From Telopea speciosissima (taxonomy: Eukaryota; Streptophyta; Magnoliopsida; Proteales; Proteaceae): a DNA stretch of 64,000 bases. Positions within the stretch are counted from its first letter, which is position 1. Each line of letters opens with the position of its first letter. A program made the translations under genes and the position numbers. Below the pieces are notes generated by a model. That model did not search any database. It had not been told where the DNA came from and saw only the letters and a program-made list of their open reading frames with translations. Below are positions 1-64,000 of the stretch, in pieces. The DNA is taken from positions 50,955,043 through 51,019,042 of the forward strand of contig NC_057926.1 in assembly GCF_018873765.1 (NCBI RefSeq), read 5' to 3'.

Positions 1-920
1 AATGATCCCCTTACACTATATAAAGTCTTATCTAATGAAATTATCCATCTACCCCTAATATGCTAATTACCTCTACCAAACTAACCCAATACAAATTACC
101 CATTTATCTGTGACCATAACACAATATGAAAGAAGTTTTCTTAATATGGAAGAATATTTTTTGTGCAACAACCTGCAAACAAAACCAAACAACCCCCCCC
201 CCCCCCCCAACCCAGCGAAGGGGGAGGGGGAATTTATTTATAGTTAAGCGTGCATCGCATATGGATGGAGTATGACACATCTCAAAAATTCATGAATAGG
301 TATGTAGTTTAATATAGTTAAGTCCTTGTATAATATAATGATGGGGAAGCTAATGATATGCACGTAATGTATTTATATGCTCAGACCAATGGATAATGAG
401 AGAAGTTTTTGAATCCCTAATTTATTTCTAGAGGTTATCTAGAAGAGGTCCGCGACTTCTTCCATTGTATCTTTTTAAACTCTGGGTCATAGTGGGTCAG
501 TTCCAAAATTGACACCGTTAGGGGAATTCCCATTAAATAGTAGGTTTGACTTGAAGGAGGCATTCATAGGGAATCTTACTCCTCTCAGGTTCCCTGTCCG
601 ATCAGGTTCGTAGGTTCCTCTCATATGAGGTTAGAAATGACGACCTCACCCCTGCCCAAACACACTTAATTAATCTCTAGAGGTTATCTAGAAGAGGTCG
701 GCGGCTTCGTTTATTTTATCTGTTTTAAGTTGAGGTTCTAAGTGGGCCGGTTCTGGTGTGGTTCCTGACTTTGGTCCAAAATTGATCTCCTCAAGGGAAT
801 TCCCTTTAAGTAGTAGATTTGACTTGAAGGAGGCTTTTAGAGGGTCAAAAAAGACGGACAAACACTATGGAAAGTAAATCAAGAAGGGAAATGGTTTCAG
901 GATGACCCAAATATAATTTT
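1..920. repeat. gene-free start of window with a diverged direct repeat
   Basis: No coding region is recognisable. A poly-C run lies near 197-208. Two diverged direct copies of a roughly 150-170 bp segment lie at about 427-575 and 675-845. Both contain AGGTTATCTAGAAGAGGTC, later GGGAATTCCC, and then a TTTGACTTGAAGGAGGC block. The spacing of about 250 bp suggests an old tandem duplication or remnants of one element. I do not recognise the family. Confidence 0.5.
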
Positions 921-1344
921 ATTGTGCTCAAATTCCTTGCAGTCCATGTCATTATCAATCCTTTTAGCACAAGTTTTAGTCCAATTCCATTTTTATATGA
1001 AAATATCGATCTCTAAAAATTGGTTGAAGATTCAAAGAGACAACATTGAAGCAACTTTGGCTTTAAGAATGGAAATAAAAAGGCTTAAAAACAAGAAATT
1101 TTACTTCCAAAAAAATATAGTATATTCAATGGGAAATGAAGAATAATAGGATAAATAGCAAGCAAAAACAATAGAATGAAAAATCTATCATAACATGATA
1201 AAGAGGGGAATATTAGCAATAAGAGGAACGCAATAAAGTTCAGAGAAATAATATAATATATTCTATCATATTTGCTTAATAAAACAAAAAGTCACAAAAA
1301 TACTTGGCCAAAAGAGCTGTAGACATGTTAAAGATAGAATGCTC

Positions 1345-1722
1345 AACCAACAGTGCAATATAACTATGAATTACAAGAAGCCATGGATACACTTCTTGAT
1401 AATGGGATCCAGACTCTGCTTGGTAAACGGGTCAATTATTTGGGGCGCTCCGTCATTGTTGTGGGTCTTTCGCTTTCATTAAATCGATGTAGATTGCCTC
1501 ACGAAATAGCAATAGAGCTTTTCCAAACATTTGTAATTCGTGATCTAATCAGAGAACATATTGCTTCCAACATAGGGTTTGCTAAAAGTAAAATTAGAGA
1601 AAAAGAACCAATTGCATGGAAAATACTTCAAGAAGTTATGCAAGGGCATCCTGTATTGCTTAACCATAGATGGTTCTCGTATGTGAACCTGAGTCGAACT
1701 CGAATGAACCATCAAGAAAATT
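1345..1722 (+). pseudogene. rpoC1: nuclear plastid DNA fragment: chloroplast rpoC1 (RNA polymerase beta' subunit), internally deleted
   Basis: The forward translation from about 1362 matches the plastid-encoded RNA polymerase beta' subunit as I remember it: an [10 protein letters not shown] block, then [37 protein letters not shown] and [13 protein letters not shown]. The roughly 28-29 residues that normally separate the DNGI and TLLGKR blocks are missing, so this copy carries an in-frame deletion of about 85 bp. Homology stops abruptly after HPVLLN, followed by unrelated sequence and a poly-T run at about 1766-1789. Many substitutions change amino acids (for example SGRSV to LGRSV), as expected of an unselected nuclear insertion. 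The frame nevertheless stays open for 130 codons (1353-1745). It is very unlikely to be expressed as a polymerase subunit, because it is a small internal piece of a large gene. Confidence 0.85.
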
Positions 1723-2030
1723 GTGTTTCTACAAAAAAACAATGACAAACAAAACTCTTCAATACTTTTTTTTTTTTTTTTTTTTTTTGATATCCAGCAA
1801 CTGGAGCACAAGAGAATTTTAGAACGAAAATGGCCAAAACAATAGGAAAAGAAGGAGACGGTCACTCAACGCTACCAGTAATATCCATTCACAGCTCCCA
1901 AGCGGACTCTGAACCAAACATTTATTCCGATGAGGAAGAATAACAATTGCAAAGAAAGTATGCTATCGAGTCTTTAAGGTGGAGTGGAACCGGCAAGAAT
2001 CCATTAACTCCAATAAGGAGGAGTAGCACA

Positions 2031-3054
2031 TCACTTCCATGTGTGGCCCTTGGGATTCTTTGACTTTCCACCACAAGCAATAACAATAGGAGATACAAGG
2101 CTTGGAACAAAACTTCTTACTTGAAACACTACTGGAATTGCTCCAGACAGTGGAACACGCATAACTTGCTTATTCTCGATCTAAACAATAAACAAAAAGA
2201 TGATCACCACTCTTTGCTGAATTACGTATGAAGGGATGAGAAGACCAAACCCATATCTTGTACAAGAGCATGTGATTGCTCAGCATACCCACGAGATTGA
2301 ATCCCTCATATACATTACTAGGCTATTCCACAGATTCCAAATGAATACGATCACATCGGTACAACTCGATACCCTTGGACTTGTTAATCTCTATGTACCA
2401 TATAAGAATGACAGGTGATCCATAAGAGAACTGATCAGGTTCACAATGATACAAGGCCAGGTAACCCCCCCTTGATAGGAATAAGGTACCATTCAAGACG
2501 CTGTGGCAACGGATCATCTACTATAGACGGCGGAGGGAAGTCTATAGTGCGAAACTTCTCATCTTGGAGATCGAACACAAGGATGATTGTCTCCCATGAA
2601 TCATGAGTATTGGTGGACTTCTTCTTCTTCTTGTTGATAATGCAATAGAGTGAGTGACCCATTCATGATGAATACCATCTGGTCCATACGTGAGTTACTT
2701 TGTAAACAGTAAGGGATCTCTATCTCTCTCCATGAACTTTCACCTAATGTAATAATCCGACACAAATTCCCTTGCTTTCCACATATATTTTTCTTCTTTA
2801 TTTCCTCTCTCCAACAAACGTAACTTATTTAGTCGTACGTTGTCTTCGTAAAGAATTATACGGGGTGCTCGATCCTTCGATCTTTTAAGCTGCAATTCAA
2901 GGAATAATGGGTCTTCTGCTATCAAACTGAACCAGTTTTTACAAACGCTCTTGAATTGCATAAGAGACTCTATGGGGAGCCTTGACAATATTTCGGAGAT
3001 AATCTCTGAAGGTAGATGATGATAATGCTTAACTTGTTGCTCTTCCATATCCAT
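2031..3054 (-). pseudogene. F-box (FBA-type) gene, decayed by frameshifts and a deletion
   Basis: The 5' part (3054-2740) encodes a clear F-box within the first 60 residues: LPSEIISEILSRLP, then SLMQFKSVCKNWFSLI. The frame then stops just after SDYYIR. Downstream, pieces of an F-box-associated domain continue in other frames: SSWREIEIP with DQMVFIMNG, then LYCIINKKKKK with a LVFDLQDEKFRTIDFP block, then LNGTLFLSRGGYLALYHC. A plausible C-terminus ending in GGKSKNPKGHTWK stops at 2031-2033. One frame change coincides with a duplicated ACTC near 2645-2655, and another lies near 2490-2500. The segment expected between the F-box and SSWREI is much shorter than in intact relatives. F-box/FBA proteins are substrate receptors of SCF ubiquitin ligases; this copy should make at most a truncated F-box peptide. 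It belongs to a different subfamily from the F-box copies at 20 and 25 kb. Confidence 0.75.
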
Positions 3055-4705
3055 TTGGGTAGGTGGTTCCTTAGAAAATAAAGTAAATCAATATATAAAC
3101 TAAACATATGCACAAACACTAATAACAATCAAATATATATATAAAATGGAAGAAAAGCAAACAACAGGGAATCTGCCGATTGGATCTGATAAGAGAGTGA
3201 CTATCTCCATGAAAGAAGAATTAGGGTTTAAGACTATACCGAAAATTCCTATTTTACCCTCTTCGATACTTCTTATTGTGCACTGCGTCGTAAGACCAAC
3301 AACTATAGCCGCCAGGAGAAAAACTAGAATGGAGGATAATAGATAGAATAATATCCAATAGGGTTGGAAGAAGCATATATAACTGAAAGAAAGGAACACA
3401 CCTTCACTTTGTCTTTCAATTTCTGTAACTTTGATAGCTAAAAAGCGTTCTTCGAGGAGTCAGACTGAGATTGAATCGGAATCGATGACTGTCGAAATCA
3501 AACACCTACGAATAGAACAAGAGGAGCGGCTCCTTTGAGATAAGATTATAAAGATATATTATTAGGTCTTTTAATGAAGAAGAAATGAGAGAGATGAAAA
3601 GAGAAGAAAGAACTTGGAATATATATATGGTTTCCTAAAAAGAGGAAGGGTGTGATAAAGAGGGTAGATCATTTACCGCAAAGAATAAGGGAAAGAGACA
3701 AGGATAGAAATTGAAAATAAGTAAAACATGGAGAGCTGAGTTAGAGAGAGAGATATGGAACCAATAAGAAAGAAGTTGCAATATATATGGTTTCCTAATA
3801 AGAGGGCCGGAGATATGACAACTAATTTCTAAGAACAAATCTTCATCCATTTTAAAGTTCACAAAAACATGGTACCGCTTAAATGTCATGCAGCTCGATC
3901 AGCTAGTTAAGGTTTTGAACTTAGAACATGGGCTTCTGAAAGATGTTTTCTGCTGTTATGGTTTCTCGATCTATCTCCACTGCCGAGAGAATTAACAGAT
4001 CAGATCAGGAAATGGAGAGGATTAAAATCCAATTGAATTCGGGGTCGTCTCCGTTCGTTGGAAGGATCGAACAGGTTATTTATGTATTAATCAGAAACCA
4101 AATTCTCACTAAAGGTATTTTGGTAAGTACATTCCTTAAAAACAAACCTCTAACATCCCAGAATAATGGACTGGATTTAAATGTTACAAAGTTTGGAACG
4201 TAGAGATGCATTTGAAAATAGTGAAAATTCACAGGTGCATTTATACTTAAAAGGCAGTTTGAGGGAGGTATTTGAAAAAAAAAAAAACCCTTGACACCCT
4301 CAGGGTATCAAATAATTTCTAACTGGATAAGACATCGCTGTTTGACAGTGTAGTCCTTGCACCAACGTGGGTCAATGAGTGTGTGCGTAAGGGCATCAAT
4401 ACGAATGAGATTTTTTATTTTAGGAAGATCATAATGGTAATTTTACTTGCTCATGTATCTAGGTATAGGAACAACGCAATCAATTAGGGTTCTTTTTCCC
4501 TTTATAATTTTACATTTTTTGCTCTCTTAAAATAATATATATTTTTTTCGAAGGAGGGAAAAACCTTTTTGTTTAATATATGACAACGACAGTGCTTTTG
4601 CTTATCAGCCCTTTGATCTTTGTAATTCGAATGTCACGAGTGATAGTGTATGGGTTTATGCTCATACCACTACGCATATTGATTTAAGACGTCTATGGAC
4701 TACGG
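3055..4705. other. intergenic, no gene recognised
   Basis: AT-rich sequence with GA-rich stretches around 3560-3760. A short open frame at 3943-4203 has no recognisable similarity. No RNA gene or complete transposon was identified. Confidence 0.5.
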
Positions 4706-4708
4706 ATA

Positions 4709-4998
4709 ATAGGGTATCAATGGGCCGGGCTTGGCCTTAACCCCCAAGCCCAACTTTGGCAGTCTTAACCTAAATCAAAGCCCAGCGCGACCCTCTCAAG
4801 GCCAAGCATATCCTCAACCCAGTTCGATCCTAGAAGGGTTTTTCCAAGCCTGGTGCAGCCCTGATTGGCCCTGAATAGTGAACAGCCCATACAAGTCCAG
4901 TGAGCCTAGTTAACAAAACCCATTGTATTCACACAGCCCCAACCCACTTAATAAAGCCCATTATACATATATATTAATATAGGGAGAAGTTTTCATAC

Positions 4999-5070
<72 letters not shown>

Positions 5071-5345
5071 TTACCCTTAGTTCCAAGAACCGTTCACCCT
5101 AAAACAGTAGGTAAATTGCAGTACAAGGCCTACTGGTATCAGACCTGGTTTTAAAAATCGTCTACTGTTACTGGACTTGCATATTTATTTCATTTACTTC
5201 ATATATATATTATATTATATAATAAAGGGTTGGGCTGGCCTTGCCATGGCCAGCAAAGTGCTAAACCCAGCCCGGCCTAGCTCTATCCGAGTTCAGGGTG
5301 GGTTAGGGTCGGGTCGGGATGACTGGGTTTTTTTGACACCCCTAA
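4709..5345. mobile_element. probable hAT-type non-autonomous element with a dinucleotide tract inside
   Basis: The left end reads TAGGGTATCAATGGGCC and the right end, in reverse complement, TTAGGGGTGTCAAAAA, a terminal pattern typical of plant hAT MITEs. Internal sequence is full of GGGC/GCCC-type words. The element is interrupted by a (TA)n tract at about 5003-5068 and by unrelated sequence up to about 5180, so something may be nested in it. I could not find a convincing 8-bp target duplication. Confidence 0.5.
5003..5068. repeat. (TA)n microsatellite
   Basis: Uninterrupted alternating TA of more than 30 units, clearly visible in the sequence. Confidence 0.97.
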
Positions 5346-5384
5346 ATTATATAATCAATGGAGACTGGACTAGGCTGTCAGGCA

Positions 5385-6065
5385 GGGTTTTAAAACCAGG
5401 AATTAGTGACGAAATTGATCCCTAACGATTCCATTGAGATCGGATCGGAATCAACCAGAATCGGTCTGATTAAACCTAGAATCGGTTTGGATGGCAGAAA
5501 TCATAGAAATCTAGGTGTGAATATGCCGATTCAGAACGAAAGAAATGAGAATCGATCCTGGCTGATTCCCTATCCGATTCAACGATTTTTGAAATCCTAC
5601 TATTAGGTCATTTTGAATTATTTTATGTTTCTTCCAGTCCAGTGATGCTTTTAGTCGATGAAGTGTACACAAAACCAGACCAATGTTAACCGTATGGACC
5701 GAAACTGGGACCTTGGCCAAATCGATTTGAATCGGCTGATCAGATTCCAATTTAAGCACAAACGATTGGTATCACTGGAAATCAGGATCGGTGTCAATCG
5801 ATTCCAATAATATGAATCGACCAATTCACCGATCCGATTCCTAATTTTTTAGTTGGAAGGCAAACCGGTGTTTCAGAATTAGGGAGGGCATCTACATTGT
5901 TTCAGGACCGGTCTAGCACTCCAGCTCAAAGTTTGAACTTTAAAGTCCAATTCTAACAAGGATTTAAAAATCGGATCATGTTGGCCGGGCTGATTCTGAT
6001 TTATAGCCAATTGAGATCCGATCAATCTCAATTGAATCGGTTTTTTAAAACCCGCACGATCGATT
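5385..6065. repeat. GATCGG-rich dispersed repeat, possible foldback element
   Basis: The region is dense in GATCGG, CGATTC and AATCGG words on both strands. Its ends resemble each other in inverted orientation: GCAGGGTTTTAAAACC near 5391, and GGTTTTTTAAAACCCGC near 6040-6056. Similar GATCGG/GATACC-rich tracts occur near 45540-45600, 54000-54300, 54629-54908 and 60581-61110. It lies immediately upstream of the VPS26C gene. Confidence 0.45.
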
Positions 6066-6190
6066 AAAATCACCTACCTTCTTGAAATCTGTTTTTTCTG
6101 GCAAAATTTCGTGTCTCAGGGCACTTCTTTCTCTACTGTAGTTCCCGCTCCCGAATCTGGACTCTCTTGCTCTGCTCTGGCGTCGTCGTC

Positions 6191-9100
6191 ATGTCGATTG
6201 AGCTTAAACTATCTCGATCAAACCGTATCTATCGCCCCTCTGTAGGTGTTATCTTTGTTTGAGTGAACATCGTTTAGCCCCCTCTCTCTCTCTTGTTCAT
6301 AACCTTTTGACTATATTTTTCTGCATAATTTTCAAATCAGGAACCTCTTGAAGGAAAAATCATCACAAAATTTCCTTCTTCGATGTATCACCAAGGAATT
6401 CGCCTCACTGCCACTGGAACCGTTAACATGCAGGTACAATTTCATCATATCCGTTAGATTCTTCATTTTCTTGAAATTTCCAAAGACTGGATCTTTGTTT
6501 TCTTATTTTTGTGTTTCTGCTTTTACTGTTGTTGTTGCTGAAGGTCCGTGGTGGAACGGCTGGGGTAATCGAGTCATTCTATGGCGTTGTAAAGCCCATC
6601 TCCATAATGTAAGTATCCGTTTAGTTGCTGTTCAGAGTTCCATTTGAATGAAATTGGATTTCTTCTCTTAAGAATCCACCTTAACGAGTAAGACTGCCAA
6701 TAGGAATTTTAACATTTTCATTTTATTTTGTTACTTCTCCATTTTTTGCATTACTACTGATATTTGTACAACAATTGTATTCGACGAAAATAAAGTGAAA
6801 GGTCTAAAGAAGGTTGTTATAATGATGCAGCAAGAGATAACCACATTAATTAATATTGTTTGGCATTGCATTAGTGAAAGAAATCAGTACTTTGATAAAG
6901 AGATCTAACAATGCAGCATCTTTTATTGGGCTGGAATAAATCACAGTTGGGAGATCCTGTTATGTGCTTGGTGGGATCAAACCTTGGGGACATGCACTAG
7001 ATTGGGCCAGCCTTGTATGGGTTGGTTAAAGGCCCTGACTTTACACGTTCCATCAGCTCCTCTAGAGCTTTTGGTATATTGTTCAGGTAGGTAATAGATC
7101 AGAAGGATATAAAGGGTGTGCCCAGTGCACGAGGCTCCCGCCACTGTGGGGAGGGTCAAAATGTATATATGCAGCCTTACCCCAACTTCATAGAACGGCT
7201 GTTTCTCGACTCGAAACCATGACTACTAGGTCACAATGGAGCAACCTTACCATTGTGCTAAGATCAGAAGCAAATGTGAAATAAGTGCTCTTGTGTTTTC
7301 ATTCACACTCACAACCACCACCATGTAACTGATCCTAGTCATTCAACTAAAAGTGAAAACACAGCATAAAGACTAAGAGAATAAACCAACACTAACTTAT
7401 CCACATTGATTTAGAAAACTTGTATCTTATCTCTAGATGCTCCAATGCTCTACTTTCTTTCACATTAATAAATTAATACAACAGTTTTATCTGAAGAAAA
7501 GAGGGAGGGCCAAGGCACAACGGTAAGGTTGTTATATTGTTTTGAGTCGGGAAACAGCCTCTCTGCGAAGCGGGGGTTAAGGCTGTGTACATTATGACCC
7601 TCCCTAGACCCCGTTGTGGCGGGAGCCTTTTGCACTGGATACTCTTTTTTTTTTTTTTTTTTTTACCTGTCAGAAGAAAACAACAAAAGTTGGTACCAAA
7701 ATAAAAACTCTCCTTAAGGTGATTGAAGCACTTAACAGTCCAAGTAGTTAATTACTTGTATTGCCTGTTTATATTTTTCAATGATTTCCATTCATTGGCG
7801 TTGAATAATGGGGTTTTATGGAAGCCACTCCTTAAGTCCATTCACTTTAATATGTCCCAACTTTTATCTACTGGTGGAATTAATGACCATTGAAATTTTC
7901 CCATAAATTGGAACATAGAAATGTAGTTAAACTGGTGAGGGCTCTTATAGTTGCAGGAGGGTTGTAATCTCTTTCAATTTATGATAACACTAGAGGTCTG
8001 AGACTTTCACCATCAAAGGTGGTGAAATTAGAAAATCAGGAGGGTTAAAATTGAACCTACTTGGAGCCAACCGCTAACAAAATAGGTGGCAGTTACTATT
8101 TCATTTCTTTTTAGTTATTACCCGGCAATGCCTTCAAAATTGAAGTTTTTTCATGCCATTTTTTCCCCTGCAATTAGATTTTAGATTCCTGAACAGTGCT
8201 GGCCAATATTGCCCAAAGTTACTTTGAAATAATGAAAACCAAAATCTTAATTTATTAACAAATAAATTAGCATAGTCTCTTGAAGGCAGCTTGATGAAGC
8301 CGGCAGGAAGAAAAGGGAGGAAATTCCTAAATTGACGTCTGATTTAACCCTCTTTCCAGAGTTTCTAGAAGGATTCCAACAGTATCAGCTAAGGTCATTG
8401 GTCTCTATTTCTGTTATAAGGTTCTAGAGTCTGATTGCAACTTCTTGTAGCTGTTAGACTGAGCAGCAATTCTGTTTTTCAGTTTCTAATTGTTTCTAAG
8501 GTAGTTTCTACTTTAGTTCCCTGAGCTAGTTTTTAGAAAGTTGTATAATTGGGACTCAAACAACTGAGCTGATTCCTGTACTCTAAAGAGTATTTGTTAA
8601 GAATCAACAACTCAGCGGAGCAGCGATTTGCAAAAGAAAAATGAAAGAGAATTACACGCACACCGAACACAAAGATTTACGTGGTTCACCCAAGATGGGC
8701 TACGTCCACGGCCGAGCGATAAACCAGAACTTCCACTATTCTGACGAAGAAATTACACAACCCTCACACCACCACCTTATGAGGTAACCCCTATATAGGA
8801 ACGCCGTTTTTGGGAAAGAATCAACTATACTTCCTGGATAAAACTGAGATTAGGCTTCACCAATAACAATAATCAACTCCTCTATGGTAACTCACTGTTT
8901 TGATTAATAAAATATGTTGTTGCTTTGCTTCTGTGTGGATTCCAGTATCTATAAAGGAGTCGATTCTTGATGCTGCTAGCCAATCCTAATCCTAAGTTAG
9001 GAATCAACAAATTGATTGGCAGCAACACAGGCTGGTTTAGGCTATTATCCTGATAAACCAGGGTAACACATGGCTGACATGGGAAAGAATGAACTCATGG

Positions 9101-12100
9101 AATGAGCAATTTTCATTCAATAGGATCTTCAAGAAGTCCATTTTCTGCTCGAAGGGGCTGAACTGCCATGGTAGGCCTAGTAGAAACAACAAGTTCTTCA
9201 TCTTGTTTGACCTCTTTCAACTCTTTTTGTGGCTGCACTGTTGGTGTAGCTCCGAACGCTTTAACGAACTATTATTTTGCAACCCTTTAAAGACAATATT
9301 TTAATGTAGATGAGAGGGTTTTAACATACATAAATTTGCTCCAGGATCAAAAACACCTTGTTGAGCTTCAATCCATGAAAGCAAACATGCAACATTGTGC
9401 CACATCGAAATAAAAATAAATAGAGAACTTAACTAGAATATCATAATCAGAATTGATGATGATTTCACCAGTTGTAAACAACATATCTACCACCTATCGA
9501 GAAACTAGACTTTTACTAAGCCCTTTAACTATAAATAGAAAGAAGTCTTTCCATTGGGCAAACAAACTCTAGTTTAGAAAACAAATGGCATCCACGGCCA
9601 GGTTAGGTTCTAATAGCAGAATTAATGCAGATGCAGTACTCAGTAGTAGCATTGGATTGGCTGAATCGACATGATAGGCTTTGGAAGCCAAACCCCAAGA
9701 ATTCCAGGCTTTCCAGCCCATCAACCAAGTTCAAGGCTTCTCGGTGTTAATTTGCAAGTATTCTTTCTAGTTGGGGGGCTTTCTTGTAATTAGGTGTGGT
9801 TTTTATGTAATTCCTTATTATCCGTAGAAATGGTTGTGCGTGATTGAACTTTGTCTTCTTATTCTTGTCATACCATTTTCCTACTTCTAATTATCTAATT
9901 TGTGCATGCCACCATGAAAACAGGAATAGAAGTGTTGAAGTTAAAGCTTCTGGGAAGCTAGGTTCAGGTACAAACGAGGTAGTATGTTGAAGAAAAATAT
10001 TGGTAAATTTAAATTGCTTTTAGTTTCAAATCAGTAATTGGATGATTATTTGTTGTACATATTTCGGGATGTTATAATGTCAATTAAGGCCAGATATATT
10101 CCATATTGAAACTAAAATAAGTCTTTACTTCAAGTTTTCATGATGCTAGAGAGACGTCTAATGTATCATATCTTCAACTTCTCTGGTGTTCTAATTTCCT
10201 TTTTCTCGTTTTGGAATAATTTCTATTGATGGTATACTTTGGTATGTAGTCCATTGATTGGTTTTGAAGTTACTGAATGTTCTCTTATCTTGGCAGATTA
10301 CCTTTGTAATTTGGGTCTGATATTTAATTTTGCTTTCGTTTTTATCTTCCAATCTAGCTTAGATTTAAATAATTTTGTCTGTGATGTTATATTTTTTCTT
10401 CATCAATCTAGTTAGAAATTTAAAATTTTCATTGCAGATTAATTTTGCTTTCGTTCCTATCTTCCAACCTAGCTTAGATTTAAATAATTTTGACTGTGAT
10501 GTTATATTTTTTCTTCATCAATCTAGTTAGAAATTTAAAATTTTCATTGCAGATACCATTTTCCATGACCTTGAGACAACAAGGACAAGATAATTCTGAA
10601 CCATTTTACGAGACATTCCATGGAGCAAATATCAGCATCCAGGTGTTACACTTTCTTCTTTAAAAATTGTATTTCACTACCAGGTTACTTTTATCTTTGG
10701 ATCATCATAGAATATTTGTTCTGCATGGTATCTTCTCTTCTAATTAAATGTGTTTCTTCTTTTGTTTTCCAAATAATTAATATGTTATCAACGCTGGATG
10801 ACTACTACTTCCTACAAAAGTATCTGATAACTGTAGATATAAACAGAGGTTACCTGCATAAATCTTTATCTGCCACAATGGAATTCATAATTGAAAGTGA
10901 AAAGGGTAAGTACATATTTTTCTGTGCATTGTCCTTGTGCATAACTAGATAAAATATTCGTCAAATGACTTCCAAAGCCACACCCCTTTCTTTTTCCAGG
11001 AAATCATCTTGAGGCACCTGTTTCTCCCGAAATGGTTATCTTTTATATTACTCAAGACACACAAAAACATCCATTACTTCCTGAACTGCGATCAGGTCTG
11101 TCCCTTGATCTCTTATCATGTATGGTAATATTTTCTCTTATTGGTTTCTTAAGAAATTAGAGGAAATGTGCACTTTCCTTCATCTCTAATTGGGGTAAGT
11201 AGCCACCAGACAGGCAAATTCCAAAGTAAAATTTGTTATCCCTCAGATCATTTTAAAGAGTAAGGAAAATGAATCTGCAGATGAGTGTACGGATCTGGCA
11301 TTTCTCATTGATGTGGGAGCAGAAGCATGCGAATCCAACCCTAGAAAGAGTATTGACCAGCCCTCTATTAATATATTCGGGCCTGGATATGGCCTTCATT
11401 CTTGATCCAATGTTGACCCAAATATGGTCCTCCTATGGTATGATTATTGAGCCTTTGTAGGTCCATAGATGCACAGCTCATGGCTTTCCTTACTGGTATA
11501 GTTGTTATTGGGTCACAAATTTAATCCCAATAAGAAATCAATTTGACTTGAACAGGATTTTTCAAGAGTTAAATTTAAATTTTTTTAAAGTTTAATTTTC
11601 TCCTTGAAATTATGTATATGATCTCCTTCCTTATCCCACATTAAACTGTTTGTGAGTTGGGACATGTTTAGGTCATTGCTAGGGTCAGTGTATCAGTTTC
11701 GGCTGACCCAAAACCCATTCTTAACTTCCTCCCTAGTGTTATCCGTTCGAAGTCCATTTTTGCTATATACGTTTCTTGTTGTAACATGAAGAGACCAATG
11801 GATAGGTGGATTTCGGATCTCTGGGAAAATCTCAACTCAATGTTCTTTGTTGGGTGCTATTAACGGTGAGCTGACAGTAGAAGCATCTGCAGTTCCTATA
11901 CGCTCAATTGACATTCATATACTCCGAGTGGAGTCCGTCCTTGTTGGAGAGAAGATTGTTATTGAGACCTCTATTATTCAGACTACACAGGCATGGAACA
12001 TAACATCTCAAGAATATTCTGTTTTAATTGAATTTAGTGTCACAAGTTTGTTTCTTCCTTGGCAGATTGCAGATGGAGATGTTTGCCGTAACATGACTCT

Positions 12101-14704
12101 ACCCATCTATGTTATACTTCCACGTCTTTTGACCTGTCCAACAGTCTTCGCTGGGTGAGTTGTTGCTTTGCTCACATGAATTCCTTGTCTTATTTCCTGC
12201 TCTATGTTTGCTGCATTATAGAACCTTGTATGTTTTATGTTACCTGTTTTATTAGGTTTCTGTGTACCTTTTTGCCCTTTTATTTTCTTCCAGTTGATAT
12301 TTTATAGTAGCATGCATAGGTCATAACTGATATTATCTTCCATGCGGAAATTTAAATGATCTCAAGTTGTTACTTGTTTAACGTTTTCATTGAACCATAA
12401 GGACTTATGTTTCTTGTTTTTACCAACCTATCCTACACTAGATATTTTACTATTTTTCATCTGTGGCCAAAACTAGGGACTAATTTATTCAACCATTAGA
12501 AATTAACATCTTCACTTGTACTGTGCCGGTTGGATTATATTTCTGGTGCATGCATTCTTATTTAATCCGCAAGCAGAAATTTGTTGTCATTTTCTTCTGC
12601 ATACAACATATGTCTACAATTCTCATCATAAACATCCTTGGATTCCATTGTACATTGTGCATTTAGGATGAAAGAACTAAATGATACAAAGCTAGGCCTA
12701 GACCTCACTATAGTTTTTAGAGGGTCAATGTTTGAACTACACCTTGGAACCTCTGCTGGGTTTGTTTTGCATTGGATCATCTGAAACCATGTTATATGAT
12801 ATATCTGATAAGAGTTTTTTTTTTTGGATAGATACCTACTCTGTAGAAGGTTTTTTGTTTTTGTAGGGGGGGTGGGGTGGGGTGGGGTGGGGTGGGGAGG
12901 AGGGGGAAAGGTGAGGGCCAAGAGGCTCAAGCATGAGACCTCCTGTTGAGCATGGGCTTACCGCACCACGCTTCACCAACTGCTCTAGGCAGCTGTCCCT
13001 CTGATAAGAGTTACTAAGTTATTAGTGATAGCTTAATTTGCTGTAAGAATGCAACATCACTGAGTAGTGGCTCGTCTTAGACTCTTAGTGTAAAATCTTA
13101 ATTTAAGAAATAGTTGTCTGGCACTCCCATCTAAGTTGGTTTGGTTGAGGCTTTGTTGATCACACTTGAGACTGATGGTTATCTCATTTACATGGGAAGA
13201 TAATATAATTGCTTTCTCTGGCCCGATGAATTTCAACATTTTCTTTGCTCATTCGGCTTTGATTTTGTAATAGCTTCATTTTTAGAAAAGGAATCACATA
13301 AAACAAAGATCTAAAATACAGATCTGTATCTTTTATCAATATTGGTTTTTTTAGTCTTTAATTCGTACATTTTAAAACCCAACAACTTCCGTTTTCTCAT
13401 TCCATTTACAAGTGGTTGGCTTATTCACTAAAAAAAAAATTTTTGATGGTCAGTTTCGTCGAACTAGGGTTCCTCTTGAGATGCTTTGGTATCTTCCATG
13501 AAATTAACGGTTATAGTGTTCACGACTTTGGATAACAGCATTTTGACATCTCTGACAAGCTCTCGGTCTGTGACCAAGACCGTTAATGGTTCCCATTATT
13601 TTGTGATCCAAGGCTACTCCCTAGCGAGAGGGATGGGAATCGGTAAGCACATTTTTAACGATAATTCCAATGTCGGAGGATATCAGTGTGCGATATATCG
13701 ATGGGGAGAACCCCAAGGATAATTCTACATATGTTTCTGTTTTCATTGCTCTGGTGGTCAGAGGAAGAAGAGGACGAAGGAAGTTAGAGGAAAAGATATC
13801 TCAAAAAAATAGATGGGGAGGGAAGGACACTGTTTTGGGTAGTTTTGCAATACCCATCTTTGTTTTGGGTAATTTAGTTAAACAAAAATGCGGTGGATAA
13901 TTTGGTAAACCCAAACCAGATAGTGAATAATCTTTTTAATTTTTCCCAAAAACAATTCTACAGTGCAGTCTCCAAAAGAGAAAGGAAAAAAAGGATTTCT
14001 GTGGAAGATCATATTTCAATTGTGCATCACCACTTGCTGTCAGTACACATATGACATGTCTAATCCACAACAGAGAACCAATCTCGGCACATAGTTCATA
14101 GTGAAGGGATGGGGAAAATTTTAATCTTGTGCTGCCAGAGAAAAACAGATCAAATCTTGTGTATGCATACAAAAAACTAGAGGATTCTTCATTTATGTTA
14201 CTTCTGGGAAATTTGTTAAACGTTTGTATTTCTTGTGTGCTTGGGGGGGGGGGGGGGACTTTGATGCAGAGCGTGATTTTTCAAATGAGTTTATGGTTGT
14301 CATTAGTTTGCAGCAGTCCTTTAGCCTGTGCTGGTGTTATACAGTTCTTAATCTAGGTAAAACTGTGTATTGGGCCTATTGGCTCACATAGCATGTATTT
14401 TCTCTTCTTGTTTGTATGAAATGCCCACTTGTATTGCTGAAATCTTGAACAAGGCTGTCTAAATCCCGTGCACAGTCCATTTTCAATTGAGTTTCAGGTA
14501 TCTATAGTAATCAGTTTCCGGTCAGATCTATCAAAACTGCATCCAAAATCTGATCCCAAAACTCCAAGACTCTGGGTAAGTGTTAAATTTTGAAGTTCAG
14601 CAAAAATTTTACCTTATTGTTTATGACATTGCACCTCTCTGTTGCAGCTAGCAATGGAGACCGTCCCACTGAGGTTAGTCCGAACCAGGCTTGACAAGTT
14701 GTAG
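6191..14704 (+). CDS. VPS26C: VPS26C / DSCR3-like vacuolar protein sorting subunit (11 exons, 321 aa)
   Basis: Exons: 6191-6241, 6341-6433, 6544-6608, 9924-9978, 10553-10642, 10821-10905, 11000-11095, 11806-11990, 12066-12154, 14476-14575 and 14648-14704. They total 966 nt with consistent phases and end in TAG. The start [17 protein letters not shown] is typical of plant VPS26C, the arrestin-like subunit related to retromer VPS26 that assembles with VPS35 and VPS29-type proteins in endosomal cargo recycling. Diagnostic blocks in order: [90 protein letters not shown] and PLRLVRTRL near the C-terminus. Length matches the family. Intron 8 (11991-12065) starts with GC instead of GT and is 75 nt with no in-frame stop. 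The acceptor of exon 5 is duplicated 115 bp upstream. Introns hold two Au SINEs and a G-rich minisatellite. No coding lesion was found, so it is probably functional. Confidence 0.93.
7108..7262 (-). mobile_element. Au-type SINE, minus orientation, in VPS26C intron 3
   Basis: Read on the minus strand it carries the Au SINE hallmarks: a tRNA-like head with AATGGTAAGGTTGCTCC, GTGACCTAGTAG and a GGTTTCGAGTCG box-B-like word, then GGGGTAAGGCTGC, a GACCCTCCCC block and GGGAGCCTCGTGCACTGGG at the 3' end. It is diverged and faces the plus-strand copy about 250 bp downstream. Confidence 0.8.
7505..7668 (+). mobile_element. Au-type SINE, plus orientation, in VPS26C intron 3
   Basis: It runs from GGGAGGGCCAAGGCACAACG through GGTAAGGTTG, GAGTCGGGAAACAGCCTCT and GGGTTAAGGCTGTGTACA to GGGAGCCTTTTGCACTGGATA, then a poly-T tract. 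The layout is that of plant Au SINEs. The second box is degraded and most of the segment before it is altered, so this is an old copy. Confidence 0.8.
8598..8830 (+). mobile_element. possible LTR-type retroelement fragment in VPS26C intron 3
   Basis: The stretch contains GATTTACGTGGTTCACCC followed by GGGCTACGTCCACGGCCGAG, a motif pair I associate with LTR-type repeats in many plant genomes. GAATCAACAA words occur on both sides (about 8600 and 9001), but I could not define boundaries or an internal coding region. Confidence 0.35.
10324..10553 (+). repeat. 115-bp tandem duplication spanning the VPS26C exon 5 acceptor region
   Basis: Units 10324-10438 and 10439-10553 are head-to-tail copies with only a few mismatches. 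Both end in TTTTCATTGCAGA, so each carries a pyrimidine tract and an AG acceptor. The downstream AG (10551-10552) precedes exon 5; the upstream AG (10436-10437) is an intact decoy. Confidence 0.95.
12865..12905 (+). repeat. GGGGT-type minisatellite in VPS26C intron 9
   Basis: A G7 run is followed by repeated TGGGG units and a GGAGGAGGGGG tail. The G-rich strand is the sense strand of the host gene. The many closely spaced runs of four G could form a G-quadruplex in the pre-mRNA (inference). Confidence 0.9.
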
Positions 14705-16170
14705 TGCTATCTTCCCAGTCAAAAATGTTCTGCGCCATATACTAGTACACTACAACATACAGGCCATTTTCTTTTGAAGAGCTATTGATACCATGGTGCA
14801 TAAACTTGCGTGAATTATGTTTATTAGGAACTGAATTTATCTTCTGAGACGTCAGAGTTCTTGTAGCTGTCATTTACTGTATCTGTAAAACAAGTTAGGC
14901 TACAGCTGCTATGGCATATTAGCCTGTATTGGTGCTACCACAGTGCCACAGGCATCAATGTAACCTGCCAGTCAGAGAGTGTGACACAAAACAAAGCTCA
15001 GCCTGAGCTTTGGCCCTTGCAGTCAATGTTTCTCCAGGCTGCACATCATCAGTACTTATTTTTGGAGCCCAAAGTGGCGGATGATCTGGTTCCTAGTTCC
15101 TACAGACATATCATTGCTGCAGCGGTGGTTAGCGTAATATTTAGAGGGCTGGATGCCTGGATTTGGACTGATTACATGGCCTATACAAAGGTGATGCACA
15201 GTCCTGAATAGGAAATAATTTGCTTGTTGGGCATTTTTGGTGATTAATAAAAAAACTTTTTTACATGATAAGTTCTCAAAAGAGTTATTACCAGTGTCCC
15301 ACTGAGGAGCTTTTGCTTAAGCCATACAACCAGTTGGATAAATAGGGTACTGTCATTATTCTTTTGATGAGTGGTTGTTGATGGTTTTAGAAACTAAGCA
15401 GAGGAGCAGAGCATGGGATGCCTAAGCTGTTTATACTATGAGATTTTGAGCACTACCACCAGCAGGAGCAACTGTGTCAGCCACTCTTATACTATTGAAA
15501 CTCATCCTGATTCTTCAACTTCAAACAAGCCGAATTCTCCTGGTGGGTGGCGGTTAAGGTGAAAAGGAGGAGCCGTAAAGACACCAAACAGAGCAACCAT
15601 CCCATGCCGAGGTCTCTGGACCACTAAGTTGACAAAGGCACACTAATAGAAAACCACCACATACTCAAAGGAGAAAAGCTATCATTCCATTCATGACTTT
15701 CGAGTTCAAATAGTATCGTCACTGAAAGTATTCACTTTTCGCAAGTTTAGTTGATGAGTGATGACTTGATGTCCCACCTAAGAAAATAAGGAGGAGGCCA
15801 TTTCAAAAGAGATATTCCTGCTCATGGTGGAGAGTGATAATCACGAGGTGATACAATGTCTACAGGATGAAAGAAAGGAGTTGGCGATTACAATTTTATG
15901 TATTTTGGTGATTATACGCCACCTGCTGGTTACTTTTTTTGACTAGTGTTAGCAGATGGCCCTATCTGTCTCAGATAGGATAGTTTGGTCCAATTCCAAT
16001 CCCCAAACGTTGTTTCAACTTCAAAACTGTAATATGTTCTTCTGAATAGATTTCATTTTCTACCAAAAAAAAGCAAAATGAAGTTACTGAATTATAAGGA
16101 AAAATAAATACTGTAGGCTTCTAGAAACCATTTAATAAGTTGGATCGAACACCCATTTATGAACCAATAA
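14705..16170. other. VPS26C 3' flank and intergenic sequence
   Basis: The first few hundred bases are presumably the VPS26C 3' UTR; there is no clear end signal by eye. An open frame at 14981-15211 has no recognisable similarity. From about 15730 to 16170, words such as CAAGTTTAGTTG and a GGAAAAATAAATACTGTA block resemble sequence downstream of copies B and C, so this is probably the 3' flank of copy A. Confidence 0.5.
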
Positions 16171-16177
16171 GGTCTGC

Positions 16178-16483
16178 TTAAACTTGAGAACTTGAAACCT
16201 TCTTTGACACATTGCTGCGTGTCCATAGGAAATTGCCATTACATAGAGCCTTAAAAGCAACTTTGCGAGCCGCTTCAGTATCTCCTGCATCTAACAACTT
16301 CCCTTCCGTAATAATAGAGGGGCCTCTAAAATCTGTTATATATCCGCCACAAGCTTTTTTTACTGGATTGTAAAAAAGTGCAAAAACACACACTACATAG
16401 ATTGGCGGATCCATGAATGCCAACTCTTGTGATTGGGAGTGAGAGTGAATAACTTCAGTAATTTGATCAAACTCAAAACCTCT
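16178..16483 (-). pseudogene. RNase H-like exon of F-box-RNase H family, copy A (internally deleted, F-box exon absent)
   Basis: The minus-strand frame begins right after a CAG acceptor at the same sequence context (GATGATGCAG) as copies B and C. It reads RGFEFDQITEVI, then DPPIYVVCVFALFYNP, GGYITDFRG and TEGKLLDAGD, matching copy C. It then jumps to an EAARKVAFKALCNGNF segment that aligns with the C-terminal part of copies B and C. About 70-80 residues that should hold the central helix and the middle of the fold are missing. No F-box exon is found between this acceptor and copy B, where an hAT-type MITE (16707-16977) and unrelated sequence lie instead. It is a remnant rather than a working gene. 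Confidence 0.7.
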
Positions 16484-16706
16484 CTGCATCATCAATTTAT
16501 AATAAAACCATTAGTGATCAGAGACTAGATTATGGACTTTCTTATTGTCCAAATGTTAAATACAGGGAGAGAGTAACAGCTAAAATATGATCAACATACA
16601 TAGAATTCATATACAATATTAGAAATTAGAAGATCTCTGTAGAAGGCTACCCTTGCCAATTAAATGATTAAATCAATAGATGAAGATCAATAAGTATGTT
16701 TTAAGC

Positions 16707-16977
16707 TAGGGGTGTAAATGAATAGCTGAAATCCGTTTCCCTATCCGTGTCCATATCGGTTTAGCACTATCCGAATCCGTCCGAAAGCTAAACGGATGCG
16801 GATATGGATAGGCTATAGCTATCCGAAAAGCTATATTTACATGTAAATGGATAAAAATTTAGTTTCCCTATCCGTGTCCGTATCTGTTTAGCACTATCCG
16901 AATCCGTCCGATATCTAATCAGATGCGGATGCAGATATAGCACTATCCGAGCCGAATCCAATCCGTTTACAGCCTTA
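16707..16977. mobile_element. hAT-type MITE (271 bp)
   Basis: It begins TAGGGGTGTAAATG and ends TTTACAGCCTTA, an imperfect terminal inverted repeat of hAT type. It is flanked by TTTTAAGC (16699-16706) and TTTTAAAC (16978-16985), a 7-of-8 match to an 8-bp target duplication. Internally it holds two copies of a CCCTATCCGTGTCC ... ATCCGAATCCGTCCGA segment. Confidence 0.8.
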
Positions 16978-16985
16978 TTTTAAAC

Positions 16986-18578
16986 CAACTCGGGAGAGAG
17001 AGTGAGAGAAGTGGGGGGGGGACCTTTGAGATAAGATTATATATAGAAGTCAATAGGACATCTTTTTAAAGAAGAATTTGGAATACGGGCAAAACAAGAC
17101 TAGGGTTTAAAAACCCTAGTCTAACCCTAAGTCCTCTTAGCTCAAGCCAAGCTCAACCTGGCCTTAGGTCAGGCTGAGATATCTCAGCCCATGCCCAATC
17201 CTGCCCGGCTCAGCCCAGCCCAACCCTGCATTGGTCTTCAACATCTGCCCGGATATCACTAATAATCGTTGGGTTAGTCTTGGTCTTGTTCCTGAATATA
17301 TGGAAATTCTCTCCTTCCATATATGATCGATAGTAGCACAGAAAGCAATCATGACAATACCACCAATCAAGTCTCCCTTAAATTACTTAGCAATCCACCT
17401 AGCCTCCAAGATGACATTACTCCCCACCCTTCTAGAAGGAGAACAAAGCTTCAATATACTTCTCCAAATCTGTTTAGTAAATGGGCGAAGCAATAATCCC
17501 TTTTGTATTGTCTTCAATTGCTTGTACTTGCATCTCAAATTTGGGCAAAAACTTAAGCGAAACATTGTACTTTTATTTTTTCATAGTGCATTGGTGCAAT
17601 ATTTGGCCCTGTGATTTTTTCCTTCTACGTTGGAGGGTTTTCCATGTAAAATGTTTGGTGTGTATTGTGTGATATCTTTTTGTTTCTCTTATTTGCTTGG
17701 GTTAAAGTTGCTTGACAACTTTACATTGGATTATTGGTATTTCTCAATTCACAATAGACAAGTGGGTTTGATAATCCCTACAATGTCATCCAAATTTTCA
17801 GTATTTTATAATAAATATGTATGAAATATTAAAATCAAACTGGTTAGCGTCCAGAAAAGAGCCTATTAAGTCAATCCGATAAAGTAATCTATCTGAACTA
17901 ATTCGAGTTCACTTTGGTTTACTACTATACCAGCCCAAAATTGGTTCAGCTCCACTGAACCCACACTGGAGAGGGAGAGGAAGATCCAGAGGAGGAAGAA
18001 CTACCGAAAAGGGAGATGGTGAAATGCAGGGATTGCCGGCAGAGAGCTGGAGGTGGATCGATCGGCAGTGATGGCAAGAGGAATGGGGGGGGGGGGGAGC
18101 TGGGGATCTTTCCAATATAGGTGGCAGCTGGGGGCAATCCCTAACACCCCGCACTGGAGAGGATCCAAATCCATGTTTAGAAACAAAATAAAGAAAAAGG
18201 CAAAAACATAATTATACAAAATTCATAATGATTTAATGATTGATTTATGTGACTATCTCTCTGCTCAAGTTCAAAATTTCAAAGTGGATGAAGCAACTTC
18301 GACGCATCGTGAATCATGGATTAAGTATATGATATTGATGATGATAGCTGAAAAAACTGAGAAATACACATTAATAGAAGAGAAAAACACACACTCACGG
18401 AGGAGGAAATATTATCGATGATCAGGAGAAGTCTTTTACTCTTCACAAGTTTAGTTGTACTCAGGGAGCATTAGGTCTGGAATCTATAGAGAATTAGTAG
18501 AAACTAGGCAGAGATTAATGAATTGTAAGGAAAATTAAATAATGTAAAATTGTAGAAGCCAATAAGGTCTGCAAAAAC
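16986..18578. other. intergenic, no gene recognised
   Basis: The stretch contains a GCCCAGCCCAACCC-type low-complexity patch near 17190-17230, a poly-G run at about 18086-18099 and several short open frames without recognisable products. The segment closest to copy B (about 18440-18578) resembles the 3' flanks of copies A and C. Confidence 0.5.
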
Positions 18579-20832
18579 TTAAGAACTTGACACTATCTTT
18601 AACACATTGCGGTGTGTCCATAAGAAATTGCCCTTTCTCGAACCAATAAAAGCAACACAGCGAACCGCTTCAGTTGTTGTTCTTCGAGCTCTTTGATCAT
18701 AGAATGTTGGAGCCCAACTAAATTCAGAAAGATCATGTGAGATTTGAGCCCAACTAAATTCAGAAAGAAGATCAGTAATCTTTGTAGCCTTTGAAAAATC
18801 TTTCTTTCTTCTCCACTACTATTAATAGCATCAACTATCTCTTTTGCATTAGAAACCAAAGCGTTGGATACCATGCCCACGAGCTAATTGCAACCCACAA
18901 AGAATGGCTTTTACATCTGCTTCAATGCTATCTCCTGCATCTAATAACTTCCCTTCCGTAACAATAGATAACATTGCTTCTCTAAGATCTGTTATACATG
19001 CCGCATAAGCATTTTGGACTGGATTGTAAAAAAGTGCAGAAACAAACACTGTATAGATTGGTGGGTCGGCCATGTATGCCAACTGCTGTGATTGGGAGTG
19101 TTCAGTAACTTCACTCTGCATCATCAATTTATAATACGATTAGTATGCATAAAATCCTTATACAAAATTAGATTTATTAATTTCACTCATTCTAGTTAGC
19201 AATCTAATAAGGGTTTTGTAGATAAATTAAAGAGGAAGGGATTTCAAACATAACTCTTAAGAGGGCTTTCATTGTATGTAAATAATACATCAAACTAGTA
19301 TAATCTCTAGCCAAAATTTCCCTTGTTAAGCATCACCTAGACTTGTTGTTGGGTGCCTTGGTCACCTTGGTTTATGCTTTAGACCACCTGGTCCATAGGC
19401 TATTAACAAAATCTCCAAATTAAGGAAATATTAAACCATATCCTTGCCCTCCTTAGTTATAGCTTTGAGAGATCCTACCAAACTCAAGCAAGAGTTGAAA
19501 TTAAAGCCATGTTTGGATGTCAAGAAAAGAAAAAATTCAAAAAATTTTGATTTTGAAGAGAGTGATAGACACATAAATCAATCATTTCATCAACACAGAT
19601 CTTCTACAGTGCGCTGCCCTATCTTGCTTGTGCTGCACAGACACAAGGCGGCGTGCATTGACTGCCTTACCCCGCTCAGGCAAGGTGCTCGGGCAGGGGT
19701 AAGGCGATCAATGCGCACCGCCTTGTCTCTGCGCATCACGGCAGGACCGGCAGCCCATGCTATAAAAGATCTGGATCCTCATTCCATAGCCTAACATATG
19801 ATCAATAAGTATGTTTTAGGAACAATACATACATGTAGTACATGTCTAAGTGGCCGCAAGCTCTCCTTATAGAAACCGAAGAATGTTTTTCCCTCTTTAT
19901 CAGAAATGAATCCACTAAAACTTGCTGTTTGGAGATGGTAATAGAACAATCCGTAAAAATAAAACGATCCTTCGTTCCAAGTCTCAATAAGCACCTTAAT
20001 ATTCCCCTTATCATCCTCTTTTATTATGTCTCTAGGAATATAGTACCCATGACGGCTATGGTACTACCCCAAATTCTTCATTCTCCACGTTGAACGCCAA
20101 GATTTTCCGTTCTCTATCGATCAGCCAGTGAAGAGTTCCATTCACGAAAGCTGGACATTGATCATCATCGACATTGTAGGTGGAATTTCCAACTTGTTTC
20201 CAAGCCCAAGGAATAGAATAAGAAGAAGAAGAATCCTTTCTCATCCCCAAAGTGAAAACCCTACATTCTGTTGGGGCATTGGGATCGATTCTTAAGAAAG
20301 GACGAATCAAATGAACTACTTTATACTCATCGGTAGACTCAATGAATCCAAAACCAAAGGAACCACCATACTCAGAGAAGTGAAGTGGTTGCAATGTTAT
20401 GATTTCTTGTGTAGTTGGATTACAAACATGGACTTCAGTAGCTTTAAAGGAAGTGAAACATACCAGATCGAAACGGGTAGGCAACACGAGATTGCAATAA
20501 TACTTGTTGGAATTGAACTCGAATTTGTTTAAAATCTTTACTTCTGTGTCGAATGTAGATAGGAAAAAATTAGGTAGTGGAAGATGATCTTCTTCTCTCT
20601 TTCTAAATAGACTTGATATGGTGAGGAGAAGAGGTGGTTTAGACTTGAATTGCAAGTGAATGAAATGAGGATCATTTGGTATGACATGAAGCCATTGTTT
20701 ACTTAGACACTGGAACCTGAGGAGGGACTTCACAGGGAGCGATGAGAGCACTTTGAAAAAAATATCATCTGGTACCACTATTGATGATGGATCATCATCA
20801 TCACCACCACCACCACCACTGGTATTAATCAT
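18579..20832 (-). pseudogene. F-box/FBA - RNase H-like gene, copy B (broken)
   Basis: The F-box exon starts at 20832 (MINTSGGGGG) and has a good F-box (VVPDDIFFKVLSSLP, SLLRFQCLSKQWL) and FBA blocks (LPTRFDLVCF, VHVCNPTTQEIITL, CPAFVNGTLHWLIDR). It stops after EEFGVVP at 20056. Compared with copy C, about 95 residues are deleted here; homology resumes in another frame with IPRDIIKEDD, IKVLIETWNEG and SLRPLRHVLH. A donor (CAT|GTATGT) follows at 19833. The second exon begins after GATGATGCAG at 19115: SEVTEHSQSQQLAYM, SALFYNPVQN, TEGKLLDAGDSIEADVKAIL. It is frameshifted near 18850-18860 and again near 18770, with an internal duplication of a GAATTTAGTTGGGCTC unit. Exon order, donor and acceptor phase (both phase 0) and the 717-nt intron mirror copy C, so the two-exon architecture predates the duplication. 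Confidence 0.8.
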
Positions 20833-21250
20833 CTTCTCCTTTCTCGAGTAGATGAAAAAGTAAATAAGAATTCAGATCTTTTACATTTGTTAAGCCAAGG
20901 AACTAGAAGATTTTCCTAATAAGAGGGGATGTGGAAGAGATAAGTCTGCTATGGAAGTGGTTTTCTCCCCTTTTTAAGGTGACGAGATGACCAGAGAGAG
21001 AGAGAGAGAGGGATGAGTTTGTTGATTGATCTACCCTTACCTTCTTTATTTACAAGGATTTCATTTTGTGTTTAATTACTCCGATAAGGCATAGGGAATG
21101 CACAAAGTAAAAATATTAAAACTGTTATTTTATAGGGGCAGAGAGGTCATTTCACATAAGAATTACATGAAACGGTTTGTACTTTGTACTAGGGACCTAG
21201 GGTTTGTGTGAAATGATTTGTTCAAAAAACATTTGATAATAATTAAGTCG
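20833..21250. other. upstream region of copy B, with a GA microsatellite
   Basis: AT-rich upstream sequence with a (GA)n tract at about 20993-21011. No core promoter element can be assigned with confidence. Confidence 0.5.
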
Positions 21251-21254
21251 TTTT

Positions 21255-21976
21255 TTACTCTTTTGTTTTAATATTTTGATAATAGGGAGGAATGGGAGGA
21301 ACAATCCATCTCCTACTAAAAAGACTACCATCCGCTCTTGGATCTTCTCGAGTATTGATGACTAAGTCAGGCCTTGGGTCCCCCACAAGAGAGTCACTGT
21401 CCCAAACTACACCCTCAAAACCTACACCGCATTCATTGAGTAAATTGTTCCGACTCAGACTGACAACATCCCTATCATCCACAATTGACATAACAGAACC
21501 TGAGATTACCTTCTCAGAAGCTCCAACGTCCCATCTTAAAGGAGGAGGCTTGCCAGGTGGGCTATATCTATTGCTCAAGTCTATTTGATTTTCCAAGTGT
21601 CGTGATAAGGAAGATTGACTCTATGTACTCAGAGACTCTTTGGGTGTCTTGGATTCACCATAGATATTTGAGATCATACTCTATTTGGACTATCATGCAG
21701 TTGCACAATTGCTCTTGGATGTGGCATAAAATATTGAAGTATCGATCTAATACGGAGTTCATGATTCACCATATTATTGGCAATAGGCATTCTATTAGCA
21801 TTTGGCTAGACCCTTGGCACCCATATGGGGTGCTTCTTAATAGATCTGGGGAGAGAATCCGATACAATGTTGGATCTCACAGATTGGCTCTCATTCATGA
21901 TTTGATTCGAGATGATGAATGGGACCCGAGACCCGCAGTTTCTCTAGACCTATTATGGGCCGGGTTTTCCTCCTAG
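21255..21976 (+). mobile_element. LINE retrotransposon fragment (C-terminal ORF2 region), with an opposing open frame at its 5' side
   Basis: The plus-strand frame from about 21590 to 21976 reads ETLWVSWIHHRYLRSYSIWT, SWMWHKILKYR, FMIHHIIGNRHSISIWLDPW and HRLALIHDLI. This is the typical region after the reverse transcriptase in plant L1-type LINE polyproteins (the zf-RVT neighbourhood). The minus-strand open frame 21596-21255 directly abuts it and has the look of LINE-encoded sequence (MENQIDLSNRYSPPGK, VVWDSDSLVGDPRPD), but I do not recognise it firmly. If it belongs to the same element, the 5' part is inverted relative to the 3' part. The fragment lacks the reverse transcriptase core and ends near a poly-T run (22020-22039). 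Confidence 0.65.
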
Positions 21977-22755
21977 ATCCTTCTTTCTCAATGAGGTATA
22001 TGATTGTTTTTTTCTCTTCTTTTTTTTTTTTTTTTTTTTGGTGAAAGTAGGGGAAATGAATTTGGCTATGAAATTTTAAGACAAGATTAGTCTAGATCAT
22101 GCATATCATTCCAACCATTGTAATTGCCACATGACACCTCTACATGGACTTTCAACTAAGGGAAGTGAATTAAAATCAAATTTTACCAAAGTGAAAATTT
22201 TTGCAATCAGACTTACATGATAGTGTAACTAACTCTAAAACATTTCAAAGTTGATTACTAAATTTACTATACATTAGAATCAAATTCCTTAAATTTGAAA
22301 ATTAAAATAAATTTTATAACTAAAATGAAAATTTATTCATCAACATTTGAATACGTAGTTGAAGCTTGATTACAAAGTTCGAGTAATCACGGAGTGGAAA
22401 CTAATCATATTGTCATACACGCCATTGACAAGACCATTCTAGCTAAAGAGTCAACAACATTATTGATTTCCCTTCCCTAGAAATAAACTGAAAGGAACAT
22501 GTTTGAAAATAAATTTAAAAATGTAAAATGTTCTCTAAGAGAGGCTTAGAAGCCAAAGAAGCAGAGACCACTGATCATGAGAGGTAAATAAAAAAGCTCC
22601 TTGGAATCTGTCTCCATAAAAGATGATTAATGCAATCTGAAATCGCCTTTAGCAAGGCCACAACAATTGGAATCTATAAAAATAGAAAGAGGTTAATGAG
22701 TTATATTAAGAAAAATAAATACTGTAAGATTCCAGAATACACATAATTAAGTGGT
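21977..22755. other. intergenic, no gene recognised
   Basis: AT-rich sequence with a poly-T tract at 22020-22039. The last 80 bases resemble the 3' flanks of copies A and B. Confidence 0.5.
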
Positions 22756-25162
22756 TCATCCTTCTATGAACCAGTTAGGTGGTTTTCTAAAAAATAATAA
22801 TTTCTTCGTACTGTTTAAAACCTTAACAGCAATTTGGCAAGCCACTTGAGTTGACGTTCCTGGATCATGGAATATTTGAGCCCAACTAAATTCAAAAAGA
22901 AGATCAATAATCATTGTAATAATCTTTTCTAGCCTTGGAAAAGTTTTCCTGTCTTTGGTATTAATAATGGCTTGAAGTAGCTCCTTTGCATTAGAAACCA
23001 AACCAATGCACTGGATTCCTTGCCCACGAGCTAATTGCAATCCACAGAGAATGGCTTTTGCTTCTGCTTCAATGCTACCCCCTGCATCTAGTAATTTCCC
23101 TTCAATGGCAAAAAACTGACCTTTAAGATTTGTTATATAACCTCCATAACCACTTCTGTCTGGATTGCAAAAAAGTGCAAAAACACGGATTACATAGATT
23201 GGCGGGTTCTTGTCTGCCAACTGCTGCAATTGGGAGGGAATAACTCCAGTAATTTGATCAAACTTGAAACCTCTCTGCATCAATTTATAATAAAGCATTA
23301 GTGATCAGATTATATTTGGGACTGCTTAATTAGGCTGTACGTGTTTGGTATGTATTCTTGGAATGCATTCTAAATCGATTGTTGCATTCCCAGATGATAA
23401 AAACAGCTATTTTTATCATCTGAGAATGCGAAATATGCGTACTGAACACTGCTTTAGTATTCAAATCTTAAAATTTGGTCAACATAAAATCCATAAATAG
23501 TATAAAATGATATCCAAAATTAATTTTACTAATCATAGTGTATTAATAATATATATAAAGAGGAGAGTAGGAAGTAGATGAAGTAGAAAAGGAGCTAGAG
23601 ATGTTGAGAAACACTCAAACTAATTATTCACTAACCTGAATCTCAAACCATTCTTGTACAAAATGGCTAGGGAAAATTCCTTTTTACAGGGTTCCAATAG
23701 AGTTTCTAGCTACAAGACATCTCTACATGTTTCCAAAATATCAATTGTCATCTGACCTAACAGTCTAGATTAAACCAAAGATGAAGTTTTTTTTCACAAC
23801 AGTCATACCATATAAAACACAGCCTTACTAATCAAATTGCGAAAAAAAATTAAAGAAGATTTCAACTAAGAATGAATCCAAAGACCTATACATAATATAT
23901 CAAAATAAGTAGAGGTAGGTATACAATACCTGTAGAACATGTCTTAGTGAGCGCAAGCTTATAGTATAGAAACTGAATAATGAACATCTCCCATCCTCAC
24001 ATATAAATTCACTGCAACTTGAGGTTTGGAGCTGGTAATAAAACAAGCTACCATACTTGGTCTGAATAAGCACCCTAATATTCCTGTCGTCAACCGTTAT
24101 GTCTCTAGGAGTAAGACCATTTAACCCACCATATTTAGAGTATTGAGGAGACACGAAATTCAGATCAATACTATACTCTTTTACCCACTCAAAATTAAAA
24201 TTAACAGGATTCTTCTCATTGTGAAAGTGAAAGTAGTAGCCTTTCAGCATCCATATGTCCATTCTCTCAAGTGCTTCAACACATGAAAGGCAGAGTAACC
24301 CTCTAAGTTCCACCAACCTGAAACTATGGCCGAAACTAATAAAACCAATAGTTGTAATATAAGAGGGATATGGGACGAATCTAAATTCTTCACTTTCCAA
24401 GTTAAACGCCAGGATTGTATGTTCGACATTGGATTGGTAATATCTGTCGATCAACCAATAAAGAACTCCATCAACGAAAGCCGGAAATTGATTTACTACT
24501 CTGCCTACTTTGCAGGAGAAAAAATTTCCTATTTTTCTCCAATCCCAAGGAGAAGCATAAGAAGAAGGAGAGTCTTTTGTCATCCCTAAAGTGAAAACCC
24601 TAAATAAACGATTATTCAAATGAACTATTTTATACTCGTCGGTAGACTTAACATACCCAAATCCGTAGGAATTACCAAAACCACAAGAAGGGTAAATTGG
24701 TGGCAATGTAATGAGTTCTCGTGTAGTTGGATTACAAACATGAACTCCTTTATTGGAATTGAAACACACCAGATCAAAACGGGTAGGCAATATAGAGTAG
24801 CACGAATTTGCTGGAGTATTCCTTGATTTTATAGGGAATTCGCTTAAAACCCTCATTTCCATGTCGAAGGAGGATAGGAGAAGTCTTCGTTTCTTAGGTG
24901 ATGGATCTGATACAGAAAAGAGAAGAGGTGTTTTGTAATTGGAATGCTGATAGAGTAAGTGAATGAAATAAGGATTATTGGATATGAGATCAAGCCATCG
25001 TTTACTTAGGCACATGAACCTGATGAGGGACTTAAGGGGGAGTCTTGAGAATACCATCAACAATACATCTTCAGGTACCATCACCACTATTGATGATGAT
25101 GGATCTTCATCACCATTACTACTACGCCCTAGACGACGACGACCTCCTCTGGTATTAATCAT
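22756..25162 (-). CDS. F-box/FBA protein with C-terminal RNase H-like domain, copy C (2 exons, 583 aa predicted)
   Basis: Exon 1 is 25162-23930 (411 codons) and exon 2 is 23274-22756 (172 codons plus stop), with a 655-nt intron. The donor CAG|GTATTG and acceptor GATGCAG|AGAGG are both phase 0, so the joined frame is open. Residues about 27-70 are an F-box (VPEDVLLMVFSRLP, SLIRFMCLSKRWLDLI). Residues 110-410 form an F-box-associated domain (LPTRFDLVCF, VHVCNPTTRELITLPP, YGFGYVKSTDEYKIVHL, FPAFVDGVLYWLIDR, ILAFNLESEEFRFVPYPSY). Residues about 436-570 resemble the plant reverse-transcriptase-type RNase H fold (GGYITNLKGQF, SIEAEAKAILCGLQLARG, GLVSNAKELLQAI). F-box/FBA proteins select substrates for SCF ubiquitin ligases; what the RNase H fold adds is unknown. 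Without splicing, exon 1 reads nine codons past the donor and stops at 23900, giving a 420-residue conventional F-box protein, so both products are possible. The gene model is inferred, with no transcript evidence. Confidence 0.72.
23339..23450. mobile_element. small foldback MITE in the intron of copy C
   Basis: The left end GTGTTTGGTATGTATTC and the right end, in reverse complement GCAGTGTTCAGTACGCATA, pair imperfectly. The core also folds: GATGATAAAAACAG opposite TTTTTATCATC. A second copy lies at about 47456-47560, so this is a dispersed family. Confidence 0.7.
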
Positions 25163-27917
25163 CTTCTGGATCCGATCTAGTATTATGTTTTCGATGACAA
25201 ACCCAAGATTAATGCAATGAAGAAAAGCATTAATAACTCTAATATAAAGATGATTTTTGTAATAAGGGGGGATATGGAAGAAGATAATTAAAAATGGAAA
25301 GAGATATTAAAGTTGAGAAGACAGATAATTTACCAAAAAAAAACAGAGTTGAGAAGAGAAATAGATAGAACACCAGAGCGAGAATGTAGAGTTTTCTAGT
25401 GAAAGGGATTTTGTTTGTGAATTTACCTTCTTTAATTTACCCAAATAAAAAAAGTTATCTTAATTAAAAAGGATTCTATATATATTCCCTTATGGGTAAA
25501 GCCCGAGATGGTTAAAGTGATTGTTGTAACCTCATTTATTTTCCCGTGCTGGTGGGAAAGGGTGGGGCATTGGGTCACGGGGGTGGGGAGTTGCAGAGGG
25601 GGTGAGAGAGGGAGACAAAGAGAGGGAGAGGAGGAGGAGGAGGAGGAGAGGAAGCGGAACCGAAGAGGGAGGGAGAGAAAGCGAGGAACTACAAAAAAAT
25701 AACTTGTACCACGCTGCCCTTGCCCCGCCCTTCACCACCAGTTGTCACCCCCCAATACATACTAGTTTGATTCCACAAAGACATGCCCCCAAAGCAAGGG
25801 ACTACACTTGTAGCAGGAATGTTCCTGCTACAAGGCTAGCAGCAAGGAAATGGAATAATCCAGAGAATGTAGAGTTTTCCGATGGAAGGGATTTTGTTTG
25901 ATAAGTTACCTTAATTAACATAACAAAACTGTAGTAGATTAGCTCTCTCTAATCCCCTGTGGACGGAAAAGGATTTTGTCCAGGTGTGGCGGGAGCTGAA
26001 ACATCCAAACAAGGGTGGGTTGGATATTTCACATGTGGGGCACAGCTCCCACCACAGTTGGACAGGAGTCAGGTCTTCGTGGACCTCACAAGTCACACCC
26101 TCTCTCCACATTAAAAACCCTCGGTTGGATAATTCGGTGGGAAACTGTACTTTGGCATCCTAGCAATCCCTCTCCCTTTAAATGACTGCCCTGTCCCTCT
26201 ACAAAACGAAAATCCCCCTAGTCGATGCCCCACCCATTGGTCCCTATGCTGGTGCAGGCCACGTGGAAATCTGGATTTCAAAATCCAGAAATTCTTTTGT
26301 ACATCGCATGTGCATCACACTTCCCAGCTCCATCAAGATTGTTCAAAGGGGGGCTCGTCCATGTGGCGAAGCTGTGGTACCAAGCAACAAGATATGTGAC
26401 GCACCCTTATGCCGTAGAGGAGCCCAATCCAGTGATTCACGTCTTCTTTAATTATAGAACCAAAATCTAATCGTATGGACCGTAACCATGGTCTATAAAT
26501 CCTTTAAACCGTAACCCTGGTTTTTTTTTTTTTGGTAAGAAAACCGTAACCCTTGTTCAGTATTACTATCAAGCTCTAAAGATTAAAGCACAGTTGCAAG
26601 TTATACCTCTCCTGCCACGTGGTAACATGAATATATAGCCATTTCATCATTTTAGTTAAATTATATTTGGAGAAATTTTGCCAATATATGGTCCTCTTAA
26701 GAGAAGCTCTTGAGAGTCTAGACAAAGTTTATGAATAGGTAAAATGATTATCTATCAATTTCAATATTAGTGCAAAATTTTTTGGTTGTAGAAGAGTTGT
26801 TATAAGTCAACGAGTAAGAGGTTATGAATAGGAAAATCGATATTTAACAAAGTTTCCATTGATCTCCTTGTTTACTATATAAAATTAGTTTGACATTTAA
26901 ATGAATGATTTGATAGTAGGATTCATCTTGTGATTTCACTATTAGTTGTCTTTTCATCTATTAAATTCAATATCTGTTATCTTCCCCTTATAATGATAGA
27001 CAATGATTTCACTATAAACTCTATTTATCCATTGATTTCAATATTAGTTATCTTCTCTTTGCAATTCATTTCTCTTTCGATTACAACATGAACACATCAA
27101 ATCAATTTCTTTATTTTTGGTTTGTTTATTTGGGAATATGATTTAAAGTGTTTTTACCAAATCTTTCCTCACTATAGATTGAATGTAAGATTTCATTATG
27201 GTTTAAGCCTGTAAACAACTGATCTAAACCAATATTAACCCGATACTAAAAAGTCGAAACCGATCAAAAATCGAAGTTCCTAAACAATTTGGTTTTGGTC
27301 TAACCTATTTCCTTACTGAAACTAATTCAACCCGATCGAAACGAACAGTTTGACACCTCAACAACTAAGCCTCATCCTTTACAATTGGAGCGATTTTTCA
27401 TCATTGGGCAGTATTTAATAATGACAAAATTTATTTGATAATCAAAGATAAGATTTTAGGTGAATTTTAATTTTTTTAGTGTCTTGCTAATTTTGAATTT
27501 AGAATTAGTTCATTGTAAGATCTTGAAGAATATTGAACAAAACCTTATGGGTGTTGTGTATTATCTGGTTTAGATAGATCCTCACATTTGATTTGTTGCA
27601 TGTCCAAATCATTCTCCATCTATCAAATAATAAAAAGACCAAATAAGTAGTCCAAGTGACATAGGTAAGCACTTCACTTTAAAGGGATTTGACCATCTCT
27701 CATTTGGTGACCTTTAAAAAAAAAAGTGGTCGGTGAAAAGGTCCTTGCTCATCCTTTATGGAAAGTTTTTTTTGTTTCTTTATTATTTTTTATTGAGGGA
27801 GGAGCGTGGGAGATTCAAATGCTTTCATTTATTTTACAATGGGGAAGAGTTTTATGTTTAGGAGTGTGGCCTCTACGGCTCTGCGCCAGCATGGAAGTCA
27901 ATGGGCATACCCGCAAG
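25163..27917. other. intergenic: purine-rich tract and small foldback sequences
   Basis: It contains a GGGA/GAGGAGG-rich purine tract (about 25590-25685) and a foldback patch at about 25975-26065, where GTGTGGCGGGAGCTG pairs with CAGCTCCCACCACA. A possible hAT-type end pair lies near 27208-27360 (AAGCCTGTAAAC and TTTGACACCTCAA). Open frames here are low-complexity or unrecognised. No gene is supported. Confidence 0.5.
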
Positions 27918-28418
27918 TAATGGTGTAAATTGGTTTGGAATTGATTATTTGGTTTGATTCCAGTGAGTATTATTAACGTGATTGAAACCAATCCAAGAAC
28001 CGCAACGATTTTGAAATTTGATATTCAAACCGAACTTTCTCGATTTTGGTTTTGAAATTTGGTTCTATTCGGTCCTTACATGGTTCAGTTCTAGTTCCTA
28101 TACTCAAACCATATACTATATTAATTTTCTTTGGTAAAGATATTTTTTGTTTTTGTGGAAATTTGGTAGAGATATACTATATTATATAATATATATTATA
28201 ACATATTATTATAGTATACTATAGTAGAATTATAAAATCTAATACTAACATTAGTAATATATACAATTTACAAGTATTATAATGTATTAATATATTAGTG
28301 TTATAATATAGTAATATACTAAATATACTAGCATCCAAATTCAATTTGGCTTTGAAATTTGTTTTCTATGCTGGACCTGAAATCAAACCGAGGTATCGAT
28401 TTGAATTTGACACCCTTA
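27918..28418. mobile_element. hAT-type MITE (501 bp)
   Basis: The left end TAATGGTGTAAATTGG and the right end, in reverse complement TAAGGGTGTCAAATTC, match in the hAT fashion. The flanks CCCGCAAG (27910-27917) and CACGCAGG (28419-28426) agree at 6 of 8 positions, a decayed target duplication. The interior is rich in AACCGA/TCGGTT-like words and AT repeats. Confidence 0.7.
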
Positions 28419-28426
28419 CACGCAGG

Positions 28427-28896
28427 AACATCAACATGGGCAAGATTTCATTCTTTCATGGAGGCACGGTGATCATTTCGTCCCATCTTGTGTTTAGGCA
28501 AGAGAGCCAACGAGCCATACTCCCAAACAAAATCCTTTTTTCCTTTTTTTTTTTTTTTTTAAATGTTTTCATGCAAATATGACAATTTGGTCTTCTAACT
28601 TTTGGATAGGTATATTGGTGCCCCCTCCCACCCTACCGAAAAAAGGAGAGAATATTTGGATATGGATTTTCTAAATAGGTTGGATCTCGAATTTGGTTTT
28701 CATCTAGACAGTAATAGGCCATTATGATTTCAACCAAAAAATAAAATAATCGGCCATTATGATTAGGACTTCCCCTTTTTCTATGTTTTTATGAATAGGA
28801 TCTATCTGTTATCAATGGTCTTTTCTTAATTCTGTCATAAAAATAGAAATGATTTTCTTTCAGACACCTTTACTAAAAAAAAGATTTTCTTTTAGA
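28427..28896. other. intergenic, no gene recognised
   Basis: AT-rich sequence with a poly-T run at about 28545-28560. Nothing recognisable. Confidence 0.5.
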
Positions 28897-28905
28897 TAAA
28901 TTTTA

Positions 28906-30421
28906 GGAAAATTTACGAAACATCTCCTGAAAAATGGGTCGAAACTTAGATCACCCCTTGAAATTTGAAAATACTCAGATCACCCCCTCTATACTAACGG
29001 TGTTTGCTGTTAGTTATTGGTATAAAAGGACTATTTTACTCTTGTGTTAAATCATTAGAATTAAATTTACAATACTACCCTTTCTTTCACCTTCAACCTA
29101 AAATACCCCATTGCCTCTGCTTCGCTCAAGCAGCACCGCCCCTACCGCCTTTGCTTCCTCACACCTGCAACTCAATCCCGGCAGCCACCGGTCTGAATCA
29201 AGAATAGTGAGAAGCAGCTGAGGAATGATACAAGACCTGGGATCGGTTCGGATGTCGAATCGGAGGGTGAAGGTGGAGCACATGCGTATGATGATGAAGA
29301 ATCTGACAAAGTGGGAAAGGAAGAAGCAGCAGTCGAACAAGCAGAGGAGGGAGAAGGGGAATTTCCAGCGTGGCTGTAGGGTTCTTTCCAGCGGAAACCC
29401 TCTTTCGATTCAATTTATAAAACTCATTACAAATCAGAAATCAAGTTTTATTTCAACTGAAACCTGAAACCTAAGAGATCTATGTGTTACGAATCTACCT
29501 AAAAGCTTAGATCAAGTTTTATAAATTGAATCGAAAACCTGAAACCTTTGTAATCGAGTTTTATAAATTTCTCTTAGGGATGGGCAATAACAATATCAGA
29601 AATCAAGTTTTATTTCAAGGAAATATGACTGAAACTACTTATAGCGGTAGGTTTAGATTCAGATTTGAAAGTGGTTTTGAAACCCACTATTCCAGCCAGC
29701 TTTGGAGCTTAGGTTCAGCAAGATGGGTTGCCCAAAGGTAAGGCCTCAACCCCCTAAATCTGAGTAGAAACAGAGGATCAACGGAGATTGATCCAACTTT
29801 GTGGTTGTCGGTGTTACATGGAAAACAAAGTAACAGTGTAGGTTTAATAGAAACAGAAATAAAAAAGAGAAAAAGGAAGAAGAAGAAATAAAGAGAACAG
29901 AAGAGAAACGTTACCTGGGATGGGAGAGAGAATATCAGAGAGGAGATAGAGAAGAGGAACGGAGAGTATGCTCCCATTGGTCCAATCGATCAGGAACGGA
30001 GACAGAGAAGATGAAAGGAGCAGGGGTAATATTGAGATTTGGCTGTACAGGATTTTCCCTTCAATCTGGTTCATTGAATCTTCACCTTTCTCCACGAGGT
30101 ACGCCGATAGCGCCAGCGGCGGTGCTGCAAACAGAGTTGCAAGAAAAGGGTGGGGTATTTTAGGTTGAAGATGAAGGAAGGGTAGTGTTGAAAAATTTAA
30201 TTGTACATGTTAAGTTTTCAGATCTAAGGGTAGTAATTTACTCTTCTCAAGGGTAGTTTAGGGTTTTAAAAAAATTTAACTAGCTAACTTCATCAATTAA
30301 CTAACGGTAGGGTCTAATTTGAGTATAGGGCTCTAATGCAGGGGGTGATTTGAGTATTTTCAAATTTCAAAGGGTGATTCGAGTTTCAATCTATTTTCAG
30401 GGGGTGTTTTGTAAATTTCCC
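28906..30421. mobile_element. Mutator-type non-autonomous element with long terminal inverted repeats (1516 bp)
   Basis: It is flanked by a perfect 9-bp duplication TAAATTTTA (28897-28905 and 30422-30430), the length expected of Mutator-like elements. Inside it, the left end GGAAAATTTACGAAACA pairs with the right end GGGAAATTTACAAAACA (reverse complement). The inverted similarity continues for roughly 250-300 bp, including GAAATTTGAAAATACTC, CCGTTAGTTA-type words, CTTCAACCTAAAATACCCCA and GCAGCACCGCC. The central kilobase (about 29150-30110) is unique sequence without a transposase. It has short open frames on both strands and two copies of an ATCAGAAATCAAGTTTTATT segment. I could not match the centre to a host gene, so gene capture is possible but not shown. 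Confidence 0.9.
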
Positions 30422-30430
30422 TAAATTTTA

Positions 30431-31442
30431 ATTTTAAAAAATATATATGAGAGTCTGAGGGGGTTCTTTGAGCCAGCATCACAGGGAAGCACACCAATGG
30501 GAGTACCAAGATCATTTCATGTGAGAAGAAGAGAAGTAGACACAACGGTGCCAACATGCCCTACCAGTGGGCTTAAAGAACATTTTCCTAAAAAATTAAG
30601 ACAAAAAAAATAAAATCCTGAAAGATAACATGATGATTATTAGCACAATTAAGATAGACCACAGTTGAAGGCTTTTTCTATGGACCATCCAAAATACCTT
30701 TTACCTTCCACTTATACATTTGTATTCCACAATAACATTCATTAGTGGGATATCGTTGTGGTCATCGGATCTATCAAATTGAGAAGACAAAAGTGGTGAA
30801 CTTCCCATTGATTTTCCTATAAATTATACTTATATTTACACTAGATATGAAAAAATAGGCCAAATGTTCTTTGTGCCCGTCAGAACATAGGCTATGCCCA
30901 AATACATGGGATTGATGAAATGACCACCCTACACTCTAAATGGTAGACCCATGTGTATGAATGCAGACCGTGCTACGACACACTAGTGATTGTGAAGCAT
31001 TTTATAGACCATAACTATGGCCATCAAATCGTAGATTATGTCAATAGTTTCTTTTTTAAAAATCATAGATTACACAAATTTTTTTTTTGGTAGAATCATA
31101 AATTATATCATCTCTGGGCATGGGATGAGGAATATTTATTTTTTTGGTAAGAGATGAGGAATATTTTTAACCAACAATGGTAATGAGGACACGTATCTCT
31201 TTGCCCGCCAACAACCCTTGGGCCGGAAAAGCAGAAGAAGTGCGAGAGAGAGAGAGAGAGAGAGGGGCAACCAACAAAAGGACAAGCTTTTGGTTTGATC
31301 CGTTCGTATAGGGGAGAGGAAATAAGGCGAGACTAGCCTCGTAAGAGAAGGAAGAACAGAAGAAGAACAGCGAAGCAAAATCGGAGAGAGAGAGAGAGAG
31401 AACGCAGCGGCGGCATCGCGAGGATTTTGGTCTGAGTGACAA
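30431..31442. other. upstream region of the ANTH adaptor gene, with foldback repeats and GA tracts
   Basis: A foldback segment at about 30460-30588 has GTTCTTTGAGCC facing GGCTTAAAGAAC. A related end, CCAAATGTTCTTTGTGCC, lies near 30860; both resemble the element at 48616-48766. Two (GA)n tracts (about 31244-31263 and 31385-31401) lie just before the start codon, probably in the 5' UTR. Confidence 0.55.
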
Positions 31443-34400
31443 ATGGCTACGCTTCAGACTTCTTGGAGAAAGGCTTATGGTGCTCTCAAAGATACCACCA
31501 AAGTCGGCCTCGCCAAAGTTAACAGTGATTTCAAGGTAGGAATTTCTTATATTCTCTCTATTTCTGGACAAAAAAAACTTAAAACGTGATCTTTCTATAA
31601 CGAAATCTCGAATGAAATTATTTGTTTTTCGTCTTGACTGATTAATGGTTTTTATTCATTGTACAACTTTATAATTTTCTTATTGAAGGACGTGGATGTT
31701 GCGATCGTGAAAGCCACGAATCACGTCGAATGCCCTCCTAAGGAGAGGCATATCAGAAGTGAGCATCTATTTATCCAATTCAATTTGATTTTGTTTGGTT
31801 CATTTGTTTTAATGCTATTTTAGGTGGGTTTTTCTATTTATGGGAGGGTGTAAATCTTCTGAATTTTTCTTCTGTTTTCAGAAATCTTGAATGCCACTTC
31901 AGTGATTCGGCCCCGAGCGGATGTTGCTTATTGTATACATGCTCTTTCCAGGCGACTGGCTAAGACGCACAACTGGACGGTATGGTTTCTTTCATTCTTT
32001 GAAAGTCAATAGCAATGTCAGATTGTTTTCCTTTTTATTTTGTTCTTTTGATATTTAGAGCAATTGGGTTGGGTCAATTGCTGTTCCTTTTTTAATTTGT
32101 TGGTTTTGGAGTTCCAATTTCTGGTTAAAGGTGACTGGGAGTTGGGGCAAAGGGCCGTTATCAGAGAAACAATGTTTGATCTCTTCATTGATCATTTGGA
32201 ACTTTAGCAGAAACCTAATTTGAAAATATGAAACTAAAAAGAATATATAGAACAGAGGCAAAACATGTGCCTCAGGGGTGGAGGTCGAAAGTTTGTTGAT
32301 ACCCTCTCTCATTTTTTTTTATAAATTCCCACAGATGAATTATGCTCGTATTCTTTTGTCTCCTGCTGTATGTTTTGATATCATTGCCCTCTTCTGTAAT
32401 CGAAGCATCCTCTTTGGAAAATTTGTCACCCATCCTCTGCTGAATATCCTTTTGAGATAACTTTTCATTTTTGTTTTACTTCTGAATTTTTTTTTGAAAG
32501 TTGTGATATCATGCCACCACTAACTTGGTGTAGAAATACCATCTTCTGTTAATTTTCCTAATCTATTACTATCTGATTTAAGCTTCATGGTGTCGGGGTC
32601 TTGCATAGGGTTACTAATAGTGACCTCATAAGTCCTCTTCAGTGATCCACGCACATCTCAACATTTTGTGTCTTTGTAGAATTATTCCTTCGAACATCAT
32701 TCTGCTTTTATGACTTAACCATACTGATTGTAGTATAAATGTCCTTTTTGGAAACCATCTTCCTGCATTCTCTTACTCTCTTGCTCAACCAAAAATGAAT
32801 AAGAAGAGGTACCATTGGGTTGAACACTAAATCTCCTGATTCCGTTGTGATGTTGTACTGCAATGCAACAGAAATCCAGTACCAGTTTCAGAAAAAAAAA
32901 GGAGGGAAACTCATGGTTCTATTGGCAGTATCCATCCCCACCCCCCCCACCCCCCCCCCCCCCCCAAAAAAAAAAAAAAAAAAAAAGGGGGGGGGGGAAC
33001 TATTAAGCACAGAGAGGGTGGGCAGAAGAGTAACAGCTATGAAGAAAGCCTTGGATGTTTGTGATTGCACCCATATCAGCTTGATAGCAGCAGAACAGGA
33101 TTTTCTGACTGAAATACTTGATATCAGACCTTGTGATTTCATTCACCTGAGTTCCTAAACCAGTTGGAGGAGTCAGTAACAGGAGAGTAACAGCTATGAA
33201 GAAAGCCATGTCATGTGAGTGGCTCTGGATAATAGAAGGAAGATGAGAATCTTTGAAGAGATTCAGTGCATGTATAGTTTGTATTTATAGTGATAGAGTG
33301 GGCTTTTAGAAAACCATCACATACCAATGGGATGTATTCCTAGGTTTGCTCATCTATGAATGGATAAGCAAGATTGGCATTCAATTGGGAAGGATTGTCA
33401 GTGTCAAAGGCTGCAGATGTTGTAAGGATGAACTTCCAATCATTTATTGAGTTTCCAGATATAGAGTTGCTATTGTTTCTGGCTCTATGGAGAGAAGAAC
33501 TGGTTCATCTGTATGGAACCCACTTTTAGAGGACTAGGAATGCTTGCTGGTTTCTTCACCATGAGGAGGTATTTGGAACTTTAAGAAAAGAGAAATATTA
33601 CATATGTCAAGTTGGTGAAGGAAAATGAGTATTGGTACCCTCAAGAATAGAGATGTTTTTCCTTTTACATCGTTGTTCTGTCCCTCCTTTGCAGAGCTTC
33701 TTTCTAGCTACCTTACAATTTTGTTTCATGCCTGTCCTGGTGTGGTGAATTTTTTTTGTCGTCAGTGCTGCAGTGGACAGAATAATTACCATCAACTACT
33801 TGATAAGTAAAGGAATGTATGCATAACAGCGAGGATTTGAATCTTTGAAATTAGTTTTTTTAGCACCTCCCCAAAAAGAGATGGTCAGAGGAGCAATTGG
33901 CTGGCTGTTGTTGATACTTGTTCTGCTGATTGTTTGAGGTTCTTGCCTTGTATGGTTTGGGGATGGAACTGAGGTTTTTTACTTCACCCCTTTGTGAAAT
34001 AGATAGAAAAGATTGGTTGAAGTTTTGTGAAAAGACTGACATGTTTTAATGATATGGCCCCCATATAGAGGTGCTTAGCTGAATAAGAATCATTTGATTG
34101 GCCCAAAGTTTGGGTAGGACTGTAAGACTGAGGTGAGTTGACTGGCTCGTATCATATCCATGTTTCATAATTTTTTTTTGAAAGAATGGATTGGAAATTT
34201 CATAGTTCTAACATCTTGAAACTAAATGAACTGTATAAAAAAAAGAATAAACTAAATGAACAAAATTTTCCATATGGCAATGGAACTAAAAAGTGTTCAG
34301 ACACCATTCTGACTCAAAACAAGATGGTTCTCCATTACATGAGAAATTAGATGGCTTGAATTTGACTGTGTAGTCATTTTTGGATACTTCAATATCACCT

Positions 34401-37400
34401 GAGCATTCCCCCATTCTTTGTCTGGTTAGAAGATCTAGTGTCCTGAACAAGAAACGAACATGGGTGTTACATTCTGATGCAGTGATGCAATTCAAGGATA
34501 TTACTGTTCAAGTGACATGGTTCATGTGGTACTGTTCAAGTGAACAGTGGTGTGGGCCCCATTGGAGATATTCGAGGAAGGAACCAGGCCCAAACTAAGT
34601 TCAGTTGGTTCAGGCCAGACCCTCCAGTCCTAAATATTCTAGGCCAAGTTTCATTTAACTCCAGTCAAGATGGGTCAAGAATATTCAATGCATGTGTGCT
34701 GAAAAAAAACGGATCAATTAATTCTAGTCCAAGACTTAGTCAAAATGATAAAGAGTTATTAATGCATTTGTGCTGAAAAAGAGGAGTCCCTAAAGACATT
34801 TTCTGATAGTGTGGTCAAACTAGGAAAGTGAGACTTTGAGGGAGACACCAATACGATGTGGAACGAGATGATTACTTGTATTAAGATAGTTTCCAAAGAT
34901 GTACTAGGGGAAGCGAAGGGTAGTCGTCAAGGCCCTAGGGAGATTTGGTGGTGGAACAAAGGGGTCCAAGCAGCCATTAAGACCAAGAAAGTTTGTTTTA
35001 AGATTTGGTAAAGGGCTAAAGAACTAGAGGATAAAAAGAGATACTATGATGCCAGAAACGAAGCGAGGAAGATTGTGGGGACGGCTAGGGCGAAGAAATA
35101 TGAGGATCTCTATATCAACCTAAACACAAAAGAAGGGGAAAAAATTATAAGATAGCTAAGATGAGAGAAAGATAGAGTAGTGATCAAGTGAGGTGTTTCA
35201 AGGGTGAAGATGAAATTGTGTTGGTAAGGGACGAGGACATTGTGAAGAATGGGATAAATATATTTGCGACCTACTAAATGGAGATAGGTCGAGTAGACAT
35301 GACCTAGATGATTACATTATTCAGCAAGACACCACACACCATAAATATGTATGAAAGGTCAGTGTGGCAAAAGTTAAAGAAGCCTTAAAAAAGTTGAAAG
35401 TAGGCAAGACACCAGGCCCAGATGAGATTCCAATAGAAATGTGGGAAATCCTAGGAGCTTGTGGGGTATATTGGTTAACCAATCTGTTTAACAGGATTAT
35501 GAACACAAAGAAGATGCCAGATGAATGGAGGAGAATACAAAAAATAAAGGTGATATCCAAAGTTGCAATAACTATAGAAGCATAAAACTAATGAGTCGTT
35601 AGGTACGCCCTTTCATAAAACTAATGATTCACACTATGAAACTTTGAGAGAAGGTTATTGAAGCCTGTTTGAGAAGAGAGACTCATATCTCGGTGAACCA
35701 ATTTGGCTTTATGTCGGGTAGATCCATGACAGAAGCTATCCACTTATTAAGGGAACTCATGGAAAGATATAGAGATAGCAAGAAGGATCTCCATATGGTT
35801 TTTATTGACTTGGAAAAAGCTTATGACCGAGTCTCTAGAGATTTAATCTGGCATGTTCTAGTGAAGAGAGGGGTGTCGAGTAAATATGTGGATGTAATTA
35901 AAGATATGTATGAGGGCGTGGTGACTAGTGTGAGATCTGTGGGAGGTCATGGTATGGAATTCCTAATTATGATTGGGTTACATCACTATTTGCGCTTATC
36001 ATGGACGACTTAACCAAGAGCATTCAAGACGAGGTGCTGTGGTGTATGCTCTTCATTGATGATATCGTTTTGGTGGATGAGACAAAAGCAGGGATTAATG
36101 CTAAGTCAGAGTTATGAAGATCAACCTTGGAAACAAGAGGCTTTAAGATTAGCAGAACGAAGATGGAGTATATTACGTGTAATTTTAGTTATACTGGATA
36201 CTGATATGGTGCGAATTGGGGAAAGAGAGATACCGCAAAGTGACTATTTTAGATATTTGGGGTCAATCATAAATAAAGAAGGTAAAATAGAGGATGGTAT
36301 TACAAATAAAATTAAAGTGGGATGGATGAAGTGGAGAGGTATGTTCGGAGTGTTGTGTGACTGCCGTATTCGTGTAAAGCTTAAAGGAAAGTTCTATAGG
36401 ACTGTTGTACGACCGACTATGATGTATGGGGCATTATGTTGGGTAATTAAGAAGTCAAATATTGAGAAGCTATGTGTAACAGAGATGAGGATGGTAAGAG
36501 ATTTTAATCCTCTCCAATTCCCTAAAATGTGAAGTGCGGCAGTTCGGGGTGGAGATGTCAACACTTGACAGCTCAGACATCCAACGGTCCAAGCTCATTG
36601 ACTTCAGTTTTTTTTTTTTCTTTCTTCTTGAGCTTGGCACCAGTGGATGTCTGAGCTGCCAGGTATCGGCATCTCCACCCCAAACTGCCGCACTGTACCC
36701 TTTTAGGGAATTGGAGAGGATTATTTTCCGATGTTAAGATGGATGTGTGAAAAAACTAGGAAGGATAAAGTAAGGAATGAGTGTATTAGAGCTGGCTTGG
36801 GAGTTGTCTCGATCAATGACAAGCTTCGACAGAGCCGTTTGAGGTGGTATGGTCATGTTCAACGGGGGCCTAGGGACGCTCCAATATGGAAGAGTGATAT
36901 GATCCCGATTGAAGGAGTTAAAAGAACTAGGGGTAGGCCTAAAATGACCATAGGAGAAGTTGTGAGGAAGAACATGCATAGTCTAGTCTTGTACCAAGTA
37001 TGACCTTGGATAGAGCCTATTGGAGGGCAAGGATCCATGTAGCATACCCCATTTAGCTGAGATTCTCCTGACTTATTGGGTTGTGCCTCGTTCCTCGTAC
37101 TTCCATCTTTCATTTGTCATTTTCCATTTTTGCATTTCTCATCTCATTCCTCGTCTCTTATTCCCCCCTCCCTTTTTTTTTTGCTTAGACCTCACTTTCC
37201 CCTACTTTGTTTTGTTTGGATCCATGTAGCCGACCCCATTAAGTTGGGATAAGGCTGTGTTTTTTGTTGTTGTTGTTGTGCTGAAAAGAAAAGCATTAAC
37301 TATTTAGTTGTAACTAGTATCTAAAGAAGTTAAGTCTTATTTCAGTCAATAGGTCAGTTTCCTTGTTAGTTGTGAAAGACCTTGAAAATGTAAAGTTCAT

Positions 37401-40400
37401 TAATTGGGCTGCCCGACTGGGCCTACACCTAACCTAACCCTCCTCCATTGTCATACTCAAACAGTTTAACTGCAACCCACCACCTTTTGGGCCCTCTCAA
37501 CTCGGGTCCAACATTGTTACCGCCACTTCCTGTTCTGGCCCATTACTTTCCTCCATTGTTCGCCCTAACGAACCACCCTAACTCTCTATTGGCTTGTCTC
37601 AACCCTTTTCCTCACTGGCTCACCCCTTCCGTCTGGGCCAGCCCATTCCTCCCAACCGGGCCTGGCTCTACCTGAAACCTAGTTGGTTATCTCCTCTGTT
37701 TGGTCCTGGCCCATTCCTCCCTAATAGGTGTGGTTTCTGGTCCCGTCGACCTTCTCGCTACATTCTCTGCCCACTAGGGAATTGCAAGCCCCTCTGGTTC
37801 TTGCTTCTCAAGCTTTGTAGGGTCATCCCTGCCCCCTCTCATCTCCATCAGTAGGCACTTCTACTCCCCTCCACCCTCTCATTTCCCCCCTCCTTCGGCC
37901 CCCTTTGTAATGATTCAATTGCTTCAGCACTTGCCTTTGGAGGCATCCTCCTCCCCCTTGTTGATCATCAGCCTCCCCCCTTTTGTTGCTGCCCCCCTTC
38001 CCAAGACCCCCAAATGATTCAGTCCATAATCCCATCCAGCCCTCTGTTGACCCTCTACCCCCCATTTGTGTCTACTTCCGTCACGTCATTAGCTCCCCTC
38101 CTTTTTCCCAAAAAGCAATCCCACCTGGACTTTTCCTTGCCCAACAATGAGAAGCTTTTGGCTCTTAAATATGGATATCCGTATTCATGTCCTTTGCAGA
38201 GACAACTGGTTGTGATAAGATGGGTCATCAAGTTTTGGTTAGACTTTTGCTTGCTATGGCTTTCTGCTGGTGTGCCGCCTCCCTAAGTTTAGTCTGTTGT
38301 GGTTGTTTGGGTTTCTTCCCCTTCCCCTTTTCAGTTCCTTACCTCCTCCTTTGTAAAGTCAGGGTCTTGTAATTTGTTTTGCTTTTGTTTGTGCTCCCCC
38401 CCCCCCACCCCCCCCCCACCTTCTTTCCTTTGGTAATGAATTTTGTATTCATCGATAAAGAAGAGGTGCTGGTAAAGAAAATATTTTGGGAAGGAATAAT
38501 TGTTGCTATTATGATAAGAATATCTGTTATCTCTCATAGAATTGGAAAATACTCATGAATATTGATACTCATCATTCTTTTGTTATTACAGATCATGAGC
38601 CTACTATGATTTATGCCCTTCATAATAAAGCTGAACATCTATGTTCTATCATTTGTTAGAAAAACTTAAATAGATTGGTCGTGACTTGCTATACTCAGCT
38701 ACAGTAGTTCTGCAGGATAGAACTCCCTGAAAAAAGTTTTTTATTGTATACTACTTGCTCAGAAACATTGGTGTGGGGGACTTTAGGTTTTGTTTATCCT
38801 TGTCCTTGTTTGTTAAACTTTTCAGCCCTTTCTAATATTTGCTTTCTAAATGGCACTCCACAGGTGGCATTAAAAACATTAATAGTTATTCATAGACTGC
38901 TGAGGGAGGGTGACCCTACTTTCCGTGAAGAGCTTCTAAATTTCTCACAGAGAGGGCGAATTCTCCAGCTATCCAATTTCAAGGATGATTCAAGCCCAGT
39001 AGGTTAGTCTATTCAATACTTGAACTTGACTATTAAATTTTTATTATTGTTGGCAAAGGCAAACTTCTACAATTTTTCGTGGTCAATGATTTAGAAAGAA
39101 CATGGGAACTCTGCACTTTAGCTACAATGATCAGGTTGGATTGTTGGAATTATACTGACATCCATACCTCTTTATTAATACAAAGATAGTCCCGGCATAT
39201 ATTTGACCTTTGATAGCTTGATGGCAGGTGCTGTGTAAATTACTACCATTCTTCTTTTGCTTACAATGAGGTTCTGATTAATTCTATTTGAGACGAACGA
39301 GTGAGGGTGCAGGGGGTACGACAGAAATCCTTACTTTTTAATGTTTGTTTTACAGCTTGGGACTGCTCTGCATGGGTTCGTACTTATGCACTATTCTTGG
39401 AGGAAAGGCTCGAATGTTTTAGGGTTTTGAAATATGATATTGAAGCTGAGCGTCTCCCAAGACCTGTCCAAGGGCAGGATAAGGTAATTTTTTAAGCTAC
39501 CTTTGTTTTTGTTATGTGCATATTTGTTTTTGTAAACAAGGGTAGGAGAATTTAGATCTTCATATATTGTTGCATTCAGTTTATAACTTTTATATGTATC
39601 AATGTCAAGTTTGTTAGCATACTACATTTTCACCATTCTGGACCTGTATCCTCTTTTTTTCAGAGAAGGGTTGTTTATTATTATGTCCTCCTATTATCAG
39701 GGCTACAGTAGAACCAGGGATCTTGACAGTGAAGAACTGTTGGAGCAGTTGCCAGCTTTGCAACAGCTGCTGTACCGTCTTATTGGATGCCGGGTAATTT
39801 ATGAATGTGTGTGAGTGTGACTGTTAGTGCAAGTGACACTTGAAGATCTTTGATTTTAACTTTCTTGACTTTACAGCCAGAAGGAGCTGCTGTTAACAAT
39901 TACATAATACAGTATGCACTGGCACTGGTATGTCTCTTTTACTCTTTGGTCCCTTGATAATTTTGAGATTCCTGGTTTCTTCTATAAAAATAAGAAATGA
40001 AGTATAAATTTTAAAAATAATACCTGATACTTTTCCCAGAACCATGATAATTCTTATTAGAAAAAAGAAGCAATTTCTAATTTTGAAATGACATGGTAGA
40101 ACGTTGAATCTTTTGCTGCTTATTATTGGCAAATGAAAAAATCTGGTGAGCATAATGTATGATTAGAAGTATGGAAGACTGGACAGTTGAACTGGTTCAC
40201 CAGGAGCATCTACATTGGGTTGTTTCTTTGGTTGACACTAGGTAGGCTAAAGTGTAGAAACAGTGTATGGCTGTGTGCCTTAGCAGTTCTCTTCAGTCTG
40301 TCAACCCAGTATATTCATAGCACCCAATGAAACAGAATAAAAGAGGGAGCTATTTACTAACAGAAACTAAAAATAAAAATAAAAATGAAAATGACAAGCA

Positions 40401-43054
40401 GACACAAATCCCGAGGAGTGATAAATGTGCCAGGACTTGTTTGGGCTTTGGTTTCCTTGGTTCTCAAGCACAATGATTTCATTTACTCTCAGGTCTTGTT
40501 TCTTGGCAAAGTAGAACACTTTAGCCACTTTTGGTTATTCCTTCATAGTGAATGATCGTTTTGTTTTAACCTTTTTAAGCCTTTCAGATGCTGAGGGGAT
40601 TTTGGGGCTTTTTCCTGATTCATTGTATCTTTACTTTTCCTTCTCAGTTTAATTTTATCTTTTTAAAACCTTGGTTTCCAGGTTTATAAAATTTCCTATG
40701 TGTTTTTTTTAAACAATACAGACTCTGTCTCTTTCTACACAGTTGTATTCTTCGATAGCCTTATTCATATTATCAGGTCAACCTAGTTTCACCTGATGGT
40801 TGACCGGATTGATTTGTGGCCTTTTTTTTTGTGTTAATCTATAGGTTGCCTTGTTAAAAATTGTCCACATTTTGGAAACAATATACCTTCTTTCCTAGCA
40901 TTTCATTGCCTAAAAAAGCATATGGTCGGCACAACCACCCGATCATTGGACTGTAATTTAAATTATGACACCTTTTCCTTTTTCTTTTAGAAAATAGGGA
41001 GATTGAATTCCAGTTTCTTAATGTAAAAATGTGAATTCCCATCTACTTCTTACCCCATATCCTGCAATGTTGGGTCCCTGTCTCAAGAAAAGTTACTCAG
41101 ATCCTGTTCATCTTTGCGGTTCTAGTTAATATTGTTTCTACATGCATTGACATCTCCTGATCCTAATAATCTAGTCTCACTTTTCAGGTACTCAAAGAGA
41201 GTTTTAAAATGTATTGTGCTATTAACGATGGTATCATTAATCTTATTGACAAGGTAAAATGATATTATCATTTATGGAGAGTTGCCTACATGCCCGAAGA
41301 ATATCCTTTGCCTTCATTTCCTTTCCTCATCATTAATTTTATATTCTTGCAGTTTTTTGAGATGCCAAGACATGAAGCCATGAAAGCCCTGGAAATCTAT
41401 AAACGAGCTGGTCAGCAGGTAATGTTACGTATATATTTTCATAAAATTTTCTTTGGAACAAATCTTCTGATTAATATGTTTGGTTAGGGTATGTTACATT
41501 TGGGATTAACTGTTGTGGATAAGAGCAAGGATTTAAAACTCAGTATCTGAGACCAGATCGGGCTCCACCAATCCCAATACAGACCAGTCAATCTGCCTGA
41601 ACCTGGCCAAGCTTTGGCTGAAACCTCACTGTTGTTGCAATATTGTCAGATCGGTTTTGACTGATATGCCCGATCTGATCCTGATACTTGAAACTTGTAT
41701 CTTAGATCAAGAATAGTTAGGAACAAACTTCTTAGTTTTTTATGTTTTTTTTACTGAGGAAGTTTAAATTTCAATGGCAGGCTGGGGGCCTTTCTGATTT
41801 CTACGAAGTTTGCAGAGGATTGGAACTTGCTAGAAATTTCCAGTTTCCTGTTTTGAGAGAGGTAGATTCTAGTTGATTTTTAGATTTTTTCATTGGTATT
41901 GTTTAAATTGAAGCCAAGATAATATTCTTCTCTCCTTATACAGCCTCCACAGTCGTTTGTCGCAACCATGGAAGAATACATAAAAGAAGCACCACGGATG
42001 GTTTCGGTTTCAACGGAGCAATTGGTTAGTAAGAGATATACATTAATAAGAGGGATTGTAGTAGCATCACTTGGTTTATACTACTGAATGTTGAACAGTA
42101 TATATTGTTATTTCCTTTAAAAAAGAAAAAAAAAATATTATTATTTCCTTTAAACAGACACATTATTTTTTACCCTTTTTGTGTATTGAGAATGCTTCTG
42201 TTGCACTCATTACTTAGTTTAATAAGCTATTCAAATGCCTTTGGACTTGGGTATGAATATGTATGCTGTAGAACTAACAACTGCCAGTGTTGAGTCAGGA
42301 ATTTCCGGAGAGACTACTTTTGACTTACAAACCAGAAGAAGCACCTTCTCCTGATGATGCAACACCTCCCGTAGAGGAACAAAAGCCACTTCCTTCCGTT
42401 GAGGTTGTTGCTGCTCCTCCTGAGGTTACTCCTGAAGTTGCTCCTCCGCCTAACAGCCTTGACACCGGAGATCTTCTGGTAAATCTCTTTACTGGATAAT
42501 TACATATCTTCAGGTTTTGATTATTGAATCAACTGTAATTCACTGTAATGCATCTCTCACTTGACTTCTTGTCTGCAGGGATTAAATGTTATGACTCCTG
42601 ATGCATTTGCATTAGAGGAAAGAAATGCACTGGCTCTGGCTATAGTTCCATCTAGTAAGTTATGCTACTGATCTCTCTCTCCTCCCCTCCCAAGTGAAAA
42701 AGAGGTTTTTTTCTACTTTTTATGTGTTTATTTATTTTTAAAAGCAAATGATGTTTTGTTTGCAGATGACACCGCATCATATGATTCTGGTGCCTTTCAA
42801 GCAAAAGTTCTGGATCCGACTGGATGGGAGCTTGCACTGGTTACTACTCCAAGCAGCAATTTATCTACAGTTAATGAAAGACAATTGGTGGGTCTATCTG
42901 CTTTTTAGTTGTTCTTTTTTCAGTTTGACTCATGTCAGGCACCTTAAAAATGGTGAAAATAGCAGAAAACAAAGTTACATTGGTTTTCCTAGGAATTTAA
43001 CATGTTTGATTAAATTGGTGCTCCGAACTGCATCCTATCTGGGAATACAAACAT

Positions 43055-43089
<35 letters not shown>

Positions 43090-46000
43090 GTAATGCACAT
43101 GCATATATACATAATTTCATACATGCATGTATGCAAACATTTTGTGTAATATGTATGAAGGTGTAAATTCTTATTCAATGCGGGACCATTAGGGGAATAC
43201 TTTTGCACTTTCTCTCTTCATATTCCTTTGGTTGCATTGGACTCTCATGAAGTTTACAGCAAACTATAGCTTGGGAAAAGTCATAAATAGCTAAGGAAGA
43301 GAAGTTACATGTTGCATGTCTTTTTCTTTCCCTTTTTTCTGTAGAGCTAGCTGCTACCTCTACTCAAACTGCATGGCCCTCTTTTGTTTTTGTTTTTTTT
43401 AGATGAATATGTTTTCCATTGCCTTGCCTTAAGAGGGAGAGAAAATAAAAGGAAACATGAAAGAGAAAGTTAGTGTACAATATCAGTAAGGAGCAACCTG
43501 ATGCAGGTTAAGAGGCTTCAGAAGGATTTAATGGAAAGGCAGAACTTAAATGAAATAATACGGACTTGTGTGATATGTGACTCCATTTGTAGTGGCAATA
43601 ATTTTTGTCTGACCTGCCCTGCTTATTTTGTCTGAACTTGGTTATAAGCGGGTTCAGACATGAATCTTTTGGTCAGAATCTGTATCTGATTGAATAACTC
43701 TGTTTAATCTGGGAGCTTGTCTGAATTGCGAACATTAGGATATACTGAAATTGTAGGTTGATTCAAGTAAGAAGTCAAGCATTTGTTTATTTGGTTAGAG
43801 TTGTGAACTCTGACCAATAGCCTTAGCTCAAATCTAAAAAGGTGTTTTGGGAATTATCTAAACTCAGTCAGAACAGTAGTCTTAGCATCAATTCTCCCCA
43901 AGGACAAATCAGATAGGGCATGGTCAACCTGGATCAAAACCAAGTTGGACACAGAAAAAATCCTTGTAACTAGGTCTGGGTAAAACAGCTATACATGGAT
44001 ACAGCTCAGTGTCTAATGTAAACCCATGTTTTTTGGTTTTGGCAAAACTTCATTTACATGGCCTGTTTGGATAAGCTTATACGAATGGTCTACCATTTTT
44101 AGTCACATGAACTGTTGGATCTGCCCAACAGAATGGTTCAGTTGTTCACCTTTTGGATTAGCTATGTATTAAATTTCAGGCTCAAATTCAATCAATACCT
44201 CTACTATATATCCATGCATCGTTTTATGTTCAGCGGTCCATGTATCTATATTCCATCTCATTTCATAAAATCTCGTTGTTACCTGTCGTTAAAGTTTCCT
44301 TTTTTCCCCATTTAATAAATCTCTTTACTTGTTAGAAACCAAAAAAAATGAAAAAGACCTGCTCTGTTTTACTTATCTACTAGAGAGACGGAGAGATAAA
44401 ATGGTATGCCAGGATTTTGTAGCTTATGTAAGTTGGAAAACAGAACCTCAGATCATAGTTGTCATGGCGCCGCCATGGCGTCCTGGCGCTGGGAGAGGTG
44501 GCATATCGAGCTACGCCATGGTGGATGTAAATATATCGTTCGATATGGCTTCCATGGCGACGCCATGACGTCGCCATGGACGCCATACCACGATATGTTG
44601 GCATATCGGTCGATATTTGTACATATAAAAGTTAAATTAAATTTTTTTTTTTTAAACCATTTAATAGCTTAGATGCTTTGCTCCAAATCACACACACTAA
44701 AGAAAGACTATTGCTATCAAGCTTCAGTAAACAGGTTAGCCTATCATTTGATTTTTACTATTGCTTTCAATTATTTGACAGGTTAATCTATATTTTCAAT
44801 TTTTCATACTTTCATATACACTAATGGATATTAGTTGCACTTTCATGAATTAAACCATAGTGGCATAGTATATTAGTAGTAGTGTAGTACACTTTCATGT
44901 TGATTTTTGATGTTATAAGACTTATATTATAGCATATTAAATGACATTAAAAATACAGAAAATAAAAAATTAAACATGGTTGCCATGGCGGGCGACATGT
45001 CGATATATCGACGTGACACCCTTCCACCGACTTGGATCGCCGTGATGCTGTGACAACTATGCCTCAGATCCTCAACTTAGAAATTTCCCTGTTATTTATG
45101 GTTGGGGACATAAATTTTGTTCCATCATTTCATCTGCCCTTTGTCTTTTTCTGGTTTTCTGATAGAAGCCATTCCACTCTCTCATACTTCTGCAGCTTCT
45201 GTCTCTGATAATATTCCTGTGGTCTTTTGATGTTTTGGTCTGTCAATGTTCATTCCATATCTTGCATTTTGTATTGTTCTCATCAATGTATGTTTGACGA
45301 ATCATGGTTTGAGCAATTGGAATGGATCGGGAGCCTCGCACAATTCGAATCCGAATTGCCTGGTTTCATGGTTGATCTTCATTTTTGGCCATTGTTTCCT
45401 TCTTTTAGTCAGTAAAATAGCAGAAAGTAAATGAGACTTATCTCTGACAGCAAGATCTCCAAGTTTATTGAATAAAAAACTCCGAAAAATAACAGAAGTT
45501 GGGAAATCTTTGCTTCTTCTTCCCACTTCCAATTTTTAGGGTTTCAACCGATGCCGGGCTGATTCCAATCCAATTCGGAATCGGAATCGACAGGAACTGA
45601 TCTGTCCCCAATTCCATTCTCTTGAACCTTACGGGGAACGTTCTATATCTGGATGTGGGTTGTATGGACATTTTATGAGCTTGCAGTTTCCTGTTTCAAT
45701 ATTTAGTTGGTTGTCCATGAGATTTTTGTGGGTGTTTTTACCTTTTACAATGCAAAGTTGCATGTGTTAGCAGGTGTTCTCAACCCTGTTTTAGTTTACA
45801 CAATATTGAGTTGTTAGGGAGGGCGGGCCTTGGTGCAATGGTAAGGTTGCTCCAATGTGACCAAGTGGCCACGGGTTCGAGTCTGGAAACAGCATCTTTG
45901 CAAAAGCAGGGGTAAGGCTACATACATTATGACCCTTCCCAGACCCCGCAGGGGCAGGAGCCTCGTGCACTGGGTACGCCCTTGTTTTTTTTAAAAAAAA

Positions 46001-46650
46001 ATAGAGTTCTCCTTGGACGATTGTTGATGTAACATAGGGGTTGGCTGAAACTGCCCCCTGGATGGAAAGTGAAATGTTTTATGGCAAACATGTCATTAGA
46101 AGTTTTTAAGGGGAGGTTGCGTTATTTTGACTGCAGATTGTTGCTTGATTTCTTTGGAGTTGTTTTGATTTATTGAATGCAAGAAATACCTTTTCGGTTA
46201 GAATGTCATTTTTAGGTTACTGCTGCACATATAATACCCTCATTATTTAAAATCTCAATGAGTTAGGTGTTGAAGATCTTCCCTTTGGTTTGGTCATTGC
46301 AGGCTGGTGGATTGGATGCGTTAACTCTCAATAGTTTGTATGATGAAGGTGCATATAGAGCTGCTCGACAGCCTGTATATGGAGTGCCAGCTCCAAACCC
46401 TTTTGAAGTGACGGATCCATTTGCTTTGTCAAACAGCATTGCTCCCCCACCAGCGGTTCAAATGGCAGCAATGGCTCAGCAGCAATCGAATCCCTTTGCG
46501 CAATATCAGCCCACCTATCAGCAACAGCAGCAGCATTTGATCATGGGCCCATCAAATCCTTTTGGTGATACAAGCTTCAGGGCCTTTCCTGTGAACCCCG
46601 CTCTTCACCCGCAGAATAATAATCCTTTTGGAACCACTGGCCTGTTATAG
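31443..46650 (+). CDS. ANTH-domain clathrin assembly protein, AP180/PICALM-like (15 exons, 563 aa)
   Basis: Exons: 31443-31535, 31689-31758, 31882-31979, 38864-39002, 39356-39483, 39701-39793, 39877-39927, 41188-41253, 41353-41418, 41781-41861, 41944-42024, 42299-42478, 42579-42654, 42766-42887, 46303-46650. All use GT-AG borders; the joined 1692 nt is open. The protein starts [20 protein letters not shown]. The phosphoinositide signature K-(X)9-K-X-R-H of ANTH domains lies at residues 39-52. ANTH blocks follow ([53 protein letters not shown]). A proline-rich linker precedes the tail, which has four NPF motifs (about residues 480, 511, 533, 555) and a DPF for endocytic partners. The family binds PI(4,5)P2 and clathrin at the plasma membrane and trans-Golgi network, and recruits vesicle SNAREs. 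It best fits the At2g01600/At1g14910 subgroup. Intron 3 (6884 nt) and intron 14 (3415 nt) are loaded with transposons; no exon is damaged. Confidence 0.95.
32950..32997 (+). repeat. C16-A21-G11 homopolymer triplet in intron 3
   Basis: A run of C passes directly into a run of A and then a run of G. The C and G runs can pair as a hairpin with the A run as loop. The element sits in the largest intron of the ANTH gene. Just after it, AGAGTAACAGCTATGAAGAA occurs twice (about 33027 and 33184). Confidence 0.9.
34780..37275 (+). mobile_element. RTE-type LINE, 5'-truncated and decayed, in ANTH gene intron 3
   Basis: A candidate target duplication TTGTGCTGAAAA brackets the element (34768-34779 and 37276-37287). 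Coding remnants in order: a linker with [17 protein letters not shown]; reverse transcriptase blocks [58 protein letters not shown] and a [11 protein letters not shown] catalytic motif; then [46 protein letters not shown] and [10 protein letters not shown]. The 3' end GGGATAAGGCTGTG followed by TTG repeats is the usual RTE tail. Frameshifts and stops break the frame at many points, and the endonuclease is missing. A MITE has inserted near 36500-36730. Confidence 0.92.
36500..36732. mobile_element. foldback MITE nested inside the RTE LINE
   Basis: The arms mirror each other over about 90-100 bp. TAATCCTCTCCAATTCCCTA at the left faces its reverse complement at the right, followed inward by GTGCGGCAGTT, GGGGTGGAGATG and CAGCTCAGACATCC on both arms. 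A short pyrimidine-rich loop separates them. The LINE frame is interrupted exactly here: EMRMV before and [13 protein letters not shown] after. The exact ends and target duplication are unclear; GATG on both sides is one candidate. Confidence 0.85.
37400..38460 (+). mobile_element. possible L1-type LINE remnant (C-rich segment plus 3' end)
   Basis: This intron 3 segment is unusually C- and T-rich up to about 38110. It ends with CTTGTAATTTGTTTTGC, a poly-C patch (about 38397-38418) and TTTGGTAATGAATTTTGTAT, which resembles the 3' end of plant L1 LINEs. No reverse transcriptase is present, and the open frames are low-complexity. The assignment is tentative. Confidence 0.35.
43061..43086 (+). 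repeat. (CT)n microsatellite in ANTH gene intron 14
   Basis: An uninterrupted CT tract visible in the sequence, shortly after exon 14. Confidence 0.95.
44454..45061. mobile_element. hAT-type non-autonomous element (608 bp) in ANTH gene intron 14
   Basis: It has an 11-bp perfect terminal inverted repeat CATAGTTGTCA / TGACAACTATG and a perfect 8-bp target duplication CCTCAGAT (44446-44453 and 45062-45069). Both subterminal regions are packed with CCATGGCG, CGATAT and GCCATGG palindromic words; the centre is AT-rich with no coding capacity. An 8-bp duplication fits the hAT superfamily. The perfect ends suggest a fairly recent insertion. Confidence 0.92.
45824..46003 (+). mobile_element. Au-type SINE in ANTH gene intron 14
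   Basis: This is the best-preserved of the three copies. It has a box-A-like GCCTTGGTGCAATGGTAAGG, GTGACCAAGTGGCCACGGG, a box-B GGTTCGAGTCT, GGAAACAGCATCTTTGCA, GGGGTAAGGCTACATACA, CCCTTCCCAGACCCCGC and GGAGCCTCGTGCACTGGGTA, ending in a T/A-rich tail. Same orientation as the host gene. Confidence 0.9.
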
Positions 46651-47455
46651 TTGTATTATGAGGTTTATACTTTGTAATCTTACGGCATTCGTGCATAGCT
46701 TTCTAGTTTTCTGTATTTAGTCAGTGTCAGTGTGCGGCCTGAGTCATATATTGTTTGAGTCACGGAAGACAGGAAGTCACATTTGGAATAGAGGATGTAA
46801 AAGATTTTTTTTTTTGTTGGTAACTGGATGTAAAAGATTTTAGATGTTAATATAGTTCTTACATTGTCAACCTGTTAACGGGATACTTAATTTGCAATCT
46901 AGATCGTCCTTGCCTTGTCCAAAGATACATCTTTTGGTTTCTTCTGATCCTTCCATTTCTGCTCATTACATCTTATTAGAAATTTTGTTATGCCCTTGGT
47001 TATTCACTCTGACCATTCACTTGAGTTGCTGCTCTTGGTTACTCCAGTTTAAGCATTGGACATGCCAACTAGTTAATCTGAGAACAGTAAAATGTGCTGT
47101 TAGAGAGCTGGATCGGGTAGCCACGTCGAACACTCTGATTAAAACTTGAAGAGTATTCTGCACGCAAATCTTGCTAACTTACTGCCGATAGGTTTCACCT
47201 TTTGAGTTTGGGGGCTGCAAAACTGAATGTATTTTATTTGGCACTATTGGATTGTCATTTCTAGTCCAACTTGTTTAGACAAATCTTTGATGACTCTGTC
47301 TGACGATATCAGGCAAATGCAAGTCTACCATTGTTATTAGAACCCTTAGTCAGGTTCAGGTATGAAATCTAGTGACCTGTTGAACTACAGCAATAACTGA
47401 AGTGAGAAAACATTAGAAAGGAAAAACAGAATGCAACATAATCCATGTAACTAAG
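46651..47455. other. ANTH gene 3' flank and intergenic sequence
   Basis: Presumed 3' UTR for the first 200-250 bases, followed by sequence without recognisable coding content. A short open frame at 46892-47149 has no known match. Confidence 0.45.
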
Positions 47456-47560
47456 GCAGTGTTTGGTATGCATTCTTGGAATGCATTCTAGGTAGATTTC
47501 GCATTCTCGGATGATAAAAATAGGTGTTTTTATCGCCCCAGAATGCAAAATCGACTTAGA
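47456..47560. mobile_element. small foldback MITE, second copy of the 23.3-kb family
   Basis: It starts GCAGTGTTTGGTATGCATTC and carries GGAATGCATTCTA and a GATGATAAAAATAGG / TTTTTATCG hairpin, collinear with 23339-23450. The right end is degraded. Confidence 0.7.
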
Positions 47561-48615
47561 AACAAATGTAGAAAACAATATATTGTGTGAATTGCAGAAT
47601 GTTTTTTTCCCATTAAATTTCTTGGTAATCTATGCACAACAATGGACTAAAGGGTAAAAAGGAAGTATGTGTGGTCAATGGATATCTCCCTCTTACAGTC
47701 TATCTCCCCTCCTCTCTATCGTTCCTCTTTAAATATATTGGCTCCTCCTCTATCTTCCCATTAAATATATTGTTTCACTTTCTGCTATGGACTTGACATG
47801 TAAGATGTCAATATTAAACGACAGCATATAGATCCCTAACCTGCGCCACCCACTATATTTGCACGCCATTCATGTGCTGCCTCTCTATCTTCTGAAGTTG
47901 ACTCATCATTCTTCATTTTGCACACTTAACAAAGAAAGCTACTTCCCATCATCCCTTGTGATATTGAGTGATGGCAACTACTATTTCTATATTAGATCAT
48001 TTAGATGCTATAGGCCAAGACTTTGACATTTGAAATATTTGGGGATAGAATCCCTAATAGTTCTAGAATGAAACATGCAACATAAAAATTTAAAATGCAA
48101 CATGGACTAGGCATTAGACTAGACAGGGATCATAATAATTAACAAAGCTTTATTAAACAGACTTACCTATCCCATGTGTTATGAGAGGGGGCAATTTCTC
48201 TGTTTCTATATTTGATGTTATTGACCAAGCACTTTGCATGTGTTGTCAAATCCATATTTGTTCAATCTATGTTCTACACTCAAGATGAATCTAGAAGCTG
48301 GCCTGAACTCCTAAAACCTTTTTTGAATCACTAAAGTAATGGTAGACACTGTGATCCATTGATCCCTTCAGTCAGATTTGCATATTTTTAAAGGACTGAA
48401 TCAGATCAAGAGATTTTCCAAGGAAGAGCCAACTCTTCTAGAAGGTATGAGTTTATCTCATTTTTATTAATGTTTTTTTCAAATTGGAAGAATCAATTAT
48501 TCTAAGATGGTGATATGAATGAAAAACTACGTTTAACACACAAATATTAAAACAGGAAAAGTTTCTCTAGAACATCAGCCTAGCCTATACTTTCTCACAT
48601 GAAATTTTTTAAGGC
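47561..48615. other. intergenic, no gene recognised
   Basis: AT-rich unique-looking sequence. No coding, RNA or transposon feature could be supported. Confidence 0.5.
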
Positions 48616-48766
48616 TGATGTTCGTTGTGCCGCAACGCAGGCTATGCCCAGACATATGGGATGGGTATTTCTGCCATTCAAAGGGACAGGGTAATCATTT
48701 TTCTCATCACCATGTGTCTGGTCCCAGACTGCGCTTCGGCTCAGAGAACATTTGGCCAATTTCTTA
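48616..48766. mobile_element. foldback MITE
   Basis: The left arm TGATGTTCGTTGTGCCGC pairs imperfectly with the right arm, whose reverse complement is AAATGTTCTCTGAGCCGAAG. GCAACGCAGGCTATGCC on the left corresponds to GCGCAGTCTGGGACC on the right. Related ends lie near 30460 and 30860. Confidence 0.6.
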
Positions 48767-51700
48767 TTAAAATTTTCTCTTGTGAGCACCTATCCCCTTT
48801 TGTATACTTGCATAAAATATTAGATTTTAACCTATAAATAAAGATATAAAAACATATACAATTTGTTGCCCCTTTTCATTTGGGAAAAAAAGGGTGGGTA
48901 TATATTATGGAAGTCAATGAACACACCTCATTGGTGAAGTTTCAGCCACAAACAAATAAGAAATACCTCAAAAATGAATTCGAAATGGGGAGAAAAATAA
49001 ATGATACTCTTATAATTTTGTGAAACTGTAAACAAATGTTATAATAACTCTAATTGATTTTTGTATTAATGCATTTTGAGTGGACCTTGAAACGGATTAA
49101 AAAATAAAAAAGGGCCAAAGTGAACCAAATTTTAATAAATTAAATGTTTTTGTTATGGTCACTGAAACAAAATATTTCAAACCTTAAGTCAAAACAAAAT
49201 GAAATTGATGAAAACTAATTAAGATTTACATTTTCCCCATACAACTGGTAACCCCAAATGCAAACAAACATGAATCACGATATTAGGACTGCAGTCTTAA
49301 AATTAGATTTCAACCTAAAAGTTCAAGTTTTTGAGTTGGAACTTAACATGGTATCATAGCAAGGTGTAGCCTTCCAAAGGTAGAGGTGGTATTGAGAATA
49401 ATACTACATTGGTCAGTTTGGGACTTTAGGTATTTTCATATGATAGTTACGCTCCTCTATCTAATAAATCGAGCTTTTTATTGGAATCTAACACTTAACT
49501 ATTTGATAGTCGGTGGTAGTATTAGTCTATCAAGCAATTTGTAATTATCTCCCACCATCTAATCATCAGAGTTGGAACTCCATGGGACCACTTAATGAAT
49601 GTTTCCTTCCTAACTATTAATAGAAGAATAAATGGGAAGAATGAACATTATTAATGAGTCATTATTTGTAAGTATTAGCTACTAGTCCATCTACTTTCGG
49701 CGTGTGGTAGGACTTCTTTATGTTTATTTCAACTCTAATAAGGTTAATTAGTTTGGTATTGATGTTGATTTTGTTATTATATGGTTTTATTTTTCGTTCA
49801 CAATTTTATAAAATTGGGGGGGGGGGGGGTGTGTTCACTGTGGGGGGAGTGGGGCAGCGCATCCTCTGCCAACGCTCGGAAAACATTTTCCCATAAAATA
49901 AATACCGAGGGAGAGAGAGAGAGAGAGAATTGCAAAAGAGCTTTTCAAAAATGAAAGAAGAGAGGGTGAAAGCACAGGCAAAAGCAAAGGTATGGGAGAG
50001 GCTGGAGGGATCCATGGGGGAAGAGGAAGGGTGGAAGGGGGTAGCTATGGCCTACCACTTCACTTATTTGTTCAAAAGCTTCTTAAATCACTATCATTAC
50101 ATTTCCCATTCGGAGACACTTTTTTTTTAACTTAATACTTTTCCTTTCTCTGAAATCCTAAGCCTTTTGTGGACAGCTATGATTCATCATACACCCCTCC
50201 CTCTCTCCAATTTTGAATAAAGAATCCGAAGTTTTATAATAAGAAACTTTTAATTACTATTATCTTCAAATAGGGAATAAATCAATTCTTCAGAAAATAC
50301 TTTTTTCTTGTTTTTTTTTTTTTTGGGTGAGGGAGGGAAGGAGATTGCATGATCACTAATTCCCCAAGTCATGGTTATTATAAAGAGAAAGAAGTGAGGG
50401 ATATGATATGAGAAACTAAAATTTAGATGGTTAATGATAATTGCCTTATATCATACCTCCACAAGGGAAATGGATAACACCATTATAGGTTTCCATTCAT
50501 GTGAGAAACTATACTTTGTCTTTGTCCATGAAAGCCACAAGAAATAAAACCAAACAGTGGGAGTATGTAATAATCTCCCTATTTTCAAGTAGGTAGACAA
50601 AAGACAACATTGCATAACTTGTAAGATTTGTAGCTAAGCACCTATTAGACATTAATTTCTGAGCTAAATAATGGTTTTTTATTTTTTTGGGGTAGTTACA
50701 GAAGTGGATTTAATGGATTGGATTATCATGGATTTAAGTAAAATTAGGTAGACCCATCATACAAATGAAGGCTTATTATGTGGGTCATGCAGCACATCAT
50801 ATAAAGGCACCCCTAGGCCTTCAAATGGGTTCTAACATCAAAGAATAACCATATAAAGTTCTATGCATATTTTGGCTTTGACCCATCCAAGTTTGAACCC
50901 ATTGATAAAGACAATCTCTCTCTCTCTCTCTTAGGTTGTGGGGACTTGAGTTGCATTGCTGATCCATTCCACATATGAAGGCTTGTTTTGAAAGTTGAAT
51001 TGTTGATGATACCAAAGTGACATGGTCTCAGTTCTTTTCTTGCTGGTTCAGATGTGGCCAGGCTAGTTCTGCCGAGTATGGGCTATGGGAAACTGGATTG
51101 CTCATGAAGTCATGAGTCACGAGTCATGAGGTTGCTCATGGTCTACTGGATTGAACCCTCCCATCTTCATGCCTCTTTGGTCATAAAAGTAAAAGGTTGT
51201 GGCTTTACTATTTTTCCCCCTTTTGGAAGAAGGGGAGGAAGATAACAATTACATTTTTGAAAAGTAGAACAGCTTTGGTTTTTATTTTATTTTAGGGTAA
51301 AGTATACGTACCCTCCTAAAATACACCCAATATTCTTCATACCCCCTTAAGGTTCTGATAAGTTCACAAGCACCTCCTACAAATTCCACGTACCATTTCT
51401 ATTTTACCCCCTAAAGCCATTTAAGTCCACATCGTCAATTTTAGCTGTTAAATGCTAGCGTGAAGAGGTAAAGTACAGTTTTACCCTTTCTAGGATTAAA
51501 TTACCAAAATACCCTTAAGTTAAATAACAAAAAGACAGAATCTTTCAAAATGTAAAATACCCAAATCACCCTTTCTCCCTTTCCCTTTTCTCCTACTCTT
51601 TCCTTGCTTCTTCTCCTTGTCGCATACCCTAAAACCTCTCCTATTCTTGTCCAATGGTAGGGGTGAGATGGTCCTTTCACATGAGGAGGGGAGAAAGATG

Positions 51701-53250
51701 GACACAGGACGGACGGGCACCCTGGCAACATGCCCACTCTTTTCCCAATTTTATTTTTTTGAAAAATAGAAAGGGAGGAAATCAAGAATTACACATTTTT
51801 TAAAATTAAATTTTACGAAGCATCCAAGCAGCCCTTATTCTTTGCACCCTTTTTGTAGTTCCATGATAGGGACCATCCTCAACTTTATCTGAGGAATTTT
51901 ATTTTATTTTCCAATCAAAAACTGAAGCATGAATCTTCACTTGGTCAAATAAGGGCAGTTTTGAGATAAGCATTAGAGTTGCTGTCAAATGCAAAATGTG
52001 ACAGTTATTGGGTCAAGCATGCCATTTTGTATTCTATATTCAACTCCATTTAATGACATTTTGATAAATTTATTAAAACTTTTTTTTTTTTGTAACAATA
52101 AATTTATTAAAACTTTGAATTAAAAGTTTGAGCAACTTTCCTTGCTTAATTTGGACTAAAATTTGGCCATGAAGATGTAATGGGACCCTCTATCATATGA
52201 ACCAACCAATGTACTTTAAGTGACAAACACTGAAGCATTATATTTCACTAGGCATAGTGGCACTTAGAACAACCTTTTTTAACGTGGTACTTTTAAAATT
52301 TAACTTTTAATGTCTTTCAAAATAAATAAATATATTCGAAACATATAAAATGTAATTAATATTACTATAGAGTAACCGATTATTGCAAAAACAGAGGAAT
52401 ACAACTAACTATTATTAAAGAATTTCATCTTTGGATAAAAACAAGGAAAGAGGCTGAATACCACAAAGAGATACTATAACTAATCATAAGATAATTTTTT
52501 CTTTTAAGATATATATATATATAGGGTAGACTTTTAAGAAATATATAAAGATACCTAATTTATGAAGATATTTAGAAATATAAAGAATGATTAATAAAGG
52601 ACCTTTTTTTTTTGGGTAAGAATTAATTAATTAATTAATTAAGGAACTTCAAGGATGGCAAATTGCCCTACTTTAAAAACAAGCAATGCGAATCAAGAAT
52701 TTAAACAATTTGTAACCCAACAAATGTGAAAAAAATAATAATGGCATCTTTGTTATTAATGAGAAATGAAATTTTTAGCTTTTATTTTTTAAAGATTAAA
52801 GATGTGTTTTTTTTTTTTAATAAGAAAATTAAACATCTAAAAAATGTAAAGAAGACAGGCATGATGAGAGTTGAGGGTCCGTAACATTTCATATTCTGGT
52901 GGAACCAACAACTCACCTTAAATATATATATATATGTATATAAATGTGACATTGTGACCACACCATTTCATTTCTATGGATGGTGGGTCCCTCTTGCGCG
53001 GGTGTTTGAACTTTGAAGAGGACAGATTTGGAATGTTTGGTTGTTAGGATAGTTCTACTCGAATTTAGGAATAAGATTAGCAAGGTTTAAATGCAATCTT
53101 CCTTTTGTTTTGACACTTAAGCAAGCTTTTATAACTCAGGAGAGGATCAGGGGATCCGATACATTTTGGGATTGGGTATCCTAATCACTAATTATTTTTT
53201 GGAAAGGGGTTTGTTGCATAGACATCCAAGGGGAAGGTGGAGGGTGGTCA
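48767..53250. other. long gene-free stretch with simple repeats
   Basis: It holds a poly-G patch (about 49817-49829), a (GA)n tract (about 49909-49927), (TA)n tracts near 52508 and 52922, and a (TTAA)n patch near 52620. From about 51295, a GGGTAAAGTATACGTACCC end followed by ACCCCCTTAAGG- and ACCCCCTAAAG-type words resembles the outer part of a Mutator-type terminal repeat. I found no matching second end. No coding gene is supported; the open frames are short or low-complexity. Confidence 0.5.
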
Positions 53251-53254
53251 TTTC

Positions 53255-53395
53255 AAGGCTGGCTCAAGGTCTCGTATGAGAACCATTCTCGTATGGCTTA
53301 AACCGCACAGATAGAATTCATTCATAAGAATGGTTCCATCTATCAGGCTCAGATTGTACGAGAATGGTTCTTTCTCGTACAAGAACTTAAGCTGC
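53255..53395. mobile_element. foldback MITE
   Basis: The left arm TCTCGTATGAGAACCATTCTC faces the right arm GAGAATGGTTCTTTCTCGTAC, with a further GAATTCATTCATAAGAATGG centre. The arms are about 25 bp and imperfect. I saw no confident target duplication. Confidence 0.6.
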
Positions 53396-54628
53396 CCTCG
53401 ATCATTTCACTGTCCCATGTGACTATGTGAGAGGATGTAGAAAGCTTTAGTGGGTGACTTTTTTCTTTTCCTACTTAGAATCTAATTCTTTCTACCGTTC
53501 CATCTCCTAAGTATAGGAAGGAGCGAAATTGCATTTAGTTACAATAAAATCATTCATGATTACACAGAGAAAAACCCTATAAAAATAACTCACATAATAA
53601 ATTGGGGGTTTCATACATCACTAATGTCTGCAACCACACAGGAGTGATGTATCGTATCAAGAATGGAAAGTATGGGTGGATGGCTCACATATGCTTCTTG
53701 GGTTTCGAATTTCAGACTTTTTTAAGTTTTAATGTAGTCCATTATTCAAATCGATAGAACTTTAATTTTAATTCTCTAAGTTCCTAATTGCTAGAGATTG
53801 GCAACATTAATTAATCATGATATGAGGGAAAACTTTGAATATGATTTTTTTTTGGGTAATAACTTAGCATATGATCCCTTTACCTAAAAAAACTTAGCAT
53901 ATGATCAAAGACACCAATTTTTGTAATTCATTTGATATGGTTAGTTTAGAGATTCCATTCCATACCTCAAAAAAAAACAGAGTTAACAGATTTAACTCTA
54001 GGGTTTGAAGAATTGGGACAGGATCGATCTATTTAGATTCTGGCCAATTTGACTTATTCGATTCTTGTTCACAATCTAACCCGATTTTTCATTAATCTTC
54101 CAGGTTTTTAAAAATCTGGATTGAATCAATTGATCATGATTATGGTCAATCTAGCTTGTACGATTCTTGTATGAAAACTAGGGTTAGGAATTAGGACTTG
54201 TTTTGATTGATTCCAATCGAATTCTCAATGACCCTAACCGATTTCAATCCGCTCCGAATCAAAATCAACTGAGACTGATTCCGATCTCAATTCCATGTAT
54301 AAATACTAATCAATCACATTCCAAATAAAGGGCCTAACACGAGTTTGAAATGACTTAGGTAAGATCAACAAATCAGAATTAAAGATTGAGAACTATCTTT
54401 AGTTCTCCCCCCCCCCCCCTCTCCTTTTTATAAAGAATCCATGCCTTGCACGAGTGTAATCCTAGCCATTCACTATATTGACTAATTGGTCAAAGATTGA
54501 TGAAAGAAGGCTACACTAACAGTTGCCCACATCCAGTCTACAAATCTGTTAAATTGGCCCAGAATTTTTAGTTTGCCAATGCAGAACTTCTACTTATCCT
54601 TTTTGAATATTATAGGATGGGCAGTTCT
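53396..54628. other. intergenic with a GATTC-rich repeat patch
   Basis: About 54000-54310 is enriched in GATTCC/CGATTC words like the repeat at 5385-6065. A poly-C run lies at about 54406-54419. No gene is recognised. Confidence 0.45.
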
Positions 54629-54910
54629 GTATGATGGTTTTAGTGCATGGTATCGGATTGAATGTCGATCATCTACAAAATCAATATGATATCGATACGT
54701 CATTGGTATGGAACGGCCATATTGAACATATTTGCCCATGATTTTTCTTTAAAAAAAGCAAGGTTTTTGACTGTTTTACCCTTGTCTGTACTGTCATTGA
54801 TACGATATCGACACAGCATTAGAATCAACAACTAGCAAAACTGTTATCTATCACCGGATATGATATGATACTGATACCGATACCGATACCGATACCTCAA
54901 ACCATGTTCT
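54629..54910. repeat. GATACC-rich dispersed repeat, possible MITE
   Basis: It begins near a GTGCATGGTATCGG word and ends in CCGATACCGATACC followed by TCAAACCATG. It carries ATCGATACG and GATATCGAC palindromic words. The right end, in reverse complement (CATGGTTTGAGGTATCGG), matches the left end of the element at 60581, so these are probably related. Confidence 0.5.
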
Positions 54911-55338
54911 GTATCCAATATTCCAATGTTTTTACATCTGTTTTTTTTTTTTAATTATTTTCATGGAATTCACATTTCACCAAAAAAAATGTAAAAATTA
55001 AAAAATAAATCCAGCAATCTCTCTCTGCATTCCTCTTCTTTTGCTTTGTCAAACCTTAAAAAAAATTCTTTCTTGAATTCCTCAGTTTCTCTCTCTCTCT
55101 CTGTAACTTCTTCGCCGAATTCTTTTCTCAGAGAGTCTTCTTTGGCACTCTCTATCGAATCTCTACTTCTCTACTTCTCTACTTCGTCATTACCGCCATC
55201 TTCGTTCCCATAAATATAGTCTCTTTTTTCTCTCTCCATTTCGTCTTCAATTCTTCATCTCTCGATCTCTTTCTCTCTCTTCCCTTCTGTAAATAACTAG
55301 AGAATAGAGCATCGGAAGGAACATCATCAGAATCATCC
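54911..55338 (+). promoter_or_regulatory. upstream and probable 5' UTR of the myosin-binding protein gene, CT-rich
   Basis: From about 55019 the sequence is strongly pyrimidine-rich with several CTCTCT tracts, as is usual for plant 5' UTRs. The coding start is at 55339. I cannot fix a TATA box or a transcription start. Confidence 0.5.
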
Positions 55339-58300
55339 ATGGCTGCCAACAAGTTTGCGACCATGTTGCACAGAAATACCCATAGAATTACTGTAGTTCT
55401 TGTCTATGCAGTCCTCGAATGGATTTTGATAATTCTTCTACTCCTTAACTCCTTGTTCTCTTATCTGATTTCAAAATTCGCCGATTTCTTCGGCCTTAAA
55501 TCTCCCTGCCTTTGGTGTTCCAGACTTGATCATGTGTTCGAGCCCGGAAAGAGTAGGGCTTCTTACAGAGATCTCGTTTGTGAAACCCATGCCTCTGAGA
55601 TTTCCAAATTGAGTTACTGTACCAAACATGGTAAGTTGGCTGTAGCTCAGGGTATGTGTGAGGATTGCTCGTCCTCTCGGCCAGATTCTCATAGTAAGAC
55701 ATACGACATCGGACGAAAGGTCGCTCTTTTTTCTTGGGTGAAACAGAAGAGCATGATTTCCCGTAATGGGGAGAAGCAGATTGAGGAGGGAGACAAGAAT
55801 TATAGGTGTTCATGCTGTGATGTGAGCTTGGATAGCAAACTTTGCTCTCCTTTTTTGCTACTCAAGCCTTCCTGGGGTGTTCTGGATTATGCCCAGAAAG
55901 CCAATTTGATTGCTTCTGCCATTGGTACGGACAACGATGGAGGTGAATACTCGGATCCCTGTAAATCTGATTGCCTCACAGATGAACATGAGATGGAAAG
56001 AATCAGAGGAGCAAATAGAGACGAAGTTGTTTATAATGACGATGAAGATGATGAAGGAGCGGAAGATGAACTTCAGATACCAACTGATGTTGATGAAAGT
56101 GATCGAAGAAGAGAAGAGGCAGAGGAGGACTGCTCCCATTGCAGAGAAATGTCGGGAGTCGAAGAAGAAAAAAAGAGTACTTTTGGGATGACAGAACAAA
56201 AGCCCATCGATGAGGTTGAGTCAAATGCCGAGATTCTGGGTTGTTCCAGAACAGATGCATCTGCTGAAATTTTTCATCCGCGTTTGGAGAATCCTGATGA
56301 TGTGGATGATCATCGCCTGGTGCCTGTCGAATTGATTGATTTTATGACTGCTGAAAACCAAAGCGTATCCAGTTGCAGAAAGGAAGATCAGAAGAAGCCT
56401 GAGCATCTGGAAGTAGTGTTAGGTTCTGAATCACTCATCGACTCCCAATTTAAATTCATTTCCACACAATTTGATTTCATACTCGAGAGGGGTAATATTT
56501 TAGAAGGGGCAGCAGCAGTGCCTTCAATAGATGAGAACACAATGTCTACAAAGCTTGAATTCATGGATTCATTTTTAGATGCTGATCAGAAGTACAGAGA
56601 TGGTTTTGAAGCGGCAGGAGGGAAGCAATCAGACGTTCGTCCAGGTATAAACACATTACAAATTTATCAAATTTAAAATTTCGATTAGTTATTTCTATAT
56701 TTGTGTCTGGGGAAAACAATAGCTTCAGCTTCCTTATAATAATCTATGATTCCTGGACATGTGCAGCATCAGAAGAAGCTGTTTCTGAATTGCTGGTAGA
56801 TATCAGATCAAAGATCTTGGCTACGACAGAGGAAGCATCTGATTGGCTGCAAGATATTGAGCTTGTTCCTTCTTTGCCATGTTTACAAGAAGATCAATCT
56901 TCCAAGGATCATGATAATGCTAGAAATTCTAAGCATTCTGATACTTTGTTGGTAGAAAGTGATCAAGGTAAGGCTCAAATTATCATTGTTACTCCAGTAA
57001 ATCCTCTTTATTCTCTGAAGTGTTCACATTTGTCATTCGATAGGAGCTAAGTTTATAATTTGTGTTACTACATTAGGTCCGAAGCAAGCTGAGGATGCAA
57101 CCATGGAAGACAGAAGCAAACTCTTTGATAGGGCTGAGCAGGGAATAAATAATCATTTATTCTTATATTCAGAAATCAATGAAGTTGATGAAGAGAGGAC
57201 ACCATCAACACCCACTTACATGGAAGGTCTCTATAACCTACATCAGAAGCTACTGTTACAACAGAAAAAGGAATTTGGAGCTGAGGAATCTCTGGATGGA
57301 AGTGTCATAAGTGAGTTTGAAGGAGGGGATGCGGTTCTGACTATTGAACGCCTAAAATCAGCTCTGAGAGAAGAACGCAAGGCTCTTCATGCTATGTATT
57401 CAGAACTAGAAGAAGAGAGGAGTGCCTCTGCAATAGCTGCCAACCAAACAATGGCTATGATAACTAGACTGCAGGAAGAGAAGTCTGCAATGCAGATGGA
57501 AGCTCTGCAATATCAAAGGATGATGGAAGAACAGTCTGAATACGACCAGGAAGCTCTGCAACTCTTAAATGATCTCATGGTCAAGAGGGAGAAGGAGAAG
57601 CAAGAGCTAGAGAAAGAGCTGGAAATATATCGCAAGAAGGCTCTTGATTATGAAACTAAAGGGCAAAGGACGATGAGAAGGAAGAACAGTAGTGGAAGGA
57701 GCAGAACTACATCTGCTTATTCTAGCAATGCGGAGGACAGCGATGAGTTATCTATTGATCTTAATCATGAAGTCAGAGATGAAGATGGCTTTTATAGCCA
57801 CAGAGAAAGCAGCAACAGCAGTCACTACACTCCTGGTGATGTAGTTCTAAATTTGGAGGATGTGGGGCTAGAGAGCACAAAGCATTTGAGCACGCTTAAT
57901 GAATCACTGTCCGACTTTGAAGAAGAAAGGATTTCAATTCTAGAGCAGCTCAAGGCACTGGAGGAGAAGCTCTTCACATTGGATGATGACGAGGAACAAT
58001 TCTTTGAGGACATAAGACCAATGGAACATATTCTGGAACAGAATGGCGAAGAGTTGAATGAAAAATCAGACTTCAGCCATCAAGAAGCAAATGGTGTTGC
58101 AAATGGTTTCTCCGATGACATGGATGTCAAACATCATCAAGAGAGAAGAAACATGGGTGCAAATGGAAAGAAGCTCCTTCCCCTTTTTGATGAGATTAGT
58201 ACAGAAAATGACAATGGTATACTGAATGGACATCATGGAGAGCCTAATGGTATACTCTTGCAGAACTCTCTGGTTTCCAAGTTCACACCGGACAACAGGA

Positions 58301-58506
58301 GGACTGCTATTGAAGAGGAGGTGGATCATCTCCATGAGAGGCTACAGGCTCTTGAGGCAGATAGGGGGTTCCTGAAACACTGCATGAGCTCCTTGAAGAA
58401 AGGAGACAAGGGGATGGATCTTCTCCAGGAGATATTACAACACCTTCGCGATCTAAGGTCTATAGAACTGCGTGCGAGGAATATGAATGATGGTGCTCTA
58501 GCATAA
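55339..58506 (+). CDS. membrane-anchored myosin-binding protein, GTD-binding (DUF593) family (3 exons, 978 aa)
   Basis: Exons are 55339-56644, 56767-56967 and 57077-58506, all with phase-1 junctions and GT-AG borders, totalling 2937 nt. The start MAANKFATMLHRNTHR precedes a hydrophobic segment at residues 17-46 and the conserved FFGLKSPCLWCSRLDHVF with a CxxC pair (Cys57, Cys60), the hallmark N-terminus of plant MyoB-type receptors. An acidic, low-complexity middle region follows. The GTD-binding coiled coil lies at about residues 588-691 (AVLTIERLKSALREERKAL, YSELEEERSASAIAANQTMA, MQMEALQYQRMMEEQSEYDQ). A further coiled coil is near the C-terminus (IEEEVDHLHERLQALEADRG). The family binds the globular tail of myosin XI and links it to membrane compartments during cytoplasmic streaming. 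It resembles MYOB1-3; I cannot assign the subtype. A possible 3' UTR intron lies at 58539-58763. Confidence 0.93.
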
Positions 58507-60580
58507 GACTACTTAATTGTTTCTTGAGTAGATAATTGGTAAGACATACCCCCTTCTCTCCATGTTTTGTGATACACTAGAGTTCATTTCTCATTGTTCT
58601 GTACCACTCAATTTGTCAATGCCAACCATCTTGTGCTTGTGTTCATGCAACTCCATTGGCATTTTAAAGTTCTGGTTGGCATAGATCTTATTCACTACAC
58701 TAATTTCTGTTGCTCAGTAAAACTCTAAGTAGCTGATGTATTTCATCTGCTTGATACGTGCAGAGCAATTTCTTGGAGTTGATCAATTACAGTCCAGATT
58801 CAAGTGGGACGAGCTCTTGGCCCGCGGTGACCATACAAGACTAGATGCAGAATGAATTTTGCATCTTTTACAAATGGGAAGCCTCCCCCCCCCTGAAGAA
58901 AGGGAGGCTTCTGGTATGGTCGGTTTGATGTTGGTCCATGAGGAGCAGACTGGGAATGAAGTCTGCCTCCTTTTCCTTTTCTTTTGGCTTCCAAGAAAGC
59001 CCAAGTTTTTGTGGCTTGAACCCATCAAAACCTTTTGCAGGGAAAGGTGGAAGATGGGGAAGCAGGGAGGTGAGTGTGTGTATGTTTAGGTCAGTCAGGT
59101 CAGGCCACCCTGTCATTGTAAGTGTGAGAAATCCTGGCTTGCAAAGTTTGAGAGATCCAACCAAGATTCTTGTGCCAGGAAGGCAACATTAGTTTTATAT
59201 GCAGATAGGACTAGTAGAGTCTCTCCTTTTCAAAATTTTTTATTATTTTGGAGAAGGGAGAGGAGTGTTAATTCTTTCTCTCCCACATCTTTGCGTCATT
59301 ATATCATATTGGTTTTGGCTTTTTGGTGGTCTTAGTTGGATTTCTTTGTACAATATATGTATCCATCTGTATGTATATGAGTGCTGAGACTGATTTTGCA
59401 GTTGCTGATATCATTACATCGATACTGTAGATGGATTAGAAAAATAAGAGCAAAGATTGCTTTCACAATATATTATGCTCTAAGCAACAATAATCAATGG
59501 CATCCGCTAATGAATAAAGAAGTTATAAAGTTGTTCTCTGTGGGTTCAAATGCTAAATAAGAGAAACATTGTTGGCGGCATTCAAAAAGATGGTCCATAA
59601 AATTTCCTGGCAGGTAGCAAATTTTGTATTTTCTAATGAGGTCCAATGAGGAAATGGATAAGGAAATTGAAAGGGGATGGGGTGGTTGGTGTTGGTTAGT
59701 AACAGATCGACCTATCCCTTTTAAGGTTCCCTTGCTAACATATAGAAGGTTGGCTAGCAGCTATCAACCCTCTGTGACTTAGGGAGGCATTCTTGTAGGT
59801 TGGCCTGCCTTGGGGATCAAGCAAATGCTGGCTAGAACTATGAAAAGACACTTGGCTGTTGGGGTTCTACATGAAAATAACGATCCCACATTGGATGTAA
59901 GTTTTACATTGATTTGGGCATCCATCAGAGCCAGGAAACGGAGAAATTCCCTCGGGGAAGATTTCAATTCTCATATGTGCTCGTAATTGGAGGGAAAGAT
60001 TGTTGAAATTCCACACGAAAGCAACAATCCCACATTAAATATAAGTAATTGACATCAAGTATACCCCTTCTAAGACATCCGATAAACCGAGGGCTTATAA
60101 CTTATGACCACTTGATGGCTGCCTGATGAGCTGAGAGTTGAAAGTTAAGATCTTACTCTTAGCAATGCTAATAAGCTATGTTGCTTTGGCTACACAAGTG
60201 GACTCCTTGAACTCTGTCTGCCCAAGATGAGATATTGTTTGTTATTATTCTTTGAGAATTAAAATAATGTCTCTTACTTAAGAAAATCACCCACATAAGA
60301 GCTGACGTGATAATCAACTATACTATGACACCCATTATTTAGTATTTACTGACCCATTGCTCACATAGTAGAGATTGTGGCCAAGCAGTCATTATCCATG
60401 GCAACCAATTTCTTATTGAAGAGGTCTAGGCCAAATGTCAACGATCAAACACGTCATGAACAACTCTCTTTTTAAGTATGGAAAAATGCCTAAGGAATAC
60501 AGTATGCTACATTTCATGCCGGCATTCATTTTCCCAAACTAATGGCTAAGCTCTAAAATGGTATGGGTTGGGCTGCTGAT
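58507..60580. other. 3' flank of the myosin-binding gene and intergenic sequence
   Basis: A donor-like AATTG|GTAAGAC (58539) and an acceptor-like ACGTGCAG (ending 58763) suggest a 225-nt 3' UTR intron. Sequence to about 59400 may still be UTR. The region 59840-60050 has two similar AACGATCCCACATTGGATG / AACAATCCCACATTAAATA segments about 150 bp apart, possibly LTR-derived. No coding gene is recognised. Confidence 0.45.
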
Positions 60581-60751
60581 GGCATGGTTTGAGGTATGGA
60601 TTGGATCGGCCGATATTGACTAGATCGGATTGGTATCGGTCGAGGCCAATCCTGAGATTTGACCGATACAACAAGGTTTGACTGGATCGTTGATTGGATT
60701 GCCCAACTCGGTTGGATCGGTCGATCTAATTCGATCCTTGGTCGATCCAAC

Positions 60752-60815
<64 letters not shown>

Positions 60816-61110
60816 TTATTTTTTTTTTCAAAGTTTTTATATATATTTTTTTAGTTTTATATTATCTTGACCGATACCGATCGAAACCAACCAATTTTGA
60901 CTAATCCAATCCATATAATATCAGCCGATCCAATCCCGAGATCACAACACCCACCAACTCTGGCCGATACATGACCCGATCCATAAAAAAACGATTTTGG
61001 GGAGGTTTTTTTATTGATCCTGACCGATTTGGACCGATCCGATCCTGATCCAAAAAGAATTCAGACATGACTGATCCCAAGTCCGATACCTGGATTTTGA
61101 ACTTTGGCTG
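60581..61110. repeat. GATCGG/GATACC-rich element with a central (TA)n tract
   Basis: Both halves are dense in GATCGG and CCGATC words, on opposite strands on either side of a TA tract (about 60755-60812) and a T-rich stretch. The left end GGCATGGTTTGAGGTAT and the right end, in reverse complement AATCCAGGTATCGG, are loosely inverted. It is probably a non-autonomous element family with copies at 54.6 kb and possibly 5.4 kb. Confidence 0.5.
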
Positions 61111-63575
61111 ATGGACCCTTAGGGGTGGTGGTCCACTCCTTAGTCTACCACGCACCTAGACATTGTAGTGACTCATTCTGGACCTGGCTCAGATCTCATA
61201 ACACATCATGTACAGAGTCATTGGGTAGCTTTAGCATTTTGGTCCATGGCCCGCTCGGCTTGTAAAGATCTTAGCCTGAAAGGCATAAAATCTTTCATTG
61301 CATCTTAAAGGTTAAAGGGGATAGGCTTCTTTTACCCACGGAAAGAAAATGGAAAGAGCTTTCCTTCACCATGGGGAAAAGGAAATAGAATCTCATCTAG
61401 GGTTATTATTGCTTCCCCTTTTGTACGAAGTCGATAATGCCCTCTATTTCTGATGCCCATCCCAAAACACACACCAATTGGTGAAGGAATTCCTACTTTG
61501 CCACGGTTGAAGAGAAAGTGTCTTCAAAGAAACTAATTTTCCCTCGTCTCTTTTAGATTTCAACACACTTGTGATATGATGGAACTTAAAAAGAAAAAGG
61601 AAGAATAATAAAGAAAAAGAAAAAAAAAAATCAAAAAATATGATGACACCAAGGACCTTTATTCGAGCCAGTACAGCAGTGGCTGCTGTACGCATTGTAT
61701 GGCGCAGCAGCAGCCATGTCTGCACAGTGAGGTCCCCCATACACACATGATTGCTGCTGCACCGCACTATGTGTACAACAATGCTGCCTGCCTCTTGATC
61801 ATTAGAGGGATATCTTCCTTGGATCTTCAACCATGGAGATTGGCTTCTCCTCTATGACTCTTTCTCCGTTTAGTAGGGACAGAGACCCAGGGTCTCCACG
61901 ACGGGTGATGAGCTGGCAGAGAATGGAGTGGTGAGACATTCTTTGTATTCGGGAACCCCTTGCATGACCCATTGATGAACAAATAAGAGTGCTAGGGCAA
62001 GTAGGGCAAGTAGGGCAAGAACAATGATAGGAACCATAGGTTAGGTAATTGTACAACCAGGAAAGGTTCAGTGTAGGGTATCACCCTTTTAGAGACAACT
62101 CAGAAAGGTACCCAAACTAAAGTGGAGGTAATGATATCATACTAAAACTACAGTATCCACCAGCAAAGGAAACAGATATGATCCATGCAAGTGACTGCAA
62201 TGATACTAAACAAAAGGTTCATGGAATTTTCAAGATCTATAGATGCAGTTTTATCGTTGTACATGGAAAAACCCTAAATGTCAAGAATATACTAATTCCA
62301 GGACCGATCCATTCCAACCCAATTCCATTTCGATCCCGATCCCGATTCTGTGTTTTGAATTCCTGTACAAAAGGAATCTCAATTTATTTGAATTGCTGTT
62401 ATTAATCTGAAGTCTCAAGGGATTAACTGTTTTAACAATATATTCAACAGTTTGGCTTTAAATCAGTCATGGATCTATTGAATCACAGTTTAATTCAGAG
62501 GACCAACCACTGTGCAATACAGGGTAGCATCTCAAAGCTTGGAAGTATTTGTTTCCTAGAAAAGATATCACAAAAAGCTTTGAGGGAGCATATAATCGTA
62601 ATCTACCTCTAAATAAATTAGAATCTACTAACATATTACTTTACTAGTTCATTATGTGCTGTTCTTTGATGTTCTCTTGTACCCAACAGGAAAGTGGGTC
62701 ATTTTAATCTACCAATGAAATCTGAAAAAAGTAAACTTGAGACCTGTCTGGTGGGAGCTAAAGAGAAAATATGTAAATTGCAAAGTGCAGTGCATTTTTA
62801 AATTTAAATCTGTCTTCCTCACTGGGATAGTTCAGACAAGAACTAAATCAAAAAATTACTGAGTTAATCATATTATTTGTCATGGAATCTGGAAAATTCT
62901 CATTTTGAGATGAAAAAACTTCTTGCTCCATTCAGTAGACAGTCAGAATGAAAAATTGAATGGCTTCCATAACCTTCTGTGAAGGGATTTTCATTAAGAA
63001 TCTCACTAGTGCTTCACTAAATTCAATGACTGTAGTGAAGAACTAATTATGGGGCAATCAAACAGAACATACGAGGACTAGTAGCATCACTAGCATGGGA
63101 CAGGTTAATGTTTTGCTAGCCAACAAAATGCATAAAATTAATAGTGGTCTCTGGTATTTGAACCCTTTCCAGTTTAGCTAGTAGTGTTGGGTGTTTATGT
63201 CTCCTGTCTTCCAGGTTTCTATGTTTTACAACTCATCTATTAAACTTATCTTGTCTCTGATACAATTGTAACTAGAACTCCATTTGTTTTCAGTTAAAAT
63301 CTGTATAAAAGGAATATCTAAAGGCAAATTTAGTACAAAAAAGTGAATTTGAATATTTTCATTTTACATGGCTTTTACTTGGAAACAAAATTGAGCCTAA
63401 TCCAAAAAAACATAAAATTCAACTCTTCGATTCAACAAAAAATTATTTTATTAAACATAAAAACTTTTAATGTTCTAACTCAACATTTAGAATGAGAGCT
63501 GGACCTCAAAAAGGAAACATGAAAAAAGAAAAAGACAGATTTTGTGCACCTATGTACCTCTTCGAAGATGACTGT
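61111..63575. other. intergenic, no gene recognised; probable downstream flank of the epimerase gene
   Basis: A CAGCAG/GCTGCTG-rich patch lies at about 61676-61790. A triplicated GTAGGGCAA unit lies near 62000-62020. The rest is AT-rich. Open frames at 61444-61830 and 61802-62056 (minus) have no recognisable product. The last few hundred bases before 63576 are presumably the epimerase 3' UTR. Confidence 0.45.
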
Positions 63576-64000
63576 TTACTCCACTGAGAACTCAAACAAC
63601 ATGGTGTTTTTATATTTCTCAGTTGATTGAATAACAATAGAAGGAAAGTTTGGCTGGTTAATAGCATTAGGGAATCCCTGCGTCTCCAAACAAAGCCCTG
63701 AATGCTTTCCATAAACTGCTCCACTTTTACCAACAACACCATTAACATAGTTCCCAGTATAAAACTGCACACCAGGGGCATCAGTCCATAAGTTCAAAAC
63801 CCTTGAGCTCGAGGAATCTTTCACTTTAGCAGCATGTTTCAAGCCTGATTTCTCTTCACCACAGTCGAGCACATAATTGTGATCATAACCCAAGCCAGGA
63901 ACCTCATGGATCGAGACACCAATCTTCTTTTCTGTTGTGAAATCAAAGGGAGTACCTTTAACAGGAATGATTTCACCTGTGGGGATTGTGTTTTCATCAA
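63576..64000 (-). CDS. aldose 1-epimerase (galactose mutarotase), C-terminal part, cut by window edge
   Basis: The minus-strand frame is open from the window end to a TAA at 63576-63578. It reads VKGTPFDFTTEKKIG, EVPGLGYDHNYVLDC, LWTDAPGVQFYTGNYVNGV, YGKHSGLCLETQGFPNAINQ and ends FEFSVE. These are the C-terminal blocks of the aldose 1-epimerase family, which interconverts the alpha and beta anomers of hexoses. The GLCLETQGFPDA-type block includes the conserved glutamate that acts as catalytic base, visible here as the E of LETQ; a DAPGVQFYTGN-type segment is also diagnostic. Asn replaces the usual Asp in FPNAINQP, a common plant variant as far as I recall. About 141 codons are present in one exon; the 5' exons lie beyond the window. 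It is likely cytosolic, but the N-terminus is not visible. Confidence 0.93.
   Translation of the reverse strand, partial: DENTIPTGEIIPVKGTPFDFTTEKKIGVSIHEVPGLGYDHNYVLDCGEEKSGLKHAAKVKDSSSSRVLNLWTDAPGVQFYTGNYVNGVVGKSGAVYGKHSGLCLETQGFPNAINQPNFPSIVIQSTEKYKNTMLFEFSVE

Follow-up and report, generated by a model that had tools for sequence, protein, structure and literature searches.

A candidate two-exon gene family joining an F-box/FBA exon to an RNase H-like exon with a lost catalytic site

Gene structure and neighbouring frames in the window

The window is a stretch of 64,000 nucleotides located on contig C11 of an 823-Mb genome (G000). Its reverse strand carries copy A, two open exon-like frames separated by a GT-AG intron, along with remnants of two further copies (Table 1). 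Exon 1 encodes an F-box/FBA protein, from a class known to act as SCF ubiquitin ligase substrate receptors, and exon 2 an RNase H-like domain. The first exon ends at 23930 in the donor CTACAG/GTATTG, the acceptor AG at 23276-23275 reads ATGCAG/AGAGGT, and a CACTAAT branch-point-like element was found by eye ~27 nt 5' of the AG. Both sides of the intron are in phase 0, so that the joined frame has 411 + 172 = 583 codons; if the intron is retained, the frame stops at a TGA at 23900, 9 codons past the donor. A sequence-only reading of this locus had given the donor, acceptor, phase, joined length and TGA, and all of these positions were exact. It had also proposed F-box, FBA and RVT_3 domains, and each scored above its Pfam cut-off in copy A: 39.4 bits for PF00646 (cut-off 20.5), 23.6 bits for the F-box associated C-terminal domain FBA_3 (cut-off 20.7) and 42.9 bits for PF13456 (cut-off 21.6; E 5.5e-11). 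Within the intron, at ~23330-23460, we noted by eye a palindromic, MITE-like stretch (GATGATAAAAA..TTTTTATCATC), which may account for part of the intron's length.

Table 1. Coordinates of copies A, B and C in the window
Feature	Position	Strand	Remarks
Copy A exon 1 CDS, F-box and FBA	23930..25162	-	411 codons, ATG to the CAG before the donor
F-box domain, PF00646	24965..25075	-	residues 78-114 of P0001, coordinates converted; E 4.6e-10
FBA_3, PF08268, F-box associated domain	24242..24478	-	residues 277-355 of P0001, converted; E 5.5e-5
Copy A phase-0 GT-AG intron, 655 nt	23275..23929	-	sequence reading
Copy A exon 2 CDS, RNase H-like domain	22756..23274, including stop TGA	-	172 codons, 23274-22759 without the stop
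RVT_3 match, PF13456, RNase H fold	22828..23169	-	residues 46-159 of P0002, converted
Copy B exon 1, broken	19833..20832	-	ends set from the copy A register
Copy B exon 2, frameshifted RNase H exon	18559..19115	-	3' limit approximate
Copy C, truncated RNase H exon without F-box	16178..16510	-	sequence comparison

Copy B had been read as a second instance of the same arrangement. Its order, splice positions and phase do match those of copy A, but its donor is CAT/GT and both exons are broken, exon 2 by a frameshift and exon 1, in its FBA part, by a deletion and an in-frame stop. As a broken copy, it alone gives less support than was earlier drawn from it. Copy C has no upstream F-box match within the window.

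Several other frames were also seen. A different F-box frame at 2740-3087 on the reverse strand (Pfam F-box E 2.1e-10) is 31% like part of the copy A F-box exon. Broken-looking non-LTR-type frames at 35355-37003 on the forward strand, in the orientation opposite to copy A, include a reverse transcriptase match (RVT_1, E 2.7e-11) at 35648-36013. Frames at 841-1745 on the forward strand resemble a plastid RNA polymerase subunit that we take to be rpoC1, with a Pfam RNA_pol_Rpb1_2 match at 1338-1745, and are probably plastid DNA inserted into the nucleus.

Recurrence of the pairing, splice junctions and sister genes

The genome was searched separately with each exon, and 18 stretches surrounding RNase H matches, each 9.5 kb long, were read. 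Merging 29 of the 40 search rows by hand gave at least 22 distinct RNase H places, including the three window copies; the other 11 rows were weak (E 0.001-0.01, 27-36% identity) and were excluded as ordinary RVT_3 copies. Since the search scores best candidates only, these counts are lower bounds. Among the matches listed, 19 of the 22 places had an F-box exon, whole or fragmentary, upstream on the same strand, at distances from <100 nt to ~5 kb; for C11_53.073 the F-box lies beyond the stretch read and was taken from the search with the F-box exon. No F-box match was found in the DNA covered at window copy C, C9_28.004 and C9_12.954. Pairing at this many genome places is more than chance would give.

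We examined the junctions of 17 paired places, which are all of the 19 except C9_45.711 and a short piece at C11_53.073. Donor, acceptor and phase were kept at 14 of them, a number of copies that fit patterns requiring consensus sites and not a blind count, with intron lengths from 81 to 924 nt. The donor GT follows CAG (11 junctions), AAG (2) or CAT (window copy B), and the acceptor is always GCAG directly before exon 2. The remaining three comprise C10_19.114, which reads TAG/GT with GCAG/, C9_45.635, where no donor was found by pattern, and C11_52.850, where no acceptor was. We also compared the eight introns of at most 156 nt: in 23 of 28 pairs, identity was 0.45-0.62 in the interior and 0.70-0.93 over the last 32 alignment columns, which include a CTAAT branch-point-like element. 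The remaining five pairs, which join close relatives, have identities of 0.79-0.99 in the interior and 0.81-1.00 at the end.

Trees of exon 1 and exon 2 from 12 modelled copies have 8 of 9 splits in common, and the single discordant split is the placement of broken window copy B. The exon-2 data accept the exon-1 topology (AU p 0.25), and the exon-1 data weakly reject the exon-2 topology (AU p 0.048).

Seven sister F-box genes, with 44-48% identity, lie at C5:58.68-58.87 Mb and C1:66.25 Mb. All seven lack stops inside the F-box match, and a protein profile detected no RNase H downstream of the first five; an open F-box with no RNase H protein indicates that the domain is dispensable there. A DNA profile revealed an RNase H relic in six of the seven (L035, L036, L038, L039, L052 and L053; 22.9-49.9 bits), starting ~110-190 nt past the same donor, and none in L037. 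For calibration, 200 shuffled versions of the first five sister stretches scored 5.0 bits at best, the rest of the window gave at most 2.4 bits, and four of four distant F-box stretches returned no row with this profile. The six genes keep a CAG/GT donor and a TGTAG acceptor (the latter found by eye in the RNase H frame), after which the codons read NWISYE-stop or similar, which would leave an exon 2 of some six codons. L036 differs by 4 bases immediately 5' of the donor, which shifts its exon-1 frame, so that phase is kept in five of the six. GCAAAA-type repeats come next in some of these genes.

A donor with a decayed relic in six of seven sister genes indicates that the pairing is old. On the simplest reading, the common ancestor would already have had a spliced RNase H exon, later truncated in the sister group, and these relics give good support to a fusion older than the split from that group.

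RNase H fold, catalytic residues and selection

All seven open exon-2 copies match PF13456 (RVT_3) with E 0.01 or better. In structure prediction exon 2 adopts an RNase HI fold whose nearest matches are RNase HI structures of archaea and bacteria; the model and Pfam both support an encoded RNase H fold of RVT_3 type. A search of solved structures with an exon-2 sequence profile returned three chance-like rows (E 0.0036, 0.1 and 0.12) and no RNase H.

The catalytic positions, a D-E-D-D set named in excerpts of PMC5348765, were aligned with eight RVT_3 sequences from the same genome. Three of the four acids are absent in all seven open copies. Position one has no acid in any of them; position two is E in six and D in one; position three is N, K or T, with E in one copy; and position four is C or V. 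Seven of the eight comparison sequences carry all four acids, and the eighth (L047) has H at position four. This pattern gives good support to an RNase H part that would no longer cut RNA.

Both exons are open in three of the 12 modelled copies, window copy A, C11_53.067 and C11_56.001, which are divergent from one another; the other nine carry stops or frameshifts. Exon 2 is open at full length in seven of the 12, and in one more it is open but shortened. Using our own codon-likelihood script, the three intact copies gave omega 0.58 for exon 1 (p 7e-6) and 0.68 for exon 2 (p 0.056), and the seven open copies 0.71 for exon 2 (p 0.013); the corresponding IQ-TREE MG2K values were 0.636 (exon 1) and 0.886 (exon 2). 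Among eight exon-2 segments only the beta2-beta3 hairpin departed from 1 (omega 0.11, p 3e-7), and once this hairpin was excluded, pN/pS of exon 2 ranged between 0.89 (with independent pairs) and 1.04 (with the intact copies). Exon 1 shows clear selection; that on exon 2 is weak and limited to one hairpin.

In neutral simulations without indels, an open exon 2 survived in 2-7% of runs for each of four lineages, and in 0 of 3000 for the three intact lineages together. Exon 1 stayed open along one lineage in 0 of 300 neutral runs. For the same intact pairs, exon 2 showed a synonymous divergence of 0.27-0.34, below the 0.44-0.65 of exon 1, a difference that simple co-duplication would not predict; gene conversion is one possibility.

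Interpretation and relation to known systems

These comparisons lend strong support to the view that the domain pairing is an inherited gene structure, real and not due to chance proximity: the pairing recurs, the splice sites persist across introns of differing length, the exon trees agree, three divergent copies are fully open, and sister genes hold relics. A chance neighbour was set aside after comparison with the pairing, frames and junctions of the other copies. We consider it probable that these copies form a two-exon family in which an F-box/FBA exon is spliced to a cutting-dead RNase H exon, with a fusion that predates the sister split.

F-box proteins deliver substrates to SCF ligases. 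Splicing of the copy A intron would give a predicted 583-residue protein whose F-box part would bind SKP1, a putative contact, and whose FBA part would read the substrate. Next to the FBA domain, where substrate would be read, the RNase H fold, of which one hairpin is kept and the remainder changes, would provide a further binding face. The least certain step is this putative binding surface for protein or nucleic acid, which we propose tentatively. The sequence-only reading had suggested nucleic acids or reverse-transcription products as what the domain might recognise. Several points stand against the two-exon explanation as a whole: few modelled copies are open throughout, exon 2 is near neutral outside the hairpin, the RNase H domain is dispensable in sister genes, the divergence of the two exons does not match, one AU test gave p 0.048, and the junction search was based on consensus sites.

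The main rival, rather unlikely in our judgement, accepts a real ancestral fusion and holds that the RNase H exon is now a passenger in decay, lost copy by copy as in the sisters; the working product would be an F-box protein that ends a few codons into the intron, or one with a tail of little function. Near-neutral change outside one hairpin fits a passenger, as do the relics in six of seven sisters, where exon 2 may have only about six codons, the damage somewhere in nine of 12 modelled copies, and the retained-intron stop 9 codons after the copy A donor. Decay accords poorly with a full-length open exon 2 in seven of 12 copies, set against the 2-7% expected per lineage from the four simulated without indels, with omega of 0.11 in the beta2-beta3 hairpin and with the kept splice sites. 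A dead or dying pseudogene array that comprises every member, even copy A, and whose open frames are recent chance survivors is improbable. The same nine broken copies, and two more inside the window, would be expected of such an array; the omega of 0.58 on exon 1 across three intact copies and the 0 of 300 neutral runs would not, and since those copies were chosen for intactness the test is biased somewhat against the array.

It is highly improbable that two separate genes adjoin here, one for an F-box protein and one, of retroelement origin and starting at ATG-CAG, for RNase H. At 11 of 14 junctions the CAG is indeed immediately preceded by an in-frame ATG, and three of the 22 RNase H places lack an F-box match in the DNA covered. 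The ATG is absent at the other three junctions, however, all in one clade and one of them with an open exon 2; 19 of 22 places are paired; and in six sister genes the donor persists, together with a possible acceptor inside the relic. In eight copies the F-box exon lies 81-156 nt upstream of the RNase H exon, where an L1-type ORF2 would have reverse transcriptase, and introns of this length offer scant space for a 3' end and a promoter. A separate RNase H gene was set aside on the short introns, missing ATGs and frequent pairing of the other copies.

Extending the two-exon explanation, a domesticated retroelement RNase H could serve as a cutting-dead reader on an SCF receptor, much like an integrated decoy, an idea we regard as quite unlikely. 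If true, this reader would capture retroelement proteins, RNA-DNA hybrids or pathogen factors directed against these, and bound proteins would be sent to ubiquitination; an arms race would then explain why most of the domain changes fast while its beta-hairpin core stays fixed.

The F-box genes rank with the largest gene families of plants and with those that turn over fastest. The origin of new substrate-reading domains in them is rarely seen step by step, and here one genome shows the spread, catalysis loss and vestigial loss of one transposon-type domain. Known plant F-box/FBA proteins share the F-box and FBA in one large exon, both above Pfam cut-offs, and the local clusters with many broken copies; the family described here differs in its extra C-terminal RNase H-like exon. 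A literature search by title and opening abstract found no protein combining an F-box with RNase H or RVT_3, excerpts of PMC4340835 held nothing relevant, and it is quite possible that an annotated but undiscussed counterpart exists.

Two further known systems involve an RNase H domain of this type. According to excerpts of PMC5348765, some plant non-LTR elements acquired an archaea-like RNase H. The exon shares with this L1 domain the RVT_3 match in all seven open copies and a model nearest archaeal and bacterial RNase HI; it differs in being joined to an F-box exon and in missing three of the four D-E-D-D acids. An L1 element may be its source. Excerpts of PMC4759884 list RVT_3 among the domains fused to NLRs, in seven species, so that there too a host receptor carries an RVT_3 add-on; in those fusions the host is an immune receptor, whereas here it is an F-box protein in a multiplied family.
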